DNA of 64,000 bases from Propionicimonas sp. (GTDB lineage: Bacteria > Actinomycetota > Actinomycetes > Propionibacteriales > Propionibacteriaceae): the NCBI GenBank assembly GCA_013791955.1, contig VMSW01000005.1, positions 248,001 to 312,000 of the forward strand, given 5' to 3'. A program made the translations under genes and the position numbers. The first letter of the stretch is position 1, and each line of letters starts with the position of its first letter. Below, one piece after another: positions 1 through 64,000 of the stretch. The notes beneath the pieces are model-generated. The model was given only the letters and a program-made list of their open reading frames with translations, did not search any database and was not told the DNA's origin.

Positions 1-2138
1 CGGCTGGCCGGGTTCAGTCAGTAGCCACCCGGTTGATCGTTGATCGGGAGCGCGATCGGATCGCTTTCCGTCCGGCCTCCTATGCCGACATCGAAGCCCT
101 GCTGGACGCTGGCGAGGACGCCACACCGCGCACTTTTACCGCTCGGCTGAGCACCTTCGATTCGCGCCGCATCGCGGCCGGTCGAGATTTCGATTCGGTC
201 GGCACGCTGGTCGGCTCGGGGTTGCTCCAACTAAGTGAGGAGCAGGCCGAGTCGCTGGCCACCGCGCTGGCCACAGCCTCTTATGCCGTCTCGGGAGTGG
301 AGGCGAAGGCCTACACCCGCCGTCCCTACCCGCCGTTCCGCACGACCACGCTGCAGCAGGAGGCCGGACGCAAACTCGGCTTCTCGGCCCAACGCACCAT
401 GAGCGTGGCCCAGGAGCTGTACGAGCGCGGCTTCATCACCTATATGCGTACCGACTCGGTGACGCTGTCGGCCACCGCGCTGACCGCGGCTCGGGAGCAG
501 GTCAAGCAGCTGTTCGGCGGCAAGTACCTGCCCGAGAAGCCGCGCACCTACGCCTCCAAGGTGAAGAACGCGCAGGAGGCTCACGAAGCGATTCGCCCGG
601 CTGGCGAGGCTTTCCGGACGCCGGAGCAGACTGGGCTTAGCGGCGACCAGCGGCGGCTGTACGAGCTGGTCTGGAAGCGCACCATCGCCTCCCAGATGGC
701 CGATGCCGTCGGCGAGACGGTCACGGTGAAGATCGGCGCCACGCTGGCCGAGCGGTTCAGCGCTACTGATGCGGCCACCGGAGAAATCGTCGAATCGGGC
801 CGGGCCACCTTCACCGCTTCCGGGCGGACGCTCAGCTTTCTCGGCTTCTTGAAGGCCTACGTCGAATCGGTTGATGACGGCGAATCAGACGATGAGCAGG
901 CTCGCCTGCCGCAACTGACCTCCGGGCAGCGACTGGAGGCCGAGAAGGTGACCGCGCAGGCGCATCAGACCCGACCCCCGTCGCGCTACACCGAGCCTTC
1001 GCTGGTGGCGAAGCTGGAAGAGCTGGAGATCGGCCGGCCATCCACTTATGCCGCGATCATCCGCACCATCACCGCCCGTGACTACGTCCACAAGCAGGGT
1101 TCGGCGTTGGTGCCCACCTGGCTGGCTTTTGCGGTCACTCGGCTGCTGGAGGAGCATTTCACCAAGCTGGTCGACTACGACTTCACCGCCGGTATGGAGG
1201 ACACCCTCGACGAGATTGCCGCTGGCAATGCCGCTCGGGTGGCCGTGCTGAAGGACTTCTACTACGGCTCCGACGGCGCTGGCCTGGAGAAGCTGGTCAG
1301 CGAACTTGGCGACATCGACGCCCGCAAGCTCTCCACCTTCAACCTCGGCGAGGACGTCGACGTCCGGGTGGGTCGCTATGGAACCTATGTCGAGGACGGC
1401 GAAGGACATCGGGCCAATGTTGATCCGGAGTTGGCTCCCGACGCGCTCACTTTGGCCGAAGCTCGTGAGCTGTTGGCCAAGCCCGCAGCTGAGGATCGTG
1501 AGGTCGGTGTTGATCCGACCAGCGGTCGGATGATCGTGGCCAAGGACGGGCGATTCGGACCGTACGTGACCGAGGTGCTGGCCGAGGATGCGCCGAAGTC
1601 GGCGAAGCCCAGGACGGCATCACTGTTCGCTTCGATGAGCACCGAAACCGTCACTTTGGCAGATGCCCTGAAGCTGCTCAGCTTGCCAAGGGTGGTCGGC
1701 AAGGCCGCTGATGGTGAAGAGATCACCGCCCAGAACGGCCGCTACGGCCCGTACCTGAAAAAGGGTGCCGATTCGCGTTCACTGACCAGTGAAGACCAGC
1801 TCTTCGAGATCACGGTGGAAGAGGCTGAGGCGATCTACGCCCAGCCGAAGACCCGTGGCCGCGGCTCCAGCGCGGCGGCCGGCCCACTGAAGGAACTCGG
1901 TGTTGACCCGACCAACGGCAAGCCGATGGTGGTTAAGGACGGCCGCTTCGGACCGTACGTGACCGACGGTGAGACCAACGCCACCCTGCGCCGCAGCGAT
2001 TCGGTCGAGGCGATTACTCTCGAGCGGGGCGCGGAGTTGTTGGCCGAAAAGCGGGCCAAGGGACCAGCGCCCAAGCGGGCTCCGGCCAAGCGTGCGCCGG
2101 CCAAGCGGGCCCCAGCCAAACGCACCACCAAGAAGTAG
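1..2138 (+). CDS. topA: DNA topoisomerase I (type IA), 5' end cut off by the window edge
   Basis: Type IA topoisomerase that relaxes negative supercoils through a transient 5'-phosphotyrosine bond. The frame is open to the left edge, where it reads AGRVQSVATRL, a conserved topoisomerase I segment, so the true start lies outside. The catalytic tyrosine is in FITYMRTDS (Tyr codon at 441-443). After the core come several C-terminal topo_C repeats recognisable as GRYGTYVED, DGRFGPYV (twice) and NGRYGPYLKK. The tail is lysine-rich with three KRAPA repeats. This tail of repeats without zinc fingers is the actinobacterial arrangement. A tandem-repeat region and tmk follow on the same strand. Confidence 0.97.
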   Translation, partial: AGRVQSVATRLIVDRERDRIAFRPASYADIEALLDAGEDATPRTFTARLSTFDSRRIAAGRDFDSVGTLVGSGLLQLSEEQAESLATALATASYAVSGVEAKAYTRRPYPPFRTTTLQQEAGRKLGFSAQRTMSVAQELYERGFITYMRTDSVTLSATALTAAREQVKQLFGGKYLPEKPRTYASKVKNAQEAHEAIRPAGEAFRTPEQTGLSGDQRRLYELVWKRTIASQMADAVGETVTVKIGATLAERFSATDAATGEIVESGRATFTASGRTLSFLGFLKAYVESVDDGESDDEQARLPQLTSGQRLEAEKVTAQAHQTRPPSRYTEPSLVAKLEELEIGRPSTYAAIIRTITARDYVHKQGSALVPTWLAFAVTRLLEEHFTKLVDYDFTAGMEDTLDEIAAGNAARVAVLKDFYYGSDGAGLEKLVSELGDIDARKLSTFNLGEDVDVRVGRYGTYVEDGEGHRANVDPELAPDALTLAEARELLAKPAAEDREVGVDPTSGRMIVAKDGRFGPYVTEVLAEDAPKSAKPRTASLFASMSTETVTLADALKLLSLPRVVGKAADGEEITAQNGRYGPYLKKGADSRSLTSEDQLFEITVEEAEAIYAQPKTRGRGSSAAAGPLKELGVDPTNGKPMVVKDGRFGPYVTDGETNATLRRSDSVEAITLERGAELLAEKRAKGPAPKRAPAKRAPAKRAPAKRTTKK

Positions 2139-2139
2139 C

Positions 2140-2280
2140 ACCCAGTTCCCTGAGCACCACCCAGTTCCCTGAGCACCACCCAGTTCCCTGAGCACCACCT
2201 AGTTCCCTGAGCACCACCCAGTTCCCTGAGCACCACCTAGTTCCCTGAGTACCACCCAGTTCCCTGAGCTTGTCGAAGGG
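2140..2280. repeat. Seven tandem 19-bp copies ending in a dispersed repeat unit
   Basis: Seven head-to-tail copies of a 19-bp unit (ACCCAGTTCCCTGAGCACC, with C/T and A/T variants) begin at 2140, 2159, 2178, 2197, 2216, 2235 and 2254. The last copy runs into TGAGCTTGTCGAAGGG, the conserved end of the repeat family found elsewhere in this window. The array starts one base after the topA stop and ends 19 bp before the tmk start. It looks like a local expansion of the 5' half of a REP-like unit. There are no spacers, so it is not CRISPR. Confidence 0.93.
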
Positions 2281-2299
2281 CCATCGGAGAGGAAACGTC

Positions 2300-2935
2300 G
2301 TGAGTCTGACCCAGCCCGCCGAAGGCATCTTCGTGGTCTTCGAGGGCGGGGACGGCGTTGGCAAGTCCACTCAGACGCGGCTGTTGGCCGATTGGCTGAC
2401 TCAGCAGGGCCGCGAAGTCGTGGTCACGCTCGAACCCGGCGGTACTGAACTCGGGTCGGTGTTGCGGGATCTGGTGTTGAACCCCAAATGGGGGGACGTG
2501 TCACCGCGCGCCGAGGCGTTGATGTATGCCGCTGACAAGGCGCAACACCTCTACGAAGTGGTGCTTCCCGCGCTACGGCGTGGCGCGGTCGTGATCAGTG
2601 ACCGCTATGTCGATTCGATGCTGGCCTACCAGGGTGCTGGACGTGATCTGGACGCTGATCGCGTCGAGCAGATCGCCCGCTGGGCCACCAAGGATCTGCT
2701 GCCCGACCTCACCGTCCTGCTAGACCTGGATCCCGAGCTCGGGGTGGCCTCGATCGCGCAGAAGGATCGGCTGGAGGGCGCTGGCCAGCAGTTGCACCAC
2801 CGCGCCCGGCAGTTCTTTCTCGATTTGGCCCAGCGTGATCCGCAGCATTATCTGGTGCTGGCCGCCCGCGACCCGATCGAGCAGATCGCGGCGGCGGTGC
2901 GGGGACGCCTGTCCTCGCTTCTGTCAGCCCCTTGA
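2300..2935 (+). CDS. tmk: Thymidylate kinase
   Basis: Phosphorylates dTMP to dTDP with ATP, the last step specific to dTTP synthesis. The P-loop GGDGVGKST is at about residues 16-24 and the nucleoside-binding DRY motif appears as ISDRYVDSMLAYQGAGR. The length of 211 aa is normal for the family. The GTG start at 2300 follows GAGAGGAAA and places the P-loop correctly; upstream in-frame codons lie in repeat DNA. The stop is 15 bp before the holB start. The tmk-holB pair is widely conserved in bacteria. Confidence 0.95.
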   Translation: MSLTQPAEGIFVVFEGGDGVGKSTQTRLLADWLTQQGREVVVTLEPGGTELGSVLRDLVLNPKWGDVSPRAEALMYAADKAQHLYEVVLPALRRGAVVISDRYVDSMLAYQGAGRDLDADRVEQIARWATKDLLPDLTVLLDLDPELGVASIAQKDRLEGAGQQLHHRARQFFLDLAQRDPQHYLVLAARDPIEQIAAAVRGRLSSLLSAP

Positions 2936-2949
2936 GGCAGGCTGATCCC

Positions 2950-4122
2950 GTGACCAGCAAGACCCTTACCGGCGTGTGGACTGACCTGATTGGCCAGGAC
3001 AAAGTGGTGGAGGTGCTCACCCGTGCCGTTGGCTCCCGGGGCAAGGGCGGGAACCTCCATGCGATGACGCATGCCTGGCTGTTCACTGGGCCGCCCGGCT
3101 CGGGGCGCTCGAATGCTGCCCGGGCATTTGCGGCGGCTCTGCAGTGCCCGGCGGGTGGCTGCGGGGAGTGCAATACCTGCGTCACTGTGCTGTCTGGGGC
3201 ACATCCCGATGTCACCCTGGTGCGCACCGAACAGTTGAGTATCGGCGTCGATGAGGTCCGTGATCTCGTGCGGCGCTCCGCGATGACCCCAACCCTTGGT
3301 CCCCTCCAGGTGCTGGTGGTTGAAGATGCCGACCGGGTGACCGAACGCGGGGCGGACGCCCTGCTGAAGAGTATTGAGGAGCCAGCGGCCCGAACTATCT
3401 GGCTGTTGTGCGCGCCCAATGCCGAGGATCTGGTGGCTACCGTCCGCTCGCGTTGCCGTCGGGTCGAACTTGCCACCCCCACCAACGCCGCCATCGCGGA
3501 GTTGCTGCGGCGTCGGGACGGGATCGATCCGGCCACCGCCGATTTCGCGGCACGGGTAGCTCAAGGCCACATTGGCCGGGCCAGGGCGCTGGCCCGCAGC
3601 GAGGAGGCGCGATCCCGGCGCGCTGAGGTGCTGCAGCTGCCCACCCGGCTGACCAGCCTGGGAGCCTGCCTGAATGCTGCGGCCCAACTCGTCGAAGCTG
3701 CCACCGCAGATGCGGCCGCGATCACCGCCGAGCTGGACACTAAGGAGCGCACCGCACTTTCCGAGGCGCTTGGCATGACCGCCACCGGCGCTAAGCCGCG
3801 CAATGTGCAGGCAGCGCTTCGTGAGTTGGAGGATCAGCAGAAGGCGCGGGGTAAGCGCTTGCAGCGCGATGCGCTGGATCGAGTGCTGACCGAGCTGACG
3901 TCCTTCTACCGAGACGTTTTGATTCTCCAAACCGGAGCCAAGGCCGAGCTGATCAACGCCGAACAGCTCGAGGCGGTTGAGCAGGTGGCCAATGCTGGCA
4001 CTGCAGAAGCCACTGTGTCCTGCCTGGATGCGATCCTGGTTTGTCGCAAGGCGCTGGAGGCCAACGTCTCGCCATTATTGGCGATGGAATCGCTGTTGAT
4101 CAGCCTTTCTGGTGCGGTCTAG
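2950..4122 (+). CDS. holB: DNA polymerase III subunit delta'
   Basis: Clamp-loader subunit of the replicative polymerase. The 390-aa protein has an AAA+ fold with a degenerate P-loop GPPGSGRS (about 47-54), Arg taking the place of the usual Lys, as expected for the non-hydrolysing delta' subunit. A zinc module has cysteines at about 66, 71, 74 and 77. The sensor-like stretch LLKSIEEPAARTIWLLCAP is typical. The GTG at 2950 is preferred; a TTG overlapping the tmk stop (2932) is the alternative. Probably co-transcribed with tmk. Confidence 0.93.
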   Translation: MTSKTLTGVWTDLIGQDKVVEVLTRAVGSRGKGGNLHAMTHAWLFTGPPGSGRSNAARAFAAALQCPAGGCGECNTCVTVLSGAHPDVTLVRTEQLSIGVDEVRDLVRRSAMTPTLGPLQVLVVEDADRVTERGADALLKSIEEPAARTIWLLCAPNAEDLVATVRSRCRRVELATPTNAAIAELLRRRDGIDPATADFAARVAQGHIGRARALARSEEARSRRAEVLQLPTRLTSLGACLNAAAQLVEAATADAAAITAELDTKERTALSEALGMTATGAKPRNVQAALRELEDQQKARGKRLQRDALDRVLTELTSFYRDVLILQTGAKAELINAEQLEAVEQVANAGTAEATVSCLDAILVCRKALEANVSPLLAMESLLISLSGAV

Positions 4123-4286
4123 CTGCGGCCGCCGGCCGGCGTCGAACTGGCCCAGCGGCCCGCCGTGAGAGCTTTGCCACCACAAGTGCATTCAGCTTGG
4201 CCGGGCCGATATCGTGTCGGTCAGTGTCGCGACCGTCCGTCAGTGTCAGCATTAGCTGACTAGCTTTGCAGGAAAGGACTTCCCCT

Positions 4287-5879
4287 GTGACCGAACCGCG
4301 CGAGCCAGAGGCACCTCAGCCCGAGGATGCTCCCGTCATGCCATCGACGCCGGCGGGCCATTGGCCGCCGCCGCCAGCTGCGGCGCCAGGTTTCCCGCCG
4401 CCCCCAGTTGCCGGTTTCCCCGCAGCCCCGCCGCCGATGCCGCCGGCCCCGGGCATGGTGCCAGCCGCGCCCCCGCAGCCGTTCCCGACCTATTCGGAGC
4501 CGCCAGCCGCCCCGGTGGCTGAGGTGGCCGACGTTGAGGCTGCCGAGATCGCCGCGGCTGAGGCCGACGAAATCTCTGAAGGAGCGCCGGTTTTCGAGAG
4601 CGAGCCGGCAGCCGATTCTGTGGTGGCCGTCGAGCCGGTGGTCGAGCCAGTGGCCGTCGAGCCGGTGGTCGAGCCGGTCGTGGTCGGGCCGGTGGTAGTT
4701 GAGGAGCCTGTCGTTGAGGCTCCAGCTGTCGAGGCTGAGCCGTTCAACGCGGCCCCGGCTGAGGCTGAGTTCGTTGAGCCGGTGGTCGAGGCGGCCGCTG
4801 AGGAGCCAGCGCCGGTCGATACTGAGCCCCTGAGTGAGCCCGCCGCCCCGCCGCCGGTCGAGGCTGCGCCTAGCCTGCCCGGCCCGAGCCTGCCTTCGGT
4901 GCCAGCTTGGATGGCTCCACCAACTCCGCCTGCCCCCGAGCCGGTGGCAGACCCCGTTGTGGTTGAAGAGGTCGCAACTCCGGCCTCGGCGGACGAGGCT
5001 GACGAACAGCCCCAGGATACCGCGCCTGGCTTGGCGCCCGCGCCCGGGCTTTTGCTCCCGCCGCCACCGCCAGCTCACTCCTTCCCGCCCGCGCCGACGC
5101 CGCCCGCGCCCGAGCTGACCACCACCGAAGGCGCAGCCAACGATGAGGTCACTCAGGTGGCACCCACCTGGGGCGGTACGCCGACAAATGAGCCAGCAGT
5201 GGCAGCGAGCAGCGACATCTTCCGGCCCTATCCCGGTGCCGCCGCTGCCGCAGCTACCGACGCCCAGGCGGTTACCGAGGAGGAGCGTCGGCTCGCAGCC
5301 GAGCGTGCTGCTCGGCGCGATGCCAGGGCCGCTGCGCTCACCGCAACTGCAGTGGCTCCGGCCACCCCGGCAGCCTCCCCGGCACCGGCCCCGGTTGTCG
5401 CGGTGCCGACCCGCGAGGTCAGGCGGACCACCGACGGCTTCTGGGCCTCACTTGGGCTGTTCCTCGTCCGGTTGGTGATGGCGGCCATTTTCGGGATCCA
5501 CGGCGTGCAGATGCTGGTGCAGACTGCCGCCACCCAGGCGCTCTTCGGTGGCACCATCCTGCCGATGCCAGCGACTTTGGGTCTGGTGACCGCGGTCGCG
5601 TCGGTGCTAATCGCCATCTCGATGCTGCTGGGTCTAGCGACTCGTTACTCCGCCATCGGCGCCGCGCTGATCGGGGTTGGTTCGCTCGCCCTGGTGTATT
5701 GGGGTAGCTGGGGCGTGTTCGCGCCTGGGCAGTTTGGGTTCCTCGGCGAAGGCGTGTTGTTGGTTACCGCAGTCGGCCTGCTGCTGACGTTCATCGGCGG
5801 CGGCAGCTGGAGCCTCGATCACAGCCTGCGCGCAGCCCGTCACCGGGATAAGGCCACCCGGGCCATCGGCCAGGCCTGA
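4287..5879 (+). CDS. DoxX-family membrane protein with a long disordered N-terminal extension
   Basis: The 530-aa protein has two parts. Residues 1 to about 380 are low complexity, rich in Pro, Ala, Glu and Val, with many EPVVEPV-type repeats, and are predicted disordered and acidic. Residues from about 385 form a DoxX-like four-helix membrane domain (GLFLVRLVMAAIFGIHGVQM, then SVLIAISMLLGLATRYSAIG and later helices). DoxX proteins are poorly understood; some are linked to redox homeostasis at the membrane. The GTG start is set by AGGAAAGG at 4271-4278. A strong terminator follows, so the gene is likely monocistronic. Confidence 0.85.
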   Translation: MTEPREPEAPQPEDAPVMPSTPAGHWPPPPAAAPGFPPPPVAGFPAAPPPMPPAPGMVPAAPPQPFPTYSEPPAAPVAEVADVEAAEIAAAEADEISEGAPVFESEPAADSVVAVEPVVEPVAVEPVVEPVVVGPVVVEEPVVEAPAVEAEPFNAAPAEAEFVEPVVEAAAEEPAPVDTEPLSEPAAPPPVEAAPSLPGPSLPSVPAWMAPPTPPAPEPVADPVVVEEVATPASADEADEQPQDTAPGLAPAPGLLLPPPPPAHSFPPAPTPPAPELTTTEGAANDEVTQVAPTWGGTPTNEPAVAASSDIFRPYPGAAAAAATDAQAVTEEERRLAAERAARRDARAAALTATAVAPATPAASPAPAPVVAVPTREVRRTTDGFWASLGLFLVRLVMAAIFGIHGVQMLVQTAATQALFGGTILPMPATLGLVTAVASVLIAISMLLGLATRYSAIGAALIGVGSLALVYWGSWGVFAPGQFGFLGEGVLLVTAVGLLLTFIGGGSWSLDHSLRAARHRDKATRAIGQA

Positions 5880-5886
5880 GTCTGAC

Positions 5887-5934
5887 GAATCCGCCCTGGA
5901 GGGACGCCCGATGGCGTCGCTCCAGGGCGGATTC
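5887..5934 (+). terminator. Long hairpin terminator after the DoxX-type gene
   Basis: Left arm 5887-5901 and right arm 5920-5934 pair perfectly over 15 bp. The loop itself contains a 6-bp hairpin (GACGCC/GGCGTC). There is no clear T tract, as is common in high-GC actinobacteria. Confidence 0.8.
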
Positions 5935-5946
5935 TGTAGTGGCGGT

Positions 5947-5952
5947 TAGGCT
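5947..5952 (+). promoter_or_regulatory. -10 element of a leaderless promoter
   Basis: TAGGCT followed by 6 nt and then GTG at 5959. There is no Shine-Dalgarno sequence before this start. Confidence 0.6.
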
Positions 5953-5958
5953 GTGGCG

Positions 5959-7557
5959 GTGCCACATGCAAAGACCGCCGCTGCCCTAATCGCAGTCGTC
6001 ACGCTCAGTTCTGGCTGTACCTTCATCGCTGGGCCGACCAACCAGTCGAGTGGGGCGCCCACCAGTGAGCCGAGCGCAACCAGCATTGGTGGAATCCAGG
6101 TCTCCACGGTGCCCGGAGTTGGTGTCGACCGGCGAACCTATCCGTCGGTCTCCCCGGTGGTGGACGGCGTCGCTGATGGGCTTCCTGGCGGCGGGCTGAG
6201 CGCCTACGCCAAGCAGAAGCTGACGTGGCGCGATTGCGGCGATGGCAGCACCCGCTGTGCGGAGGTGCTGGCGCCCCTGGATTACGCCGCCCCCCAGGAA
6301 AAGGCGATCACCCTCTCGCTGCGAATGAAACCAGCCACCAAGAAGCCGCATCTCGGCTCGCTGTTCATCAATCCCGGCGGCCCTGGGGGTTCGGGCAAGG
6401 AGATGGTGGACTCCTTTGTCACCGACGGGTTGGAGCGCTACGACATCGTTGGCTGGGACCCCCGGGGCGCTGGCGACTCGACCCCGGTGCGCTGTCTCAC
6501 CGATGAGCAGGCCGATGCCTATCTCGACCTCGATTCCAGCCCCGATGATGAGGGTGAACGCGCCACTTTGGTCAAGGCGGCTGCCGACTTCGCCAAAGCC
6601 TGCTGGGAGCGTAACGGCGACCTGCTTAACCACATCGGCACCATTGAGACCGTCCGCGATCTTGATCTGCTTCGTGGGTTGCTTGGTAACAAAGAGCTGA
6701 ACTTCCTCGGCTACTCCTACGGCACCCAGATCGGGGCCACCTACGCAGAACTGTTCGGGCAGAACACTGGGCGCCTGGTACTCGACGCCGCGGTCAACAT
6801 CACCGAGGACGACAGCGTCATTCAGGCCCAGGGCTTCGACCTGGCGCTGGGCAACTTCGCCACCTGGTGCGCCGAAACCTCCTGCGGCCTTGGCAGCACC
6901 AAGGCTGAGGTGTTGGCGGCCATCACCGGTCTGCTGGACCGGCTGGACGCCAACCCGCTGAAGGTGGGGGATCGCAAGCTCACCCAGAGCCTGGCGGTCG
7001 CCGGGATAGCGGTGGCGCTCTACGGCGGCAAAGACGCCTGGAGTCCGCTGGGGATCATCGTGCAACGCGCGATCGACGGCAATGGCACCAACCTGCTGTA
7101 CGCCGCCGACCAGATGAACTTCCGCGACGAGAGTGGTCACTACGACGCCATGTTCTTCGCCTTCCCGGCGATCAGCTGCCTGGATGCCAAGGAGGAGGGA
7201 ATCCTCGATGCGGATCAGCTTTGGGTCGAAGACCAGGGCAAGGCGCCGATCTTCGGCAAATACTTCGGCCCGCAATACAACTGCTCGCTGTGGGCCGTCC
7301 CTGGGTCGGAGTATCTGAAGCTGCACTTGGACGGTGACTCGGCCAAACCGCTGGTGGTGATCGGCGGCACCGGAGATAACGCCACCCCGATTCAGTACGC
7401 CCGCTCGATGGCGAAGCAGCTCAAGTCCGCGGTGTTGGTGACCTATGAAGGTGAGGGTCACGGCAGCTACGGCGACAAGTCGGCCTGCGTCGACAAGCTG
7501 GTGGTCAACTTCCTGGTTCGAGGCAAGGTGCCAGCTGATGGCACCAAGTGCAGTTGA
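5959..7557 (+). CDS. Secreted alpha/beta hydrolase, S33 peptidase-like (tripeptidyl aminopeptidase type)
   Basis: A 532-aa exported hydrolase. The N-terminus is a signal peptide ending in a lipobox-like LSSGC (Cys about 20), so it may be a lipoprotein. The oxyanion segment NPGGPGGSG and nucleophile elbow GYSYG (Ser about 253) are typical of Streptomyces Tap/SlpD-type enzymes, which remove N-terminal peptides. The C-terminal region has IGGTGDNATPIQYA and a catalytic-His segment GEGHGSYG. GTG at 5959 is chosen because it sits 6 nt after a TAGGCT hexamer; GTG at 5953 is the alternative. The substrate is not predictable from sequence. Confidence 0.85.
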   Translation: MPHAKTAAALIAVVTLSSGCTFIAGPTNQSSGAPTSEPSATSIGGIQVSTVPGVGVDRRTYPSVSPVVDGVADGLPGGGLSAYAKQKLTWRDCGDGSTRCAEVLAPLDYAAPQEKAITLSLRMKPATKKPHLGSLFINPGGPGGSGKEMVDSFVTDGLERYDIVGWDPRGAGDSTPVRCLTDEQADAYLDLDSSPDDEGERATLVKAAADFAKACWERNGDLLNHIGTIETVRDLDLLRGLLGNKELNFLGYSYGTQIGATYAELFGQNTGRLVLDAAVNITEDDSVIQAQGFDLALGNFATWCAETSCGLGSTKAEVLAAITGLLDRLDANPLKVGDRKLTQSLAVAGIAVALYGGKDAWSPLGIIVQRAIDGNGTNLLYAADQMNFRDESGHYDAMFFAFPAISCLDAKEEGILDADQLWVEDQGKAPIFGKYFGPQYNCSLWAVPGSEYLKLHLDGDSAKPLVVIGGTGDNATPIQYARSMAKQLKSAVLVTYEGEGHGSYGDKSACVDKLVVNFLVRGKVPADGTKCS

Positions 7558-7651
7558 GCCAGCTCGCGGCGATTCCTGCCACCGCTCGTCGGTTGGCTGA
7601 GTCCGGCGCGGCCCCTCTATAGTTGTGCCTCGGTTCGCCCCGGCGAACCAG

Positions 7652-7727
7652 GCCGCCTTAGCTCAGTCGGTAGAGCGACGCTCTCGTAAAGCGTAGGTCA
7701 CCAGTTCGATTCTGGTAGGCGGCTCCA
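7652..7727 (+). tRNA. tRNA-Thr(CGT)
   Basis: A full cloverleaf can be folded. The acceptor stem is 7652-7658 with 7717-7723, the D stem GCTC/GAGC, and the anticodon stem ACGCT/AGCGT around the loop CTCGTAA, with anticodon CGT at 7685-7687. The T stem ACCAG/CTGGT encloses TTCGATT. The discriminator is T7724 and CCA is encoded at 7725-7727. Anticodon CGT reads the Thr codon ACG. Confidence 0.97.
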
Positions 7728-7732
7728 ATCCC

Positions 7733-7771
7733 GGGGACGGTTCCTCTGCGCAGCTCAGAGGAACCGTCCCC
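7733..7771. terminator. Perfect 16-bp hairpin between the tRNA and the convergent gene
   Basis: Arms 7733-7748 and 7756-7771 pair perfectly with a 7-nt loop. It lies 5 nt after the tRNA CCA and 8 nt beyond the stop of the convergent minus-strand gene, so it can serve both directions. Confidence 0.85.
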
Positions 7772-7779
7772 AGGCACAG

Positions 7780-8271
7780 TCAGCTGATGCCGCAGCGGAC
7801 GATCGCCGCTTGGAGCGCCTGGCGGAAGGCCGTGCGTTGGGCGGGGGTCAGTTTCCCGCCGGGACGGGTCAGCTCAATGTCGGCCAGGCAATGCTGCTGC
7901 TCGCTGCTCAGCCTCGACCAGGCCACGCCCAGCCGGGTCTTGGTCGCCAGCCGATCAGGAAGCCGGACGCCGCAGCCAACCAGCGCGGCCTTCGCCTCGA
8001 CGCCAAGCTGTTGGCGCTGCTGGTCGGTGAGCTTGCCCGCCGGTGCCTGGACGGACGCAGCGGCGAGGCAGTCGCGCTGGGTGGAGTCGAGCGCGCGGTA
8101 GAACACCGCAACCCGGGCGGCGCCACTGCGCTGGCTGGTGGCGTCGGGGGTGCTGGGGGTCGGCTGTGGGCTCGGGGTTGGCGGCTGGGCGGACGCCTGT
8201 TGAACACCGAGCGTCACACCAGCGCCGATCAATGCGGTAGCTGCGGCGGTGGCCAGTAGTGCCAGTTTCAT
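7780..8271 (-). CDS. Small secreted protein with a duplicated two-cysteine domain
   Basis: A 163-aa protein I cannot assign to a named family. A signal peptide (about residues 1-28, cut near ASA-QP) is followed by a Pro/Thr/Ser linker and two copies of a roughly 42-residue unit (about 60-101 and 120-161). Both copies share a pattern like QxxCLA...GKLTxxQR...AAxxxCG. Cysteines fall at 68, 100, 128 and 160, so each repeat has the same Cys-Cys spacing of 32 and the repeat period is exactly 60. Two intra-repeat disulfides are likely outside the cell. The start at 8271 follows GGAGGAA. It is divergent from the response regulator. Confidence 0.8.
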   Translation of the reverse strand: MKLALLATAAATALIGAGVTLGVQQASAQPPTPSPQPTPSTPDATSQRSGAARVAVFYRALDSTQRDCLAAASVQAPAGKLTDQQRQQLGVEAKAALVGCGVRLPDRLATKTRLGVAWSRLSSEQQHCLADIELTRPGGKLTPAQRTAFRQALQAAIVRCGIS

Positions 8272-8402
8272 GGTTCCTCCTGATTGCTGTGGGATCAGCG
8301 TGTCTGCGCAGGCTGCTGCGCCCATCAACGAAAGCTGGAGGTTCCCTGGAAGTCTTTGGGTGGTTAGGGGAACCTTGGCCACACTCCTGGCATCTTTGTC
8401 GC

Positions 8403-9089
8403 GTGGAGTCTGTGCCGAAGGTCCTGGTGGTCGATGACGAGGAAAACATTTCTTTCCTGGTCACCTCGGCCTTGCGCCTGCACGGCTACCGGGTTGAAAG
8501 TGCGGCCACCGGAGCCGAGGCGGTGGCCTTGGCGGTGAAGCTGGATCCGCAAGTGATCCTGCTCGACGTCCAGCTGCCCGACCTGGATGGCTACGAAGTG
8601 CTGAAACGGTTGCGGGCGGGAGGATGTCGCGCCGCGGTGCTGTTCCTGACTGCGCGAGGCACAACCGCTGACCGAGTGCGTGGCCTGACGGTCGGCGGTG
8701 ACGACTACATGGTCAAACCGTTTGCCCTGGAGGAGCTGGTGGCTCGCGTCCAGGTGGCCTTGCGCAGGCAGGGAACTGAGCTACCGCCGGTGCGCTACGA
8801 GGTCGCTGACCTGGTGTTGGACGTCGACGCCCACCGGGTGTGGCGGGCTGGCGCTGAAGTCAGCTTGTCGGCCACCGAGTTCCGCTTGCTGGAGTGCCTG
8901 ATGTCCAATGCCAATCGGGTGGTCTCCCGAGGCGTCATCCTTGATCACGTGTGGGCCTATGACTTCGGTGGCGAGACGGCCATCATCGAATCCTTCATCT
9001 CCAACCTGCGCCGCAAGGTAGATGCGACTGAGCCCAGGTTGATCCACACTGTGCGCGGGGTTGGCTACAGCGTCCGGGAGCCATCGTGA
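8403..9089 (+). CDS. OmpR/PhoB-type response regulator
   Basis: A 228-aa DNA-binding response regulator. The receiver domain has the acidic pair in VVDDEEN, the phospho-acceptor Asp in ILLDVQLPDLDG (about residue 55), and Lys in DDYMVKPF. The C-terminal winged helix ends ISNLRRKVD...IHTVRGVGYSV. GTG at 8403 sits 6 nt after a possible -10 (CATCTT); GTG at 8412 is equally possible and gives the N-terminus MPKVLVVDDE. The stop overlaps the kinase start, so the two are co-translated. Signal and targets are unknown; the divergent secreted protein is one candidate target. Confidence 0.93.
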   Translation: MESVPKVLVVDDEENISFLVTSALRLHGYRVESAATGAEAVALAVKLDPQVILLDVQLPDLDGYEVLKRLRAGGCRAAVLFLTARGTTADRVRGLTVGGDDYMVKPFALEELVARVQVALRRQGTELPPVRYEVADLVLDVDAHRVWRAGAEVSLSATEFRLLECLMSNANRVVSRGVILDHVWAYDFGGETAIIESFISNLRRKVDATEPRLIHTVRGVGYSVREPS

Positions 9090-10438
9090 CCCTGCGTCGG
9101 CGGCTCCTGTTGGCCGGTGCCGCGGTGCTGGTCATCACGGGTTTGGCATTCGGCCTGGTCGCGTTGGCGCAGCGGCAGTACATGCTGGCGCAGCTGGATG
9201 CCCGGGTCACTTCGCTGGTTGGAGACACCAAGACGCTGGTCGCGGTGGCCAACAAGGCCGAGGATGGCAACCCGGCGGCAGTGAGTCTGCTGAGTGAGGC
9301 CTATGTCGGCGTCCTTAGGGCCGATGGACGGCTGCGCACGGTGATGGCCCCGGCGGGCGATCCGCAGTTGGCGCCGCGGCTGTTCGGCAACGAGCGCGAT
9401 GCTGGCCCGGTGACCAGGGGGACCACCGGTGGTGCTGCGGAGCGGGTTCGGGTCGAGGTGGCCCCACTCGGTGGGCAGCGCTATGTGGTGGTTGCGGTAT
9501 CGATGGCTCCGGTGGAGCAGGCCACCACCCGGCTGGCGGTGGCGCTCGGCTTGGCTTGGGCGCTGGTGGCCCTGGCGGCGATTCTGGTCGGCCATTGGGT
9601 CGATCGGCACGGCCTTCGCCCGATCGCGCGCCTGACCGAGGCGGCCACTGGCGTTACCGCCTCTGGTGGACGGACGCCGGTGCAGGTGGCGGTGTCCGAT
9701 CCGGCCACCGAAGCCGGTCAGCTTGGTCAGGCCTTCAACACCATGGTTGCCACGGCAGCGGCCGGGCAGGAGCAGTTGCGCCGGTTCGTCGCCGATGCCG
9801 GCCATGAGCTTCGGACGCCGCTGACCACGCTGCAGGGCTATTCGGCCCTTTATGCGGCTGGGGGTCTGGTTGATGAGGATGCGATCGCCGATGCGATGCG
9901 TCGGATCAACGCCGAGGCGTCCCGGATGAACCGAATCGTGGCTGACCTGTTGGATCTGACCTCACTGGGGGATCCCAGTACCCTGTCGCTTCACCCGGTG
10001 AACCTGAGCACGGTGGCCGAGGATCTGGCCATTGACCTGCGGGTGCGTGAGCCGCAACGCAGCGTGACGGTGACCACCAAGGGTGACTGTGTGGTGCTGG
10101 CCGATGAAGACCGGCTCCGCCAGGCGCTTACCGCCCTGATCGAGAATGCGGTGAAGTACTCCCCGGCGGGTTCGCCGATTCAATTGCAGGCGATTCGTGC
10201 TGAGGCGCAGGTGCGGGTGTTGGTGTCGGATTCCGGACGAGGCATCCCGCAGTCGGAGCTGCCAAAGGTGTTTGACCGCTTCTACCGGGTCGCCGCCGCT
10301 GGCCCGTCCGGTTCGGGCCTGGGTCTGGCAATCGTGGCGGCGATCCTGTCGGCTCACGGGGGCGCCTGTGGGGTGGAGTCGGTGCCGGGCTCGGGATCGA
10401 CTTTCTGGGTCTTGCTGCGGGCCGCAACCTCCGAGTGA
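9086..10438 (+). CDS. Two-component sensor histidine kinase
   Basis: A 450-aa membrane kinase partnered with the upstream regulator (GTGA overlap at 9086-9089). TM1 is at about residues 8-27, an extracytoplasmic sensor of about 125 residues follows, and TM2 is at about 151-174. Then come HAMP, a HisKA domain with the phospho-His in DAGHELRTPL (about His240), and a HATPase domain with an N-box (ENAVKYSP), SDSGRGIP and GSGLGLAIV. The small sensor domain has no family I recognise. The last bases of the gene overlap the CstR-type operator of the next operon. Confidence 0.93.
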   Translation: MTLRRRLLLAGAAVLVITGLAFGLVALAQRQYMLAQLDARVTSLVGDTKTLVAVANKAEDGNPAAVSLLSEAYVGVLRADGRLRTVMAPAGDPQLAPRLFGNERDAGPVTRGTTGGAAERVRVEVAPLGGQRYVVVAVSMAPVEQATTRLAVALGLAWALVALAAILVGHWVDRHGLRPIARLTEAATGVTASGGRTPVQVAVSDPATEAGQLGQAFNTMVATAAAGQEQLRRFVADAGHELRTPLTTLQGYSALYAAGGLVDEDAIADAMRRINAEASRMNRIVADLLDLTSLGDPSTLSLHPVNLSTVAEDLAIDLRVREPQRSVTVTTKGDCVVLADEDRLRQALTALIENAVKYSPAGSPIQLQAIRAEAQVRVLVSDSGRGIPQSELPKVFDRFYRVAAAGPSGSGLGLAIVAAILSAHGGACGVESVPGSGSTFWVLLRAATSE

Positions 10439-10454
10439 TACCCTGGGGGGTATC
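10437..10454 (+). promoter_or_regulatory. CsoR/CstR-type operator before the thioredoxin gene
   Basis: GATACCC-TGGG-GGGTATC: perfect 7-bp inverted arms around a 4-nt centre. It ends 13 nt before the thioredoxin start and overlaps the kinase stop codon. The 6-bp inner arms match the site at 13063-13078. ATACCC/GGGTAT arms are characteristic of the CsoR/CstR repressor family, and the repressor gene is in this operon. Confidence 0.8.
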
Positions 10455-10467
10455 GAAAGGAGGGTGG

Positions 10468-10845
10468 ATGTCCACCAAGAACCTCAGCGCGGCCGATTTC
10501 GAGCAGACGATCGCCGACAACGACATTGTGCTGGTCGACTTCTGGGCCGACTGGTGTGGCCCTTGCCTGATGTTCGCCCCGGTCTACGAGGCGGCCTCAG
10601 AGAAGCACCCCGACCTGGTCTTCGGCAAGGTAGATACCGAGGCCGAGCGTGAGTTGTCCGCTGCTGCCCGGATCATGTCCATTCCCACCCTGATGGTCTT
10701 CCGGGAGGGCATTCTGGTCTTCGCCCAACCGGGCGCTCTGCCAGCGTCGGCGTTGGAGGAGTTGATCGTTGCGGTCAAGGCCGCCGACATGGAAGCCATT
10801 CGCGCCGAAGTCGCCGAACAAGAGACGGTCGAGTCTTCGTCATGA
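10468..10845 (+). CDS. Thioredoxin
   Basis: A 125-aa cytoplasmic thioredoxin with the active site WCGPC at about residues 29-33, a normal thioredoxin core (FGKVDTEAE, then MSIPTLMVF with the cis-Pro) and an extended acidic C-terminus. The ATG at 10468 follows GAAAGGAGG. It is first in a two-gene operon with a CstR-like repressor and has that repressor's probable operator in its promoter. By context it may reduce protein or low-molecular-weight persulfides rather than act as the housekeeping thioredoxin; that is inference. Confidence 0.92.
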   Translation: MSTKNLSAADFEQTIADNDIVLVDFWADWCGPCLMFAPVYEAASEKHPDLVFGKVDTEAERELSAAARIMSIPTLMVFREGILVFAQPGALPASALEELIVAVKAADMEAIRAEVAEQETVESSS

Positions 10846-10877
10846 CCGACGGCGGCGCCCCTACCACTAGTAGGATC

Positions 10878-10895
10878 AACTTCAGACATGAAGTT
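10878..10895 (+). promoter_or_regulatory. Inverted repeat ahead of the preferred repressor start
   Basis: AACTTCA-GACA-TGAAGTT, perfect 7-bp arms. It lies between the two possible starts of the repressor (10842 and 10911), 15 nt before the second. It could be an operator for an internal promoter or an mRNA hairpin near the ribosome binding site. Confidence 0.45.
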
Positions 10896-10910
10896 GAGAG
10901 GGGTGCATTC

Positions 10911-11174
10911 ATGCAACTCGACCCCGATGCGATGGTGCCGGTAGTCAAGCGACTCAAGCGAGCCCAGGGACAGATCGGTGGCATCATCCGAATGCTCGAA
11001 GAGGGCCGTGATTGCACCGAGGTAGTCACCCAGCTGGCCGCGGTCTCGAAGGCCATCGACCGGGCTGGTTTCGCCGTGATCGCTGGCGGGTTACGCCAGT
11101 GCCTGCTGGAAGAGACCGAGGGTAGCCAGGTCGACACCGCGACTTTGGAGAAGCTCTTCCTCTCGCTGGCCTGA
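10911..11174 (+). CDS. cstR: CsoR-family repressor of the CstR (persulfide-sensing) type
   Basis: An all-helical 87-aa DUF156 repressor. The family motif RLKRAQGQIGGIIRML is followed by cysteines at about 35 (GRDC) and 64 (LRQC). Copper-sensing CsoR has a C-H-C ligand set. Here the His position, four residues before the second Cys, is Gly60 while both cysteines remain. That is the pattern expected of CstR, which forms di- or trisulfide bridges with reactive sulfur. Two matching operators lie before the thioredoxin and sulfide:quinone-oxidoreductase-like genes. ATG 10911 has GAGAGGGG upstream; ATG 10842 overlaps the thioredoxin stop and would add 23 residues. Confidence 0.8.
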   Translation: MQLDPDAMVPVVKRLKRAQGQIGGIIRMLEEGRDCTEVVTQLAAVSKAIDRAGFAVIAGGLRQCLLEETEGSQVDTATLEKLFLSLA

Positions 11175-11195
11175 GTCGCTGCTGGCTTACTTGGG

Positions 11196-11307
11196 GGGCT
11201 TCGACGGGCTCAGCCAACTCGCAGTTCTCTGACTCACCGTCCAGTTCTCTGACTCACCGTCCAGTTCCCTGACTCACCGTCCAGTTCCCTGAGCCTGTCG
11301 AAGGGCC
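11196..11307. repeat. REP-like units with a 20-bp tandem expansion
   Basis: A GGCTTCGACGGGCTCAGCCA-type unit at 11196-11220 is followed by three 20-bp copies starting CAGTTCTCTGACTCACC (11222, 11242, 11262). A final unit ends TGAGCCTGTCGAAGGG at 11307. The outer units are inverted with respect to each other, so the whole block can fold as a hairpin. Confidence 0.85.
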
Positions 11308-11336
11308 AAGTGCCGCTCGCGATTCCTAAGACAACC

Positions 11337-11373
11337 AAAGAGGCGCTCCCCGGATTCCGGGGAGCGCCTCTTT
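11337..11373. terminator. Perfect 18-bp bidirectional terminator
   Basis: Arms 11337-11354 and 11356-11373 are perfectly complementary. The stem ends AAAGAGG/CCTCTTT, giving short A and T runs on both sides, which suits termination of both the cstR operon (+) and the sulfide oxidation operon (-). Confidence 0.9.
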
Positions 11374-11384
11374 GATCGTTTGCG

Positions 11385-11564
11385 TCAGTGGCCGCTGGAA
11401 ACGACCATCTTCATGATGCGGTAGTTGAACGCCACGAACCGGCCAAACTGGCTGAACGGGTTGTAGCGAGCCTTCAGCGTCTTCACGTTAGGCATGGGAG
11501 CTCGGGTCAGATCGAGCACCGGCTGGGGCTTCGGCTCGGACGGCTGGATATTTTGCTCAGTCAT
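11385..11564 (-). CDS. 59-residue protein of unknown function, partner of the oxidoreductase
   Basis: Starts 2 nt after the stop of the sulfide:quinone-oxidoreductase-like gene, so it is almost certainly co-transcribed and translationally coupled. The N-terminal third is Gln/Pro-rich (QPSEPKPQP). The C-terminal part is aromatic and basic (ARYNPFSQFGRFVAFNYRI, then MKMVV), possibly an amphipathic membrane-associated helix. No cysteines and no recognised domain. A role in docking the enzyme to the membrane or the quinone pool is a guess from context. Confidence 0.8.
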   Translation of the reverse strand: MTEQNIQPSEPKPQPVLDLTRAPMPNVKTLKARYNPFSQFGRFVAFNYRIMKMVVSSGH

Positions 11565-11566
11565 GA

Positions 11567-13024
11567 TCACTCCGGAATGAGTTGCCAGCCGGGCAGAGCC
11601 TTGGCCTTGTAGATGAATAGGTAGTGGAGCATCAGCTTTGACCAATGCCCGTAGAGCCCGATTTCGCCACGAGTGGTGGCCAGATTGCGGCCGGTCGGGT
11701 ACTTGGTGAAGTCTGGCACGACGGGATCCATAATCATGGCCGCTGCCGAACCGCGAGTGAGGCCGGTGCCGGCCGAAGCCACACAAACCGCACCCATTTC
11801 GGTCATCGAAACGTGGTGGGACACAGCCTTGGGACCAATCTGGATCCGGTCGACGATGGTCTTCGCCACGATCTTGGCCATGAGCCCTGAAGGCATGCCG
11901 GTGCGCGGCGGGGCCGGCGCAATGACAGTGCCATTGGGCGTCTTGCGCGGCTTCGAGATCTGATGCGGCGGTGCGAACGCGATGCCTACCGCCCAGATGT
12001 TGTCGTAGCCAACCGACTGATACGTCTTGGGCCAGTCGTCGGCTCGCCACTCTTCGTAGGGCTTGGGCGTGTAGTCGGCGTCCACCTTCATGAAGCCGCT
12101 GGGTGCGAACACCTGATCGGTGATGTCGTTGCCCGCCACGTCGAACGCCTTGATTGGATGCCCACCGAATGGCGGCAGCAACATGGCGAAGTCGTAATCC
12201 AGGTCGTGCATCTCACCGTCGAGAGTCTCATAGGTGATCGTCGAGGAGGTGATCTTGTGCGGGTGAGTGCCCAGGATCGGCTTGACGCCCCGCTCCCGGA
12301 ATAGCGAGCTGGTCCACAGCTCACTGGTGCTCTCAAAGCCGCCCTGGTTGAAGATCATTCCGCCCACGCCGAAGTCGCCAAGGGCTGCTTCGTTGGTCAG
12401 GTAGTACAGCGTGGCGAGATCACGGACGCCAGCTTCGCGGAGTTCGTGATCGACGTTGAAGGTGTACTCGAAGGCTGCGCCCTCGCAGGTGCAGGTGCCA
12501 TGGCCGGTGCCGACGACCAGCGTCTGCGGCTGGCCTTCCTTGAGCTTCGCGATCGTGGCTGCGAGCTTTTCGGCGGCTTCTACCGCGTGATCTGCGGTGC
12601 AGACCGAGACGGTGTTGCCAGCATCAGGACCGAGGCCTTCGGTGGCCTCGAACTTCAGCTTGGGGCCGGTGGCGTTGACCAGGTAGTCATACCGGATCTT
12701 CTCCGTTTGACCGGCCTTGTCCTGGCCGGTGTATTGGATCTCGACAGCGCCGCGGGCGTCGTCAGCGTCACCCTGGGGGTAAACCGCTACTGCCTTGGCC
12801 TGTCGGTAATCGACGCCCTTCTTCGCATAAATCGGGGCGAGCGGGAAGACCACCTTGGTCTTGGGCATCTTGCCCACCCCAACCCAGATGTTCGAGGGGA
12901 TCCAGTTCCAGTTCGAGTTCGGGGACACGACAGTCACAGTGTGGTGACGGCCAAGCATCCGCCGAAGGTGTAGTGCCGCGGTGTGTCCGGCGATGCCGGC
13001 ACCGAGGACGACAACGTTCGCCAT
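11567..13024 (-). CDS. FAD-dependent sulfide:quinone oxidoreductase-like enzyme
   Basis: A 485-aa flavoprotein of the SQR/NDH-2-like superfamily. The N-terminal FAD dinucleotide motif is VVLGAGIAGHTAA (about 5-17). Candidate redox cysteines are Cys142, Cys178 and Cys180 (GTGHGTCTCEG). The C-terminus is rich in aromatic and hydrophobic residues (GHWSKLMLHYLFIYKAKALP), as expected for a monotopic membrane anchor near quinone. SQR oxidises sulfide to persulfide or polysulfide and passes electrons to quinone. The ATG at 13024 follows GGAAGGAG. The promoter holds a CstR-type operator, supporting a role in sulfide or persulfide handling. Confidence 0.82.
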   Translation of the reverse strand: MANVVVLGAGIAGHTAALHLRRMLGRHHTVTVVSPNSNWNWIPSNIWVGVGKMPKTKVVFPLAPIYAKKGVDYRQAKAVAVYPQGDADDARGAVEIQYTGQDKAGQTEKIRYDYLVNATGPKLKFEATEGLGPDAGNTVSVCTADHAVEAAEKLAATIAKLKEGQPQTLVVGTGHGTCTCEGAAFEYTFNVDHELREAGVRDLATLYYLTNEAALGDFGVGGMIFNQGGFESTSELWTSSLFRERGVKPILGTHPHKITSSTITYETLDGEMHDLDYDFAMLLPPFGGHPIKAFDVAGNDITDQVFAPSGFMKVDADYTPKPYEEWRADDWPKTYQSVGYDNIWAVGIAFAPPHQISKPRKTPNGTVIAPAPPRTGMPSGLMAKIVAKTIVDRIQIGPKAVSHHVSMTEMGAVCVASAGTGLTRGSAAAMIMDPVVPDFTKYPTGRNLATTRGEIGLYGHWSKLMLHYLFIYKAKALPGWQLIPE

Positions 13025-13062
13025 CGTCAACTCCTTCCAGCTGGCAACGGGGCCAGCGGGCC

Positions 13063-13078
13063 ATACCCTATGGGGTAT
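13063..13078 (-). promoter_or_regulatory. CsoR/CstR-type operator before the oxidoreductase gene
   Basis: ATACCC-TATG-GGGTAT, perfect 6-bp arms with a 4-nt centre. It is 38 bp upstream of the ATG and overlaps TATATA-rich DNA (13076-13083) that could be the -10 element, so bound repressor would block transcription. The arms are identical to the inner arms of the site at 10437-10454. Confidence 0.82.
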
Positions 13079-13233
13079 ATATAGGTAAGTCCAGCAGTTT
13101 TGCTCCCTGCGGGCGCACCGCCGTCTAGGCACAATTCGGCACTTCGTCGGGGGCTGTGAACTGCTATGAGTCTACGGCGACGATGGCGGGCATGGGTCGT
13201 TTTGGCTAGGGCCTTCGAGTCGGCCCGGCCGGG

Positions 13234-13740
13234 CTACTCAGCCAACCGGGATACGAACACCTTCGCTTCGGTCAGTGCTGACCAGCCGCCGATGAACTCC
13301 AGGCCCACCACGGTTGCTGGCGGGAAGAGCGGCCGAACTTGAGCCAGCGCCGCCGCATCTGACTCGGAATTGGCCAGGTGGTAGGCCAAGCCGGGCAACC
13401 CTGGGGCGTGACCAACTACCAGCACCTTGCGCAGCTGGTCGTCCACGCCACACAGCTCCGCCAGCACCTGGCGGGCATTGGCGTTGTAGAGCCGCGGCAA
13501 ATAGCGCACCGGTGCTCGAAGGTTGAGCAGTTCGGTGGTCTGGCGAGCGCGGGTAGCGCTGGAGCAAAGCACCAGGTCGATCCGGGCGCTGGCAAGGAAG
13601 GTGCCCGCCGCCCGCGCCTGAGCGCGACCTTCCCGGCTCAGCCCGCGGGACGCGTCCCCGAGACCGAGCAGGTCGCCCTCGGCGTCCGCGTGCCGGAGCA
13701 GGTAGAGCCAGTGAGGCTTCAGCTCGCCGCGGATGGCCAT
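13234..13740 (-). CDS. SixA-like histidine phosphatase
   Basis: A 168-aa member of the histidine phosphatase superfamily. The catalytic motif is LLRHADAEGD near the N-terminus, with the second His in VVGHAPGL. In E. coli SixA dephosphorylates phosphohistidine in a phosphotransfer protein; the substrate here is unknown. The start at 13740 is chosen so that the RHA motif sits close to the N-terminus, as in the family. It lies 11 bp after the pyrophosphatase stop on the same strand, so the two are probably co-transcribed. Confidence 0.85.
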   Translation of the reverse strand: MAIRGELKPHWLYLLRHADAEGDLLGLGDASRGLSREGRAQARAAGTFLASARIDLVLCSSATRARQTTELLNLRAPVRYLPRLYNANARQVLAELCGVDDQLRKVLVVGHAPGLPGLAYHLANSESDAAALAQVRPLFPPATVVGLEFIGGWSALTEAKVFVSRLAE

Positions 13741-13751
13741 GGTGGTGCGGT

Positions 13752-14303
13752 TTACTCCCGGGTGAACGAGTTCTCGTAGGAGGTGCCGCGGGCCCGCTCC
13801 CAACTCGCGTGGATCTCCATCTCGGCTTCCGAATGGCCCACCCACACTGCTCCTTCGACCGACTTACCGGGCTCCAGATCTTTGTAGACACTGAAGAAGT
13901 GCTCGATCTCGAGCAGGGCGAGGTTGGGCAGGTCGGTTAGCTCCTTGATTTGACCTTGCCGCTGGTCGGCAACGGGAATGCACAGCACCTTGTCGTCGCC
14001 GCCCATCTCGTCGGTCATCCGGAACATCCCGATGGCGCGGCATTCGATCAACGCGCCGGGGAAGGTCGGCTCGGGCACCAGCACCATGGCGTCCAGCGGG
14101 TCGCCGTCCTGGCCGAGAGTGCCCTCGATGAAGCCGTAGTCGTTGGGGTACTGCGTCGAGGTGAACAGGGTCCGGTCGAGCCGAATGCGGCCGGTGTGAT
14201 GGTCCATCTCGTACTTGTTCTTGGTCCCCTTGGGGATCTCGACGGTCACGTCGAAGTGCAGGCTCGGTTGGATCGTCGGGCGAGTAAAAGCTGGGTGATC
14301 CAT
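13752..14303 (-). CDS. ppa: Inorganic pyrophosphatase (family I)
   Basis: Hydrolyses pyrophosphate to two phosphates and so drives biosynthetic reactions. The 183-aa protein has the family I signature [10 protein letters not shown] with its metal-binding aspartates, preceded by [11 protein letters not shown] and followed by VADQRQGQI. The ATG at 14303 has AGAGAGG 11 nt upstream; an in-frame GTG at 14315 is possible. Only 35 bp separate it from the divergent dacB start, so the two promoters must overlap. Confidence 0.95.
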
Positions 14304-14338
14304 TTTGGGCGGCACCTCTCTGTCATGATTGACCTGTT

Positions 14339-15691
14339 ATGTACGCACCGACCTTATCGTTAGCCGACGCACCCAGACGAACGCTCGTCTCGGCTCGTCG
14401 ACTAGCCGTTATGTTGGCCGCGCCTCTGGCAGCAGTGGTGCTGGCCGGCTGTGCCGTGCCAGCTTCGATGGCTGCCCAACCCCAGGTGGAACCCACCCCT
14501 GGTGCGAGCGCGTCCGCAGCTCCGCTTCCTGAACCGGCCCAGCTCACCACCCGCTTGGCGCAGGTTTCCACCGCCAAGATCGACAGGGTCGCAGTGACGG
14601 TTACCACCACTGACGGCATCGTGCTGGCCGCGCGCTCAGGCACTAAGCCACTCACTCCGGCCTCCACCATGAAGGTGGTCACCACGATGGCCGCGGTCGA
14701 CATCCTCGGTGCCGATCACCGCTTCACGACGAAAGCCGTGGACGCTGGCAATGCCAAGGTGATCCTGGTGGGCGGCGGCGATCCGGTGCTCACTGACAAG
14801 AGCTCAACCTCGGTCTACAAGAGGGCCTCCCTGCAGCGCCTGGCCGCGGCCACGGCGGCCGCGCTTAAGGCGAAGGGGCAGACCCAAATCACCCTTGGCT
14901 ATGACGCCTCACTGTTCAGCGGACCCACCTTCAGCCCGTACTGGAAGAAGAAGTGGAAGGGCACCGAAGCCAGGGTTGCCGCGTTGGAGATCAGCTCTGG
15001 CAAGGTCGGTTGGCGCGCGCAGGCGAATCCGCCGCTGACCGCAGCCAAGGCCTTCGCGTCCAGGCTGAAGAAGGCCGGGATCAAGGTCAGCAAGATCGCG
15101 GCGGCTAAGGCCAGCGCCGGAGCTAGCGAGCTGGCATCGGTCACCTCGGCCTCGTTGGCAATGATCATCAAGCGCACGCTGCTGATCAGCGACAACGTCG
15201 GCGCGGAGACACTTTCTCGCCACGCCTCGCTGGCCAATGGGCACGCCGGAAGCTTCAGTAGTGCCTCCGCTAACGTCAAGGACTGGCTGAGCGCCAAGGG
15301 CTTGTGGGCTTCCGGGTTGAAGATCCTCGACGGTAGTGGCCTCGCGCCGGGCAGCAAGTTGAGCACCGAAACCCTCGCCAAAGCGATGCGTGCCGCGCTG
15401 GCCGAGCCGACCTACGTGCCGGTGACTGCCGGGTTGCCAGTGGCCTGGGAAACCGGCACTTTGGCCAAGCGGTTCGACGACAAGTCCGAGAAGGCCGGTC
15501 GGCACAACGTCCACGCCAAGACCGGCACCTTACGTGGGGTGGCCGGCCTGGTCGGCTACCTGACCACCAAGGATGGTGCCCGGCTGGTGTTCGCCGAGCT
15601 TGCCAACACCAGCAAGCCGGTCAGCTACACCCGGCTCTACAACTGGTTGGACCGCACGGCTGCGGCCACCATCACCTGCTCCTGTCGCTGA
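14339..15691 (+). CDS. dacB: D-alanyl-D-alanine carboxypeptidase/endopeptidase (PBP4 type, lipoprotein)
   Basis: A penicillin-binding protein of peptidase family S13 that trims peptidoglycan peptides. The 450-aa protein has a signal sequence with lipobox LAGC (Cys about 38). All three active-site motifs are present: SxxK as ASTMK (Ser about 109, Lys about 112), SxN as ISDNVGAE, and KTG as HAKTGTLRG. The dacB / DUF2342 / tilS / hpt / ftsH order that follows is conserved in actinobacteria. Confidence 0.93.
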   Translation: MYAPTLSLADAPRRTLVSARRLAVMLAAPLAAVVLAGCAVPASMAAQPQVEPTPGASASAAPLPEPAQLTTRLAQVSTAKIDRVAVTVTTTDGIVLAARSGTKPLTPASTMKVVTTMAAVDILGADHRFTTKAVDAGNAKVILVGGGDPVLTDKSSTSVYKRASLQRLAAATAAALKAKGQTQITLGYDASLFSGPTFSPYWKKKWKGTEARVAALEISSGKVGWRAQANPPLTAAKAFASRLKKAGIKVSKIAAAKASAGASELASVTSASLAMIIKRTLLISDNVGAETLSRHASLANGHAGSFSSASANVKDWLSAKGLWASGLKILDGSGLAPGSKLSTETLAKAMRAALAEPTYVPVTAGLPVAWETGTLAKRFDDKSEKAGRHNVHAKTGTLRGVAGLVGYLTTKDGARLVFAELANTSKPVSYTRLYNWLDRTAAATITCSCR

Positions 15692-15742
15692 CGACCCGCT
15701 GCCCACCCGGGCGGCGAGTGCGGTTGGCCTCGACGTGCCTCC

Positions 15743-15748
15743 TAAGCT
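15743..15748 (+). promoter_or_regulatory. -10 element of a leaderless promoter
   Basis: TAAGCT followed by GAACCC (6 nt) and then ATG at 15755. The transcript would begin at or next to the start codon. Confidence 0.6.
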
Positions 15749-15754
15749 GAACCC

Positions 15755-16729
15755 ATGCAGCAACTTCCCGCAGTGGATTGGGACGCAGCCGTAACCGCTG
15801 GAGCGATGGTGCTCCCGGCCGGCCCGCGTCTGGACCCGGCAGAGATCGAACAGACCGTTGCCCAATTGCGTCAGGCCGCCGAGGCGGCCACCGGGCATGT
15901 GGCTGAGGTAACCGAGTTGGCCGCGCCAGCGCCAGCGCAAGTGCTGGTGGTTGACCGCGCTGGCTGGTTGAAGGCGTGCACCCAATCGGCCCAGGCTCTG
16001 CTGGTGGGTGCCGCTGGCGCCCCGGAGGAAGCCGAATCGAGTTGGGCCAAGGCGCGCGCCATGGCACTAGGCGGCCAGGCCGGGGTGGTTTTCGCGGCGA
16101 TCGCCACCCGAATCCTTGGCCAGTTCGATCCGTTCTACCAACCCACTCGATTGATGCTGGTGGCGCCAAACGTGGTGGCGGTCGAGCGGGACCTGGGCGT
16201 AGTCCCGGCTGACTTCCGCCTGTGGGTTTGCCTGCATGAGGAGACGCACCGCTTCCAGTTCGGACAGGCTCCGTGGCTTCGCGAGCACCTGCTGGGCCTG
16301 ATCGGCGAGCTGTTGGACGGCGACGAGCTCAAGTTCGGCTGGCAGGCCGAGGACGCCACGATCTCGCGGCGGCTGATCGGTTCGCCGGCCCAGCGTCAGG
16401 CCTTTGATCAGGCGACCGCGGTGATGTCGCTGCTTGAAGGACACGCCGACGTGATGATGGATCGGGTCGGCGCTGACGTCGTGCCCAGCTACTCCTCGAT
16501 TCGGGCGGCTTTCGAGCGGCGACGCACCAGCGCCGGCTGGTTCTCGTGGGTGCAGAAGGCGCTCGGTTTCGACCTGAAATACGCCCAGTACCGGGAGGGT
16601 GCTGCGTTCTGCCGGGCAGTGATCGAGGCCGCCGACGTGTCCACTTTGAACCAGGCCTTCGCCGCCCCCGGACTGCTGCCCAGCCTGGAAGAGCTACGAG
16701 ACCCGCAGCGCTGGCTGCATCGGATCTAG
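15755..16729 (+). CDS. DUF2342 zinc-dependent metalloprotease-like protein
   Basis: A 324-aa member of the actinobacterial DUF2342 family, often annotated as coenzyme-F420-biosynthesis-associated although the function is unproven. A zincin-like motif HEETH is at about residues 161-165, in WVCLHEETHRFQF. A second conserved stretch, LLEGHADVMMDRVG, could supply the third metal ligand. No signal peptide, so cytoplasmic. It sits between dacB and tilS, as in many actinobacteria. Confidence 0.85.
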   Translation: MQQLPAVDWDAAVTAGAMVLPAGPRLDPAEIEQTVAQLRQAAEAATGHVAEVTELAAPAPAQVLVVDRAGWLKACTQSAQALLVGAAGAPEEAESSWAKARAMALGGQAGVVFAAIATRILGQFDPFYQPTRLMLVAPNVVAVERDLGVVPADFRLWVCLHEETHRFQFGQAPWLREHLLGLIGELLDGDELKFGWQAEDATISRRLIGSPAQRQAFDQATAVMSLLEGHADVMMDRVGADVVPSYSSIRAAFERRRTSAGWFSWVQKALGFDLKYAQYREGAAFCRAVIEAADVSTLNQAFAAPGLLPSLEELRDPQRWLHRI

Positions 16730-16736
16730 GCCCTCA

Positions 16737-17684
16737 ATGGCGCGTCGTGCGCTCGGACCCGCCACGCTGCAACTGGTCCAGGCGCTGTCGAACCTGCCGT
16801 CAGCGCCGCTGTTAGTGGCCTGCTCAGGTGGCCCGGATTCATTGGCGCTGGCGGCTGCGGCCGCCGTCCTCGGTGATCGGCGGGGCACTGACGTCCGGGC
16901 GGTGGTGGTCGATCATGGGCTGCAGGCGGGCTCGGCCCAGGTGGCCGGTGGTGTCGTCGAACAACTCACCACCAAGTTGAGCCTGCCCGCAGTAGTGGTG
17001 TCGGTGGTGGTGGTGGCGACCGCGTCCGGCCCTGAGGCTGCCGCCCGAGCGGCCCGCTATGCCGCCCTGGAGGCTGCCGCTACCGACTCCGAATTGGTGT
17101 TGCTGGGCCACACTCTCGATGACCAGGCTGAGACGGTGTTGTTGGGCTTGGCCCGGGGATCGGGGCCGCGTTCGTTGGCTGGCATGCCTGCGGTCCGGGG
17201 GCGCTTCCACCGGCCATTGCTCGGTCTGCGCCGTCAGGTCACCGAGGCGGCTTGCGTCGAGTTGGGGTTGGCGGCCTGGGTTGATCCCCATAACAGCGAA
17301 GAGCGGTTCGCTCGCGTCCGGGTGCGGCAGCGGGTGCTGCCAGTGTTGGAGGCCGAGCTGGGTCCTGGAGTGGCTGAGGCTCTGGCACGATCGGCGGCCC
17401 TGGCTCGCGCGGACGCCGATCTGCTCGATGAGCTTGCAGCGGTCGAGTTGGGCGAGCCGGAGGCTGACCTGCTCGATTGCGCGCGACTGGCCCAACTGGC
17501 CCCGGCGCTGCGCTCGCGGGTGTTGCGGGCCTGGTTGCTCGCCTGCGGTGCTGCCGAGGTGAGCGCCGCCCATTTGGCCGCCGTGACCGGATTGGTCACC
17601 GACTGGCACGGGCAGCGTTGGGTGGAAATCCCCGGGCTTCGGGTGAGTCGAAGCCAGGGCTCACTACGGGCGGTCGGCAACTGA
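16737..17684 (+). CDS. tilS: tRNA(Ile)-lysidine synthase
   Basis: Modifies the wobble C34 of tRNA-Ile(CAU) to lysidine, changing both codon reading and charging. The 315-aa protein has the PP-loop ATPase motif SGGPDS at about residues 30-35 and the second motif GHTLDDQAETVLL. The C-terminal region is short, as in actinobacterial TilS. It starts 7 bp after the DUF2342 stop. Confidence 0.93.
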   Translation: MARRALGPATLQLVQALSNLPSAPLLVACSGGPDSLALAAAAAVLGDRRGTDVRAVVVDHGLQAGSAQVAGGVVEQLTTKLSLPAVVVSVVVVATASGPEAAARAARYAALEAAATDSELVLLGHTLDDQAETVLLGLARGSGPRSLAGMPAVRGRFHRPLLGLRRQVTEAACVELGLAAWVDPHNSEERFARVRVRQRVLPVLEAELGPGVAEALARSAALARADADLLDELAAVELGEPEADLLDCARLAQLAPALRSRVLRAWLLACGAAEVSAAHLAAVTGLVTDWHGQRWVEIPGLRVSRSQGSLRAVGN

Positions 17685-17701
17685 TGCACCGCTGAGCAGG
17701 G

Positions 17702-17707
17702 TAGGTT
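17702..17707 (+). promoter_or_regulatory. -10 element of a leaderless promoter
   Basis: TAGGTT followed by 7 nt and then GTG at 17715. Confidence 0.55.
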
Positions 17708-17714
17708 GTGCGGC

Positions 17715-18266
17715 GTGGATGCTGTTGATGTTGCCGCCGACCTCTCCGAAGTTCTCTACACCTCCGACCGGATAAATGCCCGGCTCGCCGAGGTGGCCGC
17801 GGAGATAGACCGCGACTACGTCGACAAGAACCCGCTGCTGGTGGGAGTGCTCAACGGTGCAGTGATGGTGATGGCCGATCTTTCCCGAGCGCTGCACATC
17901 GATTGCGCCATGGACTGGATGGCGATCTCGTCCTACGGGATGGGTACGCACTCTTCGGGGGTCGTGCGAATCCTGAAGGATCTGTCGACTGACCTGGTTG
18001 GGCGCCACGTGCTGGTGGTGGAAGACATCATCGACACCGGGCTGACGCTGACCTATCTGATGCAGAATCTGGCCTCCCGCAGCCCAGCGAGTCTGGAAAT
18101 CATGACCATGTTCCGCAAGCCGGAAGCGATGAAGATCGAGGTGGACGTGAAATACGTCGGCTTCGACCTGCCCAACAAGTTCGTCGTCGGCTACGGGCTG
18201 GACTACTCCGGCCGCTACCGCAACTTGCGCGACGTGGGCATTCTGGCGCCGCACGTCTATAGCTGA
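17715..18266 (+). CDS. hpt: Hypoxanthine phosphoribosyltransferase
   Basis: Purine salvage enzyme that makes IMP or GMP from hypoxanthine or guanine and PRPP. The 183-aa protein has the PRPP-binding motif VVEDIIDTGLTL and the flexible-loop segment AISSYGMGTHSSG. GTG at 17715 is selected because a TAGGTT hexamer lies 7 nt upstream. The tilS-hpt-ftsH order is widely conserved. Confidence 0.94.
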   Translation: MDAVDVAADLSEVLYTSDRINARLAEVAAEIDRDYVDKNPLLVGVLNGAVMVMADLSRALHIDCAMDWMAISSYGMGTHSSGVVRILKDLSTDLVGRHVLVVEDIIDTGLTLTYLMQNLASRSPASLEIMTMFRKPEAMKIEVDVKYVGFDLPNKFVVGYGLDYSGRYRNLRDVGILAPHVYS

Positions 18267-18337
18267 CCTTCGGCGGGGGAGTTGCCCGGTTCGGTATCGT
18301 CTACTTGCTCGTGCTCGATGCTTGACGAAAGCTGGCT

Positions 18338-20413
18338 ATGAACTTTTCCCGGATCTTCCGATCCCCGATCTTGTGGGTTGTCCTGGGCTTCTTGGGGATC
18401 GCGATCATCTTCGAGGTCGTGGGCAATGCCAACGGGTTCGTGGCAAAGCCGACCTCTGAGATCGTCCAACTCATCAACTCCGATACCCCGCTGACCGAAG
18501 TGGTCATCAACGATGGCGATCAGACCATCAAGGTGACCACCAAGGACGCGGTGCCGCTGAAGTACAAGTCAACCTGGATCCCGCCGCAGAATCAGCAACT
18601 GATCGATCGCCTGAATGCCCGGGTGAACGCTGGGATGCTCGACCGCTACTTGAGCGAGCCGGCCCAGCCGAACTTCTGGAGCACCTTCCTGTTCAGCGTG
18701 CTGCCCTTCCTGATCATCGGAATCCTGTTCTTCCTGATGCTGAACAACGTCCAAGGCGGCGGCAACCGAGTGCTCGGATTTGGCAAGTCGAAAGCCAAAC
18801 TGGCCAGCAAGGACACCCCCAAAACCACCTTCGCTGACGTGGCTGGCTGCGAAGAGGCCATCGAGGAACTTCAGGAGATCCGTGAGTTCCTCTCAGAGCC
18901 AGGGAAGTTCACCGCAGTCGGAGCGAAGATCCCCAAGGGCGTGCTGCTCTACGGACCGCCCGGCACCGGCAAAACGCTGCTGGCGCGCGCCGTGGCTGGC
19001 GAAGCTGGCGTCCCGTTCTTCTCGATCTCTGGTTCGGATTTCGTCGAGATGTTCGTCGGGGTCGGCGCCTCCCGGGTGCGTGATCTGTTCGAGCAGGCAA
19101 AGGAAGCCGCCCCAGCGATCGTCTTCATCGACGAGATCGATGCCGTCGGACGCCACCGCGGCGCCGGTATGGGCGGCGGCCATGACGAACGCGAACAGAC
19201 CCTTAACCAGCTGCTCGTCGAGATGGACGGGTTCGATGTGCGCGGCGGCGTGGTATTGATCGCCGCTACCAACCGACCTGATGTTCTCGACCCGGCGCTG
19301 CTTCGCCCGGGCCGCTTCGACCGGCAGATTCCGGTGGAGGCTCCGGACATGAAGGGCCGGTTGCAGATTCTTCGAGTCCATGCGGCCAACAAGCCGATCG
19401 GCACCGACGTCGACTTGGCGACGGTGGCCAAGCGCACCCCCGGGTTCACCGGCGCCGATCTGGCCAATGTGCTCAATGAGGCGGCCCTGCTTACCGCCCG
19501 AATGAACCTGCGGTTCATCGGCAAGCCGGAGTTGGACGAGGCTATTGATCGGGTCATTGGCGGGCCGCAGAAGCGCAGCCGAGTGATGAACGAGCGTGAG
19601 CTGTTGATCACCGCCTACCACGAGGGCGGACATGCCCTGGTAGCCGCGGCGATGCCAGCCACCGACCCGGTACAAAAGGTGACGATCCTGCCGCGCGGCC
19701 GGGCGTTGGGTTACACGATGGTGATGCCCGACGACGACAAGTACTCCCAGACTCGCGGTGAGCTGCTCGATCAGCTGGCCTACATGATGGGCGGACGGGC
19801 CGCCGAAGAGCTGGTCTTCCACGACCCGACCACCGGTGCCAGCAACGACATCGAGAAGGCCACCAAGCTGGCCCGGGCGATGGTCACCGAGTTCGGCATG
19901 ACTGAATCCCTCGGCGCGGTCAAATATGGCTCGGGCGACCGCGAGCCTTTCCTCGGGATGAGCTACGCCAGCGATTCGCGCACCTACTCCGAGGCGATCG
20001 CCGGCCAGGTGGACGCTGAAGTCTCCAAGCTGATCTCCACCGCCCACCAGGAGGCCTTCGACGTCCTGACTGCCAACCGGGATGTGTTGGACGAGTTGGT
20101 GCGGCAGTTGTTCGAGAAGGAGACTCTCGACAAGGAGCAGGTGGCCAAGATCTTCGAGCCGCTGCGGCGTTGGCCGAAGCGTGCGGCCTGGACGGGCTCG
20201 GAGACCCGTAAACCCAGCGACGTGCCGCCGATTGATCCGCCGGAGCGACCGACGCCCCCGGATCCGGCCCTGCCGCCAGCCGGACTGATGCCGGGCTACC
20301 CGGGCTACCCTGCGCCCTACCCAGTGCCCGAACAGGCGCCGCCGGCCTACCCGCCGCTGTACCCAGGGGATCAGGGCATCGGAGGGGATGCCCCCAAACA
20401 ACCGGGGGCCTGA
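18338..20413 (+). CDS. ftsH: ATP-dependent zinc metalloprotease FtsH
   Basis: Membrane-bound AAA+ protease that degrades misfolded and regulatory proteins. The 691-aa protein has TM segments at about 10-28 and 118-136 around an extracytoplasmic domain. Walker A is GPPGTGKT (about 206-213), Walker B FIDEID, and the SRH region [20 protein letters not shown]. The zinc site is HEGGH (about 428-432), Gly replacing the commoner Ala. The last 90 or so residues are Pro/Tyr-rich ([11 protein letters not shown]), typical of actinobacterial FtsH. Confidence 0.96.
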
Positions 20414-20416
20414 GTC

Positions 20417-20977
20417 ATGGCAGTAGACCAGGAGCGAGTGGCTGCCGCAGTGCGCGAAATCCTCATCGGCATCGGTGAGGACCCAGATCGAGACGGGTTG
20501 TTGGCAACGCCCGCACGAGTGGCCAGGGCCTATGCGGAGGTGTTCGCCGGCCTGGACGCCGATCCGGCCGAAGTGCTTTCGACCACCTTTGAGTTGAGCC
20601 ACGACGAGATGGTGCTGGTGCGCGACATTGAGTTGTGGAGTGTCTGCGAGCATCACTTGCTGCCGTTCACAGGGGTGGCGCACATCGGCTACATCCCAAG
20701 TCATGGCCGGGTGACTGGCTTGAGCAAGCTGGCCAGGCTAGTGGACGCGTTCGCCAAGCGCCCGCAGGTGCAGGAGCGGTTGACCTCGCAGATCGCCGAC
20801 GCCCTGGTGGAGCATCTGGGTGCCCGTGGCGTGATCGTGGTGATTGAGGCCGAGCACTTGTGTATGACGATGCGCGGGGTGCGAAAGCCTGGTGCGAAGA
20901 CGGTCACCAGCGCCGTCCGCGGGGTGATGGCCAACCCGGCCACCCGGGCCGAAGTGATGAGCCTGATCATCGGCTGA
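20417..20977 (+). CDS. folE: GTP cyclohydrolase I
   Basis: First enzyme of folate synthesis, converting GTP to dihydroneopterin triphosphate. The 186-aa protein has zinc ligands in the VCEHHLLPF and EHLCMTMRG segments and the conserved [17 protein letters not shown]. It starts 3 bp after ftsH. It belongs with folP, folB and folK downstream, from which it is separated by an unrelated lipoprotein gene. Confidence 0.96.
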
Positions 20978-21045
20978 GCCAGCTCGGCGACCTGCGACAT
21001 AGCCACAAGCGCGTTGGCCCCCTGTCGCTCGAGGAGCCAGCACAC

Positions 21046-21051
21046 TACTGT
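21046..21051 (+). promoter_or_regulatory. -10 element of a leaderless promoter
   Basis: TACTGT followed by 7 nt and then ATG at 21059. Confidence 0.5.
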
Positions 21052-21058
21052 CTGGGGA

Positions 21059-22219
21059 ATGATGCGTACCCCTCCTCGTGTGTTGGTAGTCGCGATAGCC
21101 ACCATGGTCTCCTTGTCGGCATGTGCCGCTCCTTCGGGGGCGGCGGTAGCGGGACCCGCCACCGATGGCGGCTCGACGGTGACCTCTACGCCGCAGGCCC
21201 CGGCCACGCCAACCCAAACCGCGACCGCCACGGCGACGCAGTTCACCGCCACCGCGGGCAACCCCAAAGGCAAAATGAAGGTGCCGTCCTATGGGCGACC
21301 GGTGAAGTCCACCAAGCCAAACCGGGTGATCGGCACCGGCACGCCGGCCAGCTGCACCTCGGCCGCGGTGGTGGCTGCGGTAGCCAAGGGCGGGATCATC
21401 AAGTTCAACTGCGGCCCAGACCCGGTAACGATCACCATGCTGGCTACGGCCAAAGTGCGCAACACCAGCAAACTGGTGGTGCTGGATGGTGGCGGGAAGG
21501 TCACCCTCAGCGGCGACAAGAAGCGGCGGATTCTCTACCAGAACACCTGCGACCAGGCCCAGGTTTGGACGACCTCACACTGCCAAAACCAGCAGTATCC
21601 GCGGCTGGTGGTGCAGAACCTGACTTTCGCTGACGGCAACTCCACCGGGCAGCGCGCCGAAGGCGGTGGCGGCGGAGCGATCTTTGTGCGCGGTGGCCGT
21701 TTCACCGCGGTGAACTCCACCTTCGTCGGCAACACCTGCGATTCGACTGGTCCGGATTTGGGCGGTGCCGCGATTCGGGTGCTCAGCCAATACAAGAACA
21801 AGCCGGCCTATGTGACCGCCAGCACCTTCGAGGGCGGGAGATGCTCCAATGGTGGCGCGCTCAGCAGCATCGGGGTGTCCTGGGTGGTGTTGAACAGCTT
21901 GTTCACCAACAACAAAGCGATCGGCAAGGGCGCCAACCCCAAGCGATCAGGTACCCCCGGCGGCGGCAGCGGCGGCGCGATCTATGCCGACGGCAACAAG
22001 TTCAACATCCGAATCGGTGGCACCGTGATCCAGAACAACGACGCCGTGGAGGGTGGCGGCGCCATCTTCTTCGTTAGCAACAACCGGACCGGCAAGCTGC
22101 GGATTGAATACTCGACGCTGAAGAACAATCCGAGCCACCGATTCTGGACCCGTGGCTACCCTGGCATCTTCTTCCTGGGCAAGGGCAAGCCGTCCTTGTC
22201 CCACTCCAAGCTGAGCTGA
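21059..22219 (+). CDS. Lipoprotein with a right-handed parallel beta-helix domain
   Basis: A 386-aa exported protein. The signal peptide ends in a lipobox (MVSLSAC). A Thr/Ala/Pro linker follows, then a pectin-lyase-like beta-helix with recurring GGGGAIFVRGG, GGALSSIG, SGGAIYADGN and GGGAIFFVSN turns and stacked Asn-rich coils. Such folds occur in polysaccharide-active enzymes and in adhesins; no catalytic Asp/Arg set is evident, so the function is open. It interrupts the folE-folP order and has its own leaderless promoter. ATG 21062 is an alternative start. Confidence 0.78.
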   Translation: MMRTPPRVLVVAIATMVSLSACAAPSGAAVAGPATDGGSTVTSTPQAPATPTQTATATATQFTATAGNPKGKMKVPSYGRPVKSTKPNRVIGTGTPASCTSAAVVAAVAKGGIIKFNCGPDPVTITMLATAKVRNTSKLVVLDGGGKVTLSGDKKRRILYQNTCDQAQVWTTSHCQNQQYPRLVVQNLTFADGNSTGQRAEGGGGGAIFVRGGRFTAVNSTFVGNTCDSTGPDLGGAAIRVLSQYKNKPAYVTASTFEGGRCSNGGALSSIGVSWVVLNSLFTNNKAIGKGANPKRSGTPGGGSGGAIYADGNKFNIRIGGTVIQNNDAVEGGGAIFFVSNNRTGKLRIEYSTLKNNPSHRFWTRGYPGIFFLGKGKPSLSHSKLS

Positions 22220-22230
22220 ACCCGCCAACC

Positions 22231-22331
22231 AGTTGGCTGAGCCCGTCGAAGCCTCTGACCAGCAGGACCCTTCGACAGGCTCAGGGAACTGCAGTTGGCT
22301 GAGCCCGTCGAAGCCTCTGACCAGCAGGACC
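22231..22331. repeat. REP-like repeat block with a 39-bp direct repeat
   Basis: A 39-bp sequence beginning AGTTGGCTGAGCCCGTCGAA occurs at 22231-22269 and again at 22293-22331. Between them is the inverted relative CCCTTCGACAGGCTCAGGGA (22268-22290). These are the same two unit types seen at 41.7 and 42.3 kb, in opposite orientation. The block lies between the beta-helix gene and folP. Confidence 0.88.
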
Positions 22332-22351
22332 TTGGACGCTTCGAGTTTGGC

Positions 22352-22357
22352 TAGGCT
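22352..22357 (+). promoter_or_regulatory. -10 element of a leaderless promoter (folP)
   Basis: TAGGCT followed by TCGCTG (6 nt) and then GTG at 22364. It shows that folP has its own promoter downstream of the repeat block. Confidence 0.6.
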
Positions 22358-22363
22358 TCGCTG

Positions 22364-23191
22364 GTGAGCAAACTGCCGCGTCCGGGACGCACCCTGGTGA
22401 TGGGGGTGCTGAACGTCACCCCCGATTCGTTCTCTGACGGGGGCGACTTTCTCGATGCCGACGCTGCAGTGACCCGCGGTTTGGCGCTGGCCGCCGAAGG
22501 CGCCGATTTGGTGGACGTTGGTGGCGAGTCGACCCGCCCGGGCGCTGGTCGGATCGATCTGGACGCCGAACTGGCGCGGGTTCTGCCGGTGGTGGAGCGA
22601 CTGGCCGCGGCAGGGGTGGCGGTCTCGGTTGACACCACCAGGTCAGAAGTTGCGGCGGCGGCCGTGGCTGCTGGCGCAGTGTTAGTCAACGACGTCTCTG
22701 GGGGTCTGGCTGACGAGCAGATGCTAGCGACCGTAGCCGACCTTGATTGCGCCTACCTGGCGATGCATTGGCGGGGCCATTCGGCCGAAATGCAGCAGCG
22801 GGCCGTCTATCAAGACGTTGTTGCTGAAGTAATCGCTGAGCTGTCTGATCGGGTGGCGGCGGCGAAAGCAGCCGGCATCAAGGCGTCCCGGTTGGTGATC
22901 GATCCGGGACTGGGCTTCGCCAAGACCGTGGAACAAAACTGGACGCTGCTGCGTGAGCTTGATCAGTTCGACCGCTTGGGACTACCGATCCTGGTGGGTA
23001 CGTCCCGGAAGCGCTTCCTGGGGGAACTGCTGGCCGATGCTGACGGCGCCCGCCCGCCAAAAGAACGTGATGATGCGACCACCGCGTTGACCGCGCTGCT
23101 GGCGGCTACTGGGGTTTGGGGGGTGCGCACGCACACCGTGCGTCCACAACTCGATGCGATCCTGGTCGCGGGGATGTGGCAGCGCCGCTGA
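22364..23191 (+). CDS. folP: Dihydropteroate synthase
   Basis: Condenses 6-hydroxymethyl-dihydropterin pyrophosphate with p-aminobenzoate and is the target of sulfonamides. The 275-aa TIM-barrel protein has the signature GVLNVTPDSFSDGG near the N-terminus, then GGESTRPGA and the phosphate-binding VGTSRKRFLG. First gene of a folP-folB-folK-DUF3180 operon. Confidence 0.96.
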   Translation: MSKLPRPGRTLVMGVLNVTPDSFSDGGDFLDADAAVTRGLALAAEGADLVDVGGESTRPGAGRIDLDAELARVLPVVERLAAAGVAVSVDTTRSEVAAAAVAAGAVLVNDVSGGLADEQMLATVADLDCAYLAMHWRGHSAEMQQRAVYQDVVAEVIAELSDRVAAAKAAGIKASRLVIDPGLGFAKTVEQNWTLLRELDQFDRLGLPILVGTSRKRFLGELLADADGARPPKERDDATTALTALLAATGVWGVRTHTVRPQLDAILVAGMWQRR

Positions 23192-23221
23192 GCGGCTATG
23201 GTTCGCCAAGGAGGCGAGGCG

Positions 23222-23587
23222 ATGGCAGCGGCAGACCGAATCCGGCTAACCGGAATTCGAGTGGACGCTGCCCATGGGGTCTATCCGGAAGAGAAGCTGC
23301 GACCGCAGCCATTCCTGATTGACGTCGAAGCTAGCCTGCGGCCGCGTCCAGACAGTGATGAGTTGGCCACCACCGTCGACTATTCAGTACTGGCGGCAGC
23401 GATCGCCGAAACCGCGAGCACCGGTTCGGTAGATCTGATCGAAACCCTGGCCGAACGGGTTGCGGCAACCTGCCTGGCCGATGTGAGAATCGAGGCGGTC
23501 GAGGTGACCGTCCACAAACCTCAAGCACCAATGCCCGTTCCCGTCACTGGCGTCAGCGTCACAATCACCCGTAGGAGCCAGCAATGA
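23222..23587 (+). CDS. folB: Dihydroneopterin aldolase
   Basis: Makes 6-hydroxymethyl-dihydropterin in the folate pathway. The 121-aa protein has RIRLTGIRVDAAHGVYPEEK and the tail VTVHKPQAPMPVP with the conserved Lys-Pro. The ATG at 23222 is set by AAGGAGG at 23208-23214. The stop overlaps the folK start (ATGA). Confidence 0.94.
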   Translation: MAAADRIRLTGIRVDAAHGVYPEEKLRPQPFLIDVEASLRPRPDSDELATTVDYSVLAAAIAETASTGSVDLIETLAERVAATCLADVRIEAVEVTVHKPQAPMPVPVTGVSVTITRRSQQ

Positions 23588-24126
23588 GCGATGACTACCT
23601 AGATATCGACGTCCTATCCGGGATGAGCCCGCTGCGGGAGGCAGTCTTCTCACTCGGCTCCAATCTCGGGGACCGATTTGAGTACCTGCAAGGCGCAGTC
23701 AAGCATCTGCGGACGACGCCAGGCTTGAAGGTGACCGGCATCTCTTCGGTTTACGAGACGACGCCGGTCGGCCCGCTGGATCAGCCGGACTTCCTGAATC
23801 TGGTGGTGGTCACTTCTTCCTCACTGGCCTCGATGGTGATGTTGGAGCGCGCCCTGGCCATCGAGGATGCGTTTGAGCGGGTCCGTGAAGTTCCCGGCGG
23901 GCCTCGTACGGTGGACGTGGATCTGATCGCCGTCGATGACCGGCAGATCAACAACGACTTCATCACGCTGCCGCACCCGCGGGCCCACGAGCGTGGCTTC
24001 GTGCTGGTGCCGTGGCTGGAGTTGAGGCCGGATGCCGAGATCGTGGGTCAGGGCAAAATCGCTGACCTGGTGGCCGGGGTGGACGTGACTGGCGTGCGGC
24101 TTCGGGCTGACCTGCGAGTTGAGTAA
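23584..24126 (+). CDS. folK: 2-amino-4-hydroxy-6-hydroxymethyldihydropteridine diphosphokinase
   Basis: Pyrophosphorylates the pterin to give the folP substrate. The 180-aa protein has LGSNLGDR, the family signature GPRTVDVDLIAVD and LPHPRAHERGFVLVPW. Coupled to folB by the ATGA overlap and to the next gene by a TAATG overlap. Confidence 0.95.
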   Translation: MSDDYLDIDVLSGMSPLREAVFSLGSNLGDRFEYLQGAVKHLRTTPGLKVTGISSVYETTPVGPLDQPDFLNLVVVTSSSLASMVMLERALAIEDAFERVREVPGGPRTVDVDLIAVDDRQINNDFITLPHPRAHERGFVLVPWLELRPDAEIVGQGKIADLVAGVDVTGVRLRADLRVE

Positions 24127-24644
24127 TGCCCGATCCTGAGCCTCAGGGCACGGTTGCGCCCACGGGCTGGCAGGCGGTCGTCGCGGCCGTCCTGATCGGT
24201 GCCGGCACTGGCTGGTTGATCTTCGATGTGCCAGATCGACTTGGCTGGCCGTTGCCGGCGCTGCCGATGATCGGATCGGGGGCCATTGCCGTCTTGGCGG
24301 TCTCGGTTGGCTTCGCGGCGTGGTCGACCCATCGGCGGATTCAGGTGCGACGCGAGCCCGTCCTGCCAGCTCGGGCTGTGACCTTGCTGGTGCTCGGGAA
24401 AACTTGCCTGCTGGCTGGTGCCGGGATGGCTGCCGGCTATGCGGTGGTGTTCGGTTACTTCCTGAATAGGCTGGCCGCAGAACTGGCCAGAGAGCGAGTG
24501 ATCAGTTCTGCAGTGGCCGCAGTTGGCGCAATCGGGTTGGCTATCGGCGGTGCAATTCTGGAGCGTTCCTGCCGAATTCCTGGTCCCCCTAGCGGGGACG
24601 CCACGCCGAAGGGCCTTCCGAGAAGTCCGGGGAGCCCCGACTAG
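24126..24644 (+). CDS. DUF3180 membrane protein
   Basis: A 172-aa protein with four predicted membrane helices (about 15-33, 46-63, 84-110 and 124-142). DUF3180 genes commonly follow folK in actinobacteria; no function is established. The start shares an A with the folK stop (TAATG). The C-terminal 30 residues are Pro/Gly-rich and hydrophilic. Confidence 0.82.
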   Translation: MPDPEPQGTVAPTGWQAVVAAVLIGAGTGWLIFDVPDRLGWPLPALPMIGSGAIAVLAVSVGFAAWSTHRRIQVRREPVLPARAVTLLVLGKTCLLAGAGMAAGYAVVFGYFLNRLAAELARERVISSAVAAVGAIGLAIGGAILERSCRIPGPPSGDATPKGLPRSPGSPD

Positions 24645-24647
24645 ACT
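24642..24647 (+). promoter_or_regulatory. -10 element of a leaderless promoter
   Basis: TAGACT, overlapping the DUF3180 stop, followed by CTGCGAC (7 nt) and then GTG at 24655. Confidence 0.55.
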
Positions 24648-24654
24648 CTGCGAC

Positions 24655-25278
24655 GTGTTACCCGTAGCCGCTTCGAGGAAAGCGATACCTTCCCCGCGCC
24701 GCCGCTTCACGCGGCTCTCGTTGCTCGGTTCGGCAGTTGCTGCAGTTGTTGCTGGATTCGGTGGGGTGTGGTTGCCCATCGGTTTGGTGCTGGCAGTTGC
24801 TGGCGGTGTCCTTGCTGCCACCTTCGGGTGGCGAGAAGTCAGGACGACCCGAACGACGCTACAAGCTGAACAGCGTGATGATGCCAAACGTGCCTCCGAA
24901 TTGATGCAGCAAGCGACTCGGCAGCACCTCGGCATTGTGAAGCTGTTGAGCTCACGTAATGAAGTACTAGTCCACCAACTCGCTGAGACCCGCTCGGAGT
25001 CGGCGACTCTTGCCCGTGAGGCCTCCCGGCTTCGCGGTGACAAGATCGCGCTGCAGTTCGAGCTCAATCAGCGGACGCTTGAACTCACCACTGTGCGTGA
25101 GAGCCTGGACGCCGTTCAGGCCGCCCTCGACGCGGATGTGGTACCTCTGCCGGTACGCCAGATCGCTGACACTGCAAGTCACGATTTGTGGACCGAGGAC
25201 GGTTTTCCGACCGTCATTCAGCTGGCAGCCCTGGCTAATCCGCCAGTGCGCCAGGTGGAGCAGCGCAAGCACGCCTGA
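24655..25278 (+). CDS. Two-helix membrane protein with a long coiled coil, unknown function
   Basis: A 207-aa protein with no family I recognise. A basic N-terminus (PSPRRRFTR) precedes two closely spaced membrane helices (about 21-39 and 41-58) forming a hairpin. A charged heptad-rich region with predicted coiled coil (about 61-160) follows, containing HQLAETRSESATLAREASRL. The C-terminal 45 residues look globular (PLPVRQIADTASHDLWTEDG). The topology suggests a cytoplasmic rod tethered to the membrane, as in some division or polarity proteins, but nothing proves this. The start is set by the leaderless promoter. Confidence 0.75.
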   Translation: MLPVAASRKAIPSPRRRFTRLSLLGSAVAAVVAGFGGVWLPIGLVLAVAGGVLAATFGWREVRTTRTTLQAEQRDDAKRASELMQQATRQHLGIVKLLSSRNEVLVHQLAETRSESATLAREASRLRGDKIALQFELNQRTLELTTVRESLDAVQAALDADVVPLPVRQIADTASHDLWTEDGFPTVIQLAALANPPVRQVEQRKHA

Positions 25279-25291
25279 GGCGACAACTAAG

Positions 25292-25323
25292 CATCGCACC
25301 CGACCCAACGGTCGGGTGCGATG
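25292..25323 (+). terminator. 14-bp hairpin terminator
   Basis: Arms 25292-25305 and 25310-25323 are perfectly complementary with a 4-nt loop CAAC, followed by TCGTTTA. Confidence 0.85.
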
Positions 25324-25626
25324 TCGTTTACGCCGGAGTCCAGCGAGGCTTGAAATAGCTGTCAGATGGCATCCAGAAGCACGCGAGATCGTGCAGTCTG
25401 GGAGTGCGTCTGTGCACTTTGGTGCAAAACTACTTACCAAACCCAAGCCGCTTTGGATGGTCGATTTTAGTGAACACCGTACTCCAGGCTCCCGTCTTAT
25501 GTGACCGATACCCCAAGCCAGAACTTCGCGGTTGGCAAGGATGAAACAAAGCACCAAGATTCAGAAGTTGGCTTGCGAATAGCTACCTAAGGTATATGCT
25601 TCCAGAACGCATTGGGGAGCCAATTT

Positions 25627-25645
25627 GCTACCGTCTCCCGGTAGC
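25627..25645 (+). promoter_or_regulatory. Leader hairpin before lsr2
   Basis: GCTACCG-TCTCC-CGGTAGC, perfect 7-bp stem, ending 5 nt before the GAAAGG ribosome binding site of lsr2. It may influence translation or mRNA stability. Confidence 0.45.
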
Positions 25646-25663
25646 CGAATCGAAAGGACCGAC

Positions 25664-25990
25664 ATGGCCAAGCGAGTTCAGGTCATCCACACCGACGACC
25701 TTGACGGTAGTGAAGCTGACGAGACAATCTCGTTCGCATTGGATGGCATCGCATACTCGATCGACCTGTCTGCTGCCAACGCCCGCAAGCTCCGCGACGC
25801 ATTCGCACCGTTCATTGCCGCAGGGGAGCGCGATCGCAGCGCCCGTCGGCAGGGGTCGGGGCGTCGCAAGTCCGGTGGAACCGCCGCCACCGAGATTCGC
25901 GCCTGGGCGATTGCCCAGGGCATGCAGGTTTCCAGCCGTGGCCGGGTTTCGGCCGAGGTTCGCGAAGCTTACGAGCGCGCGCACAGCTGA
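25664..25990 (+). CDS. lsr2: Lsr2 nucleoid-associated protein
   Basis: Actinobacterial H-NS functional analogue that bridges AT-rich DNA and silences acquired genes. The 108-aa protein has the N-terminal dimerisation strands (AKRVQVIHTDDLDGSEADE, then YSIDLSAANARKLRDAF) and a C-terminal DNA-binding domain with the minor-groove RGR motif in SSRGRVSAEVREAYE. The ATG at 25664 follows GAAAGG. A hairpin terminator follows, then clpC, as in many relatives. Confidence 0.96.
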   Translation: MAKRVQVIHTDDLDGSEADETISFALDGIAYSIDLSAANARKLRDAFAPFIAAGERDRSARRQGSGRRKSGGTAATEIRAWAIAQGMQVSSRGRVSAEVREAYERAHS

Positions 25991-26002
25991 GCATGACCGT
26001 GG

Positions 26003-26031
26003 CCCCCGGCTCAGATTGATTGAGCCGGGGG
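26003..26031 (+). terminator. 11-bp hairpin terminator after lsr2
   Basis: CCCCCGGCTCA (26003-26013) pairs with TGAGCCGGGGG (26021-26031) across a 7-nt loop. Confidence 0.8.
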
Positions 26032-26148
26032 CGAACACGGGACTTCTTCGCGCGGGACTGGCGTTAACTAGACTGATAGCTCCGGATGCGCGGTCCGCAA
26101 AGGTCAGCGTCCCGGGGTTAGCCGCAGCTCGACTAAGGAGTCCCACGC

Positions 26149-28650
26149 ATGTTCGATCGGTTCACCGACCGCGCCCGTCGAGTGATCGTGCTCGCTCAAG
26201 ATGAGGCGCGGATGCTCAACCACAACTACATCGGCACCGAGCACCTGCTGCTCGGGCTGATTCATGAGGGTGAAGGCGTCGCGGCGAAGGCTCTGGAATC
26301 CCTGGGGATCTCCCTGGAAGCGGTTCGCGAACAGGTCGAGGAAATCATCGGGCAGGGACAACAGGCACCCACCGGCCATATTCCCTTCACTCCACGCGCC
26401 AAGAAGGTGCTGGAGTTCTCCATGCGCGAGGCGCTACAGATCAATCACCCCTACATCGGCACCGAGCACATCCTGCTCGGGCTGATTCGAGAGGGTGAAG
26501 GGGTCGCAGCGCAGGTGCTGATCAAGCTCGGCGCCGATCTAAACCGGGTGCGCAGCACCGTATTGCAGTTGCTGAGTGGTTATCAGGGCAAGGAGGCTGC
26601 CACTTCGGGTGCGCCAGACGTCGGCCCAGCAGCCTCGGCCGCGACGATCCTGGATCAGTTCGGGCGCAACCTGACCCAGGCCGCGCGGGAAAACAAGCTT
26701 GACCCGGTCATCGGTCGGGAGAAGGAAATCGAGCGCGTGATGACCGTGCTCTCCAGGCGCACCAAGAACAACCCGGTGTTGATTGGCGAACCAGGCGTTG
26801 GTAAGACCGCCGTCGTCGAAGGTTTGAGCCAGGCGATCGTGCGTGGCGATGTGCCAGAGACCTTGCGGGATAAGCAGATCTACACGTTGGACCTGGGCGC
26901 GCTGGTGGCCGGCTCGCGCTACCGCGGCGATTTCGAAGAGCGGCTGAAGAAGGTGCTTAAGGAAATCAAGACCCGTGGCGACGTGGTGCTGTTCATCGAT
27001 GAGATCCACACCCTGGTCGGTGCCGGTGCGGCCGAAGGCGCTATTGATGCTGCCTCGATTTTGAAGCCCATGTTGGCGCGCGGGGAACTGCAGACCATTG
27101 GTGCCACGACTTTGGACGAATACCGCAAGCACATCGAGAAGGACGCCGCCCTGGAGCGACGTTTCCAACCGATCCAGGTCGCTGAGCCTTCGATAGCGCT
27201 GACCATCGACATCCTGCGCGGGCTTCGTGATCGTTACGAGGCGCACCACCGGATCACCATCACTGATGGGGCCCTTACTGCCGCGGCCCAGATGGCCAGC
27301 CGCTACATCTCCGACCGCTTCTTGCCGGACAAGGCGATTGATCTGATCGATGAGGCCGGCGCCCGCCTGCGCATTCGTCGGATGACTGCGCCGCCGGATC
27401 TGCGCGAGTTTGACGAGAAGATTGCGGCCGTCCGTTTGCAGAAAGAGGCTGCCATTGACGCCCAGGACTTCGAGGTGGCTGCCCGGCTGCGCGACGACGA
27501 GCGCAAACTGACGGTGGCTCGAGCCGAGAAGGAAGAGGCGTGGAAGTCCGGTGACCAGGACGTTCCGGCCGAGGTCGATGAAGAGGCGATCGCCGAGGTG
27601 CTCTCAAGCTCGACCGGAATCCCGGTCTTCAAGCTGACCGAGGAGGAGTCCTCGCGGCTGCTGAAGATGGAGGAGGAGATCGGTCGGCGCTACATCGGCC
27701 AGCACGACGCGGTGAAGGCGCTTTCTCGTTCGATCCGGCGTACCCGAGCCGGGCTGAAGGATCCCAAGCGGCCCAGCGGGTCGTTCATCTTCGCCGGTCC
27801 TTCCGGGGTTGGTAAGACCGAGCTGACCAAGGCGCTCACCGAGTTCCTTTTCGGTGACGAGGACGCCCTGATCACCCTCGACATGAGCGAGTACTCCGAG
27901 AAGCACACCGCTTCGCGGATGTTCGGCTCCCCGCCCGGCTATGTGGGTTACGAGGAGGGCGGCCAGCTCACTGAGAAGGTGCGCCGCAAGCCGTTCAGCG
28001 TGGTCCTGTTCGATGAGATCGAGAAGGCCCACCCCGACATCTTCAACTCGCTGTTGCAGATCTTGGACGAGGGTCGACTCACTGACGCTCAGGGCCGGGT
28101 GGTCGACTTCAAGAACACGGTGATCGTGATGACCACCAACCTTGGCACCCGCGACATCTCCAAGTCGGTGAACCTGGGCTTCAGCCAGAGCTCCGATGAG
28201 GCTGGCAGTTACGAAAAGATGAAGGCCAAGGTCTCAGATGAACTGAAGCAGCACTTCCGGCCGGAGTTCTTGAACCGGGTGGACGAGATCGTGGTCTTCC
28301 ATCAGCTCACCACTGCCGACATCGAACGCATCGTGGACCTGATGATCGCCGAGATCGAGGATCGGCTGCGGGATCGGGATATGGGCATCGAGCTGACGCC
28401 GGCTGCCAAGACCCTGATCGCCAAGCGTGGCTTCGACCCGGTGCTGGGAGCGCGTCCGTTGCGACGGGCCATTCAGCGCGACATCGAAGACATCCTGGCG
28501 GAGAAGATCCTGTTCTCTGAGGTCAAGTCCGGCCAGATTGTGGTCGTCGATGTCGCTCCGGAAGGCTCCGAGCTGGCTTTCACCTTCACCGGTGAGACCA
28601 AGCATGCGGTGCCGGATCTGCCTACCGCAGAGCTCGGCCAGACCTCCTAA
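26149..28650 (+). CDS. clpC: ATP-dependent protease ATPase subunit ClpC
   Basis: Class I Hsp100 unfoldase that feeds substrates to ClpP. The 833-aa protein has two Clp N repeats (each with [12 protein letters not shown] or [12 protein letters not shown]), D1 Walker A GEPGVGKT (about 213-220), a UVR-like middle domain ([16 protein letters not shown]), D2 Walker A GPSGVGKT (about 550-557), and arginine-finger and sensor motifs. The ATG follows AAGGAG at 26134-26139. A possible -10, TAGACT, lies near 26069. Confidence 0.97.
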
Positions 28651-28658
28651 GCCAAGCA

Positions 28659-28694
28659 AAGCGGCCCCGGTTCCACTCGGAACCGGGGCCGCTT
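28659..28694. terminator. Perfect 16-bp terminator between convergent genes
   Basis: Arms 28659-28674 and 28679-28694 with loop ACTC, ending AAGC/GCTT. It serves clpC (+) and the DUF4190-type gene (-). Confidence 0.9.
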
Positions 28695-28707
28695 CTTGAT
28701 TGCTGGG

Positions 28708-29418
28708 TCAGGACAGGCCCACGCCCACGAGCGCAATGGCGAAGATCCCGAAGAAGAAGAGGATGAACAGCCCCCAAAGGGCGGTGCCGATGATGCTGAT
28801 GATCCAGGCCGCAGTGAGGGTGCCGCCATTCGCCCACCGGCCAGGGTTCGAGGCCACCTCACGGCGTCCCTTTGCTGCCAGTACCCAGCCCACCGGGCAG
28901 AGGATCGGCAGGAAAAAGAAGCCGACGATGCCCAGGATCAACGACGGGATCGCGTTGGGATGATCGGCCACCGGTGCGCCCATGGCGGCGTAGCCGTAGT
29001 CGTAGGCCACCGGGTCGTGCAAAGGAGTCTGCGCGACCGGATACTGCTGGTACTGAGCTGGCGGTGCCGCAACCGCCGGGTAGGGATCTCGGATCGGCGC
29101 CGGATCACCGTAGGCGGCCTGTGCTGGCCGGTAGGGGTCGGCGTAGCTAGCGGCGGCCGGAACGGTCGGCTGGGTGTAGTTCGAGGCCGCTGGGAACGGA
29201 TTTGGGTCGATGGCCGATGCTGGCGTCGGCTCGCTCAGCGTGGGGCCGTCGTAGCTGAAGTCCGGGTAGCTGCCGCCACTGCCAGCCGAGCCGAAGGGGT
29301 CGACCGTGGTCGGCTCCAGCGGGGGCACGTCCGGCTGGGTGTAGCCCTGCGCCGGGACCAGGGGCACAGTCGGCTCCGCGCCGGCTGCGGCGTCGGTGGG
29401 TGGGTTCTGCTCGGTCAT
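28708..29418 (-). CDS. DUF4190-type membrane protein with a disordered N-terminus
   Basis: A 236-aa protein. Residues 1 to about 150 are Pro/Ala/Tyr/Asp-rich and predicted disordered. The C-terminus has two membrane helices (SLILGIVGFFFLPILCPVGW and GTLTAAWIISIIGTALWG) flanking a basic loop AAKGRREV, the DUF4190 layout. It was probably recognised as a small inner membrane protein in relatives, with no defined role. The ATG at 29418 follows GAGGT; the upstream in-frame codon is less likely. Confidence 0.78.
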   Translation of the reverse strand: MTEQNPPTDAAAGAEPTVPLVPAQGYTQPDVPPLEPTTVDPFGSAGSGGSYPDFSYDGPTLSEPTPASAIDPNPFPAASNYTQPTVPAAASYADPYRPAQAAYGDPAPIRDPYPAVAAPPAQYQQYPVAQTPLHDPVAYDYGYAAMGAPVADHPNAIPSLILGIVGFFFLPILCPVGWVLAAKGRREVASNPGRWANGGTLTAAWIISIIGTALWGLFILFFFGIFAIALVGVGLS

Positions 29419-29533
29419 TGCTACCTCGATCCGAAGTTCATCGTCACTCAAATCTAGCTGCTGTCAGACGTGGGTGTGATCGCCGAAGGTCCCCGGTGCG
29501 GCGTGGTGAAGTCTGCCGCGCCACTTGCCGACT

Positions 29534-29539
29534 TAGCCT
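29534..29539 (+). promoter_or_regulatory. -10 element of a leaderless promoter
   Basis: TAGCCT followed by GAACCC (6 nt) and then ATG at 29546. Confidence 0.6.
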
Positions 29540-29545
29540 GAACCC

Positions 29546-30181
29546 ATGAGTTCGTTGCTTCATCCCACGGGCTCGGAGCCGCCGCAGGTCTACTGGCGGC
29601 GGCGCCTGGTGGTCGTGGTCATCTTTGCTGTGGTGCTGGCGGGCGTGATTTGGCTGTTGTGGCCGAAGGGCACCCCGCAGGCACAGCCGCAGCCGACGGC
29701 GCTGACCGCATCCGCTCCGACGTCGGCAGCGGTGCCCCCGCCCGCGCCGAGCACGGCCAAACCGAGTGCTCCCGCGACGCCGACCGGACCGCAGGCCTGC
29801 GATCCGGCGAACCTCCGGGTGGGCTTGGCCGGGTTCCAGAAACTCAAGTCGGGGGCGGCGCAACCGTTCAAAGTCTCGGTTACCAACAACAGCGCCATCG
29901 GCTGTGTGCTGTCGGTCTCGGCGTCAACCTTCTCCGTGGTGGTCACCAGTGGCAAGGATCGGATCTGGACCACCGCAGACTGCGCGGCCTGGGTGCCTGC
30001 CAAGAGGCTGACGCTCACCCCCAACCAACCCTACGTTTTCGACATCAATTGGCCCGGAAAACGTTCCAAGGCCAGCTGTAAGACAACCAAGGACGCGGTG
30101 GCAGCCGGGACCTACGTCGGCACGGCTACTTTCACTGGTGCCGCGCCAGCCCGCTTCGTGATGACGATTTCGGCCAACTGA
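29546..30181 (+). CDS. Membrane-anchored extracellular protein, unknown function
   Basis: A 211-aa protein with a short cytoplasmic N-terminus, one membrane helix (about 20-41), a Pro/Ala/Thr-rich linker and an extracellular beta-rich domain of about 120 residues. The domain has four cysteines (ACDPANL, IGCVLS, ADCAAW and ASCKTT), likely two disulfides. It resembles the small immunoglobulin-like domains (DUF4232-like) found on actinobacterial surface proteins, but I cannot name the family. The stop is 9 bp from the convergent radA stop. Confidence 0.72.
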   Translation: MSSLLHPTGSEPPQVYWRRRLVVVVIFAVVLAGVIWLLWPKGTPQAQPQPTALTASAPTSAAVPPPAPSTAKPSAPATPTGPQACDPANLRVGLAGFQKLKSGAAQPFKVSVTNNSAIGCVLSVSASTFSVVVTSGKDRIWTTADCAAWVPAKRLTLTPNQPYVFDINWPGKRSKASCKTTKDAVAAGTYVGTATFTGAAPARFVMTISAN

Positions 30182-30190
30182 TCGCCCAGG

Positions 30191-31597
30191 CTAGCCAGCC
30201 TCGGCGATGCTCAATCTGGCCGGGGCTGAGGTGTCAGGGCGGTCCTTACGAGCCCGCAGCCCCAGGACCTGCAGGGCGTTGGCTACCCCCGAGACCTCGA
30301 TGACGCGAAGCCCCGGCACCACTTGGCCGCTTCCCGGCGGCACCAACGCTACTTGGAACCCGAGCCGGGCGGCCTCAGCCAGCCGGCGGCCGGTGGCCGG
30401 GATGCGACGCAGCTCGCCCGATAGCCCGACTTCGCCCAGGGCGATCACCGGGCGAACGAAGCAGTGGTCGTAGGCGGCCGACGCGATCGCCACCGCGGTA
30501 GCGAGATCTGCGGCCGGATCGCTCACCCTGACCCCGCCCACCGTGGAGACGTAAACCTCCTTGGTGTGCAGGCGTACGCCGGCGCGGCGTTGAAGGACCG
30601 CGAGAATCATCGCCACCCGGCTGGAATCCAGACCGTTCGTGATTCGCCGCGGCACCGGAGCAGCGCTTGGCGCCACCAGGGCCTGCACTTCAGTCAGCAG
30701 CGGCCGCCGGCCAGCCAACGAAATGCTCAAGCAGGTGCCAGGTGCCGGCTCACTGTGCAGCGAGGTGAACAGCCCACTCGGATCGGTGACCTCACCGATG
30801 CCCGTCTCGGTGAGTTCGAAACAGCCGACCTCGTCGGCCGGTCCGAAGCGGTTTTTTGAGGCCCGGAGCATTCGGAACCCGCTGTGGCTTTCACCTTCGA
30901 AGGTGAGCACCACATCGACTAGATGCTCCAGGGTGCGCGGCCCGGCGACGGTGCCCTCCTTAGTGACGTGCCCGATCAGCATCACTGGCATCGCCCGCTG
31001 TTTGGCCACCCGCACCAGCGCCGCGGTCACCTCTTTCACCTGGGCGACGCCACCGGGCACGCCTTCGGCGCCAGGGACGCCCACGGTTTGAACCGAATCC
31101 AGCACCAATAGGTCAGGAGCAAGTTGCTCCACTTGGCCCAGGACCGTCGCCAGATCGGATTCGGCGGCCAGATAGAGCGAATCGTCCACCGCGCCGGTGC
31201 GCTCGGCTCGTAGCCGGACCTGGGCGGCTGATTCTTCGGCGCTGACGTACAAAGTGCGTCGACCCAGGCGGGCCCAACGGGCGGCCACCTCGAGCAGCAG
31301 GGTTGACTTGCCGACGCCCGGCTCGCCAGCTAATAGGACCACCGCGCCCGGGGTGAGCCCAGCGCCGAGTACCCGGTCGAGCTCACCCAGCCCGGTGGGC
31401 AGGGCTCTGGCCTCGTTGAGGTCTACCTGGCTGATAGGCAGCGCTGGCCTGCCGGGCGCGGTCGAGGTGACTCGGCTCCGCGGGGCGGCGGCAACAGCGA
31501 CGCTGCCCCAGGCCTGGCATTCGCCGCAGCGGCCGACCCAGCGCGGCGTCGTCCAGCCGCATTCGGAGCATTGATATAGGTTCGGGGACTTCGCCAT
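30191..31597 (-). CDS. radA: DNA repair protein RadA
   Basis: A RecA-like ATPase that promotes branch migration in recombination. The 468-aa protein has an N-terminal C4 zinc finger (CSECGWTTPRWVGRCGEC), Walker A GEPGVGKST, the RadA-specific KNRFG motif and a C-terminal Lon-protease-like domain (GEVGLSGELRRI). The ATG at 31597 is supported by a TAGCCT hexamer 7 nt upstream. Convergent with the preceding plus-strand gene. Confidence 0.96.
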   Translation of the reverse strand: MAKSPNLYQCSECGWTTPRWVGRCGECQAWGSVAVAAAPRSRVTSTAPGRPALPISQVDLNEARALPTGLGELDRVLGAGLTPGAVVLLAGEPGVGKSTLLLEVAARWARLGRRTLYVSAEESAAQVRLRAERTGAVDDSLYLAAESDLATVLGQVEQLAPDLLVLDSVQTVGVPGAEGVPGGVAQVKEVTAALVRVAKQRAMPVMLIGHVTKEGTVAGPRTLEHLVDVVLTFEGESHSGFRMLRASKNRFGPADEVGCFELTETGIGEVTDPSGLFTSLHSEPAPGTCLSISLAGRRPLLTEVQALVAPSAAPVPRRITNGLDSSRVAMILAVLQRRAGVRLHTKEVYVSTVGGVRVSDPAADLATAVAIASAAYDHCFVRPVIALGEVGLSGELRRIPATGRRLAEAARLGFQVALVPPGSGQVVPGLRVIEVSGVANALQVLGLRARKDRPDTSAPARLSIAEAG

Positions 31598-31604
31598 GCC
31601 GGTG

Positions 31605-31610
31605 AGGCTA
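31605..31610 (-). promoter_or_regulatory. -10 element of a leaderless promoter (radA)
   Basis: On the minus strand, TAGCCT followed by 7 nt and then ATG ending at 31597. Confidence 0.55.
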
Positions 31611-31631
31611 ATCGGAGCCTCTGACAGCGAT

Positions 31632-31661
31632 GGGGGACGGCGGGATAGCCCACCGTCCCCC
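31632..31661 (-). terminator. 13-bp hairpin with one mismatch
   Basis: Arms 31632-31644 and 31649-31661 (GGGGGACGG paired with CCGTCCCCC, a C-A mismatch, then three G-C pairs), loop ATAG. It lies 14 bp beyond the stop of the minus-strand VOC gene. Confidence 0.75.
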
Positions 31662-31675
31662 AACGTGGTTAAGCC

Positions 31676-32317
31676 TCAGATGCGAACCAGACCTGACGTG
31701 GTCTCGAAAGTGGCCGCCTCGATACCGGGCTGGCCGTTGGGGGAGGTGAACTTGACGCCGACACCGTCGAACACGTCGTCGAGGCAGATGCCGAGCCATT
31801 CCTCAACGCGGTCACGGGTGCCAGCAACCTCGATCTCGACCAGCCTGATGGTGCCGGGCAGGGCCTTGGGTAGCACCGAGTGATCGGAGTTCCACTTGAT
31901 GAAGTAGGGCAGCTGCGGGTCAGCGAGCAGCCCGCGGACCCCGAGCTGTTCCCATTCCAGCAGGCGGCCGTCGGGGAAATGCCGCGAGCCGTAGACGGCC
32001 TGGCGGTCAAGTCGGGTCTCGAACGGGGTGAGGTCTTCAACCGAGACCACCCAGCCCATCCAACCGCCGCCGACCTCAGAGCGGGCGCGCACGGCCTGCC
32101 CGAAGGCGGCCTTTTCAGCCGCCGGATGCTCGAGCACTTCGACTACCTCGAGGTAGCGATCGTCGGCGAGCGGCAAAATTCGGTTCGTGGTGCCGAAACG
32201 GGGGTGGAAGCCGCCGTCGCGGAACTTGTCGCCGAGCAGGTCGCCGAGCCGTTTCGCCTCCGCCTTCAGTCCCTTTGGGCCGACCGCGAAGGTCAGATGA
32301 TCGACATGCATGTCCAC
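31676..32317 (-). CDS. Glyoxalase-like (VOC superfamily) protein
   Basis: A 213-aa protein with the glyoxalase-like domain of the PF13468 type. It starts HVDHLTFAVG and contains FGTTNRILPLADDRYLEVVEV, then a second half with GTIRLVEIEVAG. VOC enzymes bind a metal and act on small electrophilic or vicinal-oxygen substrates; the substrate here is unknown. The start is GTG 32317 or ATG 32311; neither has a clear Shine-Dalgarno sequence. Confidence 0.78.
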   Translation of the reverse strand: MDMHVDHLTFAVGPKGLKAEAKRLGDLLGDKFRDGGFHPRFGTTNRILPLADDRYLEVVEVLEHPAAEKAAFGQAVRARSEVGGGWMGWVVSVEDLTPFETRLDRQAVYGSRHFPDGRLLEWEQLGVRGLLADPQLPYFIKWNSDHSVLPKALPGTIRLVEIEVAGTRDRVEEWLGICLDDVFDGVGVKFTSPNGQPGIEAATFETTSGLVRI

Positions 32318-32400
32318 ATTCTTGCCTCAGCCCGGCCCGTCCGCGAAATCGAGGGGTTTCGCCGGGGTATTTGCCCCCGGCGTTGAGCGCCTGCCTCGCC

Positions 32401-32406
32401 TAACAT
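32401..32406 (+). promoter_or_regulatory. -10 element of a leaderless promoter
   Basis: TAACAT followed by 7 nt and then GTG at 32414. Confidence 0.5.
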
Positions 32407-32413
32407 GGACGGC

Positions 32414-33229
32414 GTGACCAGCCCATCCGGACCTGCGGTGCAGGTCGTGCTGTCTTCTTCTTCGGTCTATCCCGAGCCCACCTCAGCAGCTTTCGCGCTG
32501 GCCAGCCGGCTCGGCTACGACGGGGTGGAGGTCATGGTTGGCATGGACGCCCTCTCCGCCGATGCGGACGCCCTGGTCGAGCTGGCCGATTACCACCAGA
32601 TGCCGGTAACCGCCATTCACTCCCCAACCCTGCTCTTGACGCAGCGGGTGTGGGGCACTGACCCCTGGGAGAAGCTGAAGCGTGCCGCCGAGGCGGCCAC
32701 CAAACTTGGGGCCAAAGTGGTGGTGGTGCATCCGCCCTTCCGTTGGCAGCGCAGTTACGCCGCTGGTTTCACCAAGGGAATCAGAGGTTTGGAAAGAGAC
32801 ACCGGGCTGATCTACGCGATCGAGAATATGTACCCCTGGCGCGGTCCCGGCGGTGGCGAGGTGCGGGCCTATTCCCCCAGCTGGGACGCAGCCCTGCTCG
32901 ACTGTGATCACCTGACCCTCGATTTCTCCCACGCTTCCATCGCCCGCCAATCCTCGCTGGAGTTGGTCCACTACTGGGGGGAACGACTGGCGCATGTCCA
33001 TTTGACTGACGGCACCAACGGACCCACCGACGAACACCTGCTGCCCGGCCAAGGTGACCAGCACCCCGATCTGGTGCTGGCAGAGTTGGCGCGCACCGGT
33101 TTCGGTGGCCAGGTGGTGGTGGAGGTCAGCACCCGCGGACTTAACCGAACTGAACGCACCCAGGCTTTGACCCAGACCCTGGATTACGCTCGCCAACACC
33201 TGGGGCTGAACCAGGACGGGGGGCAGTAA
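32414..33229 (+). CDS. Sugar phosphate isomerase/epimerase-like TIM-barrel protein
   Basis: A 271-aa protein of the xylose-isomerase-like/AP-endonuclease-2 TIM-barrel superfamily. It shows SRLGYDGVEVMVG, metal-binding type segments VVVHPPF, IENMYPW and LDFSHASIA, and HVHLTDGTNG. Mycobacteria have a similar gene beside proC. The substrate is unknown. GTG 32414 fits the leaderless pattern; ATG 32405 is the alternative. The stop overlaps the next start (TAATG). Confidence 0.82.
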   Translation: MTSPSGPAVQVVLSSSSVYPEPTSAAFALASRLGYDGVEVMVGMDALSADADALVELADYHQMPVTAIHSPTLLLTQRVWGTDPWEKLKRAAEAATKLGAKVVVVHPPFRWQRSYAAGFTKGIRGLERDTGLIYAIENMYPWRGPGGGEVRAYSPSWDAALLDCDHLTLDFSHASIARQSSLELVHYWGERLAHVHLTDGTNGPTDEHLLPGQGDQHPDLVLAELARTGFGGQVVVEVSTRGLNRTERTQALTQTLDYARQHLGLNQDGGQ

Positions 33230-34005
33230 TGGCCGAGCCGCTTTCAGCGACCGTGGATTCGGCGGTGCCGCCCTCGCGTCCCGGGATCGAACTGCTGCTG
33301 GTGATGGGGGTGTCGCTGGGATCCTCAGCGGTCTACTCGGTGCTGTCGATCATCGAGAAGCTGACCCGTAATGTGCCGCTGAACCAGCAGACCACCTCAA
33401 TGAACTCTGCGATCACCCCGGACCGCCCCTGGCTTGACTTGGCCTATCAGCTGGCTGGGATGACTTTCCCGCTGGTGCCGGCCTTGCTGGCGATCTATCT
33501 GTTGCGCGTCAGCGGCGACTTTGGGCTTATCGGCTTCGACCTGACCCGCAAACGGTTCGATTTGAGTCGGGGGCTCGGCTTGGCGGCGGTCATCGGGTTG
33601 CCCGGGATCGCGTTCTATCTGGTGGCCCGACAACTCGGCTTCAATACCAATGTCTCCCCGGCCAATCTGGGCGAAAACTGGTGGACGGTGCCGGTGCTGA
33701 TAGGCCTGGCGGTGATGAATGCGGTGCTCGAAGAAGTGATCATGGTGGGCTTCTGGTTCGTTCGCGGCCTGCAGCTGAAGTGGCCGCTGTGGGTTGTCCT
33801 GATCTCCAGCGCGCTGGTGCGGGGCAGCTATCACCTCTACCAGGGCTTTGGCGGCTTCGTCGGCAATGTGGTGATGGGGCTGGTCTTCGGGCTGGCCTAT
33901 ATGCGCTTCAAACGGGTCGGCCCGCTAGTGGTCGCCCACTTCCTGCTCGACCTGTTCGCCTTCGTCGGGTATGCCCTACTGGCGCCATATGTCGACTGGC
34001 TGTAG
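33229..34005 (+). CDS. CPBP-family intramembrane glutamic protease (CAAX protease-like)
   Basis: A 258-aa protein with about seven membrane helices. The catalytic Glu-Glu pair is in NAVLEEVIMVGFWFVRGLQ, followed by LVRGSYHLYQGFGGFVGN with the conserved His and Asn, and a final AHFLLDLFAF. Family members cleave membrane or prenylated proteins or mediate immunity to peptides; the target here is unknown. Translationally coupled to the upstream isomerase-like gene. Confidence 0.85.
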   Translation: MAEPLSATVDSAVPPSRPGIELLLVMGVSLGSSAVYSVLSIIEKLTRNVPLNQQTTSMNSAITPDRPWLDLAYQLAGMTFPLVPALLAIYLLRVSGDFGLIGFDLTRKRFDLSRGLGLAAVIGLPGIAFYLVARQLGFNTNVSPANLGENWWTVPVLIGLAVMNAVLEEVIMVGFWFVRGLQLKWPLWVVLISSALVRGSYHLYQGFGGFVGNVVMGLVFGLAYMRFKRVGPLVVAHFLLDLFAFVGYALLAPYVDWL

Positions 34006-34030
34006 GGCGAGCCGGTTGCGCCAGCCTTGA

Positions 34031-35888
<1,858 letters not shown>

Positions 35889-35892
<4 letters not shown>

Positions 35893-36656
35893 GCCGTGAG
35901 GTGATTGACTCGCCGCAGGCACCGAGGTGGCTGACGGTGTTCATCGACTTCGCGGCCGGCGAGTTCGACGCCGGGACCCAGTTCTGGAGCGCGATCACCG
36001 GCTATGAGCTCTCCGATTCCCGCGGTGAGCACGCCGAGTTCGCCACCCTGGTGCCGCCGGCCGGTGATGCCTACCTACGGGTGCAACGACTTGGTGAGGG
36101 CTTCACCAGATTGCACCTGGACGTCCACGTCGACGACCCAAGGGCGGTGGCCGGGCGAGCCGTCGGGTTGGGAGCCGAAATCGTCGACGCTAGCCAACCC
36201 GGCCATGTGGTGCTGCACTCACCCGCCGGGGTGGTCTTCTGTCTGGTCGCCGCTTTCACCGGGACGGTGCCGCCGGCCGCAGGCTGGCCGCGCGGCCAGC
36301 ACAGCCGGCTGGATCAGCTCTGCCTGGACGTTCCTCAGGCCGAATACGACGCCGAGGTGGAGTTTTGGCAGGCATTGCTCGGCGGCGAGTGGAAAGTGAG
36401 GCGTGCCGACCCGCTGGCTACTCGAATGGCCGATGGCGGCGCCCTCGAACTGCGCTTGCAGCCCAGCATGCTGGCTCCCGAGACGAACGGGCACCTGCAT
36501 CTGGCTACTGATGATCGGGTCGCCGAAGTGGAGCGCCTAGTCGCCCTTGGTGCGAGAAAACGGGTCGACCGGGGTTCCTGGACGTTGCTCGAAGCGGTTG
36601 GCGGGCTGGCCATCTGTGTAGTAGATGACCCCGACGGCGGCGACTGCACGCGCTAG
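35889..36656 (+). CDS. Double VOC-domain protein
   Basis: A 255-aa protein made of two tandem glyoxalase-like halves (about 1-125 and 135-255). Each half has a FW(S/Q) segment after a strand and ends in a VVFC or LAICVVDD strand. Substrate unknown; many such pairs are annotated as bleomycin-resistance-like. Start TTG at 35889 overlaps the proC stop; GTG 35901 is also in frame. Likely the last gene of the asd-proC operon. Confidence 0.75.
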
Positions 36657-36784
36657 CTCCGGTGACTCCGACTGGCACGGATCGGTCCGGCGGTCCAGGT
36701 TTTGAGCAGGTCTGCGTAAAGTTTTGGATCTCTTCTAGACAGGTGTTCACATGCACCCCTTCGCTGCCACTATCTTTGTCCAGT

Positions 36785-36803
36785 GGCCACCATGGCGGTG
36801 GCC
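36785..36803 (+). promoter_or_regulatory. Hairpin in the leader of the helix-turn-helix gene
   Basis: GGCCACC (36785-36791) and GGTGGCC (36797-36803) around a 5-nt loop, 24 nt before the ATG and downstream of a possible -10 (TATCTT at 36771). It could be an operator or an mRNA hairpin. Confidence 0.4.
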
Positions 36804-36826
36804 GGCGTCGGAGAGAGCAGCCAGCT

Positions 36827-37030
36827 ATGAGCGATTCGGTCACCCCCCTGGGAAACGTCAAGTTCCTGAAGGTGGCCGAGGTTGCAGCAGCACTGCGAGT
36901 GTCCCGGATGTCGGTCTACCGACTGATCCACGCCGGTGATTTGGAGGCGGTTCGGTTCGGCCGAAACTTCCGAGTTCCGGAGCATGCGGTCAACGTCTAC
37001 CTGCGGGGCTCCTACTACCAGGCTGGCTGA
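36827..37030 (+). CDS. Small excisionase/MerR-like helix-turn-helix protein
   Basis: A 67-aa DNA-binding protein. One winged-helix domain reads KFLKVAEVAAALRVSRMSVY followed by RLIHAGDLEAVRFGRNFRVP, the DNA-binding excisionase (helix_turn_helix, MerR-like) fold. Orthologous small regulators sit next to proC and the bS22 gene in mycobacteria. It is chromosomal and conserved, so not phage-derived. The ATG at 36827 follows GAGAGAG. Confidence 0.88.
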   Translation: MSDSVTPLGNVKFLKVAEVAAALRVSRMSVYRLIHAGDLEAVRFGRNFRVPEHAVNVYLRGSYYQAG

Positions 37031-37095
37031 TTTCAGCCCGACCGCCCCGGTGAAGTAAGATCGTGCGTCGGCTGGATTGACCAGCCGTTTCGGTA

Positions 37096-37112
37096 GGGCT
37101 GCTAGGCAGCCC
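37096..37112 (+). promoter_or_regulatory. Hairpin in the bS22 leader
   Basis: GGGCTGC-TAG-GCAGCCC, perfect 7-bp stem about 57 nt before the start. A possible -10 (TAAGAT) is at 37056-37061, giving a leader of about 100 nt, which is long for this genome. It may take part in ribosomal-protein-type control. Confidence 0.4.
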
Positions 37113-37168
37113 ACAGCCACCAAACTTGCCGCTCCAAAGTGGAGTCGGAATCGAAAGAGGTCCTGCCA

Positions 37169-37270
37169 GTGGGTTCGGTCATCAAGAAGCGACGCAAGCG
37201 GATGGCAAAGAAGAAGCACCGCAAGCTTCTCAAGAAGACGCGCATCCAGCGCCGTCGCGCCGGCAAGTGA
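37169..37270 (+). CDS. Small ribosomal subunit protein bS22
   Basis: A 33-residue, extremely basic protein starting [19 protein letters not shown] and ending RIQRRRAGK. It matches the AURKAIP1/COX24-type peptide found in the 30S subunit of mycobacteria and named bS22. The GTG at 37169 follows GAAAGAGG. Neighbours (proC, small helix-turn-helix gene) match the mycobacterial locus. A terminator follows, so it has its own transcript end. Easily missed by gene callers because of its size. Confidence 0.9.
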
Positions 37271-37317
37271 GCCGTCCGCTACCGGTCTAATCGTCTACCG
37301 GTAGCGCCCAAACACCC

Positions 37318-37349
37318 ACGACGTTCCAAGCGTTGGCTTGGAACGTCGT
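37318..37349 (+). terminator. 14-bp hairpin terminator after bS22
   Basis: Arms 37318-37331 and 37336-37349 (ACGACGTTCCAAGC/GCTTGGAACGTCGT), loop GTTG. Confidence 0.85.
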
Positions 37350-37433
37350 TGTGGGCTACCCAGACGCCGATTCGGCTCTGGACGCAGACACCGGCTGCCT
37401 ATAGTTGGCCGCGACAGCGAAGCGAGGAGACCA

Positions 37434-38081
37434 ATGGCACCCAGGATCGTTCATCTGGTGCGGCACGGGCAGGTTTACAACCCTGAGGCCGTGCTCTACG
37501 GACGGCTGCCGGGCTTTGGGCTGTCTGACCTCGGCAAGCAGATGGCCGAACGCCTTGGCGAGTACTTCGCAGACGCGCCGCTGGTGCATCTGGTCAGTTC
37601 GCCGCTGCAGCGGGCCCAGGAGACCATGGCGCCGATCGCCGCCGGGCATCCCGAGCTGACGGTGAACATCGATGAGCGGGTGATCGAGGCCGCCAACGTC
37701 TTCGAAGGCAAGTCATTCGGCAAGTACAACCAGCTGCTGTTGCAGCCCTCAAGTTGGTGGGCGCTACGCAACCCTCTGCAACCCTCCTGGGGTGAGCCCT
37801 ACCCCTCGATCCTGGCCCGGATGCGGCTGGCTCTGGCCGACGCCGCCGAGAAAGCCGTCGACGGCGAGGCGCTGATCGTGGCCCACGAGCTGCCGATCTG
37901 GATGGCCCGTCGTTGGGCGCAGGGGCGCTCACCGGTGCATGACCCGCGCAAGCGCGAAGCCCGACTGGCCAGCGTCACCACCTTCACCTTCGATGGTGAT
38001 CAACTGCTGGGCGCGGAATACGCCGAGCCTGCTGGCGACCTGGTGCCGCCAAAGAAGCGGCGGTTCCGTCCCGGCGCCTGA
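37434..38081 (+). CDS. Histidine phosphatase (phosphoglycerate mutase-like)
   Basis: A 215-aa member of the histidine phosphatase superfamily with the catalytic RHG in IVHLVRHGQVYNPEA and the second His in LIVAHELP, where GH is replaced by AH. In mycobacteria similar proteins have broad phosphatase activity; the substrate is not known here. The ATG at 37434 follows GCGAGGAG, with TATAGT near 37400 as a possible -10. Confidence 0.85.
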   Translation: MAPRIVHLVRHGQVYNPEAVLYGRLPGFGLSDLGKQMAERLGEYFADAPLVHLVSSPLQRAQETMAPIAAGHPELTVNIDERVIEAANVFEGKSFGKYNQLLLQPSSWWALRNPLQPSWGEPYPSILARMRLALADAAEKAVDGEALIVAHELPIWMARRWAQGRSPVHDPRKREARLASVTTFTFDGDQLLGAEYAEPAGDLVPPKKRRFRPGA

Positions 38082-38145
38082 GCGCCGCACATTCAGTACT
38101 GGGTGGCACTCAGCGGGGTCAACCTCGGCGTGGAAGGATTGCCCC

Positions 38146-39534
38146 ATGGCTGACTACGACTTGTGCGTGATCGGATCCGGTGTTGGCAACACGATCATCA
38201 CTAAGCGCTTCGCCGACTGGCGGGTGGCCCTGGTCGACGGCCAGAAGTGGTTTGGCGGCACCTGCCTGAATGCTGGCTGCATCCCGACCAAGATGTTCGT
38301 CTATCCGGCTGACATCGCTGAAGCTGCCCGGGACGCCGCTCGCCTGGGAATCGAGGCTGGCTCGATCAAGGTGCATTGGGACGAAGTGCGCAGCCGGATC
38401 TTTGGCCGCATCGATCCGCTGGCCGAAACCGGTGAGGCCTACCGCCGCAGCCAGGCCAATGTCACCCTGTTCCGGGATCGGGCGCGCTTCGTGGCGCCAA
38501 AGACGGTGCAGGTCGGCCGAACCCGTTTCAGCGCCGACCGATTCGTGATCGCGGCCGGTTCGCGTCCCCGGATTCCTGAGGTGCCAGGGATCAATGACCC
38601 GCAGATCGCGGCCCGCGTCCACACCTCCGATTCCATCATGCGCCTGCCTGCCCTACCCAAGTCGCTGATCATCGTCGGCGGCGGCCTGGCAGCCGCAGAG
38701 TTCGCCCATATCTTCGCCGCCTTCGGCACCGAAGTGACGGTGCTGCATCGCGGCCAGCAGATGCTGAAGTTCGCCGATCAGGCGATTTCGGATCGGTTCG
38801 CCAGCCTGCTCAGCCAGCGGGTGGCGCTGCGTTTTGGCCAGCACCTTGCTTCGGTGGAGGGCACTGATCGCGGTCTTGAGGTCGGGACGGTCGACGACGA
38901 CGGCATCGAATATTTCTTCGGCGCCGAGCAACTGCTGCTGACCACCGGCCGCATTCCCAACTCCGACACCCTCGATCTGCACCGCACCGGGGTGGAGGTC
39001 GACGCTGATTCAGGCCGGGTCATTGTCGACGAGTTTCAGCGCACGACCGCTGAGGGCATCTTCGCCCTGGGTGATGTGAGTTCGCCCTGGCAGCTGCGCC
39101 ATGTGGCCAACCACGAGGCCAAGGTCGTCCAGCACAACCTGCTGAACCCCAGTGAGCCGATCGCCAGTGATCACCGGTTCGCGCCCAGAGCGGTGTTCAG
39201 CGGGCCGCAGGTGGCCTGTGTGGGGCTTACTGAGGCCGAATGTAAGGCTCAGGGCCTCGACTATGTCGTCGGCGTCCGTGACTACGGCGGGGTGGCCTAC
39301 GGCTGGGCGATGGAGGACACCGACCATTTCGCCAAGGTGATCGCCGAGCGCGGCACCGGGAAGCTGTTGGGTGCCCACATCATCGGCCCCCAGGCCTCGA
39401 TTCTGATCCAGCCGCTGATCCAGGCCATCAGTACCGGGCTGGACGCCACGACGATGGCGCGCGGCCAGTACTGGATTCATCCAGCCTTGCCTGAGGTGGT
39501 CGAGAATGCCCTGCTCGCCCTCGGTCTGGACTGA
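38146..39534 (+). CDS. mtr: Mycothione reductase
   Basis: NADPH-dependent flavoenzyme that reduces mycothiol disulfide, the actinobacterial counterpart of glutathione reductase. The 462-aa protein has the FAD motif CVIGSGVGNTI, redox pair GGTCLNAGCIPTKM, NAD(P) motif IIVGGGLAAAEFA, second FAD site EGIFALGDVSS and the C-terminal catalytic HPALPEVVENAL. The ATG follows GGAAGG. It links functionally to the MshD domain at 50.7-51.5 kb. Confidence 0.94.
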   Translation: MADYDLCVIGSGVGNTIITKRFADWRVALVDGQKWFGGTCLNAGCIPTKMFVYPADIAEAARDAARLGIEAGSIKVHWDEVRSRIFGRIDPLAETGEAYRRSQANVTLFRDRARFVAPKTVQVGRTRFSADRFVIAAGSRPRIPEVPGINDPQIAARVHTSDSIMRLPALPKSLIIVGGGLAAAEFAHIFAAFGTEVTVLHRGQQMLKFADQAISDRFASLLSQRVALRFGQHLASVEGTDRGLEVGTVDDDGIEYFFGAEQLLLTTGRIPNSDTLDLHRTGVEVDADSGRVIVDEFQRTTAEGIFALGDVSSPWQLRHVANHEAKVVQHNLLNPSEPIASDHRFAPRAVFSGPQVACVGLTEAECKAQGLDYVVGVRDYGGVAYGWAMEDTDHFAKVIAERGTGKLLGAHIIGPQASILIQPLIQAISTGLDATTMARGQYWIHPALPEVVENALLALGLD

Positions 39535-39576
39535 TCCGAGCTTGCTTAGTGCGCCGGCTTGGGCTGAGGTGGAGTC

Positions 39577-40746
39577 ATGACCAAGATCACCGCCGGGCTG
39601 GGGACGCTGCTAACGCTGGCGTTACTCAGCAATGCTGGCTGCGCCGTGACCGCGGCCGAACCGACCAAAGCGGACGGCTCGACGACGGTGGCGTCGGCAC
39701 AGGCGACAGCCAGCGAACCGGCCGCGGCCTGCGCGGCGCAGGCGCAGGCGATGAGCCTGAAACAGCAGGCCGGACAACTGGTGATGGTCGGGGTTTCCGG
39801 CAGCCTGGACGCGGCCGAGCGCAAGGCGATCACAGCCAGCAAAGCTGGTTCGGTGATCCTGATGGGCAACAACTACGGCGGGGTCAAGCGGGTGGCCAAG
39901 CTGACCGCGAGCATTCAGAAGCTGGGTGACGGACAACTCCTGATCGCCACTGATCAGGAGGGCGGCCTGGTGCAGCGGCTGCGCGGCGCCGGGTTTGTGA
40001 ACCTGCCTTCGGCGGCCCAGCAGGCCAAGCTCAGCGATGCGGCGCTGACTGCGAAGGTGACCACTTTGGGCAAGTCGATGGCTTCGGCTGGCGTGCTGCT
40101 CGATCTGGCCCCGGTGGCTGATGTGGTGCCAGCCTCGAACCGAGCGGCCAACCGTCCGGTGGCCCGGTTGGGACGCGGCTATGGCAGCGACCCGGGCGTG
40201 GTGTCGGCGAAGGTGGCGGCGTTCCGGGCCGGTCTAAAGGCGGCTGGGGTGGCTGCTGCGGTCAAGCACTTCCCTGGGTTGGGGGCGGTCAAGGGCAACA
40301 CCGATTTCGTGGCGAAGGTTAAAGACACCACTACCACCGCCGACTCTGCGCTGCTGCAGCCCTTCCGCGATGCAGCCGCCGATGATGTGGACGCGGTGAT
40401 GATCTCTTCGGCGATCTACACCCGGATTGATGCCAAGAACCCGGCGCTGTTCTCAGCCAAGGTGATTGGGTTGCTGCGCGGCTGGGGCTATGACGGCGTG
40501 GTGATCAGCGATGACCTCGGGGTAGCCGTGGCCGTGGCCAAGGTGCCGGCCAAGCAGCGGGCCTACCGGTTCGTGCTGGCCGGGGGAGATATCGCGATCA
40601 CCGTCAATCCGCGGTTGGCCACCGCCTTCACCAGTGGTGTGGTGGCTAAAGCCAAAACCAATCCGGCTTTCGCCGCCAAAGTCACCGCGGCTGCGGCCCG
40701 CGTCCTACGTCTGAAGCAGTCGTTGGGCCTGGTTACCTGCAGCTGA
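39577..40746 (+). CDS. Family 3 glycoside hydrolase lipoprotein (NagZ/LpqI-like)
   Basis: A 389-aa exported lipoprotein; the signal peptide ends SNAGC (Cys about 22). The TIM barrel of GH3 beta-N-acetylhexosaminidases is clear (GSVILMGNNYGG, ATDQEGGLVQRLRG, KHFPGLG, and nucleophile Asp in VVISDDLG). Such enzymes recycle cell-wall GlcNAc. The loop that in NagZ carries an Asp-Ser-His catalytic dyad reads GNTDFV here, so the general acid/base His appears absent. The ATG follows GAGGTGGAG. Convergent with the DUF2510 gene. Confidence 0.85.
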   Translation: MTKITAGLGTLLTLALLSNAGCAVTAAEPTKADGSTTVASAQATASEPAAACAAQAQAMSLKQQAGQLVMVGVSGSLDAAERKAITASKAGSVILMGNNYGGVKRVAKLTASIQKLGDGQLLIATDQEGGLVQRLRGAGFVNLPSAAQQAKLSDAALTAKVTTLGKSMASAGVLLDLAPVADVVPASNRAANRPVARLGRGYGSDPGVVSAKVAAFRAGLKAAGVAAAVKHFPGLGAVKGNTDFVAKVKDTTTTADSALLQPFRDAAADDVDAVMISSAIYTRIDAKNPALFSAKVIGLLRGWGYDGVVISDDLGVAVAVAKVPAKQRAYRFVLAGGDIAITVNPRLATAFTSGVVAKAKTNPAFAAKVTAAAARVLRLKQSLGLVTCS

Positions 40747-40763
40747 GCCGATCTGGTCGGCTC
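40745..40763. terminator. Short hairpin between convergent genes
   Basis: GAGCCGA (40745-40751) pairs with TCGGCTC (40757-40763), loop TCTGG, in the 32-bp gap between the GH3 and DUF2510 genes. Confidence 0.65.
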
Positions 40764-40778
40764 CTCGGATGCTGCTGG

Positions 40779-41651
40779 CTAACCGTCCACTCTGAGCTTG
40801 GCCAAGGCGTCGCGGGCCTCTGGTAGGCGATCTGGGCTGGTGTCAGGCACCGAGGCGTAGAACAGGCCGTATTGATCGGGCTCCACCTGCACCACCAGTA
40901 GCAGCACCCGCTCGCCGGTGGCTTTGAGGTTGGGGACGCTGAAGCTGAGTTGGGTTTCGATGAGCCAGCCCGCGTGGCCATCTACCTGGTGTGCTTTCGA
41001 GCTGAGCTGCTTCTGGGTGACCACGGTGTTGGCGTAGTACTTGCCCAACACGCATTTCAGCACCACCCCAGAGGCTGACTTGGCATCGGCAAAGCCGTCA
41101 CCGGAAACCAAGTCGGAGACCAGCACGCTGGAGACCCAGTCATTGCCTACGCCCTGGCCGTCGTAGTCCGCCTGATCTAGGGCGGACTGCATCATCGCAA
41201 TCGTGCCGAAAGGTACTCGATTGTCGAGCTCGGCACCTCTCCAGGGGGAGCCCATGGTGGGGAAGGAGAGATGGCCAGCCGAAATCCGGCCAGGTTTGTC
41301 GGGCACGGGAGTCGCCGAACTTGAAGTTACCCCGGCTGTGCAGAAGTTCTCGACGGGGGCGGTGCCCGGCTGATCCCAGGGATTGTCCTGGCCGGTGAGC
41401 TTCGGCAGGCCGCCAATCACCGCCCAGATGATCAGGGCCACCACCAGCAGCCCGGCGCCGATGGCGATCCACCAGCCAACGGACTGCTTCTTCGCCCCGC
41501 CGGTGGAGGCGGCTGTGGCGGTGGGTTGCCCGGGTGGGGGCGGAGTCTGGCGTGGCGTCGTGGTGGTTTCGGCAGACCAAGTGCTGCCGTTCCAGTAGCG
41601 ATACTGGCCCGGCAGTCCACCCGGGTCCGGGTACCACCCCACGTTGCTCAC
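40779..41651 (-). CDS. DUF2510 membrane-anchored protein
   Basis: A 290-aa protein. The N-terminus is a DUF2510 domain (GWYPDPGGLPGQYRYWNGSTW), followed by a Pro/Thr linker, one membrane helix (about 58-83) and an extracytoplasmic region of about 200 residues with two cysteines. DUF2510 usually marks cytoplasmic tails of actinobacterial membrane proteins; the outer domain is not recognised. GTG 41651 is set by a TAGGAT hexamer 6 nt upstream. Confidence 0.8.
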   Translation of the reverse strand: MSNVGWYPDPGGLPGQYRYWNGSTWSAETTTTPRQTPPPPGQPTATAASTGGAKKQSVGWWIAIGAGLLVVALIIWAVIGGLPKLTGQDNPWDQPGTAPVENFCTAGVTSSSATPVPDKPGRISAGHLSFPTMGSPWRGAELDNRVPFGTIAMMQSALDQADYDGQGVGNDWVSSVLVSDLVSGDGFADAKSASGVVLKCVLGKYYANTVVTQKQLSSKAHQVDGHAGWLIETQLSFSVPNLKATGERVLLLVVQVEPDQYGLFYASVPDTSPDRLPEARDALAKLRVDG

Positions 41652-41657
41652 GGCTAA

Positions 41658-41663
41658 ATCCTA
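41658..41663 (-). promoter_or_regulatory. -10 element of a leaderless promoter
   Basis: Minus strand TAGGAT, then TTAGCC (6 nt), then GTG ending at 41651. Confidence 0.55.
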
Positions 41664-41698
41664 GTTGAGTGAATCCAGCCCCGGTCGAGCCGGCCAAC

Positions 41699-41913
41699 TG
41701 GGGCTTCGACAAGCTCAGCCAACTGAGGTTTGGTTCCCTGAGCTTGTCGAAGGGTCAGCCAGCTTGGGGGCTTCGACGAGCTCAGCCAACTTGGGCTTTC
41801 GTTCCCTACACCCGCACTCAGTTCCCTGAGCTTGTCGAAGGGTCAGCCGACTTGGGGGCTTCGACGGGCTCAGCCAACTGGTGTTTAGTTCCCTGAGCTT
41901 GTCGAAGGGTCGA
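41699..41913. repeat. REP-like array, left of the GIY-YIG gene
   Basis: Three inverted pairs. Unit A (GGCTTCGACRRGCTCAGCCA, then ACT) occurs at about 41701, 41768 and 41857. Unit B (GTTCCCTGAGCTTGTCGAAG, then GG) occurs at about 41733, 41821 and 41888. A and B share the core CTTCGACAAGCTCAG in opposite orientation, so each A-B pair can fold into a 15-bp stem. The array overlaps the 3' end of the GIY-YIG reading frame. Confidence 0.9.
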
Positions 41914-42213
41914 CGCTGGCCTTTTGGGCGGCTGGCGGCCGTGACCACGAGAGAGCGTGGGTAAGTCGCCGAATCGTCCATCGATGAGCGCTTCCTTCTT
42001 GGCCCGTGACCAGCCGTGGATACGGCGCTCCAAGGCCCAGGCGTCGTCCACTCGCTCGAACTCCTCGGCCCACACCAGTCGCACAGGCAGTCGTTTCGCG
42101 GTGTACTCAGCGCCGTGACCAGAGGCATGGTCTGCCATCCGCGCGTCCAGGTCTCGCGCGCTGCCGACGTAGTAGCTGTCGTCCGCGCAGTGCAGTAGGT
42201 ACGTCCAGGCCAT
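41818..42213 (-). CDS. GIY-YIG endonuclease-like protein with a repeat-derived C-terminus
   Basis: A 131-aa protein. The first 85 or so residues form a single GIY-YIG domain: TYLLHCADDSYYVGS (the GIY and YIG equivalents are TYL and YVG), SARDLDARMADHASG with the catalytic Arg, and EEFERVDDAWALERRIHGW with conserved Glu, then SRAKKEALI. It resembles the short YhbQ/UPF0213-type nucleases. The final 30 or so residues (STLRQAQGTK, LAEPVEAPK, STSSGN) are translated REP repeats, so the original stop may have been lost or replaced. The ATG at 42213 starts the domain. REP arrays lie on both sides. Confidence 0.8.
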   Translation of the reverse strand: MAWTYLLHCADDSYYVGSARDLDARMADHASGHGAEYTAKRLPVRLVWAEEFERVDDAWALERRIHGWSRAKKEALIDGRFGDLPTLSRGHGRQPPKRPASTLRQAQGTKHQLAEPVEAPKSADPSTSSGN

Positions 42214-42277
42214 CCAACGATTGTGCGCGAACAGACCCGTCAGCTTTGCCTGGCACCGGGAATCTGTGGACAACTTT

Positions 42278-42404
42278 GGGGCTTCGACAAGCTCAGCCAA
42301 CTGCTCCTTAGGTGACCGGGGCTTCGACGGGCTCAGCCAACTGGTGTTCAGTTCCCTGAGCTTGTCGAAGGGTCGACGGGGGCTTCGACAAGCTCAGCCA
42401 ACTT
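42278..42404. repeat. REP-like array, right of the GIY-YIG gene
   Basis: Unit A at about 42279, 42319 and 42381, and unit B at about 42350. The A units have the same orientation as those in the left array. The array ends 8 bp from the pstB stop. Confidence 0.9.
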
Positions 42405-42411
42405 GGCCGGG

Positions 42412-43191
42412 TTAGCCGAAGCGGCCGGAGATGTAATCCTCGGTGGCCTTCACGTCGGGGGCGGAGAAGATCTTGTCGGTCGGGCCGGATTCGATCAGGC
42501 GACCCGGAGCGCCGGTGCCAGCGATATTGAAGAACGCGGTCACATCAGAGACCCGGGCAGCCTGCTGCATGTTGTGGGTGACGATGACGATCGTGTACTT
42601 CTCTTTCAGCTCGTTCATCAGGTCTTCGATGGCCAGAGTCGAAATCGGATCCAGTGCTGAGCACGGCTCGTCCATCAGCAGGACCTCAGGTTCCATTGCG
42701 ATCGCCCGGGCGATGCACAACCGCTGCTGCTGGCCGCCAGATAGCCCTGAGCCGGGCAGGTTCATCCGGTTCTTGACCTCTTCCCACAGGTTCGCGCCGC
42801 GCAAGGCATGCTCGGCCAGCTCATCTTTTGCCGACGAAGGCATCCGCCGGTTGTTCAGATTGATGCCAGCCAGCACATTCTCTTTGATCGACATCGTCGG
42901 GAACGGGTTGGGTCGCTGGAACACCATGCCCACCTGGCGCCGCACTCGCACCGGGTCGACACCGGGGCCGTACAGGTTTTCCCCGTCCAGCAGCACTTCG
43001 CCTTCAACCCGGGCGCCAGGAATCACTTCGTGCATCCGGTTGAGGGTGCGCAGGAAGGTCGACTTGCCACAGCCGGACGGACCGATGAACGCGGTCACCG
43101 ACTTCGGCGCGATGGTCATGGTGACGTCCTCGACGGCCCTGAACGAGCCGTAGTAGACGTTCAGGTCAGTGATCTCGATGCGTTTGCTCAT
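42412..43191 (-). CDS. pstB: Phosphate ABC transporter ATP-binding protein
   Basis: ATPase of the high-affinity phosphate importer. The 259-aa protein has Walker [10 protein letters not shown], signature [14 protein letters not shown], Walker [13 protein letters not shown] and the switch His in [10 protein letters not shown]. The ATG follows GAAGGAGA. Last gene of pstS-C-A-B; no phoU is visible in the window. Confidence 0.97.
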
Positions 43192-43206
43192 TCGAGTTTC
43201 TCCTTC

Positions 43207-44271
43207 TCAGTGCCCGGTCTTGGGGGCGAAGCGACGGGCGATGAGGCGTCCGATCAGGTTCAGCAACATCACGATGAGGATCAAGGTGAGCGCTCCGGCC
43301 CACGCCCGATCGAGGTAAACCTGCACATCAACCCCTGGGTGTTGGTAGGAGTCGTAGACATACACCGGCAGGGTCATCATCGGGTTGGCGAACAAGTTGT
43401 TGTTCATGCTGGCGGTGAAGCCAGCGGCCACCAGCAGTGGTGCGGTTTCACCGATCACCCGGGCGATCGCCAAGATGACTCCGGAGATGATGCCCGAAAC
43501 CGCAGTCGGTAGCACCACTCTGGTGATGGTCAGCCATTTCGGCACCCCTAGGGCGTAGGACGCCTCCCGCAGCTCGTTGGGCACCAGCCGCAGCAACTCC
43601 TCGCTGGAGCGCACCACCACTGGGATCATGAGCACCGAGAGCGCCACGCTGCCTGAGAGGCCAAAGCCATTGTTCGGGCCAATGATCAGCGTCATCAGGG
43701 CGTAGGCGAACAAGCCCGCCACGATTGAGGGCACGCCGGTCATCACGTCGACGAAGAACGTGATGGCTTTCGCCAGCCGCTTGCCGGCGCCGTACTCGGC
43801 CAAATAGATGGCTGCCAATAGGCCGATCGGCACCGAGATCGCGGCGGCTGCGCCGGTCACGAACAGGGTGCCGGTGATGGCGTGCAGCGCACCGCCGCCG
43901 GGGCCAACGACGTTGCGCATCGACATCGTGAAGTAGTCCACATCGAAGCGGGCCATCCCCTTGCTGATCGCTGACCAAGTGACCGAGCCCAGCGGAATCA
44001 GGGCTAGCGCGAAAGCGCCGACGATCAAGTTGGACGCTCGCCGGTCGGCGGCCTGCCGGGAGCCTTCGACGATGCGGGCGGCCACTTCGATCGCGATCAG
44101 GTAGAGCAGGTAGGCCAGCAACGCGGCCAGGGCCAGATTGCCCCCAGCGAACAGCACCGCCAGCGCGAAGCCGAGCAGGGAAGCCGCCACCAGGAACACC
44201 GGGATGGTGGCCCGCGGCAGCCGACCGGACGTGAGCTGGCCCGGGGCCAGCGCTTGGCTGATTGTGGTCAT
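43207..44271 (-). CDS. pstA: Phosphate ABC transporter permease PstA
   Basis: Inner-membrane permease of 354 aa with an N-terminal extension and six or more helices. The EAA loop is ELLRLVPNELREASYALGVP, followed by KWLTITRVVLPTA. The ATG at 44271 overlaps the pstC stop (TGATG), coupling the two subunits. Confidence 0.95.
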   Translation of the reverse strand: MTTISQALAPGQLTSGRLPRATIPVFLVAASLLGFALAVLFAGGNLALAALLAYLLYLIAIEVAARIVEGSRQAADRRASNLIVGAFALALIPLGSVTWSAISKGMARFDVDYFTMSMRNVVGPGGGALHAITGTLFVTGAAAAISVPIGLLAAIYLAEYGAGKRLAKAITFFVDVMTGVPSIVAGLFAYALMTLIIGPNNGFGLSGSVALSVLMIPVVVRSSEELLRLVPNELREASYALGVPKWLTITRVVLPTAVSGIISGVILAIARVIGETAPLLVAAGFTASMNNNLFANPMMTLPVYVYDSYQHPGVDVQVYLDRAWAGALTLILIVMLLNLIGRLIARRFAPKTGH

Positions 44272-45236
44272 CAGTTGGCTCCGGAGTATTCGGCGCGGCG
44301 GGAGACGATCCACCGGGCGATCATGTTGACCACCAAAGTGATCAGGAACAGCACCAGACCGGCGGCAATCAGCTGGTTGGTCTTCAGCCCGAAGGCCTCA
44401 GGGAAGTTCAAAGCGATGGTGGCGGCGATGGTGTTGGGGTTCTGGCTGGTCAGCACCTCGAAGGAGATGCTGCGGCCACCGGAGAGCACCATGGTCACTG
44501 CCATGGTTTCGCCAAGGGCGCGGCCCAAACCGAGCATCACCGCGGCGATAATGCCGGGACGGGCGAAGGGCAACACGGCCATCCGGATCATCTCCCAGCG
44601 GGTGGCGCCCAGCGCCAGTGCCGCTTCCTCGTGAAGTCGAGGAGCTTGCAGGAACACCTCCCGGCTGAGGCTGGTGATGATCGGCAGCACCATTACCGCG
44701 AGCACCACCGCTGCAGTGAGGATGGTTCGGCCGGTGCCCGAGACCTGCCCGGAGAAGAGTGGGATGAAACCCAGATTGGCATTCAGCCACGAATAGAGGC
44801 CTTTGACCGCGGGTGCAAGGAGTTCGGCACCCCACAGGCCGAAGACCACCGACGGTACGGCGGCCAGCAGATCGATCACATAGCCGAGCGGCTGCGCCAA
44901 CCGTCTGGGCGCGTAGTGGGAGATGAACAGCGCAATGCCGATCGCTACCGGCACGGCCATCGCCAGGGCCAGCGTTGCCGCCCAGACGGTGCCGAAAGCG
45001 TAGGGCAGCACCCACGAGGCGAACTCGCCGTAGCCCTGGGAGATGAGTTTGGCCGGATCGGCGAAGAGCGCCGGTGCGCCCTGGACGAGCAGGAAGGTGG
45101 CCACTGCCGCCAGGATCACCAGGATCATGATCCCCGAGGCCCCAGCTAAGGCGCCGAAGACCTTGTCGCCAACCCGCTTGGGGTCGGCTTTCCCGGCGGA
45201 GGCGCCGCCGATCAAACCGGCCGAAGGGTTAGTCAT
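44271..45236 (-). CDS. pstC: Phosphate ABC transporter permease PstC
   Basis: Permease subunit of 321 aa that pairs with PstA. Six helices are apparent; the EAA loop is LHEEAALALGATRWEMIRMA and AAVPSVVFGLWG is conserved. It follows pstS after a 92-bp gap that holds a strong hairpin. Confidence 0.95.
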   Translation of the reverse strand: MTNPSAGLIGGASAGKADPKRVGDKVFGALAGASGIMILVILAAVATFLLVQGAPALFADPAKLISQGYGEFASWVLPYAFGTVWAATLALAMAVPVAIGIALFISHYAPRRLAQPLGYVIDLLAAVPSVVFGLWGAELLAPAVKGLYSWLNANLGFIPLFSGQVSGTGRTILTAAVVLAVMVLPIITSLSREVFLQAPRLHEEAALALGATRWEMIRMAVLPFARPGIIAAVMLGLGRALGETMAVTMVLSGGRSISFEVLTSQNPNTIAATIALNFPEAFGLKTNQLIAAGLVLFLITLVVNMIARWIVSRRAEYSGAN

Positions 45237-45282
45237 CGGCTGTCCTGCTCTCTAACTGTCACTGGATAAGGCTAAGCGACCC

Positions 45283-45315
45283 GACGGCGCCGAGCGGGAT
45301 CCGCTCGGCGCCGTC
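45283..45315 (-). terminator. 15-bp hairpin between pstS and pstC
   Basis: Arms 45283-45297 and 45301-45315 are perfectly complementary, with a 3-nt loop. Lying inside the operon, it probably causes partial termination or stabilises the pstS 3' end, so that the binding protein is made in excess over the permeases. Confidence 0.8.
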
Positions 45316-45328
45316 ACAACTTAGGGTC

Positions 45329-46390
45329 TCACTTGATCGAATCGACCGCAGTCTTGACCTTGGCCTGCAAAGTGGCCGACAGCGGAGCAGAGCCAGCTGA
45401 AGCGGCCGCAGCCTGCTGGCCGTCAGCGGAGGCGATGTAGCCGACGTAGGACTTCACCAGCTTGGCCACGCTAGCGTCCTTGTAGGTCTCGCAGACGATT
45501 GCATAGGAGACCAGAACGGCCGGGTAGGCGCCGCCAGTGGTGCGATCCAGCTTGTAGGCCAGGTCGTTGGCGGAGCGGCCGGGGACGGTCTTGGAGGCAT
45601 CCAAGATCGCGGCGGCGGCCTCAGCGGTGGGCTTGAGCGGCTTGCCGTTGACCAACAGGTCGGCGATGCCGACGTTCTTGGCGGCCGAGGCGTCGGCGTA
45701 GCCGATGGTGCCGGTGCCGTTGGCGACCGCGCCGACCACGCCGGAGGTGCCGTTGGCAGCCTCGCCACCGAAGGCGGCGGGCCAGGTGTCGGAGGCCGAC
45801 TCGGTCCACACCGACGGGGCCAGCTGGGCCATGGTGTCGGTGAAGTTGTTGGTGGTACCGGAGTCGTCAGCGCGGTGCACCGCGGTGATCGCCAGGTCGG
45901 GCAGCTTGGCCTTCGGGTTGAGCTTGGCGATGGCCGCGTCGTTCCAGTTCTTGATCTTGCCGGTGAAGATGCTGGCCAACGTGGCCTCGTCCAGGGCCAG
46001 GGAATCCACACCGTCGAGCTTGTAGATCACTGCGATCGGCGAGACGTAGATCGGCAGGTTGAGGGCATTGGAGGTGGCAGCGCAGCCGGCAAACTTGCCC
46101 GCGCCCATCTCTTCGTCCTTGAACGCACGGTCGGAGCCAGCGAACTGAGCCGCGCCGGCGATGAACGCCGAGCGACCCGCGCCGGAGCCATCGGGGGCGT
46201 AGTTCACGGTGACGCCAGTGTTGGCGGTCTGGAAGGCGGCAACCCACTTTTCCTGGGCGGCCTTCTGAGAGGAGGCGCCCTTGCCGGTGAGGGTGGTGGT
46301 GGAAGCCCCGCCCTCGTTGGCCGCGCAACCGGCGAATGCCAGAGTGGAGGCCGTCACCAGGGCGGCGGCGCTGATCAGCTTGGTTTTCAC
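45329..46390 (-). CDS. pstS: Phosphate-binding lipoprotein PstS
   Basis: Extracellular phosphate receptor of the Pst system. The 353-aa protein has a lipobox LAFAGC (Cys22), then TLTGKGASSQKAAQEKWVAAF and YAPDGSGAGRSAF, which carry phosphate-binding Ser and Arg residues, and later VHRADDSGTTNNFTDTM. A PHO box sits about 85 bp upstream, so the operon should be induced by phosphate starvation through PhoP/RegX3. Confidence 0.96.
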   Translation of the reverse strand: MKTKLISAAALVTASTLAFAGCAANEGGASTTTLTGKGASSQKAAQEKWVAAFQTANTGVTVNYAPDGSGAGRSAFIAGAAQFAGSDRAFKDEEMGAGKFAGCAATSNALNLPIYVSPIAVIYKLDGVDSLALDEATLASIFTGKIKNWNDAAIAKLNPKAKLPDLAITAVHRADDSGTTNNFTDTMAQLAPSVWTESASDTWPAAFGGEAANGTSGVVGAVANGTGTIGYADASAAKNVGIADLLVNGKPLKPTAEAAAAILDASKTVPGRSANDLAYKLDRTTGGAYPAVLVSYAIVCETYKDASVAKLVKSYVGYIASADGQQAAAASAGSAPLSATLQAKVKTAVDSIK

Positions 46391-46474
46391 GCTGTTCCTT
46401 CGTATCGAAGTCGAAAGAGCTTTCTGCTCTAGGACTGACGCTAGATAGTCGGCGTGAGCGGGCCGGGACCGCTT

Positions 46475-46492
46475 GGTGAACGGAAGGTGAAT
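46475..46492 (-). promoter_or_regulatory. PHO box upstream of pstS
   Basis: Minus strand: ATTCACCTTCC-GTTCACC, two direct repeats of the GTTCACC type exactly 11 nt apart (46475-46481 and 46486-46492). This is the PhoP-binding direct-repeat layout known from Streptomyces. A possible -10 (TAGCGT) lies near 46438-46443. Confidence 0.8.
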
Positions 46493-46548
46493 TCGTACCC
46501 AAAAGTTCGTCTGTGAGGTAGTGGACCGCTATCTGTGAGCACGTGCAA

Positions 46549-46554
46549 TAGCAT
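46549..46554 (+). promoter_or_regulatory. -10 element of a leaderless promoter
   Basis: TAGCAT followed by GACTTCC (7 nt) and then ATG at 46562. Confidence 0.55.
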
Positions 46555-46561
46555 GACTTCC

Positions 46562-47590
46562 ATGGAAGACGGCCAGTTTCGACCCACCCCAGGCCGCCGG
46601 GTGCCAACAGTCACCGATGTTGCCCGACGTGCTGGCGTCTCGGCGATGACGGTGTCTCGGGTGATCAACCAGCAGGCTCGAGTCGCTGACGACACCCGCG
46701 AGCGAGTGCTGGTGGCCATGCGCGAACTCGACTTCCGCCCCAACCTGATGGCTCAAGGATTGGCCAGTGGCCGCTCCCGCACGATCGGCGTCCTGACCGA
46801 AGACACCACCTTGTGGGGCCCCAGCGCGGCCCTGCACGGCATCGAGTTGGCTGCTGGGGCGCGCGGCTACGCAGTCACCATCACCCACCTGACTGAGAGC
46901 GGTCCGGACGCGGTGGTGCGCGGCGCCAACCTCATGCGGTCGCGCTCATCTGAAGGCATGGTGCTGGTTCAGCCCAGAATGACCGCCAACGGTGAAGCGC
47001 TGCCAGCGGGCCTGCCGCCGATGGTGGCGATTCACGCAGGCATGCAGGGCGACTACCCGTTGGTAGGCGTCAACCAGGGCCTGGGCGCCAGGATGGCCAC
47101 CGATCACCTGCTCGCGCTGGGGCACCGCACCGTCCATCACCTCGCCGGGCCGGAGAACTGGTACGAGAGCGTGGAGCGCGAAGCGGGCTGGCGCAAGGCG
47201 CTCTCCGATGCCGGCGCCGAAGTGCCGGATCCGATTCGCGGCGACTGGAGTGCCACCTCCGGCTATGAAGCAGGAGTTCAACTGCTCGACCGTAGCGACG
47301 TCACCGCGATCTTCTGCGCCAACGACGAGATGGCTTTGGGCCTACTGCATGCCGCGCACGAGCGGGGTATTCAGTGCCCGGAGCGCCTCAGCCTGGTCGG
47401 TTTCGATGATGCTCCGATGTCGGCCTTCTTCACCCCGTCGCTAACGACCATCCGGCAGGATTTCAACGAAATCGGACGCCTGAGCGTGCAGCTGCTGATC
47501 GACATGATCGAATCTGGCAACACCAATCCGGCTCACATTGCCTTGGAGCCGACCCTGGTGGTTCGCCAAAGCACCGCCCCGCCAGCCTGA
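46562..47590 (+). CDS. LacI-family transcriptional regulator
   Basis: A 342-aa repressor-type regulator. The N-terminal helix-turn-helix is TVTDVARRAGVSAMTVSRVI, followed by the hinge RPNLMAQGLASGRS and a periplasmic-binding-like sensor domain (CANDEMALGLLHAAHERG, then LSLVGFDDAP). The ligand is probably a sugar but is unknown; no sugar transporter is adjacent. Divergent from pstS with 171 bp between. The ATG at 46562 is preferred over GTG 46535 because of the leaderless promoter. Confidence 0.9.
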   Translation: MEDGQFRPTPGRRVPTVTDVARRAGVSAMTVSRVINQQARVADDTRERVLVAMRELDFRPNLMAQGLASGRSRTIGVLTEDTTLWGPSAALHGIELAAGARGYAVTITHLTESGPDAVVRGANLMRSRSSEGMVLVQPRMTANGEALPAGLPPMVAIHAGMQGDYPLVGVNQGLGARMATDHLLALGHRTVHHLAGPENWYESVEREAGWRKALSDAGAEVPDPIRGDWSATSGYEAGVQLLDRSDVTAIFCANDEMALGLLHAAHERGIQCPERLSLVGFDDAPMSAFFTPSLTTIRQDFNEIGRLSVQLLIDMIESGNTNPAHIALEPTLVVRQSTAPPA

Positions 47591-47600
47591 GACCAGCACT

Positions 47601-47660
47601 CAGAGCACTGGCCTTCAGAGCACGGGCCTTCAGAGCACTGGCCTTCAGAGCACTGGCTTG
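47601..47660. repeat. Four tandem 15-bp repeats at a convergent gene junction
   Basis: Copies of CAGAGCACTGGCCTT start at 47601, 47616, 47631 and 47646, the second with one substitution and the last diverging at its end. The last copy encodes the C-terminus of MutT1, whose stop is at 47645-47647. Confidence 0.9.
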
Positions 47661-48532
47661 TGCATCTCCAAAGCCACGACTTTCCCGGACGGGGCGAGGT
47701 GGGCGATCAATGCCGCCGCCGGGGACAGTGAATGCGGCTCGATGCCCACTCCGGCCAGCATCGCCGGCAATACCGGACGGTGGCCGCAGACCACCGTCGG
47801 CACGCCACTGGTGGCGGTCTCGGCGGCCAGTTTGCGTAGCTGCTTGGTGACGGTCTTCGGGTCCGGAACGCCAGCTTCCTCAGTGAACGCGGCGCGCGCG
47901 TCCACCTCCAGCTCATGGGCCTTGGCAAACGGCCGCACCGTTCTGAGGCACCGGGTTGCCGTCGAAGTGACAATCCGTCGCACGCCGTAGGCGTCCAACA
48001 GCGGAATGACCGCCTTACTCTGCAGTTGGCCGCGCGGGTCGAGCCCACGCTCGTGATCGGGGCGACCGCGCCATTCCGATCTCGACAGCGCCTTCGCGTG
48101 CCGCAGGATCACCAGCGGGGTGGTGGCCGGCAGGTTCACCGCCTGGCGGATCACTTCGCGTTCGTCGGCGTAGGAGTCTTGACGCAGGGCGTCCTTCAAC
48201 CGGAACCAGGCGGCCTGATCAACCTCGCTGTTTGGCTTGTGCTTGCGCTCGCCCACCAGGTGGCCCACCCAGTAGGTGACCGCTTTCACCCCGCCGCCCA
48301 CCGGATAGGTGATTTCGGTGATCGGCAGGCCCAAGCGGGTGCTAATCGAAGACTCCTCGTCGGTTTCGCGCACGGCGCAGGCGGCCAGGTACTCCCCGGT
48401 CTCCAACTTGCCTTTGGGCAGCGTCCAGTCGTCGTAGCGGGGCCGGTGCACCAACAGCACCTCTGGGCTGGTAGCGCCGATGCGCAGCGTCACGGTGCCA
48501 GCGGCAACGATCCGTTTGACTAGTTCGGTCAT
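47645..48532 (-). CDS. mutT1: MutT1-type Nudix hydrolase fused to a histidine phosphatase domain
   Basis: A 295-aa two-domain protein. The N-terminal Nudix domain has GKLETGEYLAACAVRETDEE. The C-terminal SixA-like phosphatase has LVILRHAKALSRSEWRG and VVCGHRPVLP. This arrangement matches mycobacterial MutT1, which sanitises 8-oxo-dGTP and hydrolyses dinucleoside polyphosphates. The mycobacterial gene is also next to ppk. The ATG lies 4 nt after the ppk stop, so they are co-translated. Confidence 0.92.
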   Translation of the reverse strand: MTELVKRIVAAGTVTLRIGATSPEVLLVHRPRYDDWTLPKGKLETGEYLAACAVRETDEESSISTRLGLPITEITYPVGGGVKAVTYWVGHLVGERKHKPNSEVDQAAWFRLKDALRQDSYADEREVIRQAVNLPATTPLVILRHAKALSRSEWRGRPDHERGLDPRGQLQSKAVIPLLDAYGVRRIVTSTATRCLRTVRPFAKAHELEVDARAAFTEEAGVPDPKTVTKQLRKLAAETATSGVPTVVCGHRPVLPAMLAGVGIEPHSLSPAAALIAHLAPSGKVVALEMHKPVL

Positions 48533-48536
48533 GGCT

Positions 48537-51509
48537 TCAGCGCTCTAGGGCGCGACGCTGGCCCATCTGGGAGATCATGTGCTCCTGCATATCGAGCAGT
48601 GGCTCGCCTTCGGCGTTGGTGGTGTGCTGACGCCAGTCTTCGCCGTCCAGCCACCAGGCGGCCGTGCCCTCGTCGAAGGCCTGGTCGAAGAGCTGCTCGA
48701 TCTGGGCAATGTGGGCTGGATTGGCCAGGCCGACGATCACCTCGACCCGGCGATCGAGGTTGCGGTGCATCAGGTCTGCCGACCCGATGCCGACCTGGGG
48801 ATGACCCCCGTTGGCGAACCAGAACAGCCGACTGTGCTCGAGAAAGCGACCCAGGATGCTGCGCACCCGAATGTTGTCGCTCACCCCGGGAATCCCGGGA
48901 CGGACCGCGCAGATGCCACGCACCCAGAGGTCAACCGGCACGCCCGCCTGGGAGGCCCGGTAAAGGGCATCGGTGATGGTCTCATCGACGATCGAGTTCA
49001 ACTTGAGTCGGATGCCGGCGGGCAACCCGGCCCGGTGGTTGTTGATCTCCCGGTTGATCGCCGAGATCAGGCCCTTGCGCACTGAGTGCGGTGCCACCAG
49101 CAGCCGACGGTAGCTCGTCTCCTGCGACATGCCGGAGAGATGGTTGAACAGCTTGGCGACGTCCTCGGTGATCACCGCGTTGGAGGTGAGTAGGCCCATG
49201 TCTTCGTAGAGCCGGGCGGTCTTGGGGTTGTAGTTGCCGGTGCCGATGTGGCAGTAGCGACGCAGTCCGGCTGGCTCCTCGCGCACGACCAGCGACAGCT
49301 TGCAGTGGGTCTTCAGGCCCAGCACCCCGTAGACAACATGGCAGCCAGCCTTCTCCAGCTTGCGGGCCCAGGCGATGTTGGCCTGCTCGTCAAAGCGGGC
49401 CTTGATCTCGACCAGCGCCAACACCTGCTTGCCGGCCCGGGCAGCCTCGATCAGGGCATCGATGATCGGGGAATCGCCGGAGGTGCGATACAGGGTTTGC
49501 TTGATCGCCAGCACAGCCGGATCAGCGGCGGCCTGCTCGATGAACCGCTGCACGCTGGTGGCAAAGGAGTCATAGGGATGCTGCAGCAACACATCGCGGC
49601 TCTTCAGCGCCGCGAACATATCGGCCGGCTGGGCGGTCTCCACCTTGGCCAGCTCGGGGTGGGTCTTGGGCAGGAAGGAGGGGTACTTCAGCGAATCGCG
49701 GTTCAGGTCGGCCAGGGAGAACAGGCCGCGCAGGTCGAGCGGACGGGGCAGCTTGAACACTTCACCCTCGTCGATATCGAGCTCGCTGATGAGCAGCTCC
49801 AACATGCCTTCGTTGATATCGGCCTCGACCTCGAGCCGCACTGGCGGGCGTCCGGTCTTGCGACGAAGCAGCTCCTTCTCCAGGGCGAACAGCAGGTTTT
49901 CGGCGTCGTCCTCTTCAACTTCGACATCTTCGTTGCGGGTGACCCGGAAGGTGCTGTGCGCCACGATCTCCATGCCGGAGAACAGCTGGCCCAGATGTGG
50001 GGCGATCACTTCTTCCAGCGGGATGAACCGGTCATTGCCCAGCGAAACGAAGCGGCTCAGGATGGTGGGCACCTTCACCCGGGCGAACTGGCGCACGCCG
50101 GTGGTGGGATTCATCACCAGCACCGCCAGGTTCACACTCAGCCCGGAAATGTAGGGGAACGGGTGGGACGGGTCGACGGCCAGCGGGGTGAGGACGGGGA
50201 AGATCCGGTTCTCGAACAACGCGGTCATCTTCTGGCGTTCTTCGTCGTTGAGTTCGGTCCAAGCCAGAATCTGGATGCCGTTTGCGGCCAGTTCGGGCCG
50301 GATCTCGTCGGCGAATACTCGCGTGACCTCGTTCACCAGGTCGCGGGTGCGGTCGAGGATGGTTTCCATCAGAGCGCCGGGCATCATGCCGGAGTTGGAC
50401 GGCACAGCCACCCCGGCGGCAATCCGGCGCTTCAGGCCGGCCACCCGCACCATGAAGAACTCGTCGAGGTTGCCGGAGAAGATGGCCAGGAACCGAGCTC
50501 GTTCCAGTAGCGGCACCCGCTTGGAGTCGCGGGCCAGATCGAGCACTCGCTCGTTGAAGGCCAGCCAGCTGAGTTCGCGGTCGTTGTAGCGGTCGGCAGG
50601 AAGATCAGGCAGGCCCTCAGCGTGTTCGTCAAGGTCGACGTGGCCGTCGGTGAACGTCATTGACTGCTCCTGCTGCATCGATTCGTAGAAGACGTCGCGG
50701 TGTGCCTCGATGAACCCCGCGCGCTCATACATTCTTATCGCGATCTCGTCTGCGCTGTCGACGTAGAGCTCAACGGTGGGCAAACCCTTGGCGGCAAGGT
50801 GAGACATGCCAGCCTCCAGCAGCGCTTTGCCGTAGCCGCGTCCCTGCGCTCGCGGTGCCACGGCGACCACGTACACCTCGCCGCTGTTGGCGGCAGTCTT
50901 GGTCCAGTGAAAGCCAGCCAGGCCGTCAGCATCGAAGCCGAGGATCAGCCCGTTCGGATCGAACCAGTCCTCGGCCATCCGGGTGGCCAGGCCGGCTGCG
51001 TCCAGGGACCCCTGTTCGTGGTGGTGGGCGAAAGCGGCGGCGTTGACGGCCAGCAACTCGGCGGCATCGGTTGGTCGATAGCCGCGCAGGCTCAATCCGT
51101 CGGCTTCGGTGGCCTCAGGTAGCCCGGCCAGCGGACGCGACATCACCAGCAGGCTACGAGCGGGCCGCAAGCCGAGGCTGGTGGCAAAGCCGCGGGCCGG
51201 TTCGAGATCGCCGAAGGCCCAGATGCCGACCTTCTCGGGGTCGGGAAGCTCACGCCAGAGTTTGGTGCCCACTCCACGGCGGCGCCACCCGGGATCGACC
51301 ACGAGTTGCACTGTGGCCAGGGCCGGTTGCCAGTTCAGGTAGCCGATCAGTTCGGTGCCTTCGCTGACCAGGACGTGCCGGGAGTTGGCGTCGGCCAGTG
51401 AAAACTGGGCTACCTCATTGAGGGGAACCACCCCGTCGAAGTCGGCGGCCCGGCCGCCCAGTGCGCGCACAGCGGCTGCTTGGTCTGAGGTGAGTTGGTG
51501 GGTCCACAC
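48537..51509 (-). CDS. Fusion of mycothiol synthase (MshD) and polyphosphate kinase (PPK1)
   Basis: One uninterrupted 990-aa frame. Residues 1 to about 283 are a tandem-GNAT mycothiol synthase, with acetyl-CoA loops [14 protein letters not shown] and [24 protein letters not shown] and a normal MshD end [17 protein letters not shown]. From about residue 284 (ATG at 50660) begins a full-length PPK1 of about 707 aa ([18 protein letters not shown]; autophosphorylation His in [39 protein letters not shown]). MshD acetylates the cysteinyl intermediate of mycothiol; PPK makes polyphosphate from ATP. No stop separates them. GTG 51509 is supported by a TAGCCT hexamer. Upstream is a GlnR-like gene, as next to mshD in mycobacteria. 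Confidence 0.9.
50658..50671 (-). promoter_or_regulatory. Internal ribosome binding site and start for stand-alone PPK
   Basis: Minus strand AGGAG (50671-50667), then 6 nt, then ATG (50660-50658), at the exact point where the PPK1 homology begins. It would allow translation of a separate 707-aa PPK from the fusion mRNA. Confidence 0.65.
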
Positions 51510-51516
51510 CCTGGCA

Positions 51517-51522
51517 AGGCTA
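51517..51522 (-). promoter_or_regulatory. -10 element of a leaderless promoter (mshD-ppk)
   Basis: Minus strand TAGCCT, then TGCCAGG (7 nt), then GTG ending at 51509. Confidence 0.6.
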
Positions 51523-51563
51523 CGGCCAACGGAGGCCTTCGGCACCCGGATCGGGCGTGCGGA

Positions 51564-52241
51564 TTAGCGGCGGCCGGAGCCGTCCGGGGAGAAGCGGTAA
51601 CCGACGTTGCGGACGGTGCCAATGAGGGCTTCGTGTTCGGGGCCGAGCTTGGCGCGCAATCGGCGGACGTGGACGTCCACGGTGCGGGTACCGCCGTAGT
51701 AGTCGTAGCCCCAAACGTCGGCCAGCAAATGCTCCCGGCTGAAGACCCGGCCGGGATGCTGCACGAGGTACTTCAGCAACTCGAACTCGGTGTAGGTCAG
51801 ATCGAGGGCCTCGCCGTCCAACACCACCGAGTAGGCGGCGTCGTCGATCACGATGCCGCCAGCCGAGATCAGACCGTCGTTGGCAGCCGAGGTGGCCAGC
51901 AGGCGGATGCGCGCTTCAAACTCGGCCGGACCAGCGGTGTCGAGCAGCAGATCGGAAAGGCCCCAGTCGGCGGCTACCGCCGCCAGCCCGGATTCGGTGA
52001 GCACCAGCAGCAGCGGAACTGTCGATCCGGAGGACTGGAAGAGCCGGGCCATCATCCGGGCGCCAGCCAGGTCAGCGCGTCCGTCCAGCACCACGACATC
52101 GCAGCGAGCCGACTCGGTCAGCGCCTGGGTGTCGGCAGCGACGCCATGAATTGAGTGCGATAGGAGGGCCAAAACGGGCAGCGAGCGCTCCGCGGGCACG
52201 CCATTGGCGACCTCGTTGCTGACCAGCAACAGTTGCGCCAT
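51564..52241 (-). CDS. glnR: GlnR-like OmpR-family regulator
   Basis: A 225-aa orphan response-regulator-like protein with no kinase nearby. The receiver part is divergent: the central Asp is in CDVVVLDGRADL, but the N-terminal acidic pair is missing (AQLLLVSNEV), as in GlnR. The winged helix is LTYTEFELLKYLVQHPGRVF, then TRTVDVHVRRLRAKLG. GlnR controls nitrogen metabolism in actinobacteria, and its gene is adjacent to mshD in mycobacteria. The ATG follows AGGAGGGG. Confidence 0.85.
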   Translation of the reverse strand: MAQLLLVSNEVANGVPAERSLPVLALLSHSIHGVAADTQALTESARCDVVVLDGRADLAGARMMARLFQSSGSTVPLLLVLTESGLAAVAADWGLSDLLLDTAGPAEFEARIRLLATSAANDGLISAGGIVIDDAAYSVVLDGEALDLTYTEFELLKYLVQHPGRVFSREHLLADVWGYDYYGGTRTVDVHVRRLRAKLGPEHEALIGTVRNVGYRFSPDGSGRR

Positions 52242-52324
52242 CACCCCTCCTAAGGCCACCGTACGGGGCAAACTCTAGTGACCCCGCCGCGTTTTGCTGT
52301 ACTTAGGTCCACGGATGGGGCAGT

Positions 52325-52753
52325 TCAGTCGACGTCGATGACCAGCGTCATGGGTCCGTCGTTGACCAAATCGACCGACATCATCGCTCCAAAGCGCCCG
52401 GTTTCCACCTGGGCACCCAGCTCGCGTAGGGCGGCCACGAATGCCTCGACCAGGGGTTCACTGATTGGGGCGGGGGCAGCCTTCGACCAGGACGGTCGCC
52501 GGCCCTTGGCGGTGTCGGCGTAGAGCGTGAACTGGCTGATCACCAACAGCGGTGCGCCGACTTCAGCGCAGGAGGTCTCGCTAGCCAGGATTCGCAGTTG
52601 CCAGATCTTGGTCGCCAGTTTGGTTGCTGTTTGTGCGGTGTCGGTGTGGGTGACCCCAACCAGCACCAACAACCCGGAGGAGTCGATACGGCCAACGACG
52701 CCACCATCGACGCTGACCGAAGCTCGGCTGACTCGTTGCACTACTGCTCGCAC
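52325..52753 (-). CDS. dtd: D-aminoacyl-tRNA deacylase
   Basis: Proofreading enzyme that removes D-amino acids (and glycine) from mischarged tRNAs. The 142-aa protein starts [16 protein letters not shown] and has the active-site segments SQFTLYAD and NDGPMT with the Gly-cisPro motif. GTG 52753 gives the family N-terminus; TTG 52765 would add four residues. Confidence 0.94.
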
Positions 52754-52804
52754 GGGCCCATCCAATCAGCTTTGGCAGCGCGTAGCCCGACTCAGGTCGG
52801 TCAA

Positions 52805-53575
52805 TCACTTGGAGTCGAGGAGACCAGCCCTGGTGGCCAGGGTGGCGGAGCGCCAGCCATGGAGCCAACACAGCGCGATGCCGACCAAGGCCGCCGCACC
52901 AAGGCCACCGGTGAGAGCGTTGAACGCGACCGCGCCGGCACCGTCCTCAAGGGCTTCGTATTGCACGATCCGGCCGACCGCCCCAGCCAGGCCAGTCAGC
53001 CCGAGCAACCAAGGCAGCAGCATCTTCAACGGGGACGGCGGCGCTGCCGGCACTGCCATTCGTGGCTGCCGCCAACCGACCCAGGCGATGATGGCCAGCC
53101 CGATCGCGCCGCTGAGGTACTGGGCCCACTGATGGCCGGGCCAAGTGCCGCCCAGCGGGTTGGGGTAGGTGACGGCGAGAAAGGCTAGCTGCGTGCTGCC
53201 CCAGCGTCCGGCGTGGGTGAAGGAGTCCCAAAACACGTGCGTGGCAGCGCCGAGCGCGACCGCTAGCGCCACCGTCCACGCTGGCGTTGAGCGCCAACCC
53301 GCCGGACGCCAACGCTCGCGCACCCACGATGGGGCCAGGTCGCCCAACGGGTTGGCCACCGAGCGCCAAAGCACCCACAGGCCCAACCCGATCACCACAT
53401 CGAGACTCACCGTTGCCCACGGTTGATGGGTCCAAGCGCTGATGCCAGATAGGCCGGGCACGTAGTACGGCGCGTCCGGACTCATGCTGCCGGCGGCCAG
53501 GGCGGCCAGCGGCAAGGCCACCCCGAGGCGCCGCAGTGGTAGCACTGCGGCGATGTGGCTTGGCGTGAACGGCAT
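52805..53575 (-). CDS. DUF4184 membrane protein
   Basis: A 256-aa protein with about six membrane helices. The N-terminus PFTPSHIAAVLPL and the segments GSMSPDAPYY and THVFWDSFTHAG carry conserved His and Asp residues typical of DUF4184, a family related in layout to YdjM-like metal-dependent membrane hydrolases. Activity unproven. The start is supported by a leaderless promoter. Confidence 0.82.
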   Translation of the reverse strand: MPFTPSHIAAVLPLRRLGVALPLAALAAGSMSPDAPYYVPGLSGISAWTHQPWATVSLDVVIGLGLWVLWRSVANPLGDLAPSWVRERWRPAGWRSTPAWTVALAVALGAATHVFWDSFTHAGRWGSTQLAFLAVTYPNPLGGTWPGHQWAQYLSGAIGLAIIAWVGWRQPRMAVPAAPPSPLKMLLPWLLGLTGLAGAVGRIVQYEALEDGAGAVAFNALTGGLGAAALVGIALCWLHGWRSATLATRAGLLDSK

Positions 53576-53581
53576 GGTTCA

Positions 53582-53587
53582 AACCTA
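53582..53587 (-). promoter_or_regulatory. -10 element of a leaderless promoter
   Basis: Minus strand TAGGTT, then TGAACC (6 nt), then ATG ending at 53575. Confidence 0.6.
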
Positions 53588-53639
53588 GGTCGCGGCCCCA
53601 AGGCCAGCGCGGCCGGAATGCCGTTGCCGCCCTGGCGGT

Positions 53640-53645
53640 TATGCT
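53640..53645 (+). promoter_or_regulatory. -10 element of a leaderless promoter
   Basis: TATGCT followed by GCACGG (6 nt) and then GTG at 53652. Confidence 0.6.
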
Positions 53646-53651
53646 GCACGG

Positions 53652-53771
53652 GTGCTCAGCCTCGTCCCACTTTCCGTAACCGGATTGGTGCTGTTTACCG
53701 CCTGCCTGGTGTTGGCGGTGTTGGCCGGCTTGGGCATCTATGCCCTGCTGCGCGCCAAACGAGGAGAGTGA
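53652..53771 (+). CDS. 39-residue single-pass membrane microprotein
   Basis: A short frame reading MLSLVPLSVTGLVLFTACLV, then LAVLAGLGIYALLRAKRGE. It is one strongly hydrophobic helix of about 26 residues followed by a basic tail, so it should insert with the C-terminus in the cytoplasm. It starts 6 nt after a TATGCT hexamer. Its last codons contain the GAGGAG ribosome binding site of the next gene, which starts 1 nt after its stop, so the two are co-transcribed. Function unknown; no known family recognised. Confidence 0.65.
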   Translation: MLSLVPLSVTGLVLFTACLVLAVLAGLGIYALLRAKRGE

Positions 53772-53772
53772 A

Positions 53773-54270
53773 ATGGTCTTCGAAATCCCGGCCGATCTGA
53801 ACCCGGCCCTGGTCGGGTTGGCCTGGCTGCGCGGACGTTGGGAAGGCACCGGCTATCGCCAGTGGCCCGGCGAAGAGAAGGTTAGCTACGCCATCCAGAT
53901 CGACTTCGCCGACAACGGTGAGGACTTTCTGCACTATCTGGCCCAGGCCTTTGAAGTCGACGCCGACGGAAAGCCAGCCAAGCCACTGTTCATGGAGACC
54001 GGCTTTTGGCGTCCGCTGGCCGATGGCACCGTGGACGTGATGATGGCCTCGCCGGATGGCTACGCCGAGATTTGGTTCGGCAAGTTGCAGCCCGGGCGCC
54101 TCGATTTGATCACCGACGCGGTCGCCCGCACTCGGGATGCCAAGGTGGCCTACACCGCCGGGCGACGCCTTTACGGCACGGTTGAGGGCAAGCTGATGTT
54201 CTCCTTCGATCGCGCCACCGAGACCGAAGAACTGCAGCCCTACCTCTGGGCGACGCTGGCGCGACGATGA
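53773..54270 (+). CDS. Nitrobindin/FABP-like beta-barrel protein
   Basis: A 165-aa protein of the DUF1794 (THAP4-like, nitrobindin) family. The barrel opens with LAWLRGRWEGTGYRQWPG, the GxWxGxG signature, and continues YAIQIDFADNGEDFLHYL. Family members bind heme and act on peroxynitrite through an axial His near the C-terminus. Here the C-terminal helix reads LQPYLWATLARR without a His, so heme binding is uncertain. Coupled to the downstream ygfZ by an ATGA overlap. Confidence 0.85.
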   Translation: MVFEIPADLNPALVGLAWLRGRWEGTGYRQWPGEEKVSYAIQIDFADNGEDFLHYLAQAFEVDADGKPAKPLFMETGFWRPLADGTVDVMMASPDGYAEIWFGKLQPGRLDLITDAVARTRDAKVAYTAGRRLYGTVEGKLMFSFDRATETEELQPYLWATLARR

Positions 54271-55184
54271 CCGTCCTGGTCGAGACCGGGGTGGATGTAG
54301 GTGCGGTGTGGCACCACGGCGATCCGTTCCGGGAGCAAAAGGCGCTCGTGGCCGGGGAGGCCGGCGTGGACCTGTCGCATCGTCCGGTGTTTGCCATCAG
54401 CGGCGCTGACCGGCTGAGTTGGCTGCAGGCGATCACCTCGGCCGATTTCCTCTCGCTGGTGCCCGGGGTGCCGATTACCGCCTACGTGCTGAACCCGCAG
54501 GGGCACCTCACGCACGCTTTCGCCGCGGTAGATGATGGGGCGCAGTTGTTATGCCACACCGAGCCGGGTCACGACGCCGCGCTGATCGCCTGGCTACGCA
54601 AAATGGTGTTTGCGGCGCGGGTAGAGATCTCTGATCGCCTGGACGACTTCGCGGTGGGGGTCACGCCGGGGGGCCGTCCGGTGATCGTGGCTCGCGCGGA
54701 GTTGGACGCCGTGCTTGGCGCCGTTCGGGCTGGCACCTGGGCTGTCGAGGCGCTGCGGATCGCATCCGGGCTACCACGGGTCTTTCTTGATACCGATGAG
54801 CGCACCATTCCGAACGAACTGGCCAATCCCGACGGGGAGGCTCTTGGGACTGCGGTGCACCTGCGGAAGGGCTGCTACCCCGGCCAGGAGGCGGTGGCCC
54901 GCATTTACAACCTGGGACGGCCGCCGCGACGCCTCACCCTGCTTCACCTGGACGGCACCGCCAACGAACTGCCGCCGATCGGCGCCGAAGTGTTCGCCGG
55001 TGGCGTGGTGGTTGGCCGGATGGGCACCGCTGAGCGCCACTACGAGCTGGGTCCGATCGGTTTGGCGCTGCTGAAGCGGCAGACCCCGGTCGACGCTGCG
55101 TTGGTGGTGGCCGGAATCGATGCCTCCCAAGAGGTGCTGGTCGATCCCGAAGCCGGGCTACATTTTCGGCCCGCCGCACGCTGA
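54267..55184 (+). CDS. ygfZ: YgfZ/GcvT-like folate-binding protein
   Basis: A 305-aa tetrahydrofolate-binding protein of the YgfZ family, needed for maturation or repair of some iron-sulfur enzymes. The defining motif KGCYPGQEAVARIYNLG with its reactive Cys is present, and the N-terminal domain is aminomethyltransferase-like (FAISGADRLSWLQAITSADF). Pairing with a nitrobindin-like gene is common in actinobacteria. Confidence 0.92.
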   Translation: MTVLVETGVDVGAVWHHGDPFREQKALVAGEAGVDLSHRPVFAISGADRLSWLQAITSADFLSLVPGVPITAYVLNPQGHLTHAFAAVDDGAQLLCHTEPGHDAALIAWLRKMVFAARVEISDRLDDFAVGVTPGGRPVIVARAELDAVLGAVRAGTWAVEALRIASGLPRVFLDTDERTIPNELANPDGEALGTAVHLRKGCYPGQEAVARIYNLGRPPRRLTLLHLDGTANELPPIGAEVFAGGVVVGRMGTAERHYELGPIGLALLKRQTPVDAALVVAGIDASQEVLVDPEAGLHFRPAAR

Positions 55185-55213
55185 ACCAGGCCTCCGGGAG
55201 CGATGATTCAGCC

Positions 55214-56605
55214 ATGACAGATCTGGATTTCGCCAGCTTCGCCGAACAGGCACGGCTGGTGGCCGTTGGCGAGGTGACCTCGGTTGAGCTGGTTGAGCAT
55301 GCCCTGGGCCGCATTCGTCGCCTCGATCAGCGGCTGAACGCTTTCGCCTATGTGCTCGATGACGCGGCTTTGGCTGAGGCTGCCGTCCGCGATGCGACCC
55401 CGTCCGAGCAACGGGGGGTCTTGCATGGGGTGCCGATCGCGATCAAGGACGAGAATGATGTGGCTGGCCTGCCGACCGCCTACGGTGGCGCGGCGTTCAC
55501 TACTGCGGCCGCAGCCGACAGCGAAGTGGTGCGGCGGCTGCGCGAAGCCGGGGCGGTGATCATCGGCAAGACCCGAATGCCGGAGTTCGGCATCTGGCCG
55601 TGGACCGAGACCAGCGCGAACGGCTACACCCGCAACCCGTGGAACCCGCTGCGCTCAACTGCTGGCTCCTCGGGTGGGTCGGCGGCGGCGGTGGCGTCCG
55701 GCATGGTGGCTGGCGCGATTGGCGGCGACGGCGGCGGCTCGATCCGGCTGCCGGCCTCCTTCTGTGGTCTGTACGGGCTCAAGTGCCAGCGCGGCCGGAC
55801 CAGCGCGGCGCCCAATGCCCATCTGTGGCGCTCGCTGGGGGTGATTGGGCCGCTCACCCGGACCGTCGAGGACAGCGCGTTGATCTACGACGCGATCACC
55901 GGGTCTTTGCCCTCAGATGCGTGGACGGCTGCGCCGCTGGCGATGACCATGTCCCAGGCCTACCGCACCGAACCGGGCCCACTGCGAATTGGGTTCACCA
56001 CCAGGCTGGGTGGGCTGAGCGCGGATGCCGAAACCACCGCCGCGTTGTTCGCCACAGTGGCGGCATTACGCGAGTTGGGTCATTCGGTGACCCAGGTGAA
56101 GCCGCCCTTCCCGGAGGTCTCGGTGGCTTTCATGGCCCAGACCGCGGCGGGCGTGGCTGAGGAGGCCGAGCGGGCCGAGTTCGCTGAGTTGCTGGAGCAG
56201 CGCACCCGGACGTTGCTGAAACTCACTGGCGCTTTGCGCGGACGAGCCGAGTGGGCCGAACGAGCCGGTATCGCCGCCGGGGCGGAGTTCGCCAGCACCT
56301 TCTTTGCCGATTTCGACCTGCTGTTGATGCCCACCACGCCAACCGCGGCGGTGCCGGTCGGACAGCTGGATGGCCTCGGCGCGGTTGCCGCCTCCGCGAA
56401 GGCCACCAAAGCCTCAGGGTTCACCTCGCTGTGGAATGTGCTGGGGAACCCGGCCGCAGCGATCCCGTCCGGCTTCAGCTCCGACGGCTTGCCGCTGAGC
56501 GTCCAACTGGTCGGGCCGCCCGACGGGGAGCCGGTCGTAATTCAGGTCTCAGCCCAGTTGGAGCGCGTTCGTCCTTGGGCTCAGCTGCGTCCATCACTGG
56601 CCTGA
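55214..56605 (+). CDS. Amidase (amidase signature family)
   Basis: A 463-aa amide hydrolase. The Ser-cisSer-Lys triad is complete: Lys about 78 (GVPIAIKDEND), cis-Ser about 152 (STAGSSGGSAAA) and nucleophile Ser about 176 (GGGSIRLPASF). The spacing (74 and 24) agrees with the family. It is not part of a gatCAB cluster, and the substrate is unknown. Convergent with the RDD gene. Confidence 0.9.
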   Translation: MTDLDFASFAEQARLVAVGEVTSVELVEHALGRIRRLDQRLNAFAYVLDDAALAEAAVRDATPSEQRGVLHGVPIAIKDENDVAGLPTAYGGAAFTTAAAADSEVVRRLREAGAVIIGKTRMPEFGIWPWTETSANGYTRNPWNPLRSTAGSSGGSAAAVASGMVAGAIGGDGGGSIRLPASFCGLYGLKCQRGRTSAAPNAHLWRSLGVIGPLTRTVEDSALIYDAITGSLPSDAWTAAPLAMTMSQAYRTEPGPLRIGFTTRLGGLSADAETTAALFATVAALRELGHSVTQVKPPFPEVSVAFMAQTAAGVAEEAERAEFAELLEQRTRTLLKLTGALRGRAEWAERAGIAAGAEFASTFFADFDLLLMPTTPTAAVPVGQLDGLGAVAASAKATKASGFTSLWNVLGNPAAAIPSGFSSDGLPLSVQLVGPPDGEPVVIQVSAQLERVRPWAQLRPSLA

Positions 56606-56642
56606 CCCGTAGGGCCGCGCAAAACGGGGACGGTGCCAGTGC

Positions 56643-57467
56643 TCAGCTCTCCGGATCGGGCACCGCGTAGGGCAGGACGTCGATCCCGGCGAGCTGAGCC
56701 TGGAGGTGGGGCTGGCGGCGATCGAACGCAGCGTGATCGCGGCGACGGCGCTCAAAGAGCACGGCGGCGATGAACTCTTCAGGGTGGGTTCCCCATGGTG
56801 GTGCGGGGGCGACATGGCGCTCGAGTTGGGCAGCCAGCCGCAATGCCAGGCGGTAACGGGCCAATGGCGGGAACTGTCGAGCACGGCCCAGGAACTGCCG
56901 GGCCCGCAGTGCGAGTCCAGCTGGCAGCGGACGGATATCGGCCACCCCCACCCAACCTGCAAGCTGAGGAGGGAGCCACAAGCCGGTGAACGCGCGTGGC
57001 CTGGTCTTGACCCGAATCACGTAGGTGCCGGCGAGGAAGTCGCCCACCCTTTTGCCGCGGTCGTTGAACATGGCCACCATGAAAGCCAGACCGCCGGTGA
57101 GCGCCCACAACTCGAAGAAGCCCACCAGGCCGCGTACCGCCGAGTGCCGCAGCCGAACCGGGCCGCCATCATCGCGAATAACTTGCAGGCCGAGCGCGAA
57201 CTTTCCCAAAGACCGGCCGTGGGTGAGGGTCTCCACTGTCACCGGCACCACCATGAAGGCGAAGAAGAAAATCATGAACAGCAGGGCGGTGGCCAGCGCA
57301 GGATCGAGGCGGTCGACTCCGAGCACCCCAATGATCGTCAGCGGGGCAATCACCAACACCACACCGACCACGACGGCGTCGATCAACCAAGCTCCGGCAC
57401 GGATGAGCACCGAAGCGGCGCTCACCTGAAGCGCAACCCCTTCGCCGGTAAGGATCTCGTCGGCCAT
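56643..57467 (-). CDS. RDD-family membrane protein
   Basis: A 274-aa protein. The RDD domain occupies the first 155 residues: LIRAGAWLIDAVVVGVVLV, helices, then HGRSLGKFALGLQVIRDDGG and FNDRGKRVGDFLAGTYVI. The C-terminal 110 residues are cytoplasmic, Arg/Pro-rich and end in a segment of unknown type. RDD proteins are poorly characterised; some act in Na+/H+ exchange. Divergent from the SpoIIM-like gene with 57 bp between, both leaderless. Confidence 0.87.
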   Translation of the reverse strand: MADEILTGEGVALQVSAASVLIRAGAWLIDAVVVGVVLVIAPLTIIGVLGVDRLDPALATALLFMIFFFAFMVVPVTVETLTHGRSLGKFALGLQVIRDDGGPVRLRHSAVRGLVGFFELWALTGGLAFMVAMFNDRGKRVGDFLAGTYVIRVKTRPRAFTGLWLPPQLAGWVGVADIRPLPAGLALRARQFLGRARQFPPLARYRLALRLAAQLERHVAPAPPWGTHPEEFIAAVLFERRRRDHAAFDRRQPHLQAQLAGIDVLPYAVPDPES

Positions 57468-57473
57468 GACAGG

Positions 57474-57479
57474 AGGCTA
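57474..57479 (-). promoter_or_regulatory. -10 element of a leaderless promoter (RDD gene)
   Basis: Minus strand TAGCCT, then CCTGTC (6 nt), then ATG ending at 57467. Confidence 0.6.
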
Positions 57480-57511
57480 GCGTGCCCTCCCGGCGATCCC
57501 CACGCCGACGC

Positions 57512-57517
57512 TACGCT
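57512..57517 (+). promoter_or_regulatory. -10 element of a leaderless promoter (SpoIIM-like gene)
   Basis: TACGCT followed by GGCCGAC (7 nt) and then GTG at 57525. Confidence 0.6.
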
Positions 57518-57524
57518 GGCCGAC

Positions 57525-58520
57525 GTGGATGTGGACGTGTTCGTGGTTGCGCATGAGGCGCAGTGGCAGCGACTGCGCGTCCTCGCTGCTCAGCGGCGCC
57601 TCACCGGAGGTGAGGCTGACGAACTCGTCCGGCTCTATCGGCAGACCGCCACCCACCTGTCGTTGTTGCGCTCGCGGGCACCCGAGCCGGGGCTGATCGA
57701 CGAATTGTCGGTGCTGCTGGTGAAGGCGAAGGCGCGCATCGCCAGCCCCCGCAACCTCAGTTGGCCCGCCGTCGGTGCCTTCTTTGCCCAAACCATCCCC
57801 GCCGCCCTTTATCGGGTGCGCTGGTGGTCAGTGGTGGTCGCGGTCGCCTGCCTACTCATCGCGGTGGTCGCGGGAGTGTGGCTGGTCGCCAATCCTGAAC
57901 TGCTGAACTCGGTGGTGCCGCCGGCGCGGCAGCAAGAAATCGCCGAAGAGGCGTTCGCGTCCTACTACTCGACCTATCCCAGCGGGAGCTTCGCCAGCCT
58001 GGTCTGGACCAACAACTCCTTTATCGCCGCGTTGTGCGTCGCCACCGGCATCACCGGCATCTACCCGGCCACCGTGCTGTTCGAGAACTCTCTCAGCGTG
58101 GGCGTGATGGGTGCAGTCATGCACGTCCAGAACGCTGACGAGGTGTTTTGGACCCTCATCCTGCCGCACGGCTTGTTGGAGCTCAGCTGTGTTTTCGTGG
58201 CGGGAGCTGCGGGGATGCGGCTCTTCTGGGCCTGGCTGGTGCCCGGGGCGCGGACGCGCGCCACCTCGTTGGCCCAAGAAGGACGCACCACGATCGTGGT
58301 GGTGCTGGCGGTCACCATCGCCCTGGGCGTAAGCGGGATCGTCGAGGGCTTCGTCACCGGATCCCAGCTCAACCCCTGGGTGAAGATCGCCCTGGGAGTG
58401 CTCGCTTTTGCCGCCTTTTGGGTGGTCACCTTCGTTGCTGGGCGCCGAGCGGTCGAGGCCGGGGTCGACCCAGGCCTTAGCGAAGAGGAAGCCCGCAACG
58501 AGGTCGCCGTCGCTGCGTGA
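57525..58520 (+). CDS. SpoIIM-like (stage II sporulation protein M family) membrane protein
   Basis: A 331-aa protein. A cytoplasmic helical N-terminus of about 90 residues (ELVRLYRQTATHLSLLRSRA) precedes five or six helices with the family segments FIAALCVATGITGIYPATVL and ILPHGLLELSCVFVAGAAGM. The organism shows no endospore genes here. In actinobacteria this family pairs with RDD and MoxR/DUF58 genes, as here. The start is set by the leaderless promoter; the open frame upstream is antisense to the RDD gene and is not coding. Confidence 0.9.
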   Translation: MDVDVFVVAHEAQWQRLRVLAAQRRLTGGEADELVRLYRQTATHLSLLRSRAPEPGLIDELSVLLVKAKARIASPRNLSWPAVGAFFAQTIPAALYRVRWWSVVVAVACLLIAVVAGVWLVANPELLNSVVPPARQQEIAEEAFASYYSTYPSGSFASLVWTNNSFIAALCVATGITGIYPATVLFENSLSVGVMGAVMHVQNADEVFWTLILPHGLLELSCVFVAGAAGMRLFWAWLVPGARTRATSLAQEGRTTIVVVLAVTIALGVSGIVEGFVTGSQLNPWVKIALGVLAFAAFWVVTFVAGRRAVEAGVDPGLSEEEARNEVAVAA

Positions 58521-58533
58521 GGGGTGCCAGAGG

Positions 58534-59838
58534 CTACAGCCGTCCGGTCGCTTTCAGTAGTAGGTAGGTATCGCAGACGGCTGGAGCGACGCGATCGGGG
58601 TCGGCATGGACGATTTCGACCCCCATCCGATGGACCCGTTCAGACAGACCCTGGCCGGCCAACCACAGGCGGGCTGAGGCTGCGGCCGCATAGGCCTCCT
58701 CTGCCGTGCTCGTCTCCGGTGTCAGGTCGGGTTGGGCGGGGTCGGTGACGTGGGCGATGACTACCTGGTGTTGATGAGCCAGTCTTCCGATCACGGTGCC
58801 CAGGCCCTCGGCGTGCAGCGCCGGATCGAGCCCGGTGATCAGCACCACCAGGCTGCGCTGGCGGCAAAGCTGGTCGACCTGGTTTGCCACCATCGACCAG
58901 TCGGTTTCGACGAGGGTGGCTTCGGCCAAACTGAGCCGGTCGGCGAAAGACGCCAGCGCCGAGCCTTTCGCGGTTCCAGCTAGCCGCTGACGCACCGTGG
59001 CATCGGCAACCAATAGGCTCATCCGATCTCCGGAGGCTGAACCGAGTGCAGCCATCAATAGGCACACCTCGATCCCGGCGTCGAGGCGGAGCTGGTCGGT
59101 GGTGCCGGTGCCGATTCGTCCGGCCGCCCACCGGGAGGTATCCAGCACCATCAGCACATGCCGGTCACGCTCTGGGCGCCAGGTTCGAACCATGGTTCGG
59201 GTGGCCCGAGCGGTTGCTCGCCAGTCGATGGAGCGGACGTCGTCGCCGGCGGCGTATTCGCGTAGCGAATCGAACTCGGTGCCCTGTCCGCGAACGTGCA
59301 CCGAGGCTTGGCCGTCCAGTTCGCGCAGCCGAGCCAGCCGTGAGGGCAGATGGCTGCGCGAACGGAACTCCGGAAGCACCCGCAGCACTCCCGGGATCGC
59401 CAGGGAGCGCTGACGCGCCACTAGGCGCAGCGGGCCGTAGGAACGCACGGTCACCGCGGCCGCTGCCAGGTCGCCACGGCGGCTCGGAGTCACGGTGGTG
59501 TTTTGCCGCACCGATCCGCCCGGAGCCACCCGCAACAGGGGGTGCTCGGTGGCCGGATGCGCGCTCGGTGGCCAGGCATCACGGAGTTGCAGCCATGCTC
59601 TGCGTCGGGTCGGGTTCACCACGGTGAGCTGCGAGGTGGCCGACTCGGTTAGCCGGACGCTCGGTGGCAGGTCGCGGGCGAGGTGCAGGAGCTCGGGTCG
59701 GACGGCGCTGAGTAGGTCGGCGACGCACACCACCAACACCAGCACCATCCACCCCAGGACCGTCAGCGGCTGCGGCCACCCGATTACCGGTAGTGCCCCG
59801 ATCAGCACCAGTAGCGGAACTCGGCCCGAAATCGCCAT
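58534..59838 (-). CDS. DUF58 protein with a von Willebrand A-like domain
   Basis: A 434-aa protein with two N-terminal membrane helices (about 5-45), a beta-rich region, then the DUF58 core FDSLREYAAGDDVRSIDWRATART-like segment (positions about 210-232) and a vWA-like fold (HVLMVLDTSRW with a partial MIDAS). DUF58 proteins are partners of MoxR ATPases, probably as metal-dependent adaptors for complex assembly. It lies 5 bp downstream of moxR. Confidence 0.9.
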   Translation of the reverse strand: MAISGRVPLLVLIGALPVIGWPQPLTVLGWMVLVLVVCVADLLSAVRPELLHLARDLPPSVRLTESATSQLTVVNPTRRRAWLQLRDAWPPSAHPATEHPLLRVAPGGSVRQNTTVTPSRRGDLAAAAVTVRSYGPLRLVARQRSLAIPGVLRVLPEFRSRSHLPSRLARLRELDGQASVHVRGQGTEFDSLREYAAGDDVRSIDWRATARATRTMVRTWRPERDRHVLMVLDTSRWAAGRIGTGTTDQLRLDAGIEVCLLMAALGSASGDRMSLLVADATVRQRLAGTAKGSALASFADRLSLAEATLVETDWSMVANQVDQLCRQRSLVVLITGLDPALHAEGLGTVIGRLAHQHQVVIAHVTDPAQPDLTPETSTAEEAYAAAASARLWLAGQGLSERVHRMGVEIVHADPDRVAPAVCDTYLLLKATGRL

Positions 59839-59843
59839 GGGCG

Positions 59844-60964
<1,121 letters not shown>

Positions 60965-60968
<4 letters not shown>

Positions 60969-62101
60969 CTGCTGCTCAACTTCCTGTCGAGATCGGTCAA
61001 GGTGGTGGCCAGGTCGGCCAGGTCCTGGTCGGTGATCGGGGGCGGCCCGTAGAGCAGATTGCTCAGCGCCACCGGATCGATGCTGCTGGCATCGGCAAGA
61101 CGGGTCACCACTGTTTCCGGTGGGGCGGAGGTGGGCAGCCCCAGCCGCGCGGCGGCGCGCTTGATGCTGGCGGCGCGCAGGGCCGCCGCGGCGTGGCCTC
61201 GGGCACCGCTTTGCCGATAGAGACCGGCCAGCCCTGCCGACGCTTCGGACGCCGGCAGCTCCACCGGCATCTGCTCCTTGACCAGCGCACCGAAGCGGCG
61301 TCCGCGCCACAGGGCTGCTGCCGCGCCAGCAGCTAGCAGGATGGCGAAGACGGGGCGCGACCAGGGCGGCAGGAGAGAGAACGAGTCGAACTGCGCATCT
61401 TCGCTCGTAGCGGCGGTTTTCGCATCGGCACCGGGCAGATACCAGATCAGTTGATCGTGCCGGCCGAACACCCGCAGGGCGAGGGCGGCATTTCCTTCTT
61501 GGGTGATGGTGCCGTTCTGGAGCCAGGTCCGGCCCGCCACAATGGTGACCCGGTGGACGTCAGTCATGAGGTCGACGTAGAGCGATGCATCGTATTCGTC
61601 GGTGAAGCAAGCGGTGTTGGTGACATTGAGGCTGTCCAGGGCCCACAGCGGGTCCTCGGTGATGGATCCGGCAGCCAGCGCATCAGGATCGGTGCAGTCG
61701 AGGGGGGCGTTGTCGGCGTCGAGCCACCAGTAGGTGGTTTCGGCCTGGTGGTCGGACAACGCCTCGACGGTGTAGGACTCCTCAGACCCGGTGTAGACGA
61801 CCACCACGTCCGCGGCCGTCCGGCTCAGCTGGCCGATAGCTGCCGGGGTGAGCTCCTCGTTCACCACCACGGCCAGGGTGGCACCGGCTGGTGCTGCCAA
61901 CGCATCGGCCAGCGCGGTCACCTGGGTGACCTTCACGCCGTTCGCGGCCAGCACCTGGCCGAGCGCTCGAGTTCCGGCGGGACGGGCGTTGGTGACCGAG
62001 TAGGGCAGCCGCTCGGGGCTTTCGGGCATCATCACGCTCGCCACAACCAAGGCGGCGAACAGCAGCAGGGCCACGCCACCGGCGATCACGAGGCGCTTCA
62101 T
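60965..62101 (-). CDS. DUF4350 membrane protein
   Basis: A 378-aa protein with an N-terminal helix (about 4-24), an extracytoplasmic DUF4350 domain similar to glutamine-amidotransferase-like folds ([20 protein letters not shown] and [16 protein letters not shown]), a second helix at about 240-260 and a cytoplasmic helical tail. It contains two cysteines that could pair. Typical member of actinobacterial MoxR operons; function unknown. Overlaps both neighbours (TGATG upstream, ATGA downstream). Confidence 0.85.
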
Positions 62102-62748
62102 CAGACTGCCTCAACCGCGACGGCCACCGGCGCCGTCACCACGGCCACCTGGGTGGGAGTCGCCGTGGCCACCTCGGTATCGAGACCCAGTAGCAGCTCG
62201 TACTGCTCGGCCGAGGCCGTGCCGCGCCCGTAGGCCAGGGAGTCGAACAGCTGCGCGGCGGCGTCCAGACGGTCGGCGAAGTCGGGCAGCCGAACCGCGG
62301 CCTGATCGGTTGCTTCATGGGCGGTCATACCGCCGAACTCCTCGATGGTGCCCCGCTCGGCAAGGGTGCGGATCATCGCTCGGAAGATGGCGAGCGCCGC
62401 CGCGGTCCAGTCCCCGGCGGCGGCCAGAGCAACAGCGTCGGCGCGAACCTCACTGGCGCTGCGCTCGTCATCGGCAAACAACGCCTTCTCGGCGCGGCGG
62501 CGACGCTGGAGGGGCCCCAAGGTGGACCACACGATGATGGCGGCCAAGACCACGGCGACCAGGACGATCCCGCCTAGCTGCCCGGTGGACAGGCCCGCCG
62601 ATGGCGGGGTGCCGCCGCTCAGCCAGTCGAGCACCCGGTTCCAGACGTCGAGGAGCCAACTACCGGGATCGGCATAGATGGGCTTGGAGAGTTCCTCGGT
62701 GAGCTGGCGACGGGCCTCGTCGGCGTCCGGGGTCAGGGGCGGGCTCAT
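62101..62748 (-). CDS. DUF4129 membrane protein
   Basis: A 215-aa protein with one central membrane helix (about 57-79), an N-terminal outside part that begins SPPLTPDADEARRQLTEELS, and a cytoplasmic DUF4129 domain (WTAAALAIFRAMIRTLAERG, then MTAHEATDQAAVRLPDFA). Member of the MoxR operon. ATG 62748 overlaps the stop of the upstream gene; the long open frame before it is an out-of-frame shadow of that gene. Confidence 0.85.
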   Translation of the reverse strand: MSPPLTPDADEARRQLTEELSKPIYADPGSWLLDVWNRVLDWLSGGTPPSAGLSTGQLGGIVLVAVVLAAIIVWSTLGPLQRRRRAEKALFADDERSASEVRADAVALAAAGDWTAAALAIFRAMIRTLAERGTIEEFGGMTAHEATDQAAVRLPDFADRLDAAAQLFDSLAYGRGTASAEQYELLLGLDTEVATATPTQVAVVTAPVAVAVEAV

Positions 62749-63725
62749 CCGTACAGCGCCTCTGCAATGGTGAGGTCGTAGCCCTCGTGGCGAATGCGAG
62801 TGTCCACATAAAGCAGGGTTACTACCGCCGTCGTGAGGGGGAGGCTCAACACCACCGTGGCCACGGTGGAGGCGACCATCGCCGCGACCAGACCCACTTC
62901 CTGATTCGCGACGCTCACCAGAAGCGCGGCAAAGGAAAACACGGTGGAGACCATGTTGGTGGCCATCGAGATGAGCAGGGACGACAGCAGATAGATGCCA
63001 AAGAGGCGCCAAAACTGGCCACGGGTGAGTTCCCAGCTGCGACGAATCGCGCGCAAGGGTCCGAGTTTCTCGATGGCAATCGCTGGCGGCACCAGCAACA
63101 GGCGAATGCTCAACCACGGCACCACGACCAGGGTGGCGAGCACGAGCGGGATCAGCACCAGCCACAGACCGGCGTTCGCCGTGCCGCTCGCGGTGTTTGC
63201 CACGAACGCAATCAGCAAGGCAAGGACCATGATGCCCACCCCGACCAGCGCGCTGAACCCGAGCATGGCCCCCACCCGTGACCTCATGCGGCGCAGGGTG
63301 TCGGCGGGGGTCGCTCGCCGGGCGAACACTGCCTCGTGGACGGCGTAGGTCAGGCCGATTCCTAGGACCAAAGTGGCGAGGGCCGTGCTGAGGTAGCTGG
63401 CGAAGGTGGCCCAGGTGGCCATCGGGCCGAGTCCGCCGAACTCGTCAGAGAATCCGGCCAGATCAAACTCCCGACTGAGGATGGCGCCCACCCCCAGTGC
63501 CAGAACCTGGGCGATCAAGATGCCCATCAGGGTCACCCCGAACATGGTTACCGGGGAATAGCGGACAGCTCGGAACGCGCCGCCGAGAATGTCGCCCAGC
63601 TGCAGTGGGCGCGCAGTGATGATGCCAAGCTCGACGACCCGGACGGTCGCGTCAGGTGGTGCCTGCTCAGGGAGAAGCTGGGCAGCGTAGTAGCCCGTCA
63701 CATCCCAGCCGGTGGGGGATGTCAT
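62745..63725 (-). CDS. Multi-pass membrane protein heading the MoxR operon
   Basis: A 326-aa protein with about six membrane helices after an N-terminal hydrophilic part. Segments such as RPLQLGDILGGAFRAVRYSP and LGPLRAIRRSWELTRGQFWR are typical of glycerophosphodiester-phosphodiesterase-membrane-domain-like or DUF7544-type actinobacterial proteins, but no enzyme domain is present. The N-terminus is Pro/Tyr-rich. The start is ATG 63725; a leaderless 7-codon upstream ORF overlaps it. Confidence 0.75.
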   Translation of the reverse strand: MTSPTGWDVTGYYAAQLLPEQAPPDATVRVVELGIITARPLQLGDILGGAFRAVRYSPVTMFGVTLMGILIAQVLALGVGAILSREFDLAGFSDEFGGLGPMATWATFASYLSTALATLVLGIGLTYAVHEAVFARRATPADTLRRMRSRVGAMLGFSALVGVGIMVLALLIAFVANTASGTANAGLWLVLIPLVLATLVVVPWLSIRLLLVPPAIAIEKLGPLRAIRRSWELTRGQFWRLFGIYLLSSLLISMATNMVSTVFSFAALLVSVANQEVGLVAAMVASTVATVVLSLPLTTAVVTLLYVDTRIRHEGYDLTIAEALYG

Positions 63726-63745
63726 CGGGGTTCCAAGGTGTCCAT
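63722..63745 (-). CDS. Possible 7-codon upstream ORF
   Basis: Minus strand: ATG GAC ACC TTG GAA CCC CGA TGA, whose TGA overlaps the ATG of the membrane protein (ATGA). A TAAGCT hexamer lies 8 nt upstream, so the transcript should begin almost at this ATG. Translation of the membrane protein would then depend on termination and re-initiation. Confidence 0.4.
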   Translation of the reverse strand: MDTLEPR

Positions 63746-63753
63746 CGTCGGTC

Positions 63754-63759
63754 AGCTTA
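63754..63759 (-). promoter_or_regulatory. -10 element of the MoxR operon promoter
   Basis: Minus strand TAAGCT, 8 nt before the ATG at 63745 and 28 nt before the ATG at 63725. Confidence 0.5.
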
Positions 63760-63849
63760 GAGGGGGAGAGCCATTGCGGACTGATGAGGGGATGGGTTTT
63801 CAATCCCGGTGGGCGAAAACGCCCTCCGGCGATCCCGTTGGAGCTTCGG

Positions 63850-64000
63850 TTAGGCCTTCTTGGCTCGGCTGCGGGTCTTGGCGCGCTCGTTGGCGTCCAG
63901 GACGACCTTGCGGATGCGGACGTTCTTCGGCGTGACCTCTAGGCACTCATCACCGCGGCAGAACTCCAGGGCCTGCTCAAGGCTGAGCAGGCGCGGGGGA
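63850..64000 (-). CDS. typA: GTP-binding protein TypA/BipA, C-terminal end only
   Basis: The minus strand is open from the right window edge to a TAA at 63850-63852. The last 49 residues read [20 protein letters not shown], then [20 protein letters not shown] and a basic SRAKKA tail. This matches the C-terminus of TypA/BipA, a ribosome-associated translational GTPase involved in stress adaptation and 50S assembly. It lies upstream of the MoxR operon on the same strand with a 104-bp gap. Confidence 0.87.

Follow-up and report, generated by a model that had tools for sequence, protein, structure and literature searches.

In-frame joining of the mycothiol synthase and polyphosphate kinase genes has apparently occurred repeatedly in Propionibacteriaceae

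The genes for mycothiol synthase (MshD) and polyphosphate kinase (PPK1) of Propionicimonas sp. are joined in a single reading frame, described here from the window, the stretch of 64,000 nucleotides that was analyzed (Table 1). Comparison of the locus across the family suggests about five or six separate origins of such fusions. We consider it reasonably probable, as a whole, that recurrent fusion of this gene pair gives rise to a bifunctional MshD-PPK1 chain and that some free PPK1 is produced alongside it.

Table 1. Features of the mshD-ppk1 region, in coordinates of the window
Feature	Coordinates	Strand	Basis or remark
MshD-PPK1 fusion ORF, 1002 aa, ~110.8 kDa	48537..51545, including stop	minus	no in-frame stop
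MshD, mycothiol synthase, two GNAT domains, aa 14-287	50685..51506	minus	TIGR03448
Linker, aa 288-322, ~35 residues	50580..50684	minus	low model confidence at 284-307
PPK1, aa 318-998, His747 (GLKTHCK) and His904 (RFLEHSR)	48552..50594	minus	profiles, Pfam
AGGAG, Shine-Dalgarno-like, 6 nt 5' of internal ATG	50667..50671	minus	sequence
Internal ATG, codon 296, presumed start of free PPK1 (707 aa, ~79.1 kDa)	50658..50660	minus	putative use
TGA of ATGA overlap, out of frame in the window; mshD stop in many separate congeners	50657..50659	minus
MutT1-like Nudix hydrolase	47645..48532	minus	4 nt past ppk stop; NF052459 189.4 bits, cut-off 475
GlnR-like transcription factor, immediately upstream of mshD	51564..52271	minus	Pfam PF21695 and PF00486

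The start of the ORF may be the GTG at 51545 or a later in-frame GTG at 51509. The preliminary description had reported a single frame of 990 codons with no stop between the two genes, which is the length counted from 51509; the open frame is real, and its extent to the GTG at 51545 is 1002 codons. The MshD part matches the TIGR03448 profile over its full length (profile positions 2-294 of 294) with a score of 257.5 bits against a cut-off of 163.1, and aligns with the Mycobacterium tuberculosis MshD structures 1ozp/2c27. Residues E225 (the Glu of GEVYV) and Y273 (the Tyr of RMY), which we take to be catalytic, align with the same structures. In its full-length match over the cut-off and its possession of this Glu and Tyr, the MshD part is like the known enzyme (TIGR03448; M. 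tuberculosis Rv0819, PDB 1ozp, 1p0h, and 2c27), but it has no stop codon at its end and continues into PPK1.

The PPK1 part scores 1171.4 bits with profile NF003922 (cut-off 981) over aa 302-998, is matched by TIGR03705 over aa 319-990 of the fusion, and contains the Pfam domains PP_kinase_N, middle, C_1, and C in order (PF13089, PF02503, PF17941, PF13090). His747 and His904 align with Escherichia coli PPK1, where their counterparts are presumably the catalytic residues His435 and His592, and both are invariant across the 19 rows of the alignment. With all four domains and both histidines, this part is like known PPK1 enzymes (NF003922, TIGR03705; E. coli PDB 1xdo and 1xdp), from which it differs in carrying a complete second enzyme at its N terminus. 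The profile alignments agree with the earlier statements that MshD homology ends normally and that PPK1 begins at an ATG.

A search of the window genome found no other copy of mshD or ppk1, returning only two weak GNAT matches, and the mshC gene of this genome scores over its cut-off. Between the window genome (G000) and the genome UBA6122 (G158), dN/dS is 0.20 for MshD (dS 0.231) and 0.011 for PPK (dS 0.183), and purifying selection acts on both halves. Because both halves are constrained in this way and are the sole copies found, both activities should come from the fusion gene. Over aa 288-318 the same two genomes differ by three synonymous changes and one other; dN/dS for the linker is 0.08, from few sites.

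The gene 3' of ppk resembles mycobacterial MutT1 in having a Nudix domain and a partial histidine phosphatase domain, at a score far under the curated cut-off, and it likely shares an operon with the mshD-ppk frame. Farther downstream on the minus strand (44271-46390) lie pstC, identified by profile, and a PstS-like gene, named by reading. This nitrogen and phosphate neighborhood of GlnR-like, pstC, and PstS-like genes recurs in several relatives.

On the minus strand the junction reads TTC TAC GAA TCG ATG CAG CAG GAG CAG TCA ATG ACG. Taking AGGAG, GGAGG, or GAGGT as a Shine-Dalgarno 5-mer, such a motif lies 4-9 nt 5' of three of the 73 in-frame ATG, GTG, or TTG codons from codon 11 on, and the ATG at 50660 is among the three. 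Of the 24 congeners with separate genes, 18 have a candidate ppk start that shares 1 or 4 nt with the mshD stop (CAGCCATGA and CAGTGATG are examples). Compared with L024, L025, L047, L005, and L006, the window carries one additional base between GAGCAG and ATG (CAGTCAATGA). At the L024 junction (CAG GAG CAG CCATGACC) and the L005 junction (GAG GAG CAG TGATGG) the mshD TGA overlaps the ppk ATG; the L018 and L041 junctions differ, the mshD stop being a TAG just 5' of the ATG. Because of the extra base before the ATG, mshD is read on in the frame of ppk and the TGA falls out of frame. Judged from these junctions, with the direction of change taken from parsimony, the fusion arose by a frame shift. 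Loss of a stop codon, the cause put forward in the preliminary description, is not supported: a TGA persists in the other frame, and comparison with congeners reveals a one-base shift instead. The same account had two neighboring genes joined in frame with the ribosome binding site of the second retained, and both of these points are supported. The earlier account is thus partly supported: its outline is correct, and the mutation it names is not.

UBA6122 has an identical junction, and its protein is 97% identical to the window fusion. The fusion is therefore not limited to the window assembly, a case that the preliminary description had raised against its own reading. Loci L004 and L033 are identical over the ORF. 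Among the 30 genomes of the genus classified by a junction script, two are fused, 24 are separate, and four have no mshD match adjoining ppk in the piece examined. In the trees, the nearest congeners (G050, G171, and G066) all have separate genes. One of the 24 separate genomes, G146, also has a second glnR-mshD-ppk locus at the end of contig C16 (L278 2338-3891); there the MshD frame continues into PPK as far as the end of the contig, which falls at PPK residue 133 of the query. This copy retains the 2-nt spacer that follows GAGCAG, its AGGAG is 5 nt from the ATG, and the frame has shifted at a point farther upstream, indicating an event different from that in the window. A tree of 78 rows groups the copy near G181, away from the window. 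Another strain within the assembly may be its source, since it ends at a contig end and a separate pair is present on another contig.

The wider family was searched with the TIGR03448 profile; 161 of 197 genomes gave a match. Among the matches listed, at least 10 genomes have MshD in a frame of at least 900 aa, and PPK1 lies in the same frame in all 10 (G000 and G158; G005, G029, and G015; G012 and G026, the latter Propionimicrobium lymphophilum DSM 4903; G058; G115 and G136). The case of G058 (Micropruina SSC1) is weak, as there are N bases in the gene, one of them in the linker. Three fusions were re-scanned, and all three have curated-profile matches for both MshD and PPK1. With the G146 copy that ends at a contig end, the family has at least 11 MshD-PPK1 fusions. 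A classification of 159 family genomes, which did not include G115 and G136, gave 122 separate pairs, nine flagged as fused, and 28 without an mshD match next to ppk; one of the nine, G064, was dropped afterwards (L046 6001-8940, L131), because its MshD frame meets an N and continues in a different one, a false fusion; L046 had elsewhere been classed as separate. In 74 of the 122 separate pairs, the mshD stop and a candidate ppk start have 1 or 4 nt in common. In a scan of named genomes, which kept 80 of the 290 relatives found, three were fused after removal of L046.

Trees were built from MshD and the first 185 residues of the PPK core, leaving out 10 of 159 loci in which the PPK motif was unmatched. 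The FastTree tree of 149 rows requires five changes of state, four of them forced by starred branches. A tree of 64 chosen rows that includes all ten fused genes also requires five, all forced, and the 78-row tree with the G146 copy requires six, four forced. Most mshD/ppk pairs are separate, so gains of the fusion are the simple reading, and these trees point to about five or six such gains. The G146 copy adds to the recurrence, and the smaller number of forced changes in the 78-row tree takes some of it away. In two clades the fused state persists across two genera each; together with the number of apparent origins, this suggests that the fused state is tolerated for long periods.

Outside the family, no MshD-PPK fusion was found among the long frames checked from the matches listed for 391 genomes of the order and 394 of the class. 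In the order there are at least seven MshD frames of at least 900 aa; all six that were fetched stop within ~17 codons past the MshD homology, and in the seventh (G246) the contig ends 5 bases past it. A further genome from the class search, G431, was examined and is unfused.

Other variants of the two genes were seen in the family. In G115 and G136, MshD, a low-complexity spacer of 836-956 residues, and PPK1 share one frame, giving proteins of 1941 and 1855 aa. In the members examined of genus g21 (L262 842-6667 minus, L263 737-6304 minus, and L264-L267), PPK1 bears an N-terminal extension of low complexity that is very long (hundreds of residues) and rich in P, T, S, A, and D. Three further genera include genomes with a PPK1 match and no MshD match at E 1e-20 among the matches listed: G003, G027, G047, G063, and G077 (g4); G013, G035, G053, G069, and G083 (g13); and G007, G031, G049, G065, and G079 (g8). 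Mycothiol synthase may have been lost in those genomes.

The fused genes differ in whether they retain a candidate internal start. Six of the ten complete fusions (G000, G158, G029, G015, G012, and G058) have, within the linker, an in-frame start with a Shine-Dalgarno 5-mer 4-9 nt 5' of it; with the truncated G146 copy the figure is seven of 11. No such start lies in the linkers of the other four (G026, G005, G115, and G136), and internal initiation is therefore not a general feature. In the eight ORFs with short linkers, the motif precedes six of 15 linker start codons and seven of the 513 remaining ones, although related genomes are not independent. The motif and the in-frame ATG of the window are identical in G000 and G158. 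They lie within an identical run of 112 nt, the third longest such run. Synonymous change is absent from the 30-codon windows 266-295, 271-300, and 276-305, a level as low as which is found in 4% of all windows, and windows from codon 281 on are ordinary. The absence of synonymous change and the identical run fit a retained start site and are not strong alone; with the two genomes only ~3% apart in protein, the motif and ATG could be relics.

The linker of G005, a genome in one contig scored 100% complete, is 73 codons long and contains no ATG, GTG, or TTG, and no Shine-Dalgarno-preceded start was found in the last 60 MshD codons. From this sequence PPK1 in G005 seems to be made only as the fusion. 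The linkers of the G005/G029/G015 clade differ by indels yet stay in frame, and their GC content is 0.90-0.97 at third codon positions versus 0.59-0.65 at second positions, so that they look coding. An AlphaFold2 model was calculated from an alignment of 19 rows without MshD-only rows, with a depth of three rows over MshD. Its mean pLDDT is 66.5, with low confidence at the linker (284-307) and over much of MshD. The model agrees with a flexible linker and says little on contact between the domains.

These observations suggest the following course of events. In the family mshD and ppk1 are a tightly packed gene pair, with stop and start overlapping in the majority of separate pairs examined. 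A single base would have been gained between the Shine-Dalgarno motif and the ATG in the ancestor that UBA6122 shares with the window genome, as judged by comparison and parsimony. Ribosomes finishing mshD would then continue into ppk1, and the main product would be a bifunctional chain of ~111 kDa in which the MshD acetyltransferase is tethered by ~35 flexible residues to the N-terminal tail of PPK1, which varies among relatives. As the ppk1 Shine-Dalgarno motif and ATG are kept, some free PPK1 of ~79 kDa is probably also made from the retained internal start.

Two alternatives deny that such a chain exists. The fused and overlapping states differ by a single base, so that a sequencing or assembly error at the junction could in principle create the fusion. 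The same junction is present, however, in the assembly of a second, different genome whose protein is 97% identical, so it did not arise in assembly. Further fusions are found in one-contig genomes (G005 and G012) and in P. lymphophilum DSM 4903. We therefore reject an error of this kind, which is very improbable. The long frame might otherwise be an illusion of annotation produced by high GC content, with MshD ended by other means and PPK always made from the ATG. High GC content and the strong Shine-Dalgarno motif and ATG speak for this view, which is nevertheless hard to sustain and which we regard as improbable. Nothing known would halt a ribosome on mshD, there being no in-frame stop; the linkers of one clade have a bias by codon position; the linker is conserved in dN/dS, albeit over few sites; and the G005 linker offers no start codon at all.

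Granted a bifunctional chain, the question is whether the joining is an adaptation or is tolerated, and here the neutral reading is somewhat ahead. On that reading, to which we give an even chance, a one-base indel at an overlapping stop and start fuses the frames, the enzymes work independently on one chain without gain, and recurrence reflects only an easily fused junction and a tolerant PPK1 N-terminal tail. The frequent overlap across the family, the varying length of the PPK N-terminal tail (hundreds of residues in g21), and the fusion by a second, different indel in the same genus (G146) are as expected of it. Less expected are the retention of the fusion across two genera in two clades, the linkers of one clade that stayed in frame through indels, and the apparent dependence of G005 on the fused form, although none of these shows an advantage of coupling. 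Selection for a bifunctional enzyme is the other possibility: the tether would be functional, for example by placing MshD at polyphosphate granules or by fixing the ratio of thiol to polyphosphate capacity under stress. The apparent number of origins, their long persistence, and the seemingly obligate fusion in G005 favor it. On the other hand, we know of no substrate link between the MshD and PPK1 reactions and of no reaction that they share, and with at least 10 complete fusions in 197 family genomes, most of the 161 that have MshD manage without. We consider this reading doubtful. Its fullest form, likewise held only tentatively, is a repeatedly evolved enzyme whose selected tether couples mycothiol and polyphosphate synthesis in space or amount, and which is the sole form of PPK1 in some lineages (G005, perhaps G115 and G136).

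No paper describing an MshD-PPK1 fusion was found by title or listing in the searches made of the open-access PMC literature, and no direct link between mycothiol and polyphosphate enzymes turned up there; in the part of PMC11060752 considered here, mycothiol is mentioned in a reference title only. The locus is like the operon fusions and coupled pairs in the part of the GeneTack survey considered here (PMC3711429) in having a start-stop overlap in relatives, a frame transition by indel, and fused homologues in some genomes. It differs from such pairs in that MshD and PPK1 are not known to share a reaction, that several separate fusions occur within one family, and that some of these keep an internal start. 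About five or six fusions in one family, with or without an internal start, would form a natural series leading from an operon overlap to a bifunctional enzyme. Mycothiol is a protective thiol, and like polyphosphate it serves actinobacteria as a protection against stress. The recurrence of the fusion makes a physical link between thiol and polyphosphate metabolism more worth testing, and the fused pair offers a direct test.
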